From positions 1,240,001-1,304,000 of the forward strand of contig JAHREC010000011.1 in NCBI GenBank assembly GCA_020081605.1: a stretch of DNA of 64,000 nucleotides, written 5' to 3'. Below, in pieces: positions 1-64,000 of this stretch. The notes beneath the pieces were generated by a model. It was not told the DNA's origin. It ran no database searches and saw only the letters and a list, made by a program, of their open reading frames with translations. Each line of letters starts with the position of its first letter. Positions within the stretch are counted from its first letter, which is position 1. The stretch comes from Albifimbria verrucaria. Taxonomy: Eukaryota; Ascomycota; Sordariomycetes; Hypocreales; Stachybotryaceae. Made by a program: the position numbers and the translations under genes.

Positions 1-1789
1 CCGGTGCACCAGGCACCTGTCTACCCTATCAAGACAGCGTGGGAGCAATGTCCTTCGGCCACACGTCTTCTACCTCATTATACCCACCGCCGATTCCACC
101 ACGGATGAGATCATTGCGCACAATTCAAGAGAGACGCTCTATGGTTTCTTTCCTCGATAAAAGGCGGTATTCGAACTACGACGCCTCATCCGACACCGAT
201 TCCACTTCGGACACCGAGCTGTCTGTAGGCATGGAGGCCCCTATGTGTCGTTTCGGGATCAGTCAGTCACCACTGCAGCTACTTCTGTAGCATCAACACG
301 TCCCAGAGCTTCACCACGGCTCTCGCCACAACTTCCCATCAGCCGGGGTGCAGCTGGATCGACGGTGACTCCGACTACGAGGCCCCAGTAGACCCGATCA
401 TTGACAGATTTGCATGCCTGTCGCCACGACCACCCACTCCACCGGAACTCGTCAGCTCGGCCAAGGGCATGGCTAGTCGTGGAACGCGGCGCCATAGTCA
501 CACAATGCCTCAGCAATACACCTATTCAGCCGCTTGTACGCCGTCTCGGTCGCCTGAACGCCGGCTTTCCATAAGGTCGGAGGACATGGCGCTACGAAGA
601 AGAAGCTCACTGCGAGTTGATAGCCATGAAGGGATGCAGCCCACTACCTTCAATCTGGCTCCATTCTCATCCGCCCAGAGGCCGCGTATTGTTGAACACC
701 TTGAGCCAGTTAGCCCATTGACAGCAGCGCCACCTCCGCCCGACATTGTACAACCCATTATGGTCGATGTTCATAAAGTCGCTTCTCTCGACTCGAGGTT
801 CGATGATGACGTTTACTCTTTGCAAGGCCGCCACTACCCTCGCCCACAGACTATCTATATCCATCCCTCTCCACCACCCTCTCCGCTGCCGAGTGTACAA
901 TCATGGCTTTGCAACAGCTCCCAGCCACACGCTTCCCAACTCGCCAACGACGAGCTGGCAAAGGCGGTGCCGCTACCTCCAGATGTCATCGAAACACTTC
1001 GCGTGTCCATCGCTTGCTTCCCGGAAACGATGTTGCTGACCTGTAGTCTGACCATTGAGACAATCCGCTCATACGCCAAAAGGTCCGCCACCCATCTTCC
1101 GAGGTCATGCGAAGTCAGTCAGCTGAGCCGCGGCCGCCAACGCCTCGCAAATCCATCTGGAGGAAAGTCAAGTCATACCGTCGTGGCAGCCCACCTGATG
1201 ACCATGGACGGAGGAGCTCCGTTAATGTGGAAAAGCCTGGTTTGCAGTCGCCCAGCTCCAGCTCCTGGAAACTGTCAAGCCTTGGGCACCACTCCAGCAC
1301 ATCTTTGGCAACACGTCGGACTACATCTGCGATGCTCTGTACGCGCACATAATTGCTTACAACTACATCTCCGCCCTTATCCCACGCAATTCACTGCCAA
1401 AATCGCGACGTGAGAGTCACGCCCCTGTCGAAATTCAACACGAAGATATTCCTAAGAAGGCCGCATCGCTGCTTGGTCTTGCCCCTGCTGTGGACATGCT
1501 CTCAACAGGTGCTTCAGGCCTGCTCAAAAGCGCCAGCAGCACTCTCCTTAGGGATACATCAACTAGTCAAGTAGCACTCTCCACGTCTTACGAGAACGCG
1601 GTACGTGACATTCAAGCTGGCCTCATGCGGTGTATCGCACGCCTGGTCGCCACAGCTCGGCTTGTAGCCGAAAGCGGGACCGGAGAAGAGCGGCTTGTGG
1701 AAATGGGGGCAAGTGAAGTAGATATGCTGTTGACGAGGAGTTTATGTGAGGTTGTGAGGTTGGCGGAAGAGACAGCATCTGGGTTGTGA
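1..1789 (+). CDS. Disordered fungal protein, 3' part (5' end outside window), frame-broken
   Basis: The window opens inside a coding region that ends at the TGA at 1787-1789. The reading passes through several frames: about 3-250 in frame 3, about 350-1080 in frame 1, about 1090-1350 in frame 3, and from about 1320 a last segment ending in EVVRLAEETASGL. The N-terminal part is rich in Ser, Pro and Arg with acidic patches (SDTDSTSDTE) and looks intrinsically disordered. The C-terminal part (from about 1330, 'YICDALYAHIIAYNYISAL') is hydrophobic/helical and most likely the conserved core. I do not recognise a named domain. The frame changes fall in runs of identical bases, as in the other genes here, so sequence error is more likely than decay, although five breaks in 1.8 kb also allow a pseudogene. 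Confidence 0.55.
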
Positions 1790-2488
1790 GACTCAAAATT
1801 GGTGAAGCGTGTGGATTTCTGAGTAACGCTGCTCGATGAGCATGAAATACCCTTTTGACGAATTTATAATTAATTCACATAAACGAATCTCCTATATAAA
1901 CTCGCATTTACATGTAGTTATAATTACATATGACTCTATCTATCTTTGTTAAAAATGTTTTCTAGAACCGTGTCAGTTTCAAGTTGTCAGGTTGTATATT
2001 GCCCCACGAACACGAGTTACCCTATAGTGATATCAACCCAACTTTGTGCATTTCATTCCCAGCGTGCGCCTTTGGAGCATCTTCTTTGCCAACTGAAATG
2101 GACTCTATAATCATTATCGGTTATATATATAGTATGCGTATTATTTGGTGTTTTGTTAAGACCTAGATATGGAAGTTGTCCAATTGGGCATCTAAACTAC
2201 GGAAGGTTGTCATGTAAGTTTCGCAAGCCACAATTAGCTGTCAACGTCAAACCAACTCAACTCAAAACGCAATCCAATATTTTTCTGCACCAACTGACCA
2301 AACCAGATACTTTCTCAACTTAGTCAACTTTACCTCTTTTCATATTGCAAGTACAAAAGCTGTACACTCCTCAATACGTACTCAACTGTCCCCATTACCA
2401 GCCAAAGCCCTCATATAGAACTTACCGTTGTCGCCCTGTCACCGAACAGGGATCCGTCGAGTACCTCGACCTTCCCATCCTTACAAAT
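1790..2488. other. Intergenic, AT-rich
   Basis: This is the 3' flank of the first gene followed by AT-rich DNA (about 1860-2170) leading to the tRNA cluster. I see no convincing coding region; the short open frames have no recognisable composition. Confidence 0.5.
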
Positions 2489-2573
2489 GCCCCGTTGGCT
2501 AAGTGGTATAGCGTGTCACTAGTACCTTCGAGTGACAATGACAAGATCACTGGTTCGATTCCAGTACGGGGCA
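2489..2573 (+). tRNA. tRNA-Thr (AGU), copy 1, with 13-nt intron
   Basis: A cloverleaf can be drawn by eye. The acceptor is GCCCCGT pairing with ACGGGGC, with discriminator A. The D arm contains the A-box TGGCTAAGTGG, and the T arm is ACTGG-TTCGATT-CCAGT with the B-box GGTTCGATTCC. The anticodon stem TGTCA/TGACA encloses a 20-nt loop, which resolves to CT-AGT-A-A with anticodon AGT (AGU in RNA, read with inosine as IGU) and a 13-nt intron one base 3' of the anticodon, the canonical nuclear position. It is the first of three tandem copies. No T4 or longer run follows it before copy 2. Confidence 0.93.
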
Positions 2574-2598
2574 TGCAAGGAGTTCACTGATTACACCC

Positions 2599-2684
2599 GC
2601 CCCGTTGGCTAAGTGGTATAGCGTGTCACTAGTAATCCCTCAGCGATTATGACAAGATCACTGGTTCGATTCCAGTACGGGGCA
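2599..2684 (+). tRNA. tRNA-Thr (AGU), copy 2, with 14-nt intron
   Basis: The mature part is identical to copy 1 (same acceptor, D arm, anticodon stem, T arm and AGT anticodon) but it carries a different 14-nt intron after CTAGTA. It lies 25 bp after copy 1 and 20 bp before copy 3. Neither spacer contains an oligo-T terminator. The exact identity of the mature parts beside diverged introns fits recent tandem duplication with selection or gene conversion on the mature sequence. Confidence 0.93.
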
Positions 2685-2704
2685 TCCGAGGAGCTTCATC
2701 ACAG

Positions 2705-2790
2705 GCCCCGTTGGCTAAGTGGTATAGCGTGTCACTAGTACTTCCTGAGTGGCAATGACAAGATCACTGGTTCGATTCCAGTACGGGGCA
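2705..2790 (+). tRNA. tRNA-Thr (AGU), copy 3, with 14-nt intron
   Basis: Third copy of the same tRNA, with AGT anticodon and a third intron sequence in the anticodon loop. Unlike the first two copies it is followed by T-runs (TTTTT about 15 nt downstream and a T7 run near 2829) that would serve as RNA polymerase III terminators. Confidence 0.93.
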
Positions 2791-2803
2791 AGCATGAGTT
2801 CCT

Positions 2804-2835
2804 TGAATTTTTGCTGATTTCTTCTATTTTTTTGC
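2804..2835 (+). terminator. Likely Pol III terminator of the tRNA-Thr cluster
   Basis: Two oligo-T runs, five Ts just after the third tRNA and seven Ts near 2829, are the first runs of four or more Ts after the start of copy 1. They are good candidates for termination of the whole tandem cluster. Confidence 0.6.
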
Positions 2836-3622
2836 GTATGGCATGGTGGTGTTGATGAGTGTGTGCGTGTGGCATGTTGTTGGTTGGAAAGGATTTGTGT
2901 ATATTGGCCTAAGGAGCCTATAGTGTAACCAAGAGGGATAGGCACATTTCACGTGATTAAGTGACAACAACAGACTTACACCCTCATGAAACGGTTCAAG
3001 GAGACAATACTCTTGATGCTCCTGACTTTATCCTTTTGCAATTTGATGTAGGTGTACAGAATGCTTGTTGATCGTTGAGTTTCTACGACTTATACGTCTT
3101 TCTGCCTTGTAGTGTGGCTTCACAATTTGCTGATAATTCCTGATACATCATTTATGCCATAATACTTGGTAGAGGGATGCATCATGAGGCCGAGGGAATG
3201 AATCATTGGCTTTAGATAATGGCTTAACAATCATTGCCCTTCATACAGCTATAGAATGGCCCCGTAAAATTAGCTCTTTACCCGAAAATACCTTACCAAG
3301 CTCCTGGTTACTAAAATGATGCTCATCTTTGAGCAAAACCTCGGGAACTCTGAATACTACCCATGATAGACACTTTCCACACGATTCAACTATAACTGCA
3401 ACTATTTGTATCCTTGATCATTTACTACACCATGTACGACGTCAATAATTATACTTTATGATACAAGACGCTCGCCAATCATCATGAGTTCGCCATCCCG
3501 AAATGTCAACGCCATCCATATACCTCACAACCATATAGCATTGGTTATGGCCAATTACAACCTGTCTATAGCCGCAGAAACCAAATAACATGTCCTACTC
3601 CAGAAAAAGGCGACCTCGCTTT
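2836..3622. other. Intergenic
   Basis: This lies between the tRNA cluster and the 3' end of the glycosyltransferase-like gene. It is AT-rich, and no gene, repeat or regulatory motif could be supported. Confidence 0.45.
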
Positions 3623-5493
3623 TCATAGCACTAGAGGGCCCTTGCCATCGCCGAAGAGCTCCTCGTGCCACGGCTTGCTGCCCTTTGGCAGACGCCATCC
3701 CACTCTATGGCAGTGAACTTGGCCTGTTCGGTCCCCTTGGCTGGCTCGAAGACGGTCACTTTCCTCATCTTCTCATCAGCCTTGGTTGTGTAGTAGGTGA
3801 TGTCTTTACCACCCTTGGTAGGAGACCGCATCCGCAACAGAGGCCAAGCTAGGGATCCATCCTCGGGTGGCTGTAGGCTGGCGGTTACAAGCTTGCGCAG
3901 CTCCGGGTAGAACCATGTCTTGTCCCACCAATTCTTGACGCGCCATGACTTGAGGCCGTCAACGTAGGCATTGTGATGGATGCCGACGGGTGTCACGCCA
4001 AAGTAAAAGTCCGTGTAAAGAGGGACCTGTCCCCACTTCACGTCCTTGAGACCGCCGTTATGCGCCTCGTTGCCACGAAGCTCGACAGGCATGCCCGACA
4101 CGCGGGCATCTCCGGGTACCCCGGCTTTGTCTGATTCGGCCTTGACAGCCTCTGCGTCGTCAAGCTTGACGAAGTATCCGTCTTCCTCAGCGGAGCAGGT
4201 GGCAGGGATTGTGGTAAAGTTGTAATCCAGGCCGATACCAAACTCGAAGTTCTTGCCGTTCAGAGCGGCCGCTGCAATCTTGCGCACCGGTCCGGGCATG
4301 TCGGAGAATTCACTGACGGCGGCTGTGCCGTTCCAAGTTGAGATCAGGCCTCGCATCCATTCTCTCCAGAGCTCCTGGTCACCGATGACCTCAGCGTAGA
4401 GGGCCTGGTCACTCCAGAGCTGACGGCCAGACTGTGCGACGGCCTCAATCTTCTCCTTGGCACGCAACAGGCTCTTCCTCAGCGCGCCCATAGTACCCAT
4501 GACCATGCCGCTGTTGACGCAGCGGGGACGAATTTTTCTGTACATGCGCGCGGGATCCCACGTGTTCACCAACTTATCCGTTCCCTCGCCGTACATGTCG
4601 GTCGGCATGGGCGATTGAGGCCAGTGTTCGTAGTGGGGGTCGGAGCCGGACTCGCTGCCTGGCTCGCAATCCTTGGCCGTGGTGACTATGATGGACTGAC
4701 GTGGGGAGGCACGGGAAGTCCTCGACGCCCTCCTTCTTGAGGGCTTCCCACTCTTTGCGGATGCGCTCATCAGCCTCGCGGTTGAGCTGGTGGTAGCGCT
4801 GTATGAGAACAGAGGGTGGAAGTTGGAACCAGATGTCGTAGGCATCGACGAGGATAGCCAGGTCGTCCTCGCTCACATCCGCGCCTTGGTCGGCGTACTC
4901 GAGCAGAGATTCGATGACTGCTAGGAGACTCTCAAGCTTGGCAATATGGCTCCCGGCAAAGTGCCACTCAGGGCGGTTGAATTCGCCGTTCCAGTTCAGC
5001 AAGGTCGGACGGGGATAGCCGAGCGCGACGGCGGACATGACGGCTTTGCATAGGTTAATGTGGGGTGTATCAGCTGGCATGAAGATGCGTAAGCGTCGGT
5101 CGCCGCCATTGTCTGCGTCATGCTTCGGAACATAAATGTCGTGGAACCGCTGCTCGGTCAGGATTTCGTTCTTTGCGCCCCAGGAGATGGAGTCTTGTCC
5201 GAGGGAGAGAACTAATTGCCATGTGAGTTAGCAAGAGGACGGCAGCGGAGTTGTCGGTAGGAGGAACGCACGAGTTGAAGGAATGCTAGACACAGAACAA
5301 AGACCAGCATCAGATTGAACAAGCGCGTGTTCCGGTAGAACCTAGAGACGACCCCGGAAACAGCACCGACAATGACGCTGCCGTTCCTGTGCTTGTTGCT
5401 CTGGGAGCTGGGCTCGGAGGCAGGAAGGCCCTGGTAAGCCGGGCCACTGGGCCGCACAAGAGCGCCAAGGGCGCTGAGCAAACGGCCGGCCAT
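3623..5493 (-). CDS. Type II membrane glycosyltransferase-like protein
   Basis: Starts at the ATG at 5493 (MAGRLLSALGALV). One hydrophobic segment follows a basic stretch (FNLMLVFVLCLAFLQL), giving a type II membrane anchor as in Golgi enzymes. A short intron follows, with donor GTGCGT near 5256, branch GCTAAC and acceptor ATTAG at 5212; the phase across it is off by one base. The luminal part resembles fungal nucleotide-diphospho-sugar transferase-like proteins (PLOD/procollagen-galactosyltransferase type): an acidic 'DAYDIWFQLPP' motif in the DxD position, then 'QSIIVTTAKDC', then 'RPRCVNSGMVMGTMGAL', which fits the conserved NSG and GAL elements of that fold. The frame changes near 4715 (CCCC run) and near 3655 (CAAAGGGC). 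With the last break allowed for, the C-terminus reads PWHEELFGDGKG and ends at 3623; uncorrected, the frame stops at 3631. The exact substrate cannot be told. Confidence 0.72.
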
Positions 5494-6077
5494 GACGAGG
5501 AGAAGCAGAGAGGGGCACAGGGACCCGGTGTGCGGGAAGACAGGACGGCCGGATGAGGCTCGATTACGCTGTTGGTATGAGCAGGTGCAGGTAGCTAGAA
5601 GTAGAGACAGGCTGATGGATGGATGATTGCGATTATGAAAAGGGATTGGCGATAAGAAAAAGCCGATAAGCCCCCAAACCAAACCAAGCCCCTGGTTCAT
5701 TGTTGCAGAAAGAATTAAGCTTCAGCGCCGTGCGTCCACTAAGTTTGGGGCTCCACCCTGCTAGAGCCACTGATGGGCTGCCCCTGAAACACGTTACATA
5801 GGGGCCAACGAAGCCACCACGCATGGCCGTTACCAGGCGGAGGTACCTGTACTTGGAGAGCGGTAGGCTTTACAGCGGGATCCGAAGTCACTTTTTCCCG
5901 AAAGTGGGCCGTGCAAATCACCGTCATTCTTTTGCTGCAGCCAAAAAGACGATGCTCCTCCAACTCCGTCTATTCCGCCCAATATTCTCACCACCACCAT
6001 CTCCTCCTCCCCATCCTCCTCCACCACGCATCCCACGCCACATGTCAGCACGGCTCAGGCCCTGATATCTGGCCGCG
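5494..6077. promoter_or_regulatory. Divergent promoter region between glycosyltransferase-like and battenin-like genes
   Basis: About 580 bp separate two divergently transcribed genes, so both promoters must lie here. A CT-rich stretch (CACCACCATCTCCTCCTCC, about 5991-6030) directly precedes the ATG at 6078, typical of fungal core promoters. No coding region is supported. Confidence 0.5.
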
Positions 6078-7462
6078 ATGTCTACGCCACGAGCATCGCT
6101 GCACCGGCCCGGCGCGGCATCTCCTCCCGGCGACAAGCTGCGGACTCTGTTCGCATTCAGCATCTTCGGTATGCGCATGCCCCTAGCCGTTGTCGATTTA
6201 AATCTCCGAGCCTGATGTTGGCCATGTTTTTGCCTCCACCACTGCGCATGAGATTGGTCGATACTCCGGAATCTACGTCCGATTGCTGACAACTTCACCA
6301 GGCTTTGTCACCGTAACCGTCGCGCCCATTGTCTACGCCGCTTGCTACCTTATCGTCCCCTATCCGAGACCAGTTGTCGTCTTGATCGAGACGTTGCCCG
6401 CCATTGCCGTCAAGTTCCTGATTCCACACCTCGTCCCCTATGTCAAGTACTCGCTTCGCCCGATAATAGTGGCCGCCGGCTTGCTGCTGGCCTCGGCCTT
6501 GATCGACCTCATCACGCCCAACGTCCATCCACCCGTCCGCATCCTGCTTACATTGCTGGCCGCTGCTGCCACTGCTGCCTCGGAGGTTACGCACCTTGGC
6601 CTGCTGCGATACTATGGAAAGACCGGTTTGGCGGGCTGGGGTCTCGGCACTGGTGCCGGTGCTATTGCCGTCGCCGTCATGCCGTACATTGTCACCTACA
6701 GGATGGGACTGTTTCTGCGAAGCGCCGTCCACTACACCTACTACCTGATCCCGATGATGTTGATCGGGTACTACGTCGTTCTTCCCCGCTCCCATATTCC
6801 TCGATCCGGTCACAACAACGAGCGTAATGTACAGGACATGGATCTTGGAGATGATGATGTCGAGCTCCTGGCCCACGGTATTACCGCGACTCCACGACAT
6901 TCCGTCAAAGCATCCAGGACAATCTCAAGCTCTTTCGCTTGCTTACGATGCCCTACATGTTTCCCCTGTTCGCCAGCGCCGTGTTCCAAGGTATCATCTT
7001 TCCCGGTGTTACCCGAGCGTATCCCTCATCCTCTTCGTTCGAGGCCTATTCAGCTTACTTTGCTGCGTACGGCTTCGCTTTCCAGCTGGGAAACATGCTT
7101 GGACGAGTATCCGCGGTTTTCATGCGCTCGCAAAAGGCAAGAGTCCGATGACCCGCCTTTGCGTCGTTTCTGTCTTGGCTGTCATTAACGCATGCTTCCT
7201 CTTCTTCACTTGGCCTATTGTGGTCTTTGTGCTTGTTCTTGTGGTTGGCTTCATGTGCGGCACAGTGTACAGCAACACCTTCACAGCGGTTCTGGAGGAC
7301 TCAGGACCTGCAGCTGGCAACCGGGAATTCAGTCTCGGTGTCATTGGAATTGGCGAAACGGAAGGCGTTCTCATTGCAGCCTTCATTGGCGCTGCTTTGG
7401 AGTCGTCAATATGCTCCTTCAGCTTCGGTAGTGGGCAGCGATGGTGTCATAATGTACGGTGA
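6078..7462 (+). CDS. CLN3/battenin-like multi-pass membrane protein
   Basis: The ATG at 6078 starts a 91-nt exon. An intron (6169-6301, GTATGC...CACCAG) joins it in phase to a long hydrophobic frame. The features fit the battenin (CLN3/Btn1) family of vacuolar/lysosomal membrane proteins: a segment 'LPAIAVKFLIPHLVPYVKYS' like the family's 'ADILPaLliKlIaPff..yS' region, 'SEVTHLGLLRYYGKTGLAGW' followed by a Gly-rich 'GLGTGAGAI', 'GIIFPGVTRAYP...YGFAFQLGN' and the late 'REFSLGVIGIGETEGVLIAA', corresponding to the family's 'REFSmgavsigds.Gi..a'. The frame shifts near 6870 (GG run) and near 7130 (AAAA run), both as single missing bases. In yeast and man the family affects vacuolar/lysosomal pH and basic amino acid handling. 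The C-terminal end (about 7410-7462) is uncertain. Confidence 0.75.
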
Positions 7463-8033
7463 TTTCGCACCGGCGTAAGTGTATCAACATATATTGGGAT
7501 ACGCACGTAAGGAGTTTCGGGATTGCTATCATATTATAATAGACGGGCCGCGCATCAGCGTCTGGACAATGCTTATTGGACAATGCTCAATTACAACGTC
7601 GTACACCATGTATAGACTTTGTTCACCGATTCTTGTGATATGCGTCATGACTTGATTTTGACGGAACCACAGCAGCGATATACTTGAATAGGACGATGCC
7701 GAAGCGGCGTGAGTCACCGCCGTGCTTACAGCATTTCATCCTCACGATCCGGAACAGCATCCGAAATGGATCCCGGCAAATTCGCCGTTATGTCCGTTCG
7801 CCCCACAGTCAAGCAACGGCTAATAGCTCTAGGGCCGTCTCATGATTGGTAGTTGGTGGAACTGCGTTGGTTGCCGAGGATGAGACTGCCTGTTTATATG
7901 GAGGACTGCCCAGATGCGCGACTTGGACCCAATGTCTAGCCTCTCATCTCATGAATCTGACTGTTTGAAATTCTGTCCACACACGTTATTTTACCCATAA
8001 ACTATCTCGTCTAGCAACTCCATCACCGTAACC
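7463..8033. other. Intergenic / promoter of the hydrolase gene
   Basis: About 570 bp with no supported gene. It holds the 3' flank of the battenin-like gene and the promoter of the alpha/beta hydrolase. Confidence 0.45.
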
Positions 8034-8878
8034 ATGGCTGTTGACGCTACTCATGCCATCGTCCACAATGAAGGTTGCGATCTTCATTATTGCTACAGAG
8101 GCGCCGGACCAATGCTGCTCTTTGTCCCCGGTGGCAATGGCCATGGACGCCAGTTTTACAAGGTCATGGATGGGCTGGCCGATCGATATACATGCGTGAC
8201 GTTTGACCGACGACAAATGTCGGCAAGTCAGGTCCCTGTCAACAAGTCGCTGAACATGTTTCAGCAAGCGCGTGATATTGTCGCCATAATCAAAGTCATG
8301 GGCTTTGAGAAGGCCACTATATTCGGAAGCAGTCTCGGTGCTCAACTCGGTTTTGTAGTAGCTGCCGAGCATCCTCAAGTTGTAGAACACCTCATCGGAC
8401 ACGAGGGGCCGTCAATGGTGCTGCTACCCGATTACCCACAGATATATGAATGGGTTATTGCACTCATTGATAAGCGCAATGAAGAGGGCTGGGAGGCGGC
8501 ACATGTGGACTTCCGCAAGTCTTTTGTGGGATATGATGAAGACACACCAGGAATAGCACCGGGTGTAGCGCCACGATTGAAGCCCGAGACGAAGAATACA
8601 CAGAACTTCTGGGAAAACGAGTTCTATGTTGCAACGACATTTCACCCAAACATGGAAAAGATAAAGAGGAACAGGGTCAGTGTGGGACTCATGAGGGAGA
8701 ACGCAGTGGGGATGCTTTCTATGCCAGGACCACCTATGAGCAGGCAAAGGTTCTGGGATGCGAGAGGTGGGATGTTCCTGGACATCACACAGGTTTCGAG
8801 TCGGAAACTGAGGCGTTTTTACCGCACCTAGTGAGGATGCTGGATGTGTTGAAGGAGAAGAAAGCTACGCAGTCGTGA
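8034..8878 (+). CDS. Alpha/beta hydrolase
   Basis: Single-exon gene starting at ATG 8034 in a good fungal context (ACCATGG). Alpha/beta-hydrolase hallmarks in order are the oxyanion/HGxx-like 'LLFVPGGNGHGRQFY', 'YTCVTFDRRQMSAS', the nucleophile elbow 'GSSLGAQ' (serine nucleophile), an acidic residue region, and the late 'VPGHHTGFE' with the catalytic His. The His and the following 'FLPHLVRMLDVLKEKK' are only in frame if the GGGG at 8708-8711 is one base short; as written the frame ends early at about 8831. With that single break the length is about 281 aa, normal for the family. Cytosolic, no signal peptide. Substrate unknown; related proteins are small-molecule hydrolases. Confidence 0.8.
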
Positions 8879-11720
8879 GACATGATATATGTATTTATTC
8901 GGAGCTGGGTTGAAGCGTTCAAGACATAGGAAGCTAATCAAAGCGTGCTATTATTTTTGCAGCAACAAAACTTGGTATGGTAGTTTGTAAGCAGAAATGA
9001 CGCCCCTGATTCGGGGCTTGAGCGTAAGTAGCTAACCTGACAATTTCCAAGAGTTGGCCATGATAGAAGTCTGAACGCGTGATGACCATGATGGCAACGC
9101 TGCGTCAAAGTGAGAGTCTAAGGTATATACATAAACATAAAACAAGGAGACTCAAATTGACTAGGATCACAAGTTCGTATTGTTGCTAGTGTATCTGGAG
9201 AACTAGAAAGCGCAAATAACATGCACACCGTTGAAGCTTGGATGAGCATGGTGTGAATATGACCCCATCTTCCTCATATGTCTCAAGCTACGTCATTTGA
9301 GCTCAAAAATAGGAGCTGGGGCTTGATTTTCGTAGTTTCATCACAAGGATGTGTCACCTGAGCAGCAAACCACATCTTGCTTAGGGGTTATCACAATCAC
9401 AAGCGATAGCCTCCTCTCTCATGAACCAAGCAGTTCATGAGATACAAATGCAAAAATCGTGCCTGATGGAGCCAAATACACGAAACAACAGCCCTAGGCA
9501 CCCCGCATAGTCTCGTTTCCACCCTCCTCGTCTTATCTCCAGCTCAACTACAATGATTCCCTCCTACAAAACTGTCTATGAGTGTGATTCGAATGTTTCT
9601 GTTTCAGAAAAACGATTTGATTAACTTTTACTCAGGATATTGGCTCAGTTGTAAAATAAGCAACACTGTATCATATTGACGGTACCCGCAATAAGTAGAA
9701 TTATCGGGTAGTATATCACGATTAGGCAAATCTTTGAAAGCCCTTGCGAACCCGTCATGAGAGTAAGTGGTGCTAGTAAGTACTAGCTTTTAGCACTGGG
9801 CATGATAAACAGCCCCGTACCGTCATAGCTACAGCTGAAACAATGACAATCAAGGTCATTGAGTGTCCGGTTATCATACTGAAATGCTCTAGGCTGTCTG
9901 ACTAATCCTAACAAACCACGAGGATCTTCAAAGCCATATCCTCTCAGTCCAATGAACTTCTTGTCGGCTGGACTCGAACTGAAGCGTGGTGACGTGAATA
10001 GTTCCATCTCACCATATTATTATGTGACAAAAATAGGGAGGTGATATCGCTGGACAACCCCACATTTAAATGTTCCAAACATCTCAAACCCGTATTATCC
10101 AATACCCCATCTTTCTCGATTTCGTCATTTCAAGTCAAAGGCATGCCTTCAGATATTCTGCCATCTATCATATATGAGATCATTTGATACACGTAATGAG
10201 GCATCAGTCTAAACACATCTCGAATGATGAGATACAGAAATTTATAGATTTGTTAATCCTCAATTTCAAGCTTTAGCTTGATAGGTGATAAATTAAGTCA
10301 ACAGCATTGGCCCTTTAAATGACGGGCTTTTTGCGCAACGTAGTACACAAGAAGGGTTGCTCCCACTTCACACAGCTTGATGTAAATTGAACTAAATTAT
10401 AACCGAACAAAAATCTTACTTGAGTTAGCTTTCAAACCAGCAGATACAACATGAAGTCGACGCGTATTTTCCACACTATTCTTTCTAGTACAATCAGACC
10501 CTTAGTTGCACAAGAGCCTATAACCGGGTAAAGTATACCAGTAAGTGGGCATTTCCATTCACATAATGGCAAATTTGCATGAGACTAATGGAAACAAAGC
10601 GTGGCATCTTGTAGAACGGCGTTTTCAACCATGGGAAGGTTAGCACGGCTGCTGAACCATGTACTGAAGTTCAAGATACTACCAAAGGGCCATTCAGTGT
10701 CAGCAATGATATGCCTAATCCTCGCGCGCTGGGAAAATTGGTTTATAAGCCATTCTTCCTAAGACCGATGTCAAAACCCGGAAGAGAAACCTGCCATGAA
10801 ACATGTTCGAAAGAATGCTGAGCTTATCGCCGAGTTGAGGCGTTCTGATACAGGAGTTACTAATGATGCTACTAATAATACAGCGAAGCCATCTGATGAT
10901 CGAAGATTTATTATAGGATCAAATTATGAACCGCTTTGTCACGATTCTCATGGCATCCGCCGTTTCATTCTCTCGGCTAGAAAGGGCTTCAAACACAGTA
11001 GAAGACGTCGAGGGAAGCAAAGATTGTTGAAGGAAGAGGGTTTAAAAGTGAAAAAATGCCTGAAAATAATCAATCAAACTCATACCGAGTTCGGAAAGGA
11101 AATGGAAATCTCTTGGGCCTGGACATTTTGGGTCTAAATGCGTTCCTTACTTAAGATCCAGATATGCCTATTGTTACGGCTAGTATGACAGCAATCTAAA
11201 TGTGAACATGTCAAAGATGGAGTTCCTAAGCCAACTCGTCAGATTTGCCCAAACTTGACGAATACAAACATCCGGGCTGATTTGAGTTTTCCCCTTCGCT
11301 ATAGTGAATGGATCTGACCACAAGTGACTTTACCTCACTGGGATGTTTGTCACTAGGTTTCAGTTGCAATTGACCTTTTGATGTCATGTCGGATGTAGTG
11401 GCTGACAATTTATCGGGCCTTTTATATATGCCGAGACATATAACTTTCCTGTTGGACTCCCGGAATAAATGGTGTTAAGCTTTAGCAAGTATATAAAGCA
11501 TTCGTTGTGGCCTCCTAAGCTGGCAGACTGGGTGATCGAAAGCACAGTACGCGACTTTCCAATAGTTTCAAAGTTTACAACAAGAGAATCTCGTGACTGA
11601 AGCCACTTAAGCAATCAGGTCTCTGAGTTCCATATCAAACCGGCCGCTCACCGAATTCCGCCAGCAAACTGCTTCTTATTTTTATTTTTATCTTATTTTC
11701 CTTTTCTTAAAGGAATCAAG
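8879..11720. other. Gene-poor region, 2.8 kb
   Basis: No well-supported gene. Near 10451 a short frame starts with a secretion-like N-terminus (MKSTRIFHTILSS...) and is followed, after a possible intron ending in CTTGTAG at about 10617, by an open stretch that ends in a Cys-containing tail (ETCHETCSKEC, stop near 10820). This may be a small secreted protein gene but could be chance, because a second frame is also open there. A frame at 10796-11137 is basic and has no recognisable domain. Near 10143 a short PSDILPSIIYEII reading resembles the first residues of an F-box but stops at once. No transposon ends were recognised. Confidence 0.4.
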
Positions 11721-12565
11721 ATGCGTTGGATTTTTGTCTCAACGGCAATGGCTGCTGCAACCATAGTTGTCAGAGCACAGGCTGCAACCGCTCCGTTGGT
11801 TGATATCAAGGGCGATGGAAATACTTGTCCAGAAGGAACAAACCCAGCGGAAGTTCAGTCAGGCAAATGCGTATCTGGTGAATACATCAGCGACCGTGAC
11901 GCAAGTGGCAAATGCTGTTTTCAACAGGATCAGTCTGTGTTTGTACAGTCTTTGCCTGGTGGCGAAGATCATCTCAATGCTACATACGCATTTGACTCTC
12001 AAGCATGTTGTAATACTGATGAGAAGGATACTTCACTTCAAGAAGGCGTGTGCAGCTATGATACTCAGAAACTGGCCGTCCCCACGGATCTTGTTTCTAA
12101 ATGCTGCTGGAACCCTACTGCTAAAGAATTCACTGTTCACCTGATTGAATTTCAGCCACAGCTTAACTTGACCGACGTTAACATTAAAAGGACGGCCAGG
12201 CACCTAACAGTTTCTGTAACCTGGGTTACAAGATTACTGTGAAGAATGTGCGACTTTACGGTGACAGGGCCGAGTTGGATATCGACGTCAATGCCGACTG
12301 CGGCATATATAACCACTCAGCACAGACTACACTGGTCGTATATCTCAAAGCGGAGTCTACAGCTAGTGGCAAGCTTAGTTATCCAATAAGTTTGTTTGGT
12401 ACCATTAACGTGGACTTGACATCAAAGATCAACACAGACAAGTCTATTAATGTCCATGGCCGCGTCACTGGAACAGGTATTTTTGGTAGAGTTGAGGAAG
12501 GGTTTGATGAGACTGTAAAGGAAGAATCATTGGCGAGCCTTCTTGCAGATAAGACCATCTGTTAG
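11721..12565 (+). CDS. Secreted cysteine-rich protein
   Basis: ATG at 11721 follows a pyrimidine-rich tract. Residues 1-21 (MRWIFVSTAMAAATIVVRAQA) form a typical signal peptide with an AxA-like cleavage site. The mature part has many cysteines, including three CC pairs (GKCCFQ, QACCNT, SKCCWN), and N-glycosylation sequons (NAT, NLT). The frame changes near 12230 (CCTGGGTT); after it the reading continues as GYKITVKNVRLYGDRAEL to a Cys-terminated end at 12565. The total would be about 280 aa with a Cys-rich N-terminal half and a beta-rich C-terminal half. No named family recognised. Possibly an extracellular or cell-surface protein, and effector-like in composition, but that is inference. Confidence 0.6.
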
Positions 12566-13855
12566 CTGTGAGATTGCCGTGCGGTTGGGCGCAATAGAGG
12601 TATATGCTATTTTGAAATGGCAATACGTTATTACCTTTCAAGTGGATGAATTTACCTAGTTGAACAGGCTTGCCGGAGCTTGGTAAAGGCATCTGATTAG
12701 ACCTATGCCTTCGTCGGATAGATAAGCAGGCCGATGAACTTATGCAAGCAAGCTATGAATCCTTAGCAAGTTATCGAAATAGTATCTATGCTTATGGAGC
12801 ATCTCTTGTCCAACTTTAGAGGAGACTGAGACCCTTTAGCGTTGCCTTTGCAACATTTTCAGAAACTGCCTAGTTTGACCAGAAATAAACTCCGTGTCAA
12901 ATGCAAAGTTTTGCCCGATCATGATGGCCTCGGAGTTGGTGGTAAATGCTGATTGTCGACGTGGCTACAAAGTATGATTGATGGCTGTTGGAAAGGCTAT
13001 GTAGAATAGTGTCAACCCGCCTTACTCAGCACTAACACGGAGGCATAAATTACTGGCTAAGAAACTGCTAGATGGGGCCGTGCAAAGCAGGGAATGGAGG
13101 TTGAACTGACCAAGGAATTGCAGTCAAGTCTAGCAATGTCTTACTTATTTTGGCTAAAGCGCTTAGGGCTGCCCATGAGACCGCTACTGAAGAGCTTATC
13201 CGATGGCTGACTTGAGACATAAGAAAGAGGATGTTGGCCCAGTACAGGTCCCGCTACAAGTACAACAAGCTGACATGAGGGTATAATGAATCGAACAACA
13301 TTCGAAACAGAATTCAGCATCCGTATTTCTGTTGAAAGATGATCCTAAGCTCCTATATACCGGGCCTATGCCTCTAATACTGTTCGTCCCCTACCCATGA
13401 CCTTGTTCGCCCCCACAGTGGACTTCAACCTCAGCAATTCCTCGCAAGAACAAGTAGCATGTCAGATTGTGTTGACACTACTAATGGTGGGCCTTTCGAA
13501 GATTACATATTGCTAGGGTAAGATCCCTGTATGCGTTAGAATCGAGACTCAGCTTGCAAAATTTTCGGGGTAAAACTACCCAATATGAATTAATGCAATA
13601 GTAGTCAAATGTATCGACCTCACAAAATCCCCTGACATGGAATCTGAACTACAGAGTTTGGTAGCTTCACCTAACCTCACTGCTACTATTGCTTCCGGCG
13701 TTGAATGAAACATTACCTGCACGAAGCTCAGCTACCAGCGACATTCTCGCAACGGCACATATCGGTATTCTTATTGAGTTTCTCATCAGCGACTGGAAAG
13801 ATTTGCTTAAGTTTTTCCCACATTGCAAGAATCTCTAAAACGGGAACTCAATGCC
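12566..13855. other. Intergenic, 1.3 kb
   Basis: No supported gene. The last few hundred bases are the promoter of the TLC-Lgt-like gene, with a T-rich tract (GTTTTTCCC) about 45 bp before the ATG. Confidence 0.4.
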
Positions 13856-15719
13856 ATGTTTCCCATTAAAGATCTTCAATATGTCGTTGCAGGCTTCATA
13901 GGCTATCAGACGTTGATAGCTCTTGCTCGAGGCATAACATTCCTGAGCAATCGCACCTTCTACGATCAACTCAAAAATGATACGAAGTGGAAGTTCAGAG
14001 CTTACTTCGTCTTCCCAGTTGGGTTTATGATCACTCTTGCGACAGTGCCTATTTGTATCGAGGCGTACGCGTCCACTTCCGCCGAATCAGACACAACAGT
14101 TACAATGCCTGCGATGTCGTTGGCAGGGAAGATTTGTGTCGGCTCGCGAGGCGTGCTATGGATATCTGAGTTACCATTACTCAGCTATTCCTCGGCTTAC
14201 ATCAACCATCATATTCTTTCGTTAAGTTCCTTGGCCTTAATCCTCCTTAACGATCTGCCTCGCCGGCCACTATATCTCATCTATGCTGGTCTTGTGACGG
14301 AACTCTTCTCGGATACGGTTGCAGTCTTGAAGTTTCACGGCTTCAATTCTGGTAACTCCTGCATTTATGCGGGAGTAGCTATTGCGAGCGCTTTGAGTCT
14401 TGTTATTTTACGTGCAGTGCCTGCGCTCGCAATTACCACATCTGCGTTAATGCCTCCCTCAACAAGGGCAGAACAAGCTTATGTCGCTGCGGTGATATTC
14501 TATTGTGGTTGGCTTCTACGACTGTCATACATGCAACTGAAACAAATAGGCCTTGTGAGAATCGTGTTAAACAGACCAGCACATTTCGTCATAGGCGATC
14601 AATCACGCATTTCCATCTTCAGAATCCTACTGGGACTGTCCATGACGATGACACAAGCAGTTTCTGCCAGTTTCTACTATTCAAATAATACTGAGGCCGT
14701 TTCTGCGCCTGAAATCCATCTTCTTTCTATTACTGGTCTTGGGACAGTATTTGCTGGACTTTTCGGAGCCAAGATCATAAACAGTCTAATGACTCTTCCA
14801 TGGAAGCAGTCTGTGCTGGCATCCCAACAAAAAAAGGTGAAGCGGGTGGTAATTCTGAGCATCTTGTTGTAAGCAAGGCATTACCGTCCTGGATGCTCTC
14901 CATCACCGAACGCTATCTTGACCCGCTTATCGGCCAGGATTATTCTCTGAACGGCATATCAATCCAAGGCGGAGTGCTTTTTGCCGCTTCGTGGCTTGCA
15001 TTTGGGCCCACTGCAGCCTCTCCCGTCAACAGAAACCTCTTGGTGGCCTCTACTTTATTGAGCCTTCCTCTTGGCGAAGCGCTAGGACGCGTCGGATGCT
15101 TCTTTGGCGGATGCTGCGGTTCTGTACGAGACAAAAATAACGAGCCGCTGTATCCGCCGGTGCAATTTCTCACCTCGTTAATGAATTTGTCATTGTTCCT
15201 AAGCTTGATCAACGCCATGAACGCTGGGATAATTGACCTATATGAAGCAGCTGCCATCGCTTCAGCTGGGAATGCATCTATTCGCCTCGTCGTGGATCCC
15301 TGAGAAATGACACCAATGGACAGCATATGAGCATCACAAGTTTCTTCGCCGGAGGTCAACTTTTGCTCTCAAGTCTATTCATTATCAAGGACAAGGCCGG
15401 GCAGGACGTCATTTCTATATCAATGGCTACTGCCGCGGTCTGTTTGACGTTGTTCTGTTGTGCTCGAGTGACGAGGACTGCATACATTCTCCTAGTGCGA
15501 TTTGTTTGGAGGTCGCAAATGAAATGGCTCATCCGACCTGTGAATCTTGTGTACACTTTCAGTGGCATTATCGTGGCTCTGATCCTTAGCGATACTTATA
15601 ACCGAGACAATGAGGCTGCATTTAGATCAACAGCGAGCAACGACATCTGGCCATTCTTAACAAGCCCGGCTTTCCTATCTTGCGCTGCTCTCACAGTTTC
15701 ACTTCCTCTGTTAGTTTGA
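13856..15719 (+). CDS. TLC-like plus Lgt-like (prolipoprotein diacylglyceryl transferase) membrane fusion protein
   Basis: About 620 aa over one exon with two single-base breaks: the A7 run at 14829-14835 and the CCC near 15298. I choose the ATG at 13856 (MFPIKDLQYVV) because no upstream ATG is in frame nearby. The N-terminal half (to about 14800) has about seven hydrophobic segments and the 'INHHILSLSSLALIL' and 'YAGLVTELFSDTVAVLKF' elements typical of the TLC (TRAM-LAG1-CLN8) fold. The C-terminal half reads like bacterial Lgt: 'GISIQGGVLFA' in place of the GG(M/L)sfHGG segment, 'GEALGRVGCFFGGCCGS' matching the Lgt signature GRxGxFxxGxxxG, 'LYPPVQFLTSLMNL' matching (H/Y)PtQLYE, 'RLVVDPLRND' matching R.iiEflRgD, then 'MSITSFFAGG' matching lslgQwlSl. 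Lgt moves diacylglyceryl from phosphatidylglycerol to lipoprotein Cys in bacteria; the fungal substrate is unknown. The domain split is well supported for Lgt, less for TLC. Confidence 0.75.
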
Positions 15720-18196
15720 AGCAATGAGTATTAGAGTTCTCCGGCGGAATACTTACAACTGCGCGGACAAAGAATATAGACCAATGCACATAGATTATGC
15801 TGAATACATAGCCAAGAAGCTTTCCTTACATCATAAAAATGATTTAATGTGTGAGTCTATCTTATGATGCGTGAGTTATCGATTTTCGTTGATCAACGGT
15901 AGTCCAGGGTATGAGCTTGGTAATTTCCAGTGCGCGCCCCGGAGTTCATCATCATACAAAGACCAATCTTCCACCACTACGTCAATTGAGCGTGATAGTT
16001 AGCATTAAGATCTATAAGTTTCCCCGGTAAGATGTCTGTGACTATAAAGCTGTGATATCCTGGTTATGGAACGAGACATCGGGGGATATAACACCAGGTA
16101 TCATGGGCAGTGGGTCCAAATTTAAAGGGGACAAAATGTTTTCCAGCCAAATTCTAGGGTGCACAAACATTCTACCGAGGTTGGGGACAGTCCCACCATA
16201 CAAACAAACAAGGGTTAAATTAACATGAATAGGTCAAATTTATACTGCCAAGCAGCATAAGGACTGCTATCAGGGGCCCCAATCGGCTGCATACATCACT
16301 TGCTAAGGAATTACATAATGCTATGGCAAATCGAGAATATGACCACTTGTTTTAGAAATATGAATTCATTCACTTCAGAATATTCTAGATCTGACCTATC
16401 TGAACTGGCTTTAATGGTTAATGGTTGTGCAATCCCCAGTTTACTACTCCAGCAGGGTCGTTTTTGGGGTGAAGCTGAAACCAAATTGAGCCGATACCTC
16501 GATGGGCTCACTGTACGCTTCATATTTGCTGCATTATACTCAACAAAGCCAGAATACACAATCAATAGTAGTTCAACATTCAGTGAGAAAATAACTGTCA
16601 TAAAGTCTTTCCCTAACGAGGCGTAGGTGAGTGTGTTGGTGGTCAAATGATCTCACCTCGGTCACCGCATGTGCTGCACACCCTGAACAAATCACCTTTC
16701 AGGTATGCTCTCGGATAAGCGAGCGTCTTTTCCACAGCGTGGGCTCATCCATTTCATTGCCGGGATCTAGGCAAAGGATCCCGAAAGATCCGACGGATGT
16801 TTGCCGTCAGGCCTGATTTGCTCGACTCTAATCCGTGAGTATGCATGTGATGCAGTGCCATGGAATGCAAGCGACTATTCTGGGCGAGTGTGGAGGGGTT
16901 GGAGATGATTGAACATGGATCTAGTCGGAGGCCTGGGATGCGCCCATATTACCTACAGGCATGTTCAGACTGTGCTGTGCAGCAGCTCGTCATGAGATGC
17001 CCCGCTCGAAGCCGTTGGGAGGAGAAGTTCTCCGGCCGATTCAGGGAATAAGCCATCGTTGTAAGTACGACGAGCCTCCTAAGTTGAGTAGTGCTGTAAT
17101 GAAATACTCTCATTGTACTGTATCTCATGTTCATAATCTACGATTTGGCCACCTTCTAAATCCCATAACTCTCCAATCACGGTGATTGGGGTCAGGATAT
17201 CATTGAATGTTACATTCAATGGTTACAACATGGCGTCGTCCTCGCCATGTCCTCGACCCACCGCACCACCATGCATGCTATTGGGGATGACGATTGGTCA
17301 ATGGCACATGCACATGCAAGCGGCTTGCTTCTTGCGAGGGTTCGAGACTTTCAGTGTTGAGTTGCCATTCATAGCAAATAGAGTAGGTTGATCACAAGTT
17401 GTCTCAGCTCCAACCCCCATCTTGTTCATGTCCTACTACCGCACCAAACATCGTTATCGTTGAAGCCATTGTCGAGCAGCCTGAGCAGTGCTACGAGCCG
17501 TTAGTCTCTCGACCAACACTCTCTGTCCATAGCTCGGGTACTTTTGTCCCGGTTTCTCCACCTTACCCCAGATATTTGATCACTCCCCATCCCCACCTCC
17601 AACCTCTCCAACTAACAGACCACAGCGGACCCTTGTCCGACATGCCCTCGCTCCTATTGACACTTCTCGACTGGTTCCCCAATGTAACCATCTCGAACCG
17701 CTCTTCCGTGCCCCGCCCTGCTTGCGTACTTACCCCATCATTTTCTCCACCAATCCCGGCTCCTCACGGGAGACAAAGCTTTTTCTGCATGGGCAGCACT
17801 GGCCAACAGGTTGTCATTGATCTTACGATCTACATCAGCCTGAAGAGACTGGTGCAAGCGACATGGTCTGTGCAAGGGTTGTTGGGGATAGTCGCTGTTC
17901 TCCATGTGATGGGTCACGCGCGAAGCGGATCGCAACAGAGGCCATGCATCAAGACCCGGATGATTGGATGAGGTTCCCATGCCTGTCAGTGGCAAGCGAG
18001 AATGCGAATTGGGCAACCCCATGTTTGGCACCCTCGCATGTCTCGCTTGTGCGAGCTGTCTTTAAAAGCGGCCGAGTCTCTCCTCACTCGCCTCGATGCG
18101 ACCCTAACCTATCCCCTCACTGAAAGACTCGCCCAAAACTCCACAGGTTGCTTGTGAGAGACAATCTGGGGAATCTCACGAGCGAAGCGGTTCAAG
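15720..18196. other. Gene-poor region and promoter of the sugar transporter, 2.5 kb
   Basis: No gene supported. Open frames at 16300-16626 and 17399-17971 show no domain, and the second sits in C-rich promoter-like DNA. A perfect 10-bp inverted repeat with a 1-bp centre lies at 17201-17221. The last 200 bp before 18197 contain CT-rich stretches typical of strong fungal promoters. Confidence 0.4.
17201..17221. repeat. Perfect inverted repeat (10-bp arms, 1-bp centre)
   Basis: CATTGAATGT, a single T, then ACATTCAATG. The arms match perfectly. It lies about 975 bp upstream of the MFS transporter start and could be a dimeric regulator site or a chance palindrome. Confidence 0.6.
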
Positions 18197-20011
18197 ATGG
18201 CGACCGAAAAGGCATCCGGCACCGATGAGGTCCGCCTGGAAAGTGCGGACCCCAACATCAACCACCTCCAAGAAGTCGACATCCGTGACAAGGGACTCAA
18301 CAATGCGAACCTCGAGGCTACCGCTCAAGAGCACAAGGTCGGCGTGTGGGAGGGTTTCATGACGTACAAGCGTGCTGCGTTCTGGTCCATCCGTAAGAAA
18401 TCCTCATATGGTTGAAAAGGAGAATCGATTTGATACAGTGGTTAACCTGGCCAAACAGTCATCTCTAGTACCGTCATCATGGAAGGCTACGATGTGACTT
18501 TGATTGGTTCTTTCTACGGATACCCGGCATTCCGCGAGAAGTACGGCGAATGGCTCAACGAGAAGGACGGATACCAGATTTCAGCAAACTGGCAGCAGCG
18601 TTTCAACTGCCTGGGTGCTTTGGCCAACATTGTCGGTGCCTTGCTGAACGGTTGGGCTACAGCCAGATACGGCCACCGTAAGGTTCTCATGGTCAGCTTG
18701 GTCTGGCTCGCAGCTCTGATCTTTGTCGTCTTCTTTGCTCCCACCATTGAGATCATGCTTCTCGGTTGGGTCCTTTGCAACATCCCTGGGGTGTCTTCGC
18801 TACTACCGGTCCCGCCTACGCTGCTGAGGTTACTCCTCTGGCTATCCGTGGTTACCTGACTGCCTACATCAACCTGTGCTGGTGCATCGGCCAGTTCATC
18901 TCGGCTGGTGTGCTCAAGGGTCTTGTCGACATGGAGGGACACTGGAGTTACCGCATCCCATTTGCCGTGCAATGGGTCTGGCCCATTCCTCTTTTCATCG
19001 CTGCCTGGATGGCGCCCGAGTCGCCCTGGCACTTTGTCCGCACCAACCAACTCGACAAGGCCAAGAAGTCGCTCCAGAGATTGTCGGAACCTTCTCACGA
19101 CGTCAACTACGACGCAACAATTGCTATGATGGTCCATACCAACAAGTTGGAGATTCAGGAGCGTGAGGGTGCAACATACTGGGATGCCTTCCGTGGTACT
19201 AACCTGCGACGAACGGAGATTGCATGCATGGCCTTCATGTCCCAGATCACTAACGGTGGTGCTCTTTGCTACAGTGGATCCTTCTTCTTCCAGCAGACTG
19301 GTATCAGCGCCAGCGCCGCGTACGGAATCAGCCTCGGAGGTACAGGCATTGCCTTTGTTGGTGTCATAATCTCATGGCTTTACATTTACAAGTGGGGCCG
19401 CCGAACTATCTGGCTCACTGGCTTCAGTGTTCTGGTTGCCATTCTGTGGACCATTGGCTTCTTGGCGTTGCCAAAGCAGACTCTTAAACTTGCATGGGCT
19501 CAGTCGCTGCTCTGTGTTGTCTGGCTCGGAGCGTATTCCATGAGTGTTGGCCCGATCGTGTATACCATTGTCGCAGAGGTTGGATCAACCTGTCTCCGTA
19601 CGCAAACTGTTGTCTTGGGACGAAGTTTCTACTACTTCGGAAACATCATCTGCGGAGGTCTCCTCCAGCCTCAGTTGATTAGCCCTGGTGCTTGGAATGC
19701 CAAGGGAAAGACCGTAAGTCAGCTCCAGTAGCTTCAACACCACAGTTCATGTTCTAACCTTGGCAGGCTTTCTTCTGGGCCGGACTTGCCACCCTGACCC
19801 TTATTTGGGGATATTTCCGACTGTTTGAGACCAAGGGTCGCACGTTTGGTGAGATGGATGTCATGGTATGTACCATCCAAGATGTGAGCTAGAGTCGTCT
19901 TGCTGACAAGTTGAATAGTTCCAGAAGAAGGTTCCTGCTCGACAGTCCGCAAACTACCAGATTACCGAGGAGGAGATGAACATGACCGAAATCCATGGAG
20001 AGAGGAAATGA
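18197..20011 (+). CDS. MFS sugar transporter, maltose/alpha-glucoside permease type
   Basis: Sugar porter of about 540 aa with a long hydrophilic N-terminus (about 55 aa) before the first membrane segment, as in maltose permeases. Family marks in order are 'EGYDVTLIGSFYGYPAFREKYGEW' (split here for length), 'GWATARYGHRKVLM', 'PWHFVRTNQLDKAKKSL' (the PESPRWL-like loop between halves), 'SGSFFFQQTGISAS', 'YKWGRRTIWLTG' and 'FETKGRTFGEMD' (the PETKGRTLxExD motif). Introns are 18393-18458, 19714-19766 and 19866-19918, all GT-AG and phase-consistent. One single-base break sits at the GGGG near 18788-18791, after which the reading continues as WGVFATTGPAYAAE. Plasma-membrane proton symport of alpha-glucosides is the family role; the exact sugar is not readable. 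It neighbours the GH6 and CE5 genes. Confidence 0.87.
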
Positions 20012-21263
20012 GGAATGATAGTGACTCGGAGCAGACAATTCGCTCGTGAAAGACCGAAGGCTTGTGATGCCACGACAGCGGCACAAATTGAGTAGAGGAA
20101 ATCTGATACCAATGGCACAATACAATGTGCTCATATTCACATTGACCTTCGTGACATGAGAAAAATGAGCTAATTACACAGCTCCACCTGTACTCTCCAT
20201 GTGCAACGACTACAACCAGATTGAAATATGCTCATGAAGTGGTTGCGGCGCGTCTTCCCGAGTCGATCGCTCTTTGGAAAGAAGGTGATTTGCAGATCAT
20301 CCCCAAAAGCGCGCCGCGTACCTTTTGCCCTGCAAGTATGCCTTGAACCCTAGGCTGCTTGGTCGGGAAGAGGTGAAAGCATTCCGATACCCAGATCTAC
20401 AGCCGTCACCAGAGCCAATCAAGAAAGTGCCCTTCATTTTGAATTGAATGGATCCCGGGGTGATGCGCCAGATATATTAACCGCAGTTCGGACCGCTAGG
20501 ATGGAGTTGCACCATGTGGCACGGCAATTGCTGATCCCTTCTGCATGAAGATGGCCAGCCACGGAGGCTTCCGATTTGCTTCAGCGAACTTTGGCTGGGG
20601 AATTCCCTTTCTGGAGAGCTTGAATTCTGCCTGGTAATCGATATGCCGATCTATGGAGATTTATCTGGAGCCCGCTTACCACAAATGCCGGAGTACTGGG
20701 CTCGTTTCCTTGATTGATCTTGGCGAAGCCAGACTCTGTATGTGACACTTTCACAAGGAATAAGAGGAACAACATCACAATTTTCACTCATCGGTCTAAA
20801 TACTACTTTAATAATCTTATTCAGGCTGCTAATAATTAAGCACAATGCTCTCCGCCAATGCCATCTTCGTCTTATACCCTCTCTTAAGGCCTTTTATTCT
20901 TGGCCCCTGCCGATCCGGTCCCTGCACCTCCGCATCCATTTCCGCGTCGCCCCACAGGCTTCATTTACACGGAACTGTCAAAGTAAACAGCTTCATGCGG
21001 AGGCTCAAGCCGAAAACTCGTGGATCGACAAGCTTCTGAGCCGTCTTGAGCTTCTACGAATGACCAGTTCTCCATGATGACATTCCATAATGCTGGTTTG
21101 CCAAGCGCACTACGGAACTTTTCACTCCGGCATTTGAAGCAGTCTCCAAGAGATATAAAGCCCGTGGTTCGACACGAAAAGAAACTCGAGAAGAACCAAA
21201 GAGCAGGCTCACTTCCTCATTAGCGTCTGATATTGATCTGTTACCTCTTAGATACCATTCACC
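20012..21263. other. Intergenic, promoter of the GH6 gene
   Basis: About 1.25 kb without a supported gene. It includes the 3' flank of the transporter gene and the promoter of the cellobiohydrolase gene, with a TATA-like 'GATATAAAG' near 21152. Frames at 20742-21077 show no domain. Confidence 0.45.
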
Positions 21264-22483
21264 ATGCGTTACTCTGACATTCTTGCGGCCATGTCGCTGG
21301 CGACTGTCGCCACGGCCACCCCTTCAACATGAAGGACCTCCACCGAAAGCGCCAAGATGCCAACCCTTGGGAGGGCAAGAAGCCTCTTCCCGACCCTAGC
21401 TGGGCTGCCAAGATGGAGTCTGCCTACGACCACTTCAACGAGGCCGGCGATGCCACGAACGCTGCCAAGGTTCGCGCCATTCAGGACATCGGTACCTTCT
21501 TCTGGGTCTCCGACCGAGCCAGCCTGACCAACATTGACGACGCCATCGCCGCCGGCCGTGCCGCCAAGGAGGCTACCGGCGAGGACCAGATTGTTGGCCT
21601 TGTGCTTTACAACCTCCCCGACCGCGACTGCAGCGCAGGCGAGAGCGCTGGTGAGCTCAAGAGTGAAGAGGGCGGTATGGAGATCTACAAGAACGAGTAC
21701 ATCAAGCCCTACGCCGAGAAGGTCAGCCAGGCCACCGACTTGACCTTTGCCATTGTCCTGGAGCCCGACTCCTGGCCAACCTGGTCACCAACACCGGCAT
21801 TGAGCTCTGCGCCAAGGCTGCTCCCGTCTACGAGGAGGGTATCGCCTACGCCATTGCGAACTTGCAGTTCCCCAACGTCCACCTGTACATTGACGCCGCT
21901 CACGGTGGCTGGTTGGGCTGGGATGATAACCTTGAGCCATGTAAGCACAATTCCTCCCTGTCAATGCGTTTGAACGAATAGCTAACTCAGCAATTTAGCC
22001 GCCAAGGTATTCGCCAAGGTTGTTGACCTGGCTAAGCAGCAGTCAGGTAGCAACAGCACCAAGATCCGTGGTTTCTCGACCAACGTCTCCAACTACAACC
22101 CCTTCCAGGCTGAGGTCCGTGAACCCTACACCGAGTACTCCAACTCCTGGGACGAGTCGCACTACGCCGATTCTCTGGCCCCACATCTTGAGGCGAATGG
22201 TCTACCCGCGCGCTTCATCATCGATCAGGGCCGTGTCGCCAATACCGGTGCCCGTGAGGAGTGGGGTGAGTGGTGCAACGTCGCGCCCGCCGGCTTCGGT
22301 ATCAAGCCCGGCACCGCCGTCAACAACACCAAGGTCGACAGCATTGTCTGGATCAAGCCCGGTGGCGAGAGCGATGGTCAGTGCGGCTACGAGGGCGCAC
22401 CCCGTGCTGGTCAATGGTTCCCCGAGTATGTTGAGATGCTGGTGGAGAACGCACACCCTCCATCCAGGCTTAGATCGCTTTGA
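21264..22483 (+). CDS. GH6 cellobiohydrolase (cellulase), no CBM1
   Basis: The ATG at 21264 opens a signal peptide (MRYSDILAAMSLATVATA). A one-base break in CCCC (21319-21322) precedes the mature part. GH6 hallmarks are 'LYNLPDRDCSAGES' (the DRDC loop with the catalytic acid Asp), 'LEPDSLANLVTNTG' (in frame only after a second one-base break near 21772), 'YIDAAHGGWLGWDDNL', 'STNVSNYNPF', 'FIIDQGRVANTG' and 'EWCNVAPAGFG', then 'VWIKPGGESDGQC'. One intron, 21941-21998, is phase-consistent. There is no N-terminal CBM1 and no Ser/Thr linker, so this is a single-domain enzyme. It releases cellobiose from non-reducing cellulose ends and is secreted. The very C-terminus after 'ENAHPP' may be shifted by another break (an alternative stop lies at about 22471). 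Confidence 0.88.
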
Positions 22484-22884
22484 TGAAGCTGCATGATTAA
22501 GGATTGAAATGAACTAGAGGGGCCAGGACGATTTGATTATCTTTATGGTTCTGTGAGGACCTCCCTGTCTATACTTTTTTTCTTGTCTATGAGTTTTTGG
22601 GCCCCTTTACATATACACCACGTATACATACATACAGTTTGATCAAGACTTATCGATTTCTAAAGAAACCTACGCATTTTATGAGAGAGTAAATACACAT
22701 GAACTGTAGGACCATGATTCTGACTAATGAATACGAAAACAGCATGTAATGTGATGTCTAGAGAATTACAAACGATGAGATGAAGTACTGGAACACCCTA
22801 GATTAAGATGTACGACTTAATTGTGTCTTAGCTTTGACGTGGATACTATGACACATATCCTAATTATAACTAATCATGCAGCGA
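22484..22884. other. Convergent intergenic region
   Basis: About 400 bp between the tail-to-tail GH6 and CE5 genes. It is AT-rich 3' flank only; nothing else seen. Confidence 0.5.
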
Positions 22885-23727
22885 TCAACTATCTAGGTTG
22901 AGGGCAGTGGTGACAAACTCAAGAATTCTCTGTCCGTAAATCCGTAAATACAATGGTGTAATGCCTGATCCGCTAGTGCCTTTGCAACAATCCGCGTCGC
23001 CAACAATGCAGTACGATTGAATCTTGCCTGCTCCAGCACATTGAAACGTATCCGGTCGTGGATTAGTCTAGTCATTAGTAAGTAGTGATCACCAGGCTTT
23101 GCGTAGGTTGGTGCTATCTGCTCCGAGGGGTTATAGTTCACTTACACCAGGGAACTGACATGTTCCTACGGAGTATGAGAGGAGCTTCTGGTTTCGAGGA
23201 TTCCCAGCCCATATAACTGCCTTGACCATTTTTGTCGCCTGTGGAGGAATGTCGTATTCATGACCGAAGCCGGCGTAGGTGTCGACACCACCGCAAAAAG
23301 CATTATCCATCACATAAGCACCCTAGAACACGCATTCAGCAGCATTCGCAATTCTCGGAATTACCATTTCTCACCTGAGAATAGCCCACTAAAACAATCT
23401 TGGTCTCGGGACAACGTTTGTTGAGGTCTGTGACTGCGTGGTATACAGCGATCGTCCCGTTCCTCACGGAGTCCTTGATGAGATCACGTGTATTAGGAAC
23501 ACAGGCCAATCCTGGTGGGCACCCTCCCAAGCCGGATAGTTGATAGCCTCGGATGTTGCCTCTGGGAAAGAGCCCTTTATGAGGTCAACTACATCGCTCG
23601 TCGCGCCATAGCCAGGTCTGGCATGCTTTTCGCGCGCAGCGAAGATATGGATGCTGGGGCATGATTGAGCGTTGACCAAGGCTGAGCCCGCGAAGAGGAC
23701 AGCTGCCGAAAGAGTAATCAGTTGCAT
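22885..23727 (-). CDS. CE5 acetylxylan esterase / cutinase-family serine esterase
   Basis: Starts at ATG 23727 with a signal peptide (MQLITLSAAVLFAGSALVNA). Carbohydrate esterase family 5 marks are 'CPSIHIFAAREKHARPGYG', 'EAINYPA', the nucleophile 'GYSQ-GAY' (split by intron 23323-23374), 'VMDNAFCGG', 'VKAVIWAGNPRN', and after intron 23068-23145 'KIQSYCIVGDADCC' with the catalytic Asp and paired cysteines. The frame breaks once near 23520 (GGGAGGG). The region that should hold the catalytic His is disturbed: it contains an 8-bp tandem duplication (CCGTAAAT twice, 22934-22949) and no His in the continuous frame, although 'YGQRILEFVTTALNL' follows as expected. The enzyme would deacetylate xylan or cut cutin outside the cell. 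The sequence order fits acetylxylan esterase better than true cutinase. Confidence 0.8.
22934..22949. repeat. 8-bp perfect tandem duplication inside the CE5 gene
   Basis: CCGTAAAT occurs twice in direct succession, in the stretch where the catalytic His of the CE5 esterase is expected. Eight bases change the frame. It may be a real mutation or an assembly artefact. Confidence 0.7.
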
Positions 23728-24620
23728 GGTTGTGGTAGATAAAGAAAAGTATCACTTGTTCCGTGTTAAATAGTTCGGAGCGTATATTTCACAGCTGCGA
23801 TTTAAAGGTTACGGTACAGTATAAATATATATGTTTGAGTATCTTCTTGTATTGTGGCCATTCCCTATACCAATTCCTTGCGTTTATACTCTAGAAAATA
23901 TTGCCAAGTTACTTCTACCAAGGTTGGAATCGGAGGTATGATAGCCTATCGTAGGATGTAAATTCAGTCACCATCATGGCTTGCTTCCCATCAGTCGTTT
24001 AGGCTGAATACTATGCGTTGTCCACTCACCTTCCCCACTGCTTATTGTGTAGATTGATGGTAACATTATACAAGCTGATAACTGCCGATACTTGTGCCTG
24101 AATCCAGCTTGCTAGAAAGGCAATGTATTTGTGCGGCGCAGCTACGTGGCACGCACTGGTGTAACCTGACCGCATGTGGGTGTGTATGCCAACAGGGCAT
24201 GTGATGTCCTGCTGGGAGTCTTTTGGAAGAGAAGGAGTCTTTGGCTGAGCAAGTAATGAGCCTAAGCTCTATCAATGCTCATCTGGGGTGATTCATATTT
24301 GCGAGAAGGTTGAGCGGATGGTAAGACTAGCAATTGCGATAAGGGTTCTTGTCGCCATTCAAATGCTGTCATCATTCAACCTTCAACACGTGGATGTGTA
24401 ATCTATAAAATTAAGTAAAACACATTGAGGTATATTTGATTATCCAAAGAGTTGCAACTGGTAATCGACACTAATGGTTAAAGTCTGTCATATGCTTCAT
24501 TCTCGCTAATTCTGATCTAAATGCAACCCTCTATCAAATGACTATGTAAAATTGGACACGCCCAGGGAAACCTGTTGGTACCACAACGCCCCAACTCCTG
24601 TTGGAAATCTCTTCAAAACG
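23728..24620. other. Intergenic, promoter of the CE5 gene
   Basis: About 890 bp. AT-rich with TATA-like 'TATAAATATATA' near 23820. No gene supported; frames here have no domain. Confidence 0.45.
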
Positions 24621-25833
24621 TTACTGAGCCATCTGATGCAGAATAGAATCCCGGAGAGAAGTCCATCCTGGTCGCCCTAGCTGGCGCAGCAATTGCTCAG
24701 CGCGAGCCCGGGGCTTGACTTCGTGGTGAAAGCCTGCACCGACCCATGGCTCTGGGAACTGCCTCTCTGGACCTAATTCGCGAAGAACATCTAGGACCTG
24801 ATGCCACGTGTATGTGGCGCCGAAAGCGAAGAGGCGCTCGTCGTGGACATCGGGGATAGTGGCCGCCGCAAAATGCAGGCGTGCAACATCCTCAACTTCA
24901 ACAAAATACTCTGTTCATGGATGTATTAGCATTGGAAAAAATCTGAGTAGGTATTGGTAAAGAATAACTTACGATGACCGACAGCTTGGTGAAGTGGGAT
25001 AGTGGTGTTCTCCCAAAGACTGCTAATGAGGGCTGAAGTGCTTGGGTAACCCTGGCTCTCTACATCCAGAGGCCTGCCGAGGGTAACATTGGGAAGCACT
25101 GACACTATGTTAGTTTAAGCAACAGGCTTGAGTGCAGCGATGTACATACCAGTGTTAACAGTGAGGTCCGGACGCTTTTCCTGGTTCTCCTTGTGGAACT
25201 TCCACACCTCCTGTTCGGCTTGCATCTTACTAGCCTGATAAACATCAATGGAGCGTTCAGGCCCGTAAGGCGGTTGCGCCCAGGCTGCCTTGACGGCATC
25301 TTCATTCCAGGTTTCCTCAGTAACAATTTCAGGTCCACTTTCACTGCCATTAGGGATCGCAACAGCGGCAGCAGAAGAAGACGTCAGCACGAAGCGCTTG
25401 ACGCTGGGCTCAGCGTAGGCTGCCTTGAGTGCATTGACGGCACCCTTGATGGACGCCGGGATGACTTCGTTAGGGTCGCTGCTGAAAGAGACCTCTGATG
25501 CAACATGGACAATAGCGGAAACACCTGTATGTAATTAGTCTACTGTAGTGTTCAAGCGTTTATTACCAGAATAATCGACATACCCTTGGCAACTTCATCA
25601 TAGGCGCCCTCAGCAGTCATGTCAATTTGGACCACCTCAAAGTTACCAACGCCATATGCTTCGTCGAAGAACTTCTGAACCCAGGCTGCCCTGGTCAGAC
25701 TGCGAACAGTGCCGCGAACTTTGTAGCCGTTGGATAGGAACTGCTCAGCAATCTTGGAACCGATGTAGCTGTTAACTCCGGTCACGAGGACACGAGAGCC
25801 TTGAGGAATGGCAGAGGTATTGCTGATGGCCAT
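24621..25833 (-). CDS. NAD(P)-dependent aldehyde/ketone reductase (extended SDR, GRE2/DFR-like)
   Basis: An unbroken four-exon gene: 25833-25584, 25524-25150, 25104-24973 and 24910-24621, with introns of 45-62 bp, all GT-AG and in phase, about 348 aa. Marks of extended short-chain dehydrogenases of the dihydroflavonol-reductase/methylglyoxal-reductase type are 'VLVTGVNSYIGSKIAEQFL' (Rossmann TGxxGxxG variant), 'VRGTVRSLTRA', 'VQIDMTAEGAYDE', 'RFVLTSSSAAA' (catalytic Ser/Thr), and 'DVYQASKMQAEQEVW' (YxxxK). It reduces small carbonyl compounds with NADPH. Cytosolic, no signal peptide. It is one of the few multi-exon genes here without a frame break, which shows that splice phases can be trusted. 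Confidence 0.9.
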
Positions 25834-26780
25834 TGTGGATGTAATGGCACCTATTTAGTGGATGCTTAATTCGAGAGCACAAGGTCTTTTGCTAAGTTAT
25901 AAGCTTAATTCGGAAAGCCAAGTTACAAAAGGAGTTGTCGAGGGTTGAAAGGTGATTTTGTGTGTAAGTGAGAATGGTGTTGATGTGAATCTGAGTGTTT
26001 GAATGGCGATAAAAAACATTGTGGTTCGTCTCGACATCTTGTTATATATTCCTAAAGCCAGAAGCATTTCGTTTGGCATCGCGCCTTCGAAATCCCGATG
26101 CATTCAACGTGTGCGACAGTCAGCAAGCACGCCGGCATCTCTGCAATACCGATACCGAGCTTAGTGAGCCTATCGTGCGCCCGACGAAGTACCCTCGCCC
26201 TCCCTTGGTCAGCGAGTTTATCAGCTATGCAGAAGCAACGCTAGAAGCAAGCACCCTTTTCCCAAATTGGCAAACCGCCGATGGGATGGGTCAGCCAACC
26301 AGGCATCGTTGGCGCATAACGTTATCTACATGGCGTGCTGCTTTTGTAACCACGGGCTTGGATGGTTCGCCGAGGACCGCATTTGAGATGCTTTGCCCAT
26401 GCATCTCGCGATCCTTTCTATGCAAGACAGCGGCGGAGAGAAAAATGGTCTTCGGTAATTAGTTTACACCGATTTTCGGCACATGCATATTCTCTGCTTG
26501 TTCATTCACGTTTACAATTGCGACAATGGCACCACTGCAACCAACAACACTCAGAAAAGGGACAATCAATGAGGGAGGGGTGAAGTCGTAAATCATGCCA
26601 GTTTCATTATACGGCAGTCTCATGTCGAAAATGTGAAAAAATAAAATAAAATGCTTGGTAAAAACATGGATGCGAGTGCATCGCACAGCACGAAGAAATG
26701 AAAAGTGTCCGTCGCACGACCCTTTGTCGGCAATTTGCTTCCTTTCACTTTCCCGAAAGTGAGACGGCTCAGCGACGGGC
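25834..26780. other. Intergenic
   Basis: About 950 bp. The left part is the reductase promoter and the right part is the 3' flank of the WW-domain gene. An A-rich stretch (AAAATAAAATAAAATG near 26636-26652) lies beside the latter. Frames at 26019-26462 show no domain. Confidence 0.45.
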
Positions 26781-28138
26781 TCAGTCGTACTCCTCCTCGA
26801 GAGCCTCCTCGTACTCCTCGCGAGCCTCCTGCAGATCCTCCAGCTCACTACTGCTGGCGTCTGAGTCGGCGGCAGCCTCAGTGGCGGCGTGGTAGTCATC
26901 GCGGGCCTCCTCAACATCCGACGACTCCTCGGGCGGGGAGGGGCAACGGGGCCGGAGCATAAGCCGGCTGAGCGGGAGGGGCGGCATAGTAGTGGTTGTG
27001 CACCTCCTCATCGCTGTCGTCCAGGGCATCGGCGATGACGGCGGCACCGACGGCACCGACAGCGACACCAGCGGCGGCACCCAGCAAGGCACCTTTCATG
27101 TTGCTCTTATCCTTCTTCGGCTCACCATATCCGCCATGGCTATCGCCGTAGGCACGGTTATCGTGGCCGCCGTAACCACCGTGGCTATCATGACCACCGC
27201 CATAGCCACCGGCAGCGCCATGGCTGTAGTCGGAGCCGTGTCCGCCGCCGTAGCTATGGTCACCGTGGCCCTGGTCGCCGTGGCCACGGGTTTCCGAGGC
27301 GTAGGAAGGATGGCTGGACATGGGAGGCGGGGAGCGCCGGGGGCCTCCCACTGGCTCCGGCCCGTGGCCTCCTCTACATAGTACCAACGCTGGTAACGGG
27401 AGTCCCACTTAGGAGTCCATCCGTGCGGCAGAGGGGCTTGCCGGCGGGGGCTGGTACAGAGGGTCTTGCTGAGGAGCGGAGCCACGGTAGGGGTCGGAGG
27501 GAGGCGGTGAGCTGTAGGAGTGAGTCGGGCCCGGGGCGGGGAGTGGTAGTCGCCACGAGGGGAGGAGGGGCCTGGTTGTAGTCGTTGCGAGGGGAGGAGA
27601 GTGGTAGTCGTTGCTTGGCGGCGGAGGGGCCTGGTTGTAGCCGCCGTAGCCTCCAGAACCGCCAGGCGGGGAGGGCACCGTAACCACGGTGGCCTAGAGG
27701 AGAGTTGGTGAGCGGGAGTTGATTGATGGGAGGTGGATGAGTCTATCTGGCTGGGAAGGGAGAAATGGAGGGGTAGAAAGTGAAGATGTGAAGGTGTTTG
27801 TTGGTGACGGTGATGAGTTGGCGGGGTACAAAATAGGTTGAAAGAAATAAAGAAGCATAAAAATAATGAACAAAATAAAGTAGAATAAAAATAAAGTAAA
27901 ATAAAATAAAATCGAATAAAATGAAACCAATACAGTGGTAAGTGAATAGATGGTGGTGAATGAGGTACGTACCTTCGTGGCCACCAGAGTGGTGCCCCTC
28001 GCTGCTCTGGTACTGCTGAGGAGGAGGCTGCTGGTGCTGCTGCTGATACTGCTGCTGCTGATACTGCCCCTCGTCCCTCTTGTCACCTCCGATGCCGAGG
28101 CCCTCAAACTCCTTGGTGATCTTTTTGAAGAACGACAT
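26781..28138 (-). CDS. WW-domain protein with Gly-rich repeats and a glycine-zipper segment
   Basis: Starts at ATG 28138 (MSFFKKITKEFEGLG), followed by a Gln/Pro-rich stretch. An unusually long intron (27694-27972, 279 bp) contains an AT microsatellite. Exon 2 encodes a Pro-rich stretch, then a WW domain with both tryptophans ('LPHGWTPKWDSRYQRWYYV' and 'GRSQWEAPG'), a Gly/His/Ser/Tyr-rich repeat region (GGYGG, SHGGYG), a glycine-zipper-like hydrophobic segment 'GALLGAAAGVAVGAVGAAV' and a long acidic Glu/Asp C-terminus ending EEEYD at 26781. Several frame changes occur in the G/C-rich repeats, as expected for homopolymer errors. The WW domain binds Pro-rich ligands; the zipper suggests membrane insertion or oligomerisation. 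Function unknown. Confidence 0.72.
27840..27930. repeat. AT-rich simple repeat inside an intron
   Basis: Imperfect repeats of AAAATA/AAAGTA units within the long intron of the WW-domain gene. Confidence 0.6.
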
Positions 28139-30095
28139 GCTCTGATGGAGAGGTTGGCGGGGTGTCCTGGGGAAGCTGGTTTGTATGAGAGAAAAGGAAG
28201 AGGAGATGCGCGTACACGCAAGAACTAGTGGTGAGCAAGACGATTGCGCGGAGAACTATGAGAGAATGGGGACGGCAAGGGTAAAGGCTGCCCAGGCGCG
28301 GATTTATAGTCGCGCGTGAGGCCGCCGGGTGCTTCGATTCGTTTCAGCAAATTGAGCCTGCGGTCGCTCCAGGTGACGGTACCGGCGGACGGAGCCTGCG
28401 GAACTGTGTCTGTCGCACAGTCGAGGTTGCAGATGGGTTGATTTGATTTGATTTGATTGCGTGCAAGTGGATGCGATGGATGCGCATGGATCAAAGGACG
28501 AGCAACGAAATAAACCACGGCGCTACGCCACTAACAGGAGCTTGTGACGGCTTGGCTACAGCGTGAAGCTTCTCCCCAAGACAATTTCTACAGGGGACCA
28601 CGAACAGCGGCCACGAGGGAGGGAGGGTGGGTTCGGGTGACTCCAGAGGGGCACTAACGTTGGTGCACTGCGTATATCTCTTAGTGGGTGGAGGGGCAAC
28701 AGGGAAAAGAACAAAAAGGAGGGGCTGTTGTTGATTTGGTCCAGGCCGCGCTAGGGAAGGGAGCGCCCGTTGTAGCAGCCACACCAGCCAGCTACCTAGT
28801 AGCTACCTGGCCACAGTTACAGAGTATTAGTAGGTAGTACTGGTACCAGCACCCTGTTTCACTTCTATTTCGATTTCAGCCCCGGCCGCCTGCCTGCCTG
28901 CCTGCTGACGCTCCAGATTCACAGTCACCTTACCCCTCCATTGCGTGCAAGCTTGGGTGAGCTTGTTTCCGTTTCTGGTAGGGTGCAGGTACCGGTACCG
29001 GCTACTCCCTTTTCTCCTCTGGCCTGGCCGGACATTATCGCGTGTTGAGGCGCCTGGTGCCCCACGTCTGGTCTTGAGGCTATTTGTATCTGTACCTGCA
29101 TCCTCGCAATTCCCTTACCACCGAAGGGGACATGCTACCTTGCCCCTCCCTCCAAAAAGGACCCTCCATTCATGTACTTTGTACTCCTAATCCAGTAAAA
29201 AAAACAAAAAACAGCCTACAACCACTAAACAATAGAATAAAATACAATGGCGAGCCCCAAGCTTGTACCCGAGGCGCCTCACCAAACGAGGGTCCAGCAA
29301 GGGTCCAGCCGCGTTTTAGTCGCCTTGTAGATCCCCCTCCTCTCCCTTCCCCAAAGCTGCACGTCACCCCTCCTCTCTTCCTTCACAACCACCTTCGCGA
29401 CCCTCAAACATCCATCTTGTCCGCCCGGCCTGTCTGTCTCACAGGGGCATCGCCGGAAGACGACACGTTTCTCTTCCCTCGCCTCGACACTGTGTCCGCC
29501 AAGCTCACTGCAAGGTTCTTCATCCCAGCACCCTCAGCAGCAAGGTGGGTTCTGTTGGAGCCAAGGCTGCTGGCCAAGACCCTCTGACTGGACTCGACGC
29601 CTTCGTCTCGGCAACTCTCTGCCGAGCCAAGCCTCGATTATTTCCCTCTGGACAGCAAAGGGCTGACCAGTTCGCTCCTCAATTGGCACCGCCAAGTCGT
29701 CGACCGTCCCGTCCCACCTTTTCGACGCGTCGCCCATCTCGACCGACCTCTCATCTGCCGATCCACGTCTGAGGCCCTTGTCTCGTCTCGTCTTGGCCCC
29801 TCCAGCCTGACGCTCTCCGTCTCCACGATAGTCGCCTTCTCGCGTGACGGGTTGCCTCCCGCACGGAGCCTGAGCCTTTCTAGGATAAACTAGCCCTTGC
29901 GACGCTTTCTTTTCCTTCGGACCAAGCTTTCGCTTCCACGTCAACCCCCGTCCCTGCGATCGTCTGTCCAAAGCTTAAACCGCCCGCCCGCTGTCCTCTG
30001 TCTGGTTCGACCCGGCCCAGGCAGGTGATCGATAACCGAATCACATCCGCACTCTTCTCTGTCCTCCCCACCTCATTCTCACCCGTCCCTTCACA
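28139..30095. other. Long divergent region between WW-domain gene and metacaspase
   Basis: About 2 kb without a supported gene, separating two divergent genes. It holds a TTTGA-unit microsatellite (28438-28459), TGCC repeats near 28890-28910, and a long C/T-rich tract (about 29330-30090) just before the metacaspase ATG, which suggests a long 5' UTR. Open frames in both directions here are GC-rich by-products. Confidence 0.45.
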
Positions 30096-31710
30096 ATGTC
30101 TGGATATCCCGGCCAGGGCTATCACGGCTCCAGCTACGACCACGACGGTGGTAATAGATACGGCGCCCCTCCTCCCGGTCCGCTCTCTTCGTCGTACGGT
30201 GGAGGCTACGGCGCCCTTCGCACGATAACGGCTATGGCTCCTCCGGTGGTGGTGGCGGCGGCGGCTACGGTGCCCCTCCTTCTCACGGGCCCGGCGGTTA
30301 CGGCGCCCCTCCGTCTCACGGATCCGGTGGCTACGGTGCCCTCCCCGGCCCGCCTCCCGGTCAGGGCTACGGTCAGGGCTACGGCCAGGAGGCCCCAACC
30401 GCTATGCGCCGCCGTCACATGCCCCTCCCTCCCACCTAGATGCCTACGGCTACAACAAATACGCGCCGCCGTCGCACCCCTCCGTCTCACCTAGACGCCT
30501 ACGGCTACCCGCTTCCCCAGGCCGGCTACGCGTCCCACGCTCGGTCCGGCCCGCCCCCGCCATCCAACCCCAGCAGTTCGGCCACGGCGCGCCGCAGGGT
30601 TACACCTTCCAGTACTCCAACTGTACCGGTCGCCGTAAGGCCCTGCTCATTGGTATCAACTACTTTGGCCAGGACGGCGAGCTGCGCGGCTGCATTAACG
30701 ACGTGCAGAATGTCTCAGCCTTCTTGGTCGAGAGGTACGGCTACAAGAGAGAGGACATGGTTATCCTTACCGATGATCAGCCCAACCCTGTCATGCAGCC
30801 CACAAGGGCCAACATCATTCGTGCTTTGGAGTGGCTCGTCAAGGGCGCCCAGCCTAACGATGCTCTCTTCCTGCACTACTCTGGTACGTCTCAGTCTTGG
30901 GAAATATTGATTTTCCCAGTATAATCTTACCGTCCAATTGTGGCGAGAGAATGCTAACATTGTCATAGGACACGGTGGTCAGGTCGAGGACCAGGACGGT
31001 GATGAAGACGATGGCTACGACGAGTGCATTTACCCTGTCGACCACAAAGAAGCTGGCCCCATCATCGATGACGAGCTTCACTTCCGTGTTGTCAAACCTT
31101 TGCAGCAGGGTGTCCGACTTACGGCCATCTTCGACTCCTGCCACTCGGCCACCGTCCTTGACCTGCCTTACGTCTACTCCACTAAGGGTGTTCTGAAGGA
31201 GCCTAACCTGGCCAAGGAAGCCGGCGAGGGTCTGCTCAGTGCTTTCTCTGCCTATACTTCTGGCAACATTGCCGGTGTCGCGTCCTCTGTCATGGATTTC
31301 GCCAAGACGGCGTACCGCGGCGACGACGCTTACAACAGGACCAAGGATACCCGTACATCTCCTGCTGATGTGATTATGTGGTCGGGCAGCAAGGACGATC
31401 AGACTTCGTGAGTGACTTTGACCCGAAGTTATGTTTTTGACTAACATCTCCCGTTTCTAGTGCTGATGCCACCATCAACGCGCAAGCTACCGGCGCCATG
31501 TCGTGGGCCTTCATCTCTGCCATCAAGGCAAACCCCAAGCAGAGCTACGTCGAGCTGCTCAACAGTGTCCGAGATGTGCTGGAGACCAAGTACACTCAAA
31601 AGCCTCAGCTGTCGTCTAGTCACCCACTTGGTAAGTTTTCACATTTGCCGATATTTTATGAGTCAAATCTAACATATTTTGCAGACACCAACCTCCTTTT
31701 CGTCATGTAG
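30096..31710 (+). CDS. Type I metacaspase
   Basis: Starts at ATG 30096 ([13 protein letters not shown]). The N-terminal region (about 150 aa) is rich in Gly, Tyr and Pro, with repeats of the [10 protein letters not shown] type as in fungal metacaspase prodomains; the frame wanders there because of GGG and CCC runs. The catalytic part is intact: '[20 protein letters not shown]', '[12 protein letters not shown]', 'LHYSGHGGQ' with the catalytic His (split by intron 30884-30968), and '[18 protein letters not shown]' with the catalytic Cys. Introns 31408-31460 and 31631-31684 are in phase, and the end 'DTNLLFVM' is typical. It is a Ca-dependent Arg/Lys-specific cysteine protease linked to stress response, protein aggregate clearance and cell death in fungi. 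Confidence 0.92.
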
Positions 31711-31899
31711 AGAATTTCAACCGGCTATTTTTCACCCTTTTATGATGTTATGAGACGCCAGACTATATAGTTCAGAGATTCTCTTCAATTGAATAGCGGG
31801 ACCTCTCAGGTTCATTGTGTGAAGCCTATTCGTCTATTTGCCAACTGTCATGCGTGTGTGTAGCAACTAAAGCCCAACTATTCTAAATTAGCCATCAAT

Positions 31900-32328
31900 T
31901 TATTGCTTCACTTCCTCCAAAACAGACTCTCCCTCTGATAAATCTCCACTGGTCCACTGCCACTTTTCCAGCAACCTCAGTCTGCCATCCTCCAACTTCA
32001 CCGGAGTAGACTTGCACTTTCCAGTCATGAGCTCGCCCGTGGTGTTGACGTGGTGGTAACGCATATCCAGCACGCCCTGCTCGTCACATACAGCGATGAG
32101 ATGCCCGCGCGCGACAGAGCCGCCCGAGTACTCGGCCCATACATGCGCGCCGGACTGATGGTAGTGGAAGCGTGTGGTAGCGTTCACCTCGCCATTGGGC
32201 GAATTGGACGAGGGCGCGAAGACCTTGTTGTCGTAGAGCGTAGGCACGGACATGGCTGTGATAGAACGACGCTGCGGTAGTCGTGAGAAGTGTTTGAGAC
32301 AGGAGGTAAGTATCTGTGGTTTAAGCAT
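31900..32328 (-). CDS. Small conserved protein of the family often labelled 'n-acetylglutamate synthase'
   Basis: Single-exon, unbroken, 142 aa (or about 117 aa from the second Met, MSVPTLYDNKVF). The pattern YdgkvF...SNSPNGEV, 'TRFHYHQSGAHVWAEYSGG', 'RGHLIAV', 'LDMRYHHVNTTGELMTGKC' and 'LEKWQWTSGD' is that of a short family common in bacteria and fungi. Databases often call it n-acetylglutamate synthase, but it has no GNAT acetyltransferase motif, so that name is doubtful. The extra N-terminal 25 residues are basic and Ser/Arg-rich (SCLKHFSRLPQRRS) and could be a mitochondrial presequence. Its biochemical role is unknown. Confidence 0.75.
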   Translation of the reverse strand: MLKPQILTSCLKHFSRLPQRRSITAMSVPTLYDNKVFAPSSNSPNGEVNATTRFHYHQSGAHVWAEYSGGSVARGHLIAVCDEQGVLDMRYHHVNTTGELMTGKCKSTPVKLEDGRLRLLEKWQWTSGDLSEGESVLEEVKQ

Positions 32329-32744
32329 TGGAAAAGTGAGGAGAGATGCGTTCTGAGTAGAGAGAGAAGGAGATGCGGCTGAGGATTATAGGCGGATGAC
32401 TCAAGCGACCGCCGGAGGCACGGCGCTTCATCGGAGGCGCCAAGACAATCGTGCGGTGGGACGGACAACGGCTGAATGTGGGGAAGAAGAACTTGTGTGG
32501 GGAGTTTGCGGCGCTAATATTGGAGACTGGTAAGTTTGTTTAATTTGTTTAATTTGTTTTTATGAATTGCGTTTGTTGGAAGCTTTGGAGTATCTTGGTT
32601 GGTGATGTGTGTTCATCATATATTGTGTATTCAATTATAGACCCCAGTAACCTTCAGCCAAATACACCACTCAGTTATGCCAACCATTTTTGTACAATCT
32701 AGTAGTATAATTGCCCTCTATTGTGATCCTTGCATACGCTTCCG
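32329..32744. other. Intergenic
   Basis: About 415 bp: promoter of the small conserved gene and 3' flank of the phosphorylase-domain gene. A short TTTAATTTG repeat lies near 32537. Nothing else seen. Confidence 0.45.
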
Positions 32745-35631
32745 TTACCGCGGCGCCCGTTCCAAGAGCGCCTTGGTTGCGCAAGCAGCCGTTGCCGAAG
32801 CAAAGGCCTGCCAACTCTTGTTCTTATGGCTATCCGCGTAGTCACACACACCTTTCACAACAATACAAGGGATCTCGTCCCATATACCCGCAGCTTCCAT
32901 CTCGAACGCTAGCAAATTGTGTCGCTTGGCGATCTTGTCGCGGTCTTCGCCTGACTTGACTACAGTGTCGCCGGAACCAACACGGCCAACGAATATCGAT
33001 GGGGCCTGGGCCTCTTCCTTTTGTCCGTTCAATTCTTGGTACCGTTTAGTGTTTAAGCGTTCCCGTGGTACGGTTTGTTCCTCGTCGCAGCCTAGCTCTT
33101 CACAGGATAGTTTACGTGATTCGTCACATACCGGATCCGAGCTCTTGTGGCATTTTACGCAGATACATGTTGGTGCTTCGTGATGTTTGTGTCGGAAATT
33201 CGCCTTGTATAGAATATCATTCTCAGCCCCGGGGTATTGGTAGTTTCTTCGACTCCGACTCTTGAACGGATTGCTCTGCAATTGCTGAAGGAAATGGTTG
33301 GTTCGCTTCTCCAGTTTCTCCCGGCCTAGGTCTGTCTCGAGAACGGTGACCAAATTTCGGATCTTCTTTGGCAATCGACCAAGGCTGTCCTCAATTTCGT
33401 CTCTTCCAGCAAGCCCGTCCGGGTAGAGCCTACCATGGTCATATTGTATCGCGGCTTTACTTATAATCACATCACCAAGGAGAATCTCTTCATCAGTCCC
33501 CGGTCGAGGCACACCACCGCAAATTCCAGTTAAAAGACAAATTTCAGCTTGGGATAGCTTGATCGAAGGCTAGCTGCTGAACTTGCGGCTCCCACTTTTC
33601 CCATGTTGGATAATAGTACAAGGACAACGTTGAACCGACCAATGCGGCCTGTCATGTATGCGTTTGAATCATTATCATTTCTGCCGTCCAGATCGTGGTC
33701 GTTATCCCAGATTCGATCCATCAGAAGTGACACGGCATCATACTCCAGAGGCAGTGCGCAAAGTATAGCAACCTCAAAGCTGTCTCGATCGCGAGGCGGT
33801 GAATTGGCTAGACTGGTCAAGTCACTATCGCCGTTATGCAAAGAAGCAACTCTACTGAGTCGCGCAGCTGGCAGTTGCTGTATCTTCCGACCACCGTCTT
33901 CTCTTTTGAAGCTTTTCTTTATCACAGAGTGTTCCTCTTCGTCTTCATCGTCAGAGCTGCTTCGCTTCCGTTTTAAGCTGTCGGGATTCAGCTCAAGCTC
34001 GAGATTCTTCACTACATTCTCATAGATAACTTTCTTGATATCCAAATTGGAAACCTGAGCAGGTCCTTGACGCCGGAGAGTTTGAAGACGGGTGTGTAGA
34101 TATAGACAGCCTTTGACAGCCTCGAAAAAGAAGCTGCTTCTATCCCTTTCTAGCTGAGAGAGCAAGTCGCACATCTTCGCCCATATTGTAATATTATCTT
34201 CGCGCCGTGGATGTATCTCGAATAGTATTTTCTCGCCGCTGTTGATCTCCATCAGTAATCTGGCAAAGGCTAGGAGAACTGGATCCCCTATTTGGATCGT
34301 TTCAGGTGTGTTTGTTGATCTCAAGCCGGGAGACTTAGGCCGCAGCGAGATGTATAATTGATGCTCGTCCTTGGCAACCTGGGACGTTCGAATTAAGAAT
34401 ATCCTCTCTGGATTCCACGTATGAGAGGCAAGTTCTAGATCTTCATTGAAGAAGTCCACTAGACATCTGGCCAGCGCAAGGGCCAGGGCAACTTTCTCGT
34501 GACTCTGGAACCTTAGCGCTGCTGTTCCATCTAAGTATGCACTGGGGCACATTGGACAAAGTCTTTTGTCGTCTAGTAACGATTTGAGCGTTTCTGTCAT
34601 GTAATCGTAGTTTTTAAGATATGTGGATTGCACTGGCAGGTCTTCGGATACGTCGAAAACTTCTTTTCTTTGACTAGCAGATGAAGCGTCCTACCGTGGA
34701 CCTTTGATTTGTGAACAGCGGCACAAAGAGTGTGCTTCTTTTCCAGCTCTAAACCATGTCTAAAGTCCCAGGTCAGACAATTTCTTCTACATTTGTAACG
34801 TGACTTACTGGAATGAGCGGCAACGAGCTTCTTGCCAGTCATCTGTAGCTTGGCAGCAAGATATGAACATGTCTAGCATAGGTTGGTTAGGACTTGTATG
34901 CAAGTCCTTCGACACTGGAGTTTGATTTCGTGAATGTTGCACTCTTGTCCTTGAAATTCTTTAAAAATTGTATCCACTGTAGAATGTGCATATATGCAAA
35001 GTGTCTCAGGTCGATCATCCAGTGTGTCACTCTTGTGTGCACCTACTGTGGGTCTGGTAAGAGTTTGAGAAGCTTGTCGTGTATCCTTCGATATCCGTTC
35101 AAGAAGATTCTTACAGTCCGCAAGAAGAGCTATTGCCTCGCGCCCTGGCTCGCCATGAGGAAAGGAGAAGAGAAGTATTCCCGAGCCGCTCGTCAAATTG
35201 ATCGGATCAGAAGTTGTGTCCAGAAAATTGATCAATGCGACTAGTTGAGGATATGAATCTCCAAGCATGGTGACATCCCGAGATAGCTGATGAGTACCCT
35301 GGCTGTTGACATTCAGAGACAGTTCACTTTGTTGTCTGGTCGCGTTTTCCGACGGCGCAATACTGTCCTGATTCACAGTATCGTTAAGAAACGATAATAA
35401 ATTCCGCATGCTTCTGTCCAACTCTTGATAATCATTCTCTGAAAGGTCAACAATTTCAGGCGTCATCTCCAAAAGGTGACGTAAATCGGTTTCGAAAAAG
35501 ATACTGTCATTATCCACTTTGCGAGGACGTCCTTCACGTCGCCTTTCCCTGCTGAACCTCGCGAACCTGCCAATCAGGCGGCTCTTGAGAGCCTGGAGGC
35601 CATTCCAGCTTGTGGATTCCGTTGGGAGCAT
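32745..35631 (-). CDS. DUF7580-like plus nucleoside phosphorylase (PNP_UDP) receptor-like protein
   Basis: Starts at ATG 35631 (MLPTESTSWNGLQALK). The N-terminal about 250 aa are helical. The middle part (about 34840-34000) has the pattern of fungal DUF7580: 'SHEKVALALALARCLVDFF' followed by 'WNPERIFLIR'. An acidic/basic linker follows (KRKRSSSDDEDEEE), then a PNP_UDP_1 domain: 'FEVAILCALPLEYDAV', 'VLVLLSNMGKVGAASSAAS', 'LTGICGGVPRPG', 'EILLGDVIIS', and 'LAFEMEAAGIWD' followed by 'VVKGVCDYADSHKNKSW', the strongly conserved ligand-binding end. Breaks occur at 34664-34667 (TTTT) and near 33540. One or two introns lie near 34810-34880. In fungi such domains form N-termini or partners of NLR-type proteins. 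It is head-to-head with the NB-ARC gene. Confidence 0.75.
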
Positions 35632-36011
35632 CTGTACACCTGGCTTCTCGTGTTTTGAAGTTAGCGACTCCCAGCTGCATGTCTATAGAAGGTTGTCTGT
35701 GATTGCACCCCGAGACCGGAATCCTCTCGGATGACAAGGTGAGTGACGAGAGTGAGGCTGATTAAGAGGGAAGGCCGAAGCTGTGGCGGAGTCGGCCACC
35801 TATCATAGCCTCTGAATCAATCACAGCTGAAAGAGTTATGTGACGAGCGACAGGAGCCCTCAGGTAGCATCACATTGTCCACGTCTGTGCGTTGTCCGAT
35901 TGAAACGTCGCCTTAGGCAAGTGATGCGCAATCAACCAAGCAGAAAGATTGCTGCATCGCTTGTTTCCTAACATTACGATTCAAGTTCTCGTACGTTGAT
36001 AAGCAGGAAGC
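35632..36011. promoter_or_regulatory. Shared promoter between the PNP-domain gene and the NB-ARC/TPR gene
   Basis: Only 380 bp separate the two divergent start codons, so the genes must share a regulatory region. No single operator is recognised. Confidence 0.55.
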
Positions 36012-39000
36012 ATGAGCAACGAGGACGATGAAGCAATTCTCGAACTAGCAACGGAATGCGAAAACTTGTTCAAGGAAAGGATTTCCGACTTTGACGACAC
36101 TGATGACTTGGACAGCGCCAAGGTTCTGAAGGAATATTTCCAAAGATTTACGACATGGGCAGCATTCCTAGGGGTTTTCGCGGACCCAAAGGTCTGTCTG
36201 GATCGCAGACTACGACATCATGTCGAGCTCCAGGACCTGGTCGTGCGTCTCTTAGACACCATAGAGAACAACCTGACATACCGTACGTATATCAATATCT
36301 TGACTGAGGGATAAGCGTTTAATGAGCGGCTAGTGTTTGAGACCAGTGATGCATCTGAACATATGGAAATAGACTCGTCTGGCACCAACTCATCTTCAAA
36401 CAAGTTACCACCTACCATCTGTCTCGAGAGCTTAGAGGCGATAGCCGGTGCTATAGAACGCTTGAACCATCTCGGAGTTGCCATTCGGAGATCTTCTGTG
36501 ACAGACCAGGCGACCAAAGCCAGGAAATTCGCTGGAAAACTCGACGCCACCTCATTCGAGCGTGTCGTTGATATAGCACTCAAATCGCTTTATCCAGACG
36601 CGAGTTTAGAACTACTGGAACACCTTACCAGGGCAATGACGGAAACGTACACACTTTTTCGCTATCGACAATCTAGACACGAAAGGCTTCAACCTGAACG
36701 TATACGAACTAAACAATTTCGCTCTTTACCTGTCGTTCAAGAGGACCAACTTGAAAACACTGAGCCAATGGTTATCGATGTACCGACTGCTTCGAGAAAT
36801 GAAGACATTCCACAAACTGTCCCCCAAACCGTTTCTCGTCCTCCACCACCCACTATATCTTCTCAATCTAGGCCTACTTCAGTTAACAGCAAGGAAGTTC
36901 AGAAGAGGCTGCTGCAGAAAAGGACCACTTCGCGAAAGACAAAATCCGTTCTTGTCAATCAAGTGGACTATTCTCGACCCTCTAGGAAAGCTTGATATGC
37001 GAGTGGTGTTTCAACCCACTCCCAGAAGACATTTTACAAGGGGATAAGTGGAAGTATGTGTTCTTTCGTTTGTTTAAGAGAAACTGGCTGACCATTGTAA
37101 CAGCCAGCATATGAACGAAGATCATAAGCCTTATATTTGCCTGTCAGAAAAGTGTTCCGAACCATTGGAGCGATTTGCAACATCTGCTGCATGGCATAAA
37201 CACATGACTTCTACTCATGGTCTAGATTGGCATCAAGAAGTGCATTTGCCTTTATCATGGATCTGTCCGTTGTGCACTGGTGGAAGTGATTGTACTTTTA
37301 CAAACTCCCAAGGACTCTCACAGCATCTCCTGGATGTTCATTCTGATACATTAACACAGTCACAAATTCAAGCCATTGTGCAACAGAGCAGCCTACGGTT
37401 ACCTCGTGTGGATGATGGTTGCCCTTTGTGTTGCTTATCTATAAAGGAAGACAATAGGAATTTTACAATCAAGACAAGCAATGAGACGGAAAACACAGCC
37501 GATCTCGACAACCTGATGATAGACGACGACAAATTGAAGGATCAAGACAAAGCGAGTAAGAACCGCGAAGAAATGGCAAGTCATGTGGCAACACATCTTC
37601 GGGGTATCATCAATCTTACTTTACGCCTGATATCCACCAACTCAGCTGCAGACTCTCCAGAAGAGAACCAAAGTGCATCCGGTCATACTGACCACCTTAC
37701 ATCTCGTCCTGTATCCAATCACGAGAGCTTTGGGCGAGATTCGGACTTTTCAGAGGACGACACGTCAACAATAGGGGACGTGGAACACGAGAACTTTGAG
37801 GAAGATGTTTTGCCGGTTCCCGAGTCCCTGGTTGATTGGATAGATGTCCCCGTGCCGGCGAGGTGCCAGTCCAGGAGGACACGTTCCTACAAAAGCTGAA
37901 AGTCTCGGGATTCTCCCAACCTTCTGCCATTGTTCTGATTCCGTATGAACGGAATCCACGCTTTGTAGTTCGCTCGGCAATCGCCAAAAGACTTGAGGAT
38001 ATCAGCGCCACATCTTCTAACATGGGCGTATTGGTTGGAGTCGGTGGGTCAGGGTGAGTCCATATCTGCATAATTGTTTTGTACTCTTCACTGACGAGAT
38101 TAATGCAGAAAAACAGAAATCGCCATCGACTACGCTTACAAACGGACACTCGATGATAATTGCTCAGTATTCTGGGTCCGATCCGATTGCGAAGAAACCT
38201 TTGTGTCTGATTATCAGGATATCGCTCTGAAATTAGGCGTGGACTTGGATCTTCCACGGAATGAGATGCTCGTTGAAGTGTGCAAAGCCATCCAAAAACA
38301 ACCGCAGTGGGTACTGATCCTCGACAATGCCAACGATGTGGTATTGTTCGGGAAGAAAGAAGTCAACATGAGCACAAACTTGCTGAAATACATTCCTCGA
38401 GCTGTTAGGGGAACCATACTATGGACCACTCGCAACAGAGCCATAGGTAATACTCCTGCAGGCTTTGCCCTTAATATAATCGTCAGTGTCATGAAAGCAA
38501 CCGAAGCCATGGAGCTTCTAGGTGTGGATCATACAACCCAGACAATCGAAGAGAGATTTGTCAAGAACACCTTACTCGCAGAGCTGGAATGGCATACTCT
38601 CGCCGTCTATCAAGCTGCAGCCTATATGCGAACCACATCAACAAGAGCAAGGCAATACCTGGCTATACTGCGCAGTAACAGTATAAGATTAGGCGTAAAT
38701 CAATCAAACACGCCGGATGAACATGGAGAGTCTGATCCCTACAAGGGTGTCTTGAAGACTACTCAAATAGCCATCAATTGGCTTGCTAAACATGACTCCA
38801 GTGCATACAGAATGCTACATGTAGTCGCTTATTTTCACCATAGAAATATTCCTCCTCAAATTTTCGAAGGGTCAAATAACAACGAAGAGTCAAAAGCAAC
38901 ACGCGTCAGCGGGACGACAAGTAAATTGCACGAGATCTTCAACTCAAGTATCTCAAATGCACAATACCGATTATTGGATTTCGGATTTATTACTCAACGT

Positions 39001-39999
39001 CACTCAGCAAACGTTGAGCAGAAGCGCTATGATATGCATGAACTCGTACAGGAAGCTGTACGAAGTGGCTTACGCATAGATATCTATTTTAGATATGATC
39101 CTGGTGATGTTTTCCTCACCACTGCGTTGCAAACTCTAGAAGATATTGCCGGATACACCGCTCCTGAAAGAAGAATGAAAGAGAATTATTCAGCACACGT
39201 AGCAGAAGTCGCAAAATGGTCAAGTGGGATTGGAAGGATGATTGAAACTGCAGAACGCCTTACAAGGTTATCGAACATTTTCTTCTCTGCTGGCCAATGG
39301 GCCCAAGCGGAGCTTTTACTCACCAGCGCCTTGAATATCCAATACAAGTTGCTGGGAAATGACAACCCCAAGACGATTGTAAATATGGCAGATCTTGGGC
39401 TGGCATATTATGGCCAGGGACGCTATGCGGAAGCTCAATCTCTGCAATTCCGAGCTCTGGGAGTCTCGACTAAGCGATTTGGCGTTAAACATCTGAACAC
39501 AATCAGAATTATGATGTCACTTGCCCGAACATATCAAAGTATGGATGCCCAGATGGATCAAGCTGAAATTTTGGCCAGAGGCGCGGTAGACTTCTATAAG
39601 GAGGTGCTGGGGTATACACATCCAGAATCAATTCTGGGCATGAAGCTTCTAGCATCTATATATGACCAGCAAGGTCGCATGGGTGACAATGAGGCCCTCT
39701 ATAGAGACTTCATGAATCACCAAAGAAAACGACTTGGAGCGAAAGATCCTCGCACTATGGAAGTCATGGGGAAGCTTGCTATTGTCTGGTCCAAGATGGG
39801 CCGCGAGACTGATGCAGTTGAACTTATGACAGAGTGTTATGAGCTACGAAAAGATGTTCTTGGGCCTGATCACCCTGAGACTCAGGAGTGTATGGAGTTT
39901 CTAGAGGACTGGCAATCTAAGATTAGTGCATTACTCACGCCTGAAGGCAAAAAGGTAATAGACGAAGGATCCGAAGGTGAGGACGAAGATATACTCTGA
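36012..39999 (+). CDS. NLR-like protein: zinc-finger region, NB-ARC, TPR
   Basis: ATG 36012. Introns 36283-36333, 37054-37103 and 38054-38108 are GT-AG and in phase. The N-terminal about 330 aa are helical and then disordered. Next comes a Cys/His region: 'CEWCFNPLPEDILQGDKW', 'HKPYICLSEKC', 'WHKHMTSTHG', 'WICPLCTGG', 'GCPLCCLS', like atypical C2H2 fingers. The NTPase core has the P-loop 'GVGGSGKTEIAIDYAY' (split by intron 3), Walker B 'WVLILDNAND' and 'RGTILWTTRN', then a winged-helix-like 'YDMHELVQEAVR'. The end carries about four to five TPR-type units ('LLGNDNPKTIVNMADLGLAY', 'VLGYTHPESILGMKLLASIY', 'VLGPDHPETQECMEFL'). The frame breaks once at AAA 36987-36989 and once near 37860. This is a fungal intracellular receptor/STAND architecture, with a likely role in non-self recognition or regulated cell death by analogy. 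Confidence 0.85.
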
Positions 40000-40099
40000 T
40001 GTTAACGAGCTATTTTATACGTAAATGCGAATCAACTTGTTGGAACAGTCCTGCTTCTCGTACTCCGCCATCCTTTAGTTTGCCATAAGAGTCCGATTT

Positions 40100-41644
40100 T
40101 TACTTTGAGGGAGGTGTGACTGAACTATGAGGTCTAAATACTAATAGGGCATCGTCGTCTGGAGATGGGCCAATATTCGGCCAAAAGGACTCTTGGATGC
40201 CCATCTCCCGATAAAGTAGGTCGGATTCCAAGAATTCTGCCAATTCAAAACTGTCCCATACAATCTCTCTCCTCTTTTTGAACGAAGGATTGAGATAATC
40301 CGACGCCGAACAAATGTATCCGGGCAAAACACATATAGCTGGTAAATTGCGGTGATAAGGTCCGTCTTGAGTCCAAATTCTGGCTGGGGAGAGCTACCCC
40401 ACAAGCGTTCGATATCGTCGAGAAGATGATTGCACTCTGCAGGTGTGAGCTTTTTGTCATCTTGGCTAGGTTCAGCCTGTTCCGAACAAGCCGAGTTTTC
40501 CTCATCTATGAGAAGCTTCCATAGCCTGTGTTGCAATTTTAGATTGAGAATCCTTTTTCTTGTTTGGAAACTGCAACCCCAAGAGTAGTATACTTGACTA
40601 AACTCTCGAAGTCAACTCGCCAGGCCTCGACTTGTTGACTCAGCATTTGCCATTGTTTGTTGCAATCGGATGAGTCGTCTTCCCAGTCTTGGGCCATATC
40701 GCGTGTAATGTAGGCCAAGGTATCATCAAAAGAGTTAAGAACATCTTCAGCTTCATCAAGGTCTCGAAGTTTCGGTGCTGGATGTTTATACTTCTTCATG
40801 GAAGCCATGTGGCTTGTTAGATCGGGAAGAAGATGATTATCTGAGAATAGGGTTACTTGAGAGCTAATGGCATGAAACATTGCTGCTAGTTGTTTCACTT
40901 CCTTGTCTGCCGATAATTCATTCGTTGGAGTTGCAGTAATAATTCTAGAACCGGAGTCCAGATGTCGAATAGCCTCGCTGTAGTTTCCTTTAAGGCTCTC
41001 AAGAAGCACAAACAAGAAACAGCATAGCAGCACGACAGATTGGTTACTCGGCTCTCCTTGCACTCGATTTGTGTACTGTACTAGTTCTGATATAGCCTGG
41101 TTGTATTGGCTAATGGCAAAGTCTTTGAGTAACGGAGTATCGCATGCTGGTGTGATATATAGCCAATGTGCAACTCCCATTGCAATAGTTGTGTACCAAA
41201 CGCATCGTTCATCCTGGCTAGGCGACATGAAGGACTTTTCCCAAAATTTTGCATCGAGACACGCAGATATCTCCATGTCGCTAATTGTCTTGTTGAAGAA
41301 GTGACTGTAGAAGTACTGTTCAAGAGAGTCACTGGGTAGTAACAGCCTGAGGGAAGAACTATGCCTCTTGTGACTTTTTGCTGCGGGTACAAGTGGCAAT
41401 GAAGGTGGAGGGAATCTTTTCTGGCTGCAACTGAACCATAGCCGTCACAGACGTAGCCGCCATCCCGACACCTACGACACGTAGGCATATCCTCGTCGCA
41501 TTTCTTGCGTCTTTTCTTGCTGACGGACAACGTCAACAGCTATTAAAGAGCCAAGATTCCAAACTAGACTTACCAAGTACCGCACCCAGTCCGAACTTTG
41601 TGGCTAAAAGCCCTAGTCTTTCGCGGCTGCTTCTCTCTGTCCAT
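40100..41644 (-). CDS. Zn2Cys6 transcription factor
   Basis: The ATG at 41644 opens a 71-nt exon (MDREKQPRKTRAFSHKVRTG). An intron (41520-41573) splits the zinc cluster. Across it the spacing is exactly CX2CX6CX6CX2CX6C, with the basic 'KKRRKKCDEDMPTCRRC' typical of binuclear cluster regulators. The rest (about 430 aa) is helical, as in the fungal-specific transcription factor (DUF3468/Fungal_trans_2) region, with 'VVLLCCFLFVLLESLKGNYS' in the middle. Breaks fall near 41400 and 40540 and near 40300. The last frame ends at 40100. It sits between the NLR-like gene (converging on it) and the BPL_N-like gene (diverging from it), so it might control either, but no target motif was identified. Confidence 0.85.
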
Positions 41645-42408
41645 GGCGTATATGCAGGGGCACATGTGCTGAGAGTGACGCAGTCTGGGCATCCAGAAAT
41701 CCTCGCCAATTTGTAAAGGATGGAGATGCCATCGGTATTTATGACGGTGGGTCAGCCTCCAATATGGCTAGACAACTAGCTTCGTCAGCCTAGGAACTTC
41801 TGCAGACGAGCTAAGCTATGGGATCCAATCGGCTACCGATGACACTGGCGGGCGAAAGTTTTCCAGATACTTTCGCTGCTGCCGTATTGTTAGCGCCTGA
41901 CTCACCTTTCCCCTTTCCGTGATAGTCGATGCCCTGTTGTGTGAAATCTGAATGAGATCTTTCGTCTAGACTGTGGCTATGAACCTCATTTCCACGATTG
42001 GTAAATGTCAAGCCGGAGACCCATCAAGCCATCTCAAGTTTAGTTCACAGCCCCAACAGTAGCCTTATGCCGCGGCATTGGCTGACCTGTAGCTCCATAC
42101 ACAACTATGGAACGCTAAGAATGCAGGCACGCTCGGGTTGATCTGCTCACTGCATAAACGCTCCAGCCAATCAGAAAAACCTAGCCTTCTAAGACAATTG
42201 AAGACGAGACTCAGGGTTGCCAAATCGATTCCTCTGTGGCATACATGTCATTGAAGGCAATTGATATGCGCCGCAGCCAATAATGCTCGGTTAGGCTTTA
42301 GGTTGAAGATATATAAAAGACTTGAAATGTCTTGTCGAATATGTCTTGGTGACAAAACATTCAGCAGTTCATCGTCTTAAGTTTGATCTCATTCTATCGA
42401 ATCCAAAA
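41645..42408. promoter_or_regulatory. Divergent promoter region, Zn2Cys6 factor and BPL_N-like gene
   Basis: About 760 bp between divergent starts. A TATA-like 'ATATATAAAAG' lies near 42309, about 100 bp before the ATG at 42409. No coding region supported. Confidence 0.45.
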
Positions 42409-43322
42409 ATGCGCTGCTCAATTGTCATGTTCCTATCCCTAGCCATACTATCACACCCTGTCAGAGCGAACGACGCCCCACAGTTACAAGCACTTGTTTA
42501 CCGTGGTGAAGCTGCCTGCGAAGGTTGCCCTGAGGCTGTTGCTCAGCTGCTTGAGACGTCAGCCTATCATTTCAACGTTACATTTTGTGGGCCTGACGAA
42601 GCGGTTGACATTTCCCTGAGATCTTAGCTCATGCTGCTGTGTACGCTTACCCGGGTGGACCAGGTAAGTCTAGCATTACGCGAGAGCGGGATAATGAGCT
42701 TTCATCCAACCAACTCAAGCATTGCTGACGTATGTTGTAGATCTTGATGACGCATGGGATGATATAAAGGAACACGCAGATACCATCAGGAACTATGTAC
42801 AAGCTGGTGGTCGGTACATGGGTTTCTGTCTAGGTGCCTATCTCGCTGGAAAATCACCTGGACTGCAGCTGCTCCCAAAGGTATTGACGTAGATTCCGAA
42901 TGCGAAAGAGATGGCGCACAGGTGAAAAACGAGGACGATGATGTGATTCAGGTTGATTGGCATTTTAATGATGCTGATAGAGATGGCAAGATTCAACGGG
43001 GTCGCTGGCTCTACTTCCAAGAAGGAGCAGTAATTACAGGTTTCAAGGATTCCGATCCTAGTATCATCGCCAGATACTCATCCAATGGAGATGTGGCTGC
43101 CTCGGTCACACCATTCGGTCGTGGTTATGTTGGCCTGACTGGTCCACACCCGGAAGCCACAAAAATTGGTGTAAGTGAACTATTTGGACCTTGTTTACCA
43201 ATAAGCTAACTCCTGCTAAAGACAAGGCGGCAAAGATTGAAAATCCCGAGGGAATTCGATACGATATTGGATACGATTTTGTCGAGGCAACGATGGTCGG
43301 AATCAGAAAAGGCAGCTACTAA
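42409..43322 (+). CDS. Secreted BPL_N / class I glutamine amidotransferase-like protein
   Basis: ATG 42409 with a signal peptide (MRCSIVMFLSLAILSHPVRA). Then 'LVYRGEAACEGCPEAVAQLL' (the biotin-protein ligase N-terminal-like signature), 'YAYPGGP-DLDDAWDDI' across an intron (about 42666-42740, GTAAGT...TTGTAG), and 'GGRYMGFCLGAYLAG' with the nucleophile Cys of the GATase1-like elbow. The end is 'GYVGLTGPHPEAT', a second intron near 43172-43221, then 'GIRYDIGYDFVEATM'. Breaks occur at CCC 42614-42616 and near 42875. Stand-alone, secreted BPL_N proteins are found in fungi and have no ligase or biotin-carrier domain. Their reaction is unknown; an amidase or esterase activity on an extracellular substrate is a guess. 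Confidence 0.75.
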
Positions 43323-44623
43323 ATGCAGGACCACCGAGTAGTACTGAAACTGTCAAAGCCTTGTCTGATTGTTATTTCCACTGGCTGAAATACCATTACA
43401 AATGCGTAGGACAGATTAAAGGGTTTAATGTCAGTTAGCAAGAATATTTATTAGGATGGTCAATGTGAACAGAGCCGCAAGAATCTGTGTGGTGCTATTT
43501 GTATGGATGGCTGTCCACGAATTTTACGATGCCTAGTGCAATTTGCACCATCTTGGAAATTGGGTCACCTCTTACATGATGATTGGAAGATTATGAAGAG
43601 ATTCAGTGAAATATTGCGAGTATGAGATTCACGAGAGACGGAACCAATCATGCTCTTGCTCGCAATTAGCCTGGGCAAGGGAAACTAACGTACCGGGTGC
43701 ATCAAGAACCAAGCCTTTCTTCGGCTGCAAACTGGAAACGAAAGCTGCTAAACATCATTGTGAATTGTAGATTAAGATACGGGAACGTAAGATGAAACAT
43801 GATCTTCGTGACTAGTGCCCCGTATTCTTCCTTGAATTGTATTCACACTCGCATTCCTCGAGTACTGGTATGCGGCAAGCGTTAGGCAGCCCGTTATTCG
43901 ATGCGACGTCAGATAGATCCCTCTTCATTGTATTGGATTTCAGCGGCATCTTGACGACTGTGGTCAAAAGGATACGGAGCTCATGCAGGACGCCAGCAAA
44001 AAGCAGGATCCAAGCGGAATGCTCCAACATGGATCTGCTGGTGGGTTCAAACTTGATGGATAATTTATACGAAGGGCTGCCATGTTTGGTCCCTGTTGTG
44101 TAATTGAGCAAGTTTCTTATCGGGCTATTACCCACGAAATCAGCAGTCTAGACAAGCTGCGTATGAAGGAATCTTTTCTGTCAAGCAAATCTTACTTCAG
44201 AAAAAAATTCCAATACAGGGCGGTTAACGGAATGTTGACACCACTTCCTTCTGAAGAGCAAGTATGAGAGTTGTAAAGGAAGAGATAGTTGCCTAATGCT
44301 GTTGATGGGTGCCTATCAAACACCCGAAGTTGCGTTCAATTCCCATGATATCATCAACATCTGACTCATATATGCGCCCAGTACCGATCATAGTCGTCAT
44401 TTTCACTTTGACCAATTCCTCAATCCCTCCCTTCTGGTCCTAGGCGGTATAGCTAGAGAGTCCTTGGAAGTTTTCACGCTGCTGTCTTCAACGCTTAAAC
44501 CACGAAAGTTCTTGTCTGAGTTGCTACTATATTATACTCTCGGATGCTCGTAGCTCTGGACCTCTTAAAGTACGATACCGTTCTTCTGGTTGCCTTGGTC
44601 TAATATGGCGCTTCAACTAGTGA
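43323..44623. other. Intergenic, 1.3 kb
   Basis: No supported gene. A 107-codon minus frame at 43812-44135 lacks an ATG start and a recognisable domain, so I leave it out. Confidence 0.4.
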
Positions 44624-45238
44624 CTATCTGGGTCGAACTCTCTTGCTTGGTTTGCTTACTGGTGCTGAATCTGTCGTTACTTGCTCAGGTTGGGGCTCGG
44701 GCTGAGTTTTCTCGGCCATGCGGGAGTTCGCCATACTTTGTACGGTTAGCTGTGATAGGGCGCCATTCAAGGAGCAACTTTACCTGTCGATCAATCTCAA
44801 TGACAAAATCATGTGTAGATTCTGAGACATGAGCTCATAGGACCAAGCGTCTATAATATTGCAGGTGACGAGCTCGATGATTTTTACCTCTTCACTTTGG
44901 AGGAAGCCGGCAATGGCGACCAAAGCCTCCTCGCAGCCGTACCATGCTTCAAAGAGTTGCTGGTGGTGGTTCTCCACGATGGCCCATGCCCGCGTTTTCT
45001 CTGATGCCCAAGTCTTCCACTTGGTGAGGCTGCGCTTCAGGTCTTCAATGTTTACCAGTAGTAGATCAAATGCAATGTGAATGCTCGTTTCTTCAGAAGA
45101 TTTTTTACCTTTGGGTCGCGCTGAGCTGAGTAGCTTTTCGACGCCGTGGGCTTGAAGGAGCACGCGTTTGCACACTTTCTCGAACTTGTATCCGTATCCG
45201 TGGGCCGTTGGGCCAGATCGACTCGCTGTAGCAGACAT
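44624..45238 (-). CDS. Hypothetical protein, two predicted exons
   Basis: Starts at ATG 45238 (MSATASRSGPTAHGYGYKFE). The first exon encodes about 150 aa of mostly helical, basic sequence ('HIAFDLLLVNIEDLKRSLTK', 'WAIVENHHQQLFEAWYGCEE') and would stop at 44780. A short intron, 44736-44783 (GTAAAG ... GCTAAC ... CAAAG), would instead give a Pro/Glu-rich tail ending in SKRVRPR at 44624. I prefer the spliced form because donor, branch and acceptor are all present, but this is inference. No family recognised. Size and helicity recall HeLo-like or other fungal death-related helical bundles, without a decisive motif. Confidence 0.5.
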
Positions 45239-45931
45239 GGTCTAGAAGAGGCTTTCAAGTGTAGGGACAGAAAGTTGTGCACGGAAGGAGTTGCTGCAAG
45301 TGTGGAATGCTGGTGTGGCAGGCAAGTGGTGTTAGGCAGCTCTCGCAGCCAAGGCGTGAGAATCTCTTCTTAGATGAGGGGCTTCAGATATAAATGATGA
45401 AAGTCTGTAGCATCCTGAAAGAGGTGGAGTGGTATTAAATCAGCACCTGGCAGCTGATGATGTGCGGTGATTGCTGGGCTAATTCTGGTGCAGCGCCTGG
45501 CTCGCCAGTATTAGAGTCGCCACCTGCACTACATGCAAGCACGGAAGTATAGTTATCCTTGGCCGTGTTGGAACTTGATAGCATTATTATTGTATTCCCA
45601 TAACACTCATTTTTTAAGGTCTCTATCCTAACCCAGCTAAACTGTTCCTCCGGAGACAGACAGATAATTGCTTGCTCTCTTCAACCTCTAAAACTCTGTA
45701 CTTCTCCAGGTTTCAGTCCTCCTTGAGAATAACGTAGTCCAAAGAGGTGCACCGTGTGAGAAAACATCCCCATAATGCACCAAATTCCGAGTCTGACCTG
45801 AATATGTGGTCGGAAAAATTGAGTTCTGTGTGGCTCTTAGGACTAGCCGAGCATTCGATTCTCATGACCATCCTCGCGGCCCACATATCTCGATAGCAAG
45901 TTATTAATTGGCATCGCTGTTCGAGTTCACT
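45239..45931. other. Intergenic
   Basis: About 690 bp. Promoter of the hypothetical gene on the left; nothing else supported. Confidence 0.4.
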
Positions 45932-46378
45932 CTAATAACAGCATGTCAGCGAAATATGCGCAACGTATTCCCAGGGATAATCATTCTGGAGGACATGCAT
46001 GTCGGCGAGGTTGTACACTGGGTGTAGGCTCCGATTGTGCACGTCAAGCAGCCGTCCCAGGGATCTGAATGTCTCCAAAGCGTTACATTCAAGCACCGGC
46101 AATGTGATGTTTTTGCTAGTACGAGGTATTTCAAGAAAGATCTGTGCATAACAATCCCATATGTTGTCAAATTTGCAGCTGAGCCTATCGATTGCGCGAC
46201 TTAGCTTTTGGTCTGGAGCCTGGATGGACATACACAGCAGTATGGAACATCGCGTCTCCTCAGCCAGTTCCATCAGAACTTCGGATTTGTGAAATAGTTC
46301 CGAGTAGTTCGCATCAGGGTCAGTGACAACAGGTATGTCGCGGAACATCTCGAGGGTGCCATAGCCCACGATTGACAT
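45932..46378 (-). CDS. Hypothetical protein or gene remnant
   Basis: An uninterrupted 148-codon frame from ATG 46378 (MSIVGYGTLEMFRDIPVV) to 45932. The composition is that of a folded, helical protein ('SEVLMELAEETRCSILLCMS', 'NALETFRSLGRLLDV') with no signal peptide. No family recognised. It may be a small gene or a fragment of a larger degraded one; a Cys-containing frame on the plus strand at 46417-46683 cannot be joined to it. Confidence 0.35.
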   Translation of the reverse strand: MSIVGYGTLEMFRDIPVVTDPDANYSELFHKSEVLMELAEETRCSILLCMSIQAPDQKLSRAIDRLSCKFDNIWDCYAQIFLEIPRTSKNITLPVLECNALETFRSLGRLLDVHNRSLHPVYNLADMHVLQNDYPWEYVAHISLTCCY

Positions 46379-47223
46379 GCACTCAGCTTTAGTTTGCCAT
46401 CTCTCAAATATGCCGGATGATATGGCATTGTGTGATCCATGGTTCTTTGGCTAGATATCTAAGGAATTTCGTTCAAAATAGTGGTTTGAACGTGGATGGT
46501 TTGCGAAACAACTGCGATAGTGAAATATATTGCCAAGGGAAGTCTTTCATGACACTCGAGCAAGCCAGACGTTCTGAGGTATACTCCAAGTGTTGTGGGA
46601 GAATAGAGGCCTGCGTTTGGAAAAGATTCATGGTTGAGCTACGGAGTGACAAGTCCGTAGCCGAGTGCCAGATGATTCCGTGACACAATTACTTGATCTA
46701 GTCTGCTACTGTGCTCAAGGCACCGTATGTTATATACGATGATAGGTCTTTTGCCTCTCCCCAAGAGAAGCCTTCGTAACGGGATTTTTATATCAATTCA
46801 TTAGAAATAATACCCAGGGTGAGGGCCTGCCGCAACTGCCCCTTCCAGCTGCTTGAAGCAAGATAGTCCCTATATTTAGAACTATCTCAACTTTCAAATA
46901 TATCCCCGTAAGTTACAACAGAAATCCGTGATTAGGTAGGTAGTTAACAGGAAATTAGCAAATAAAAGCCACCTCCTATTTGAGGGTTCTTACTAGATTT
47001 GGGCAGTACTGAAAGCCATGGATTTTAACATACATAGTACTTCTTTTGGAGGATCAATGAGCCCCTTTTCACTATGCCGAAACTCTCCCGCACGCACCTT
47101 ACCCAATTGGCACCTTTGGACAACCAACAGACTCGAAAGCTCTTTTGGACCAACGATTTGCTAACCCCTCATTATTGGTCCTTTGGATATTTTGCATGCT
47201 CATCACGTTCAAAAAGCGACGAG
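46379..47223. other. Intergenic / promoter of the HATPase-DUF3883 gene
   Basis: About 840 bp, AT-rich. No gene supported apart from an unconvincing frame at 46417-46683. Confidence 0.4.
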
Positions 47224-50200
47224 ATGAGTGAAACCTCAGGCCTTGTGACGACTATAGAGGATGCACGTGCAGTCATCGAGGAGATAGCGCGGCGCAAAGG
47301 GTCCTTCACAGATTCATTCAAACGAGAAGCAGAAGAGGAAGCAAAAAATGGCCGAAGGGGCATGCTGCAAGCGATCGAAGGCGGCGAGGAGATCCGAGAA
47401 GACTTGGTGAAGGCGCTAAAAATGTGAGTGTTCTGCCGTGATTCTCTGTGACGTGCAACAAATGACTATTCCGTAGCATATCAACCGACCTGTACACGAA
47501 CCGCGCGCGGTTCCTGATGGAAGTGATTCAGAATGCAGACGACAACAAATACACCGCGGGCGACATGCCAAGAGTGTCAATTGCCATCTTTCCCGATCAT
47601 GTGAAGGTTGAATGCAATGAAGAAGGCTTCTCTAAAGAGAATGTTCAGGCGTTGTGTCGAACAGGTCGTAGTTCCAAAACGCCCGGCCAAGGTTACATAG
47701 GTGAAAAGGGCATCGGCTTCAAATCAGTCTTCAAGCTCGCCAACCGGGCACACGTACGCTCCCATCCTTACTACTTTCAACTGGATCAGACCAGAGAGCT
47801 TGGCATGATTACGCCGCAGTGGGACAAAGACTTCTTTGACGATTACGAGGAAGATAGTCAGACGACCATTGTCTTGGATCATATTTGTGACAAGTCCACA
47901 AATTTTTCATCCACTCTCGAAACAGATATCAAGACAATCGACCCTGTCCTCATTCTCTTCTTGCGACGCATAGACCGACTCCATCTCACGCTATTCAATT
48001 CCTCCTCGGATAAGGAGCCGGCTGTTTCAAAACGCTTTCGGCGCATCGACTGGACGCCCGATTCAGGCATCGTGGCACTCGAAGACGAGGATTCTGGCAT
48101 CTCACACCACTTTTACAAGCACCGGTTTGCCATTACTTTTACCGGAACTGAAACCCGACGTCCAGGCATTACAAAAAGTGACATTGTGCTGGCCTTTCCT
48201 GTGCAGCAGGAATCGAGCAAGTATATGGCCTTGATATTGAAGCAGAACTTTGCCTTTGCATATTTGCCTCTGGGGACTTTGGGTTCAAGGTGCGTATCCT
48301 ATGAGGCTCAAATGCTGCTGCTAATGCCATGCACAGTTCATTATCCAGGCAGATTTCCTCACTACGTCAAATCGGCAATCGGTCGATGAAGACAACTCCT
48401 GGAACAAAAATATCGCTGATGCGATCCCTTACGTCTTTGAGGCAGCCATTCAAAGTTTCAATGCAAACGCGGGGAACGCAGACATCACCGAGCTAGCAAA
48501 AGCGTGGCCTCTCTACCTCAATAATAAGACTAGTGGTTTGAGCGCATACTGGCGCGGCATAATAACGAGCATAAATGAGCACCTCAGTGGAGTGTGTGTC
48601 ATCAAGGACCGAACTGGCAGATTCAGAAAACCAAGAAGTCTCATGTTCTTAGACTGGGCGCACGATCGCCATGGTAAGCCGATGTTTGGAAATATGTGCG
48701 ACTATGTCTCTCCTGAATATCCCGCCTCAGTCCGCGAGGCACTTTTATTGCTGAAAGTCACTGCCCCTAACTGGAAGTGGGTATGCGACAAACTGCTGGA
48801 GCTGCACGATGGAGGCCTACTTCATGTTAGGATGCAAAGCAAGGAGTGGTGCTCAGATCTCGCCAAGGTAATCATCGAACAACATGAACGCTGGGACAAC
48901 TGGAAGCATGCAAATGACCTAAAAGAATTCCTCTGATCCCACTGACCGATGGGTCTTGGCGATGTCCCCGTCTGAAGATGATCCAATTTATTTTCCAGCA
49001 AGCTCCGGGGCGACCATTCCGCCTGGGCTGCCACTATCGTTGGTTGACGAAGAAGCTTGCTCTTGCCCCAGGAGGAGAAAGCTCTTTCGACTCCTTGGAG
49101 TAAAGGATTGTAACATCCCTAACATTGTCGAGCAAATCCTTGACTACCACAGCAATTTAAGCACGGCAGTCCCTTTATATCTCGTTGCCCAAGTCAAGTA
49201 CCTCCACAAGATGCGAGGGCACCTTCGCGCCTGGGACATGAACAAGATATACTTTGCGTGTTGTGCTAGCGAGCACCTCCGAAAGGGCATCTCGACATAT
49301 GCCGATATTTCTGTTGATGGTGAGCTTGCTCAGCTTTTCGCCGGTCGTAGCAAGGCGCACTTTCTGGATAGTCATTACTTTGCAGGCCTCGATCCTAGTG
49401 AAAGTGACGAGTTCGCAAAATGGCTGAGTGAGACCGCCGGGGTTGCGCTAGCCCTCGCATCACAACTTCCCCTTTGAGCTGCACGGAGACTTCAAATGGT
49501 TATTGAATAATAAGAGAGATCAGGTCTTGGCTATATTGCATCGAAATTGGAATCTCTACAGTGAGAGCATGACGTTAGAACTCAGACGGATGCTAGCAGG
49601 CTATCGATTCGGGTGCCGCTCGGGTCGTCAAGCTGCCTTGCGGGATACCTACATCTCCTTGCCTATGCTTATGGAAAAAGCAAATGAACTTGGTAATGTC
49701 GACAACTGCGAGTTCTTGGTTTTGCCTACCGATAACCCGAAGGATTGGGAATTTTTGTCCTGCTTGGATGTCGGAGTGAAAGAGGGGCTCGACTTTTATT
49801 TGTGGGTACTCAACCAGGTCGGCTTCAAGGAGCATGGAGACATAGAGAAGTCAAAACAGCTTTACTTAGCAATTCAGTCACGAGCATTCTCGCCTACAGA
49901 GAAGCTAAAGGTAAAGTAAGTGTAAAGAACCACTTCAAACAACCTAGAGCTGACCGATGATGCTGACTGTTGTCAATAGGGCGGCGTTTGTTAATGCTCT
50001 TGTCAAACTTCCAAACCACAAATTTGCACTTCTGAAAGCTGTGTCTGGCATGGACCGAAAGGTTTCTCGTCCAAGCCTGCCTTGCTGCCAGTGTACGGTT
50101 ATGAACTGAATCACTTATTTCGAACAATCTTGGAAGTCCCAAACGCGACGGCCAAAGAAGCAGGAATCCATCTTCTACAGCTCAGGGAGAATAATTCGAC

Positions 50201-52957
50201 AACCATGGCAGATGTTGCTGAAGCTTATTTGTTTCTACAAGAACACCACCAAAGCAAGTGAGTAGAGCGCAGCATGCTGAGTGAAATGTTGCTGATCGGG
50301 AACAGGCTCCGCATCAATACCCAATCTCTCTGCATTGCCCTGCCGTCTTCATCGGGGTCCACCCTCGAATGGAAAACGCCAGCTCAATGCGTGTGGGGCG
50401 ACGACGAGTTCTCCCAGAATGGACTCGAGTTGGAGAGCAAGTCTGCCATTCGTCGAATTGTAGAGCAGCATGTGCCGAGAACAAAAGCTTTCTTCACTGA
50501 AGTTATTCAACTCCCAGATGCTGGCATAGACGAACTACTCGGCGACTTGGCGTTGATGCAGAAGAATAAGCGCGATGATTCGAAGCGAGTGTATCGGCTT
50601 TATGAAAGAATCGAGAGTTGCCGTCGTAGCTGGCCAGACAAGATAAAGTATGTGCTCACGTACGTAAGCTAACAACTGGCTGACCATTTCGATAGAAACG
50701 CTTTCATGAAGGATCCTCTTATCTTTATTAGAGACATCAACAGCCAACACGGCCAGTGGGTGTCCCTCAAAAATTGCATCTGGACTCGGTCGGTCCTGCG
50801 GCACAAGCATGCCCTCATGCCTTCGTTAAACCAATATCGCGGTCTATTCCGAGATATGCTACAAGTGCCGAATGCAACCATGGACATGTTAATCACTGAC
50901 TTGCTAGAATTATATGTGGGCGGCCCCATAGAAGACGACGATGAATACCAGTATGTAAAAGAACTTCTGCAAGAAATTGCCCGCCTGCGCCGGAACGACA
51001 AGGACTTACAGCGATTGGACGACAAGCCATGTTGGCCGTGCCGCACGCCAAAGGGCTCGCGTATGCTTTGTTCGATTGGAAATTTTACATTAATGACCGG
51101 CAGTATCTATTCGACATTTTCGTTAACACTCACAATTTTCTCGACTTCGATTTTGACACCTCTAGACAGGTTGCAGATTTGCTTCGCAATCGAGGTTGCG
51201 AGTCTTTTCTGTCCGAAGAAGTTCTTATAGAAACGGAAGCTTGCGAACCGCTTGAACACGAGCGTGCTCTTACCCAGGATTTTCGAGGTCGTGCAGATGC
51301 ACTTGTTAAGTACGCACTTTCATCCTCCGATTGGATACAGCGCTTTACTTACGCTCATATAGGTACTTTGAGCACGTCCAGTGTGAGTCACCTTACGAGG
51401 TTCGGCTGCTTCTTGAAAACGCCAAGGTTTGGGTGAGTGCAGACATTAAGACGCATTATACATTGGAACGCACTACTGTGACAAGGAGCGGTGGAGGTTC
51501 CAGTATACAGGTCGTCACTAGAGGAGATGAGACTCCCAAGCTGGAAATTTATGTTTCGGCCAACAGAAATGAGCGCGATTGTGCGCTCATAGACAGCTTT
51601 CCAGGGCAGCTTGCAGCAGCACTTGAGCTTGAACCAGCTGATCTCCCAGATCTGCCCCCTCCTGCAGGTGCCACTTGCATCGCTGAGTGGCTTGATAATC
51701 AGAAAAGGCATCACTGGCGGGGACACTGCACAAGATTGTGAAGATACCATGGGGATTGGTTTGGTCAGCGAAGCTCCGCATGGCCAAGGTGGAAATGACG
51801 ACAGTTCTGACACCGCATCAACGACGTCTTCGAGCAGTGTTCGCTCAGATTCCAGGGGTCGGCTGTTATAGACTCCACGCGTGCTTCCGCGAGGTCTAGA
51901 GCAGCAAACACGATTCTTCCAATATATGTAGAGCCTCAAACTTCAGCTAGACCAACGACGCCCAGGCCTCTGCTGCAGGATCATCAGAACGTACCATCCG
52001 ATGGAAGCCCCGGCGAGCGACAAGTTACGCCTCGTCCCGCACCCGCCGGCCTTTACAGCTCATACAATCGCAATAGAAACAGGGCGCGGCTTGAAGGCTT
52101 CGCTAGAAATGCAGACCTTGCACACAGCTTTCGGCCTATAAGGCCTGGTGGCCAAGATGGCGGCGGCGGGAGCGTTTTTGACATGGGCACATTGAGGAGA
52201 CACTTCAGCCTGCTCCCTGTCTACGCCTGTCCAGGTCAATCCTAGGCCACATCGACGAGCAGGACTGATTCCGAATCGTAACGAGGAGGAAATGGCTCGT
52301 GACTTTGAAGTTGGCTTTCTGGGAGAACAATTTGTTTGTCCACTAGACAGGCCTGTCTTGCCAAATCTCGATAGAACAGAAGCTGACTCTTATCCAGGTA
52401 TACGCCTTGCTACATGATACGTTGAATCTGGCAAACTTTACCGGTGAAGACAATTGGACTAGCTCGCTGCGCACTCGCGCTGGCTTTTCGAGCTTTGGCC
52501 GCGAAGTGTCGGATTTTACCTATAAGGACACAGAGGGTGCCCTCACCCGCTACTTTTGCAGATGCAGCACTCGTATGCGACGCCACCGTGGCTACACACG
52601 GCTTGTGACAATGGTAACATGCCTATTTACCGGCTAGAGGTTAAGAGCACAACGAGCCAAGATCCTACCACTACATTTTACATGAGTGGGGGTCAGTACA
52701 AGCTAGTCAGTACTGTCCCGTAACATAGGAAGTTGGGAGACCTTTGGACTAACAAGCATCAGGCAAAGAGGCTGCGCGTCACCTCGGCGACGCCGTCCGA
52801 GATCTACGTCGTTCTGCGCGTCTCGGGCTTGGATGCATTGGAAGAAGGAGCTAGGCACCAGCCGCAGTACAGAGTATATTTGGATCCATACACTCTTGGC
52901 GAAGAGGGTATACTGAGCTTCGTTGCGCCCACTTATGCCGTCACGGCTGTTGCATAG
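47224..52957 (+). CDS. Sacsin/NO VEIN-like protein: HSP90-type ATPase plus DUF3883
   Basis: Very large protein (about 1,700-1,800 aa). I choose ATG 47224 (MSETSGLVTTIEDARAVIEE) because family members start this way; an in-frame ATG at 47074 is possible. After intron 47424-47476 comes a GHKL/HSP90-like ATPase: 'EVIQNADDNKY' (N-box), 'EEGFSKENVQALCRTGRSSK' (lid with G1), 'GYIGEKGIGFKSVFKLA' (G2), and 'LPLGDFGFKFIIQADFLTT' across an intron near 48290-48341 once a GGGG break is allowed. The middle part is long and mostly helical. The end has a DUF3883-like restriction-endonuclease-fold element ('LEVKSTTSQDPTTTFYMSGG', then 'RVYLDPYTLGEEG'). Several single-base breaks (48280, 48935, 49470 and others). 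The molecular role in fungi is unknown; sacsin-type ATPases are chaperone-like, and HATPase-DUF3883 pairs also occur in prokaryotic defence contexts. Confidence 0.8.
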
Positions 52958-54499
52958 AAAGACTGATAGGCGATTTAACTTATTTTTAAGAATCTAAATA
53001 ATAGCTGGGTCTGAAACTCGCCCAACGAGCCCCATGATTAAGATGCGTGGCAGGAAATTTCGTTGAAAACTTATCTGCCTTGAGTGCTCAAGTACAATCC
53101 CCAAGCTTGTTAGAGGCCCAAAGATTGGTGAATGAATCGGAGCCGGTGGCTAGATTCAAATTGATGGCGATATCAATAAAAGCTGATTACATTTTATAAA
53201 TGTCTAACCCCGTTGTGTACTAACTCACTAGCCCGTTCCTCAAACTCCTTGATTCATGTCTGAGGTATAGTTAACGCATCTTCTCAGGATCTCTCCTTCG
53301 CTGAACGGCCCTCCCATTCGACCAGATACTCCACCTTTCCACGGCACCTTCGCTTATCCACCAAGTGTAGCCCCAAGTAATTCCTTTCAAAGGACTCTGC
53401 GAAGTTTTGGCCTAGTTCTGAGTTTATATCTTGGCGTTTTTTGACAGTCTCAGCAAAATGCTTCATTGTTTCCATGGTGCATAAGTCCGATCCAGGAAAC
53501 TTCCTGACGTAACTGGGGACTGGTCCGTCAAAGCTTGGGAGCAATAGCGACAATACATTTACGCATACCACACTCACAACATACTCTCATACTAGGGTTC
53601 TGTAAAGTCGGAAAGCTTTCTGTGCACAGGTTGATCATTGATGCCCAGCTTATCCTCAGAAAGGCCGTCTTCGATCTCAGCCTTTATTAAGTCATCTTCG
53701 GGTACAGCCTTTCGGCCAACCTTCTTGCACAGGTGACCCGGGGTATCGAAGCCTCCACTTGCCTTTTCAAATGCAGATCAATTTAAACCGCGGTGGATGA
53801 GCAAGTCAGGGGCAGGATGCCAAAGCACCGACCACAGGGCGTGTCTGATCCCAGTTCCGGGAACCTCGCTTTATGGAGGGTATGATGTTTGGGCATCGTC
53901 AAACTGCGCACATAGGTATGGGGCAGGGTGAACAGAAACTGAGGCTGGGGTGCAGAAGTGAGCCGAAACCTAGCCGACCCCGAGCACCTGAATTCACCCT
54001 GGATGAAAGCGGCGTTGGGTTAGATAAGTATAGGGTCTCCAGAATGTCAGTATCGAGGTGACATTACAACTTGGATTGAACTACTGATGAGTAATTTCGT
54101 GCTCATAATTCCTGCCTGATTAGGCGGTATACAGCGAAAATATATATTCACATGATCAGCTCTAGCACTCAAACCAAGCATGCGCTGCTCTGGCCAGAGC
54201 CGGGCTGAGCTACCTAAACAGACCCAAGTTTACCACAGAGGACCTCCTCTATTGAGCTAGAAAACCAAGCTTATATGAGAAAGACTGCATAATGTCCCAG
54301 CTTTTGTGTGGGATACATGTGTATTATGGAAAATAAATTCTAACAAGTCAGTCTGTGTTATTTTCCACTGAAGCTGCGATGGCAAACAAGTTACCAGGAT
54401 TAAAGGGTTCTAAACTTGAACAATCCGTAATCATTCAGAACTTGTAGTAAACGAAAGTTGCTATATACACATAGCTTTAAGATCCTTGGGGCACCTAAA
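52958..54499. other. Intergenic with a chromodomain-like fragment and degraded sequence
   Basis: About 1.5 kb. The minus strand at 53284-53577 contains a chromodomain-like piece (see separate entry). Near 53640-53810 the minus strand reads 'SGGFDTPGHLCKKVGRKAVP' and a preceding 'LLIHRGLN', reminiscent of ankyrin-repeat remnants, but with stops. Probably gene debris. Confidence 0.4.
53284..53577 (-). pseudogene. Chromodomain-like fragment
   Basis: The minus-strand frame ends in 'LVDKRRCRGKVEYLVEWEG', matching the first strands of a chromodomain (I.dkR..RGk.eYLVkWkG), and then stops without the C-terminal helix. Chromodomains of this kind occur in HP1-like proteins and at the end of Ty3/Gypsy integrases. 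No neighbouring retrotransposon motifs (reverse transcriptase, LTRs) were seen, so it is probably a broken fragment. Confidence 0.35.
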
Positions 54500-55194
54500 C
54501 TATTGACCTAGGGCAATAGGTCCATCCAGGCGATATTTTGCGATGATACTATAAAGTGGCTCATAGTGCTCCCCTGCCGTCACTTTACCCACGAATTGGA
54601 CGAGCGCATGCGTGACCAGAAGTTTGACGAACTGAGCCACCGGCATCTGGATCTTGAAATCCACGACTTTTGCGGCGGTAAGGTTGCAGAGCTCAATTTC
54701 GTCGCCAGTGGTCGTCGTCACCCAACTTGCTTGTCCGTGCGCCAGTGCATTTCGAAGCTTTGCGGCGAACCAAAAGGCTTCCAGCTTAGTGTTGCTCCAA
54801 GCTTTGATAGTGGTGCCAGGGTACTCGCCCTTCAATGCGTCGCCACCATTATCCGAGTAGCTGTCAAGGCCAAAGACAGTGCTTCCTCGATGTCGCCCAA
54901 TGTTGGGTCGACGAGCTTTTTGTAGCGCTCCCACGGTACCACAAAGGTCAGGTAACCCAGTTGGAGGATGATGGAGTGACGAATGTCAGCATCAAGCCGT
55001 TCTTGCTCTACATCTGTCAGGCCTACGCGGCCTTGTATTTTGAAGTCCACAAGTTGAAGATGCTTCTTGGCCGCGGATTGTGATTTGAACCATTCATAGT
55101 AGGTCACAGCACCAATGGCCTCACCAAAGACCTGGCCGGTCTCATCGTTGTCGAGAACGCGGACTTTGGGGATTACGGCGACTTTAGGAGGCAT
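54500..55194 (-). CDS. Unknown protein with a HEPN-type Rx4H motif
   Basis: ATG 55194 (MPPKVAVIPKVRVLDNDETG) to the stop at 54500, about 230 aa, with one single-base break near 54880 (GTCTTTGG). The N-terminal half is helical. The C-terminal half contains 'FWFAAKLRNALAHGQASWV' (54730-54775), in which R-NALA-H (54737-54754) matches the Rx4-6H active-site motif of HEPN ribonucleases in the usual helix context (KLRNxxAHG). Helical segments flank it ('VAQFVKLLVTHALVQFVGKV'). HEPN proteins include toxin and antiphage RNases and the RNase L/Ire1 KEN fold. The motif match is clear, but assignment of the whole fold is inference. No signal peptide. Confidence 0.6.
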
Positions 55195-57471
55195 GGTGAG
55201 CTGAATGTGTAGAATGTGTATTTAAAGTAGTAAAAAACAGTCTCCTAATTAACAATGAGGTGACCTATGCCTGGAAGATAGTCACAGGTTCACAAACTTG
55301 AGCAGTGATTTTCTGGGAAGCAATGATTTGTGAGGTGAGATTGCGAAAGAGACGAGATATTGCTAGTGAATTTATAATCTTGTGCCGAGGACGCTTACGC
55401 CATACATCAGCGTCTTAGAGCAGTAGGTATCATCTATGCACATATGTGAGAAACTTGGTGCTACACTACATGTATCTCTATCTCTATGTATGCAGCCGAC
55501 CTCGACCCAACTTGCAACCATGATGGAGACTATACCTGGAAACCAAAAATTCCAACCGCGACCACTGGGACGGCGGAAGTATAGCCTGATAGTCAAAACC
55601 CACATTCGCATGAACTGTATCTGCCACCTTATTTCGTAACCTGGGCCTGATTCGCCTCAACGAGCAGAAAATTGCCTTCAAGGCTGTTCAGCGATCCTTG
55701 AAGTGGCTCATCAGGTGGTCCATAAAATGTATAAGCTTTTGGTATTGTGGACTTTGATCAACTCTGTACCAAGCCCATGCCAGTCACTTACTTGGGTAAT
55801 GGCTGGCTAAAGATGAAGGGAAAATCATGTTTCCATTAGGCTTGGAATCTTGGGCATAATCTGGATTCCACACATGTCATGGCACCTCTAGGTTTGATGA
55901 TATTGCCCAGCCGGATGTTCCGGCTACAGATGCACTTCATGACCAGCCCAACAATTATCACTTGTGCTTCAGCCTCAACTTTGGAATGCTCATCATTCTA
56001 GAGCCCGTTCCCAGTCTTACGCAGCATGACGGTAGTAGAAATAGCCGTTGCCTTCGCGACAAGTAGCTTCCCGGCTGATTGCGCTTAGAAACTATCCAGC
56101 CGTGCTCTCTGAAAGCCATGTGACCACGCGCTGAACGCTGCATACACCATCGAGGAAACTACCTGGCATTCACTTGATTTTCATCAAAGCGGAGAGAGAG
56201 GTACGAGGTTCCTGCACACCAAGCTTGGGTGGTGGCGATACATAATAAATCATGATTGTTATTGTCTGTCGGTCTCAGCGAGCAATGGGGAGCCTAGCCA
56301 TACTCGAATGGACAGAGAACTAGAAATTCAAATCCATATCGAGCCTCATGTGGCCATAGGGATCACATTTGCATATGACGCAGGTACGTCTACAAGAGTC
56401 ATTATCTTTGCCAACCAATACTTTCAAAGCCTCATACGAACCTGCAACTCAAAAGTGAAGAATTGCAGTAGACTGTCGCGACCTGTCTCATCTTCAGGCC
56501 AACTAACAAAATGTACCATGAAGAATATCATCAATACTGGTGTAGCCACCAAACAATCATGGGCTGGAAATGTGAATACTTGCTTATAGTCGTTCAGTAA
56601 GCCTCAAGGTCTATTTCTATTGATTGAGAACCCAATAGTTCCTTGGCTTCCCGTAGACGGGCTCTTGGGAAGTGAAATCGGTGGATATCATCTACAGCCA
56701 AAGAGGTGGCTTAACTTACGACAGAAGCCGGAAAGCACGTGTGGTTATGTAGGACCGATTAGAGTATTTACGCTAAATAGCCCTCAGCTAAGGGCATTTC
56801 TCCGAGCCGGTGAAAACAGTGGTGGAAGCTCATGCCTCGCCCACAATAGTCTGATCTTAAAGGTTTCCCAGAGATGTATCAACAATGTTGAGAATGTGAA
56901 TTCTTACGCTGATTCTGGATCTTGAACTTTCTTTCTAAAAATAAATTAAATCAATGGCAGAAGCAACACTAGCCCCTGGCCGGCTTGGAATGTCAACGTT
57001 TGCTTTAGCGTAGTAGTTCCTGTATTTCGAGACAGCTCGACAGCGGAACCTACCTTAATGTACTGGACGTGGCTACGAGGCAGCTAAGGTTAAAACTGTA
57101 TTTAAGTTGATATTTCAACTATGAAATGGCGGCTAAGTTCCTCTGGAATGCCTTGTTCCACTTCCACTTCAGCCTCAGAAATATGAATCGAGATTCAATA
57201 CCTCAACGGCATCGACTGCCGATGATGAACTCAAACCGGAGATTTTTCCATATGCAGGGATATATGAAACCCGTTTGTACGGCATGAATTATGAAGAGTT
57301 CGCCTCAAGTCTAACTACAGCTTTGAACAAAGACACAAACTCAGGGATTCTTTTCTACTCCAATACTTGATCATTTTTTTTTCTTTTTCTTCCTATGACA
57401 TCCAAGCCTGGCCATTGAACTACTTGGCAAAAGATCCAACTACAAATTTGCCGACACAGCGCAAAATCATT
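55195..57471. other. Gene-poor region, 2.3 kb
   Basis: No well-supported gene. Plus-strand frames at 56308-56589 and 56620-56925 are separated by a stop and show no clear domain; they may be remnants. The last part is the promoter of the myristoylated-protein gene and ends in T-rich DNA (about 57370-57395). Confidence 0.4.
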
Positions 57472-58346
57472 ATGGGTCAAATCGCAAGCAGCGTCGCCAA
57501 TATGCTGGACAACAGCAAGGAGAAGGAGGCACAAGCGAAAGAACAGCTCGAGCTTATGATGAAGCTTGCTGACGCGCGGCTTGATACATTCCAAGGGAAG
57601 CTTACTACTATGTTCCTGGACAAAGACTCTACGCAAAAGACAAGCGTTCCTGGGAACAGGGCTTTGAGATTTGAGCGTCACGTCGCTGTCGATACCGAAA
57701 CCACGGTAAGTATGGAGCTTCACAGTTTATCCCCATCTTATCAACAGACTCACAGTTTTTGCAGCCTGGTGCCGGCGTGGAAGCTGCCGTTGACGCATTC
57801 TTTGGAGCCTCTAAAACGGGCACTGATGGCGTCCTCGAGGGTTTCAAAAATGTCGTGAAAACTGGTTTATCAGCCATCCTTGGGGACTGTTCCGCAGGCG
57901 AGAGTTACGACGAGAAGTTTTTCGTATGCATCAAACAGTCAGTATCATTTGTCCATATCGCGTGCGCGTACGTTCTATATGACCACTACTAATCCATCTT
58001 CAGTAATGCCATTATCCGAGTTGACATGTACACATACAAATACAACTTTCGCAATGAGGGTGTAATATCCAACCACAAAAACATTTTGGCATACATCCTC
58101 TGTATATCTGTCGTCGACCATCGTGTTGTCACTGTGGATGAGCTTGTTTACTTGGCCTCGGAGTTTGCAGGTGATGGTAACGTCGGCCCTAACAGCGGTT
58201 ATGAACTCTATCTTGAGAGCTTGATGAAGACGTGGAAAGCTCTGGCCGAAGTGGAATGGCCTGACATGGAAACCGGCCAGAAGAACACTGAGCGACCTAC
58301 TGTTTTGCCAGCCAGAAATCGATTTGCCATTAAAGAGACGGCATAG
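57472..58346 (+). CDS. Unknown protein with predicted N-myristoylation signal
   Basis: Unbroken three-exon gene: 57472-57705, 57765-57938 and 58004-58346 (introns GTAAGT...TTGCAG and GTCAGT...CTTCAG), about 250 aa. The start MGQIASSV fits the MGxxxS N-myristoylation consensus, so the protein is probably tethered to a membrane. A helical, charged N-terminal segment (LDNSKEKEAQAKEQLELMMK) is followed by a Gly/Ala-rich hydrophobic stretch ('GVEAAVDAFFGASKTG', 'FKNVVKTGLSAILGD') and a C-terminal part with 'DMYTYKYNFRNEGVISNHKN'. No family recognised. The amphipathic Gly/Ala-rich middle recalls membrane-active proteins, which is inference only. The absence of breaks supports a functional gene. Confidence 0.75.
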
Positions 58347-58855
58347 GGTGTTTGGCCAATGGTAACTACCCATTTCCAGGCCATCTCCGGTGATGAAAAC
58401 ACTAGAGGCTCCATATGAAGTATAAAGCAAGACAAGTTTTGGAACCAATGATGGTGACAGTGACCCAGGTGCGCCGAAGAAATGGTGCCCCAATAGTGGT
58501 CAATGATTGAGGAGCTCAATAGCATGGTTATTATACGCTTAAAGTATTCCTATCCTATGATAAAGTTATAGGCATCTCCGAGAACTAAATATATGGTCTT
58601 CTTTGTTTGAAACTGATCAACACTCTATCCATGAAGTGAAATCACTCCCTTAAGAGCAGGCTTGGAGGAATTGACATGAGGGTCTTGGGAAGGCTGCCTC
58701 CTTAGTTTAGATGTACACTAGCCAGATCAATACGGAGTGCAGCGTTCGGGTCATCACATGTAGCTAGATCGGGCGATTCTTATTATAGCAGTCATGTGAA
58801 ATGAAGGATCATAGTATGTACACACGTCCCAGACGTCTCCCAGAACATAACCGCA
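58347..58855. other. Convergent intergenic region
   Basis: About 510 bp between the 3' ends of the myristoylated-protein gene and the first P450 gene. Nothing supported. Confidence 0.45.
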
Positions 58856-60650
58856 TTATTCATACGTTTGGTTCATCTTCACTTTCATCATCATCCCATC
58901 GACTGGTCTGCCCGTAATCTGGATTGTCTACAATAAATTAGCGCCTGGACCTCTATTAGATCCTAAAATCCGTACTCACATTATATAACTCCGACTTAAC
59001 AGCATATTGGTTCTTGTGGTCAAGAGTAGGCTTACCTGCGCCATCAAGCGCAAGTTCTCCGAGACCTACTTTGGTGAATTCGTAGCGGTAAGCTACCAAG
59101 GCGATGATAACACGTATTTCGATGGTGGCGAGTTCTTGGCCGATGCAATTTCTTGGGCCCCTCTCAAATGGTCTCCAAGCACTTGCGGGGATTGCATCTT
59201 GTTGTAACCACCGCTCGGGGACGAACTCATTCACATCATCACCATAGACATTTCTATCGTAATGCATGAGGTTGTGGTTCAAATAGACCCAATTGCCATC
59301 CAGATTGCAGTCTCCTTGTGATGTTTTGACTGAATATCTCTTACCTGGGTGCGAGATACGGATCGTCCCGACAGGGGAATGCATCCGAAGCGTTTCTTTC
59401 ATGACAGCGGATATGTAAGTCATACTGTTTACGAGACTATCGCCATCAGGTCCCAAGAGCTTGTTGCAGACGGCTTGAGGATCACGTGCACGTCCAGGTC
59501 CGAAGAGTCGATCGAGTTCCTCGCGGACCTTCTTCAATGCGTGGGGAGTGCGCGCCAGTTCGTATATTGTCCAAGAAATGGTGGTACTTGTAGTGTCGTG
59601 ACCAGCGAGAAGAAATGTTTTGATCTGATCGCAAGTTTCCGCAAGTACATCATCTGTCAGTGAATCGATACCTTGCAAACTTAAAGACAGGATACTACGT
59701 GAGCCAGCAACAGACTGTCCGCTCTTCATTTCTTCGAAGCTGCGGCGCACAATTGGTTGTAACTGCGCGTCGAGGCTTTTGCCAAGCTTGCGTCGTTTAT
59801 GATGTGTTCTTGGTATTATCCACCAGGAAGTTGTAGTTTATCGTTGGCGTATGCTGTGGCCAGAGTTAGCTATAAGGTGTGTATTAGGCTGCAGGATGAC
59901 TTGCTCTTCACCAGCTCTTTGTATATCCGTATAATCTCGCCTTGCTTGGCTGGATCCAGATGCTGAGCAGACATGCCTACACCCGCCGTAACGATACCAA
60001 TTATATCGAAAGTGAGATTTGCGGTTATCTCGTCAAGGGACACCGTGTCTCCAGATATCGCCAGATTATCAAGAATATTTAAAAAGGAAGTGGACTTGTC
60101 TAAGATAAGAGGAAGGAGTGTTATAAGATGCTGATGAGCAAAACCAGGACTGAACCTCTTTCGTACTTGTCTCCAGGGCTCGTACTGGTACAGTGTCAGT
60201 CAGTGATTATGAGATCAATGGTGATGCTTACATTTTTGAAGAGGATAGAATTTGCCCCGATTAGGTCAACAATCATCTCAACAGATGGTGATCTGGGCAT
60301 GCTGTAAGGAAACGTTTGCGATGCCCTCGACACTTGCTCCGCAACTGTGTGATCACTAACTATGGCCATAGGCGGTACAATAGGCCAGTTATCCACCATC
60401 ATGATAGGTGGCCTTCCCAATGTATTGTGCATGTCGGAAAATATGGCATCGGGGTGGCGGTTGGGGGCACCTTTTTAGTATACTCATCAAACTTGATAAG
60501 ATGCCCAAACAAGAGGGAAGAGGGAAGTTGCGGAATGTGAGCGTTTTGCTTGAAGCGTCTATGATAGAGATTCCTGCAAAGATATGTGCTCACGGTAATG
60601 ATACAGGTCGCCAAGATGGCTTGGGTCAATACTGATAGATGGAAAGCCAT
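58856..60650 (-). CDS. Cytochrome P450 monooxygenase 1
   Basis: ATG 60650 (MAFHLSVLTQAILATCIITV), an N-terminal membrane anchor placing it in the ER. P450 marks in order are 'FLLAGHDTTSTTISW' (I-helix AGxDTT), 'VMKETLRMHSPV' (ExxR), 'EFVPERWL' (PERF-type) and 'FERGPRNCIGQELATIE' (heme loop, Cys ligand). Introns include one from about 60233 down to about 60190 after 'NSILFKN', others near 59830-59920, and a last one whose donor is GTGAGT near 58976. Splicing it gives the typical P450 end 'TIQITGRPVDGMMMKVKM' and a stop at 58856, instead of a stop at 58956. There is one break at the GGGGG 60463-60467. The I-helix and C-terminal style resemble CYP59-like oxygenases of secondary metabolism, but the substrate is unknown. 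Confidence 0.88.
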
Positions 60651-61875
60651 TGTATATGACAATGAAGTGTTTTCGATGCGGTCCTCTGGGCCAGAAGTTT
60701 GAACCGCAATGAGATCCGTCACAGAGGCGTAGACACACGCTATGGTGTAGATAAGCAAAAGGATGGAGGTCTACTTCCGAAGGAAAGTAGTAAGACTGCT
60801 AATAATAGGTTGAAGAGTATCGCCAACGTGACATGCAATCTTGAACATTCGTAACGTTTGGTGCGCCTAGCTCGATTTGATGGCCTTGTTGTCAGTATTC
60901 GAGCCACTATCCACACAGGCCAAGGGACAAAGGCCGATGTATGCTGTTGGAGCGCCTTGCTTGTGAATATAACTAAATTGGGGTGCCTTCGCTGACTGCA
61001 ATAACCCCAAACGGATGATAACATTGGTGAATAAAGTCAGACCAACAGTGAGTTGGTGGGTCAACGGGCCGGTCGGAAACTCAGCCGCTGATGCATGTTA
61101 CGAAAGGTGCATGACGGATGGTAGGGAGCAATCGTCTCGATGCTCAGCTGGGGGTTGGTTGGCTCATAACAGGCATAAGACCAACTTACCAAACCATACA
61201 AACACCGTTGCTGCCATTAATTAATACGGTACATGCCATATCCGCTCAATCGTCATGCGGCAGAATATGATAAACTAGTCTAACATACGGCTCCATTCAC
61301 CGTGATCGACTGTACAGTTTTCATGCAACGATGGTTAAAAATAACTTACCGCTCTCAAGATATCACTTGTGTGCTCCCAGGGTTTCTTTATTTTCTGTTG
61401 AGAAGCTGCATCCGCCGCTCCCTAAATTGCATGGGTGCACCAACAAGTGCTGCAAGGTTATCGAGTACCTGCAAATGTAATCAGCACCTTGGGCATTTGG
61501 CCAAGAGGTTTTTGACCGCTTGCTCACGCAATGCGATAGTGATCAGGTGCAGATATTCGGAGGCAAGAGCCGACTGAATGTTCGCCGCTCTCACTTGTGT
61601 CAAAAGATGTGCCCCTACACCCAGACTTGCAAGAAATTTATCAAGCGCCATGAGCGGCAATGCAAGACAAAAATGGTTACCGAATATCACCATAACAAGA
61701 ATTATTTTCCATTTAACTAATGTTTCAATAACAAAGTCTGTAGAGGAACATCCAATTGATGGATCTCGAGCCAGGGTTATAGTTCATGCCTATGACAGAT
61801 GTTGCAACCCATGAAGCTATTCCGCAATGTTCTTCCAGTCATACAACTATCCGGCAAGCAGCGGATCAAAAATTC
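60651..61875. other. Intergenic between the two P450 genes, 1.2 kb
   Basis: Promoter of P450 1 and 3' flank of P450 2. Short frames in it (for example 61520-61814) show no domain. Nothing else supported. Confidence 0.4.
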
Positions 61876-63620
61876 TCACCTCCTTGACCAAACCAAGGGT
61901 GCTTTCTCAGGATGCAACATTTGCAACAACAGAACCATGGCAGAGTCGGTCTTGATGAGCTCCAGAACTCGCTCACGAGCTGCCTCGATAGTTTCCCCAT
62001 CAAAGGTAACAGGATCTACCCGCCAGTCACGGAAGATAGTGGCTATGGTGGCCACAAATTCAACTTGAGAAAACTTCCTCCCGGGGCACTCGCGTGCACC
62101 CTCCGACCAACCTATGAAACTTCCCCGTCTCGGCTGGGAAAACTCTTCATCATCTAGGGCATTTTCTTGTTCTCCAAGCCTTTGCTTGACGGGCTTAATG
62201 AAACGAGAAGGTCGCCATATCAGAGAATCATCTCCCCACCATCTAGGATCGCTCTGCAGAGACGAATAAGCAAAACACATCATAGTGTTTGGCGGCAAAG
62301 TGAGCGTTTTATCTCTAACATTAAGTATCTGTGTCTTATCCTTGGTCCATTTTGTAACTGGTACAGGGGTGTAAAGCCTGATAGTTTCGTACAACACAGC
62401 CAAACAGCGCTTCAAAAGGGAAAATCACCCGAGTAGCTCCACTCGGTAGGTGGCCGCTTGCCAAGGACATGGTTAAGCTCTTCTGAAAGCCAATCTTGAA
62501 CTTCCGGATTCGCGGCCAGAAAATAGATGGCGAACGTGAACACATGTGAAGAAGTGTCGTGCCCAGCAAAGTTAATGACGAAAATATTGCCATATATCTC
62601 TCGTTCAGTGAGGCCTTCACCTTCCTTTGCTTCGAGGGACGCTTTGGCTAGAGAAGATAGGAAGGTCCGGCTGCTGCCTGTTCCCGATAGTCCCTGGGCG
62701 ACTCTCTTTTTCTCGGTTTCGTACATTTCTGTCATGAAGAATTGAAATGCAGACACTGCCCTCCCAATCTTCTGAAACTTCCCGGGAGCCAAGGTATGTT
62801 CGTAAAGAACTTGGGCCCCATGGCAATAATTAGAATGCAGTATTCCAATATCAGCTGTAGGCAATCTTTGTAATTCTCGGCAGGGTCTATATGAGATGTT
62901 TCCTCGTGGCCCTGAAACTTAAAGGATTTACCAAACCCAGCTTTGGAGAGCACACCGAGTGACAAACTACGGAGATCATCCGCAGTCGACCTGACTTGCT
63001 GACGTGATGCCCAATATCGAATCATGTCGGTCGCCTGAGATATGCTCTCGGACCACACGGTATTGTTATAATGTTCGTTGAAGCACGATGCCATTAGTTT
63101 CCTTTGTGTCACCCATGCTTGGCCTTCGACCTGATATATAACTTGTATTTAGCATTATATTTCTCAAGACCAGTGTTTTGATAAGACTTACACTGCTGAC
63201 ATTGGGCCCAAAAGCGTCAAGAATTTGGGTGAGTTCCACGCATCTTGGGAAATCGTCCCTGCGACGGACAATATCCGTAATAATGTCAGGATGGCCAATA
63301 TACAGCCAATTTCGTCCGGGTGTAACGAGCATAAAAACATCACCAAGCTCATGATGAGAGAAATATCGGTCAGGTAGCTCCCACCCCATCCAATTGTACC
63401 TGGTGAAAGTGCTTTCCCCAAAATACTTCTTTACGTAGTGCAAAACCTTGCGGTCGATTAGCATCCAGAAGTGGTTGAGATGACTGATAGGAATGACTCG
63501 TATAGGGACGCCAATCTTGCGGGCTTCCAGATAGTTGCGACTCAGGGAGTAGCATGACTGCAATATTGCGGCACATGCCAAGATGAGGATGCTCAATAAT
63601 AATTTAGTGAGAATAGTCAT
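61876..63620 (-). CDS. Cytochrome P450 monooxygenase 2
   Basis: ATG 63620 (MTILTKLLLSILILACAAIL), an ER anchor. Intron 63131-63191 is in phase (NVSS|VEGQAWVTQRKLM). P450 marks are 'WVTQRKLMASCF' (C-helix, WxxxRK), 'INFAGHDTSSHVFTF' (I-helix), 'LYETIRLYTPVP' (ExxR), 'WRPSRF' (PxRF-type) and 'FIGWSEGARECPGRKFSQVEF' (heme loop; Cys ligand). Frames break near 62790 and at AAAA 62414-62417, each as one missing base. Length is about 540 aa after these, normal. It has the same orientation as P450 1, 1.2 kb away. Substrate unknown; not a close copy of P450 1, since the motifs differ clearly. Confidence 0.88.
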
Positions 63621-64000
63621 TGCTTGTAATGAGAGCAGGACGAACGAAAATTTGTCGTATTAGTGGGCAATTGGATTGATGCTAAACATCTAGTACAGCC
63701 AGGATAGAGAGACATGCAAAGAGAAATTTGCCTGCACAAAATGAAGGGGCTGCTTACATTCGGGCCTTGTTTCTTGCAAGGATATTCGGCTACGAGCAAC
63801 AAAACTCGGCCCTCAATACGCAGCTGTGCATGAAGTGTGTCGCACAGCACCAACATTCTCTTGCTGTGCCATATCACCTTCAGTTTAGGGATGTGAAGGG
63901 CAGCCAACAACAGGTTGGGCCCTGTTCCTGGACGAACCCTTGTATTCAGCGACCCGCTCCATGCTGCGGCTAAATTAGCATGGCATGATATGTATTCTGT
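63621..64000. other. Window end, promoter of P450 2
   Basis: About 380 bp upstream of the second P450. No gene supported within it. Confidence 0.45.

What the first reader, a model, noticed from the sequence alone, without database searches (positions are those of the whole stretch)
13856..15719. Eukaryotic fusion of a TLC-like region with a bacterial Lgt-like domain
The C-terminal half carries, in order, the segments that define prolipoprotein diacylglyceryl transferase: a GG..F segment, GRVGCFFGGCC, YPPVQF, and RLVVDPLRND followed by a late SITSF. Fungi do not make bacterial-type lipoproteins, so an Lgt-like enzyme joined to a TLC-like (ceramide synthase/CLN8 fold) membrane domain suggests an undescribed lipid or acylglyceryl transfer reaction, perhaps on a membrane lipid or a Cys-containing protein. 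The order and spacing are seen; the function is inference.
Basis: partly seen in the sequence, partly recalled or inferred. Interest (0 to 1): 0.87.

Follow-up and report, generated by a model that had tools for sequence, protein, structure and literature searches.

The report
Fungal fusion of two lipid enzymes
A gene in some ascomycete fungi joins a ceramide-synthase-like enzyme to a bacterial enzyme type that normally attaches lipids to bacterial proteins, which suggests that these fungi make a lipid or lipid-linked molecule not yet described.

The parts
13856..15719 (+). whole coding region of the TLC-Lgt fusion, 621 residues read in three frames, stop TGA at 15717-15719
   Evidence: start, length and end agree with relative P0001 (predicted protein of 621 aa, 91% identity over its whole length)
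13856..14548 (+). TLC (ceramide synthase/CLN8-type) domain, residues 1-231
14168..14170 (+). E105, invariant in the 24 aligned relatives
14207..14212 (+). H118 H119, invariant histidine pair of the TLC half (first His = acyl-carrying His of CerS6 by analogy)
   Evidence: weak local match to the HH of the genome's own ceramide synthase; mechanism from PMC11919693 (passages)
14300..14302 (+). E149, invariant
14411..14413 (+). R186, invariant; spacing like the active-site Arg of CerS6 and CLN8
   Evidence: correspondence by spacing only
14567..15398 (+). Lgt-like domain, residues 238-515
14804..14949 (+). low-confidence linker inside the Lgt-like domain, residues 317-365
   Evidence: pLDDT under 50 in P0001
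14836..14836 (+). place of the first frame change (approximate)
14965..14967 (+). Q371 at the place of E. coli Lgt H103 (IQGG for FHGG)
15085..15120 (+). Lgt signature motif GRVGCFFGGCCG: R412 = R143; C415, C420 at N146, E151; C421 next
   Evidence: E. coli numbering from PMC4728403
15283..15305 (+). R477 (= R239) to R484 (= R246)
15299..15300 (+). place of the second frame change (approximate)
15408..15716 (+). C-terminal extra helices, residues 519-621; a part (RP..L) is kept in the four Lgt-less relatives aligned

Best explanation
This is a two-domain integral membrane enzyme of filamentous ascomycetes. Supported by computation: a TLC-type fold (residues 1-231) is joined in one chain to a complete Lgt-type fold (238-515), and both carry invariant polar residues at or near the places where the known enzymes have their active sites. 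Inferred: the TLC half takes an acyl group from acyl-CoA onto H118 and passes it to a lysolipid or amine. The Lgt half holds the phosphate of a phosphatidylglycerol-like lipid between R412 and R477 and transfers its diacylglyceryl (glyceryl) part to a nucleophile. The acceptor is probably a small molecule or lipid, not a lipobox protein, because the loop after the signature motif is short and the residues at E202 and Y235 are replaced. The most economical coupling is that the TLC half makes or remodels the PG-type donor, as CLN8 acylates lysophosphatidylglycerol, and the Lgt half uses it. The slips in this copy are probably assembly errors, so the organism probably has a working gene.
Against: No TLC match by Pfam in the window or in the 24 aligned relatives. 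Foldseek gave no match at E 0.001 or better, and its first rank is a designed repeat protein. The profile search of solved structures found nothing at E 1. In PMC4728403 H103Q and E151A/Q E. coli Lgt did not complement; N146A did not in PMC13251419. Y235 (cited there as essential) is N in 24 of 24, and the E202, G154 and E243 places vary. The genome's own paralogue L003 has a TLC half with no LGT match in its pieces, and six relatives lack the Lgt half, so that half can be absent. The 57 differences from P0001 are shared out between two lineages, so they do not test the window's copy alone. No substrate, localisation or product is known. Residue correspondences in the TLC half rest on spacing.
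Confidence: 0.6

Rival explanations
1. The Lgt-like half is a dead or purely structural module (lipid-binding or dimerising), and only the TLC half is an enzyme.
For: Changes at H103, N146, Y235 and (in one of two papers) E151 inactivate E. coli Lgt (PMC4728403, PMC13251419) and all four places are changed here. Six Lgt-less relatives exist. Paralogue L003 has no LGT match in its pieces.
Against: R412, C415, C420, C421, R477, R484, Q371, E408, N444 and N473 are invariant in 24 proteins, the most distant 27% identical to the first, which is not expected of a dead site. The same Q/C/C set is found in two bacterial proteins that are the only PF01790 match found in their assemblies, although those keep Y235.
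Confidence: 0.25
2. The Lgt half does what bacterial Lgt does: it lipidates a cysteine in secreted or membrane proteins of the fungus, and the TLC half adds the N-acyl chain, so one protein does the work of Lgt and Lnt.
For: Both domain chemistries fit (acyl transfer by TLC, S-diacylglyceryl transfer by Lgt). C/C-type Lgts in loci with LspA look like working lipoprotein enzymes in bacteria.
Against: The loop between the CC and the Q199 place has 10-19 residues (median 15) in 24 relatives against 17-33 (median 29) in 70 bacterial C/C-type Lgts and 24 in one canonical Lgt; PMC13251419 ties the head domain to protein handling, and PMC4728403 proposes peptide binding at HGGL. H103 and Y235 are replaced. 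No signal peptidase II was searched for in the fungus.
Confidence: 0.1
3. Broken or artefactual gene: two separate genes, a pseudogene or bacterial contamination.
For: Two frame slips in the window.
Against: 27 single-chain relatives, with P0001 of exactly the same length. No difference from P0001 falls in 78 conserved columns. The 5.35 Mb contig C8 also holds a ceramide synthase gene. Three slips in that gene point to assembly errors.
Confidence: 0.05

Closest known systems
Prolipoprotein diacylglyceryl transferase Lgt (PF01790; E. coli 5azb)
   Different: H103 to Q, N146 and E151 to C, Y235 to N, E202 place A/S/T and others, short loop after the signature; fused to a TLC domain; in fungi; NCBIfam Lgt cut-offs not reached
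Bacterial C/C-type Lgt (GRxGCFxxGCCYG)
   Same: the same R, C, C, C and R, R set; two sole copies also have Q at 103
   Different: single domain; keeps Y26 and Y235 (67 of 70 each), E243 (70 of 70) and G154 (70 of 70, fixed by the search pattern, as are the cysteines)
TLC family: ceramide synthases, TLCD1, CLN8 (PF03798)
   Different: no Pfam match in the window or its 24 aligned relatives; acidic residues differ in kind and spacing; fused to Lgt
Lgt-less TLC proteins of 288-316 residues (P0036-P0041, five named Colletotrichum)
   Same: 41-49% identity to P0001 over 36-45% of its length; four aligned ones keep a tail segment that follows Lgt in the fused proteins
   Different: the Lgt domain is missing

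Membership tests
LGT (PF01790) | score over the curated gathering cut-off | tested here: met
   27.9 bits against 24.9 in the window piece; 27.2 in the genome search
LGT (PF01790) | Lgt fold | tested here: met
LGT (PF01790) | paired arginines R143 and R239 that hold the PG head group | tested here: met
   R412 and R477 in the window and invariant in 24 relatives
functional prolipoprotein Lgt (equivalog) | E. coli essential residues Y26, H103, R143, N146, G154, R239 | tested here: not met
   R143 and R239 kept; Y26 place (residue 255) is Y in 14 and F in 10 of 24; H103 is Q, N146 is C; G154 place is G in 1 of 24, S in 15
functional prolipoprotein Lgt (equivalog) | NCBIfam equivalog cut-off | tested here: not met
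   window piece 13.5 bits against 118.9 for TIGR00544; P0001 no match at E 0.1
functional prolipoprotein Lgt (equivalog) | transfers diacylglyceryl from PG to a lipobox cysteine | not testable with these tools
   needs an enzyme assay
TLC (PF03798) | score over the gathering cut-off | tested here: not met
   no match in the window or in 24 relatives; best Lgt-less relative P0037 20.4 bits, cut-off 24.6
TLC (PF03798) | TLC fold | tested here: met
TLC (PF03798) | active-site His pair, acidic residues and Arg | tested here: inconclusive
   H118 H119, E105, E149, S152 and R186 invariant, but matched to CerS6, CLN8 and TLCD1 by spacing only; the profile match of the HH is weak (14 columns, E 0.039)
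TLC (PF03798) | acyl-CoA-dependent acyl transfer | not testable with these tools
   needs an enzyme assay

The most novel reading that the evidence does not exclude
A eukaryotic enzyme that makes, in one chain, an N-acyl-S-diacylglyceryl (triacyl-cysteine-like) or otherwise diacylglyceryl-capped lipid from PG, acyl-CoA and a small thiol or amine: a bacterial lipoprotein chemistry taken over to build an unknown class of fungal membrane lipid.
Probability: 0.15. Interest if true: 0.95.

Novelty: new variant of a known kind. Interest (0 to 1): 0.76.

Why it matters
Lgt is treated in the papers that I saw as a bacterial enzyme: PMC13251419 reports it present in bacteria and absent from archaea, and a term search of its main text found no 'eukaryot', 'fungi' or 'yeast'. 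Here it is a conserved part of a fungal protein and keeps its phosphate-binding arginines. It is joined to a fold whose members were only recently shown to be lysophospholipid acyltransferases (PMC11838012). Deleting one gene in a genetically tractable mould and running a lipidome would show directly whether these fungi make an unknown lipid. The bacterial comparison also suggests that C/C-type Lgts can be the only Lgt of a genome, which bears on what is essential in this antibiotic target.

Tried and rejected
Pseudogene as the main reading: rejected as the likeliest, because no difference from P0001 falls in conserved columns and the same assembly has three slips in a ceramide synthase gene; not excluded, since that genome also has other TLC-family loci on C10, so a broken ceramide synthase copy is conceivable. 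Introns at the two frame changes: considered by eye; P0001 has the same length without a gap, so none is needed. Two genes: rejected by 27 single-chain relatives, though six TLC-only proteins and one LGT-only prediction exist.

The donor of the fungal Lgt: the tree (78 rows, 70 different, quick method) puts the 12 fungal rows in one clade (SH-aLRT 100) on a stem of 2.69, with its place among bacteria open. The tool warned of long branches and odd letter make-up in several fungal rows, so no donor is named. Left out before that tree: 16 of 28 fungal rows (27 fused plus P0025; 12 used), 3 of 28 PF01790 hits (L112, L113, L116, for which I could not extract a clear frame), and 36 of the 70 bacterial C/C proteins (34 used). 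Gain or loss of Lgt in Colletotrichum: the tree is unrooted and cannot tell. A fold of the Lgt-less relatives gave pLDDT 45.8 and was dropped. Profile comparison of the TLC half with the ceramide synthase piece gave only a 14-column match. A comparison with P0001 used gapped letters by mistake for the P0001 side; one search replaces it (the window and column side stands). Ten window frames, among them CLN3, a hydrolase and a sugar transporter, gave no clear gene cluster. A first pass at the motifs read one strand only; one search was still incomplete and one search replaces both. PMC12419801 and PMC13188914 were looked at in passages and gave nothing on this fusion.

Recalled from memory and from no call: that fungi lack lipobox lipoproteins and LspA, that PG is minor in fungi, and that ceramide synthase genes are essential or nearly so.

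Full report
What is there. In the window, which is G000 contig C8 1240001-1304000 of a 48.4 Mb, 41-contig genome, the stretch 13856-15719 on the + strand is open in three overlapping frames. Read in order they give 621 residues. The middle piece matches Pfam LGT with 27.9 bits (cut-off 24.9, E 1.8e-6); the other two pieces match nothing at E 1. It is the only LGT match at E 0.001 in the genome.

Relatives. A profile search gave 26, nine of them new: three more fused proteins, one of them from Akanthomyces lecanii, and six Lgt-less proteins of 288-316 residues, five of them named Colletotrichum. A 147-residue LGT-only prediction comes from Bimuria novae-zelandiae. P0001 is 91% identical over all 621 residues. 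All 24 relatives of the first search match LGT, and so do the three new ones. All 27 carry both the HH segment and the GRxGC motif; at least P0016, P0022 and P0035 begin inside the TLC half and P0002 ends early, so some gene models are cut. P0024, P0033, P0034 and P0035 match over 6-237, 6-237, 10-233 and 4-238 of the 240 profile positions, which shows that the Lgt domain is complete. Both searches scored only the roughly 8000 candidates sharing most exact words, within a length window, so the distribution outside the named ascomycetes is not settled.

Residues. In 24 proteins, the other 23 being 27-47% identical to the first, the alignment keeps L101, W102, E105, H118, H119, Y143, E149, S152, R186 in the TLC half and Q371, E408, R412, C415, C420, C421, N444, N473, R477, R484, Q502 in the Lgt half, among 30 invariant columns. 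Against canonical Lgts R412 = R143, R477 = R239, R484 = R246, Q371 = H103, C415 = N146, C420 = E151, N473 = Y235. The Y26 place is Y in 14 and F in 10 of 24, the E243 place N in 12, D in 10 and E in 2, the G154 place S in 15 and G in 1. E. coli numbering and roles are from PMC4728403 (passages) and PMC13251419 (passages; sections 11 and 13 read whole). R143 and R239 hold the PG head group. H103Q and E151A/Q failed to complement in PMC4728403. In PMC13251419 N146A and H103A failed, E151A grew like wild type, and H103Q did better than H103A, for which the authors offer greater stability or that glutamine can stand in for histidine. Y26F was inactive in PMC4728403, and PMC13251419 cites that paper for Y235 being essential; both speak against a plain Lgt reaction here.

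Is a Q/C/C site dead? The pattern itself demanded the cysteines. From these, 70 proteins were extracted. R143, R239, R246 and E243 are kept in 70 of 70, Y26 and Y235 in 67 of 70; at H103 there are 47 Y, 7 F, 5 H, 3 Q, 3 L, 2 V, 1 M, 1 A and one not listed. LspA homologues lie in 37 of 80 loci, IleRS homologues in 40, either in 46, a radical SAM protein in 5, none of these in 29 (families checked on one example each, the radical SAM ones). Of 20 loci given, 19 genomes could be searched for PF01790 (L019 not held). Ten have one match only, and it is C/C type in 10 of 10; the loci of five of these ten hold LspA and one IleRS only. These genomes were chosen because they hold a C/C locus, and most are metagenome assemblies, so a second Lgt may be missing. 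Two of the ten (G001, G017) have FQGG, and their loci hold LspA. [quoted passage not shown] coli. So the Q and the cysteines are compatible with catalysis; the loss of Y235 has no such parallel (Y in 67 of 70).

Frame slips. Both slips in the window go the same way. The ceramide synthase gene on the same contig (L004) reads in three frames within about 150 bases. By eye the pieces line up with the yeast LAC1 sequence printed (PDB match of the single frame E 3e-77). Three slips in one short stretch of a conserved gene point to assembly error; a real pseudogene there is not excluded. In addition, none of the 57 differences from P0001 lies in 78 columns conserved at 90% or more (chance mean 7.1, P 0.00035), or in 147 conserved at 70% or more (chance mean 13.5, 0 of 20,000 draws). 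These differences are shared out between the two lineages.

Mechanism. TLC proteins are ping-pong acyltransferases with an acyl-histidine (PMC11919693, passages; PMC11838012, abstract and passages: TLCD1 acylates lysoPE, CLN8 acylates lysophosphatidylglycerol, mainly to BMP). Lgt takes the diacylglyceryl part of PG. A fusion in which the first makes or remodels the PG-type lipid that the second uses is the simplest coupling; CLN8's preference for BMP over PG speaks somewhat against it. The acceptor is not known. I think a small molecule or lipid likelier than a lipobox peptide, because the loop between CC and the Q199 place has 10-19 residues (median 15, 24 relatives) against 17-33 (median 29) in 70 bacterial C/C-type Lgts and 24 in one canonical Lgt, and because residues at H103, E202 and Y235 are replaced. 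Rough odds: architecture 0.95, both halves catalytic 0.7, PG-type donor 0.5, non-peptide acceptor 0.5.

Evolution. The fungal Lgt domains form one clade (12 of 12 rows used, SH-aLRT 100, stem 2.69), so one origin is likely and the donor is unresolved. The Lgt-less proteins keep the TLC part and a tail segment, so the domain behaves as a cassette; gain and loss cannot be told apart.

Known or not. Databases flag the LGT domain (for example Trichoderma breve). Four searches of the open-access library showed no paper on a fungal Lgt or this fusion: one search found none, one and two unrelated by title, and held 120 of which only 10 were listed. Subscription papers and preprints are not covered.

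Noticed in passing
L004 near G000:C8:2009489-2010079: The ceramide synthase gene of the same genome reads in three frames within about 150 bases, so this assembly probably carries base-level errors and other gene models in it should be read with care.
   Followed up: yes
L003 1253-1842 (-), G000:C8 near 3601257: A second TLC-type paralogue (29% identity) that also matches the start of the Lgt part of P0019 but has no LGT match in its pieces; by eye a later segment faintly resembles the lost motif.
   Followed up: partly
L009, L011, L013, L014, L015: C/C-type Lgt-like genes, four from Planctomycetes and one from an Actinobacteria assembly, lie behind a radical SAM gene related to TrsS and tetraether synthase Tes (all below those cut-offs; in L009 with one gene between, in L011 a C-terminal fragment): a possible lipid-modifying use of the Lgt fold apart from lipoproteins.
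   Followed up: partly
6202-7188: A CLN3 (Batten disease protein) homologue about 7 kb upstream of the TLC-Lgt gene (PF02487); CLN8 is a TLC protein, but the closeness may be chance.
   Followed up: no
33533-34690, 38104-39996, 47466-48386: DUF7580, TPR-rich (with DUF7779 below cut-off) and sacsin-domain genes, of kinds that I recall as common in fungal recognition proteins.
   Followed up: no
L010, L024, L077: Three of 70 bacterial C/C-type Lgts have glutamine at the H103 place, a change that inactivated the E. coli enzyme in one paper (PMC4728403) and was milder than alanine in another (PMC13251419).
   Followed up: yes
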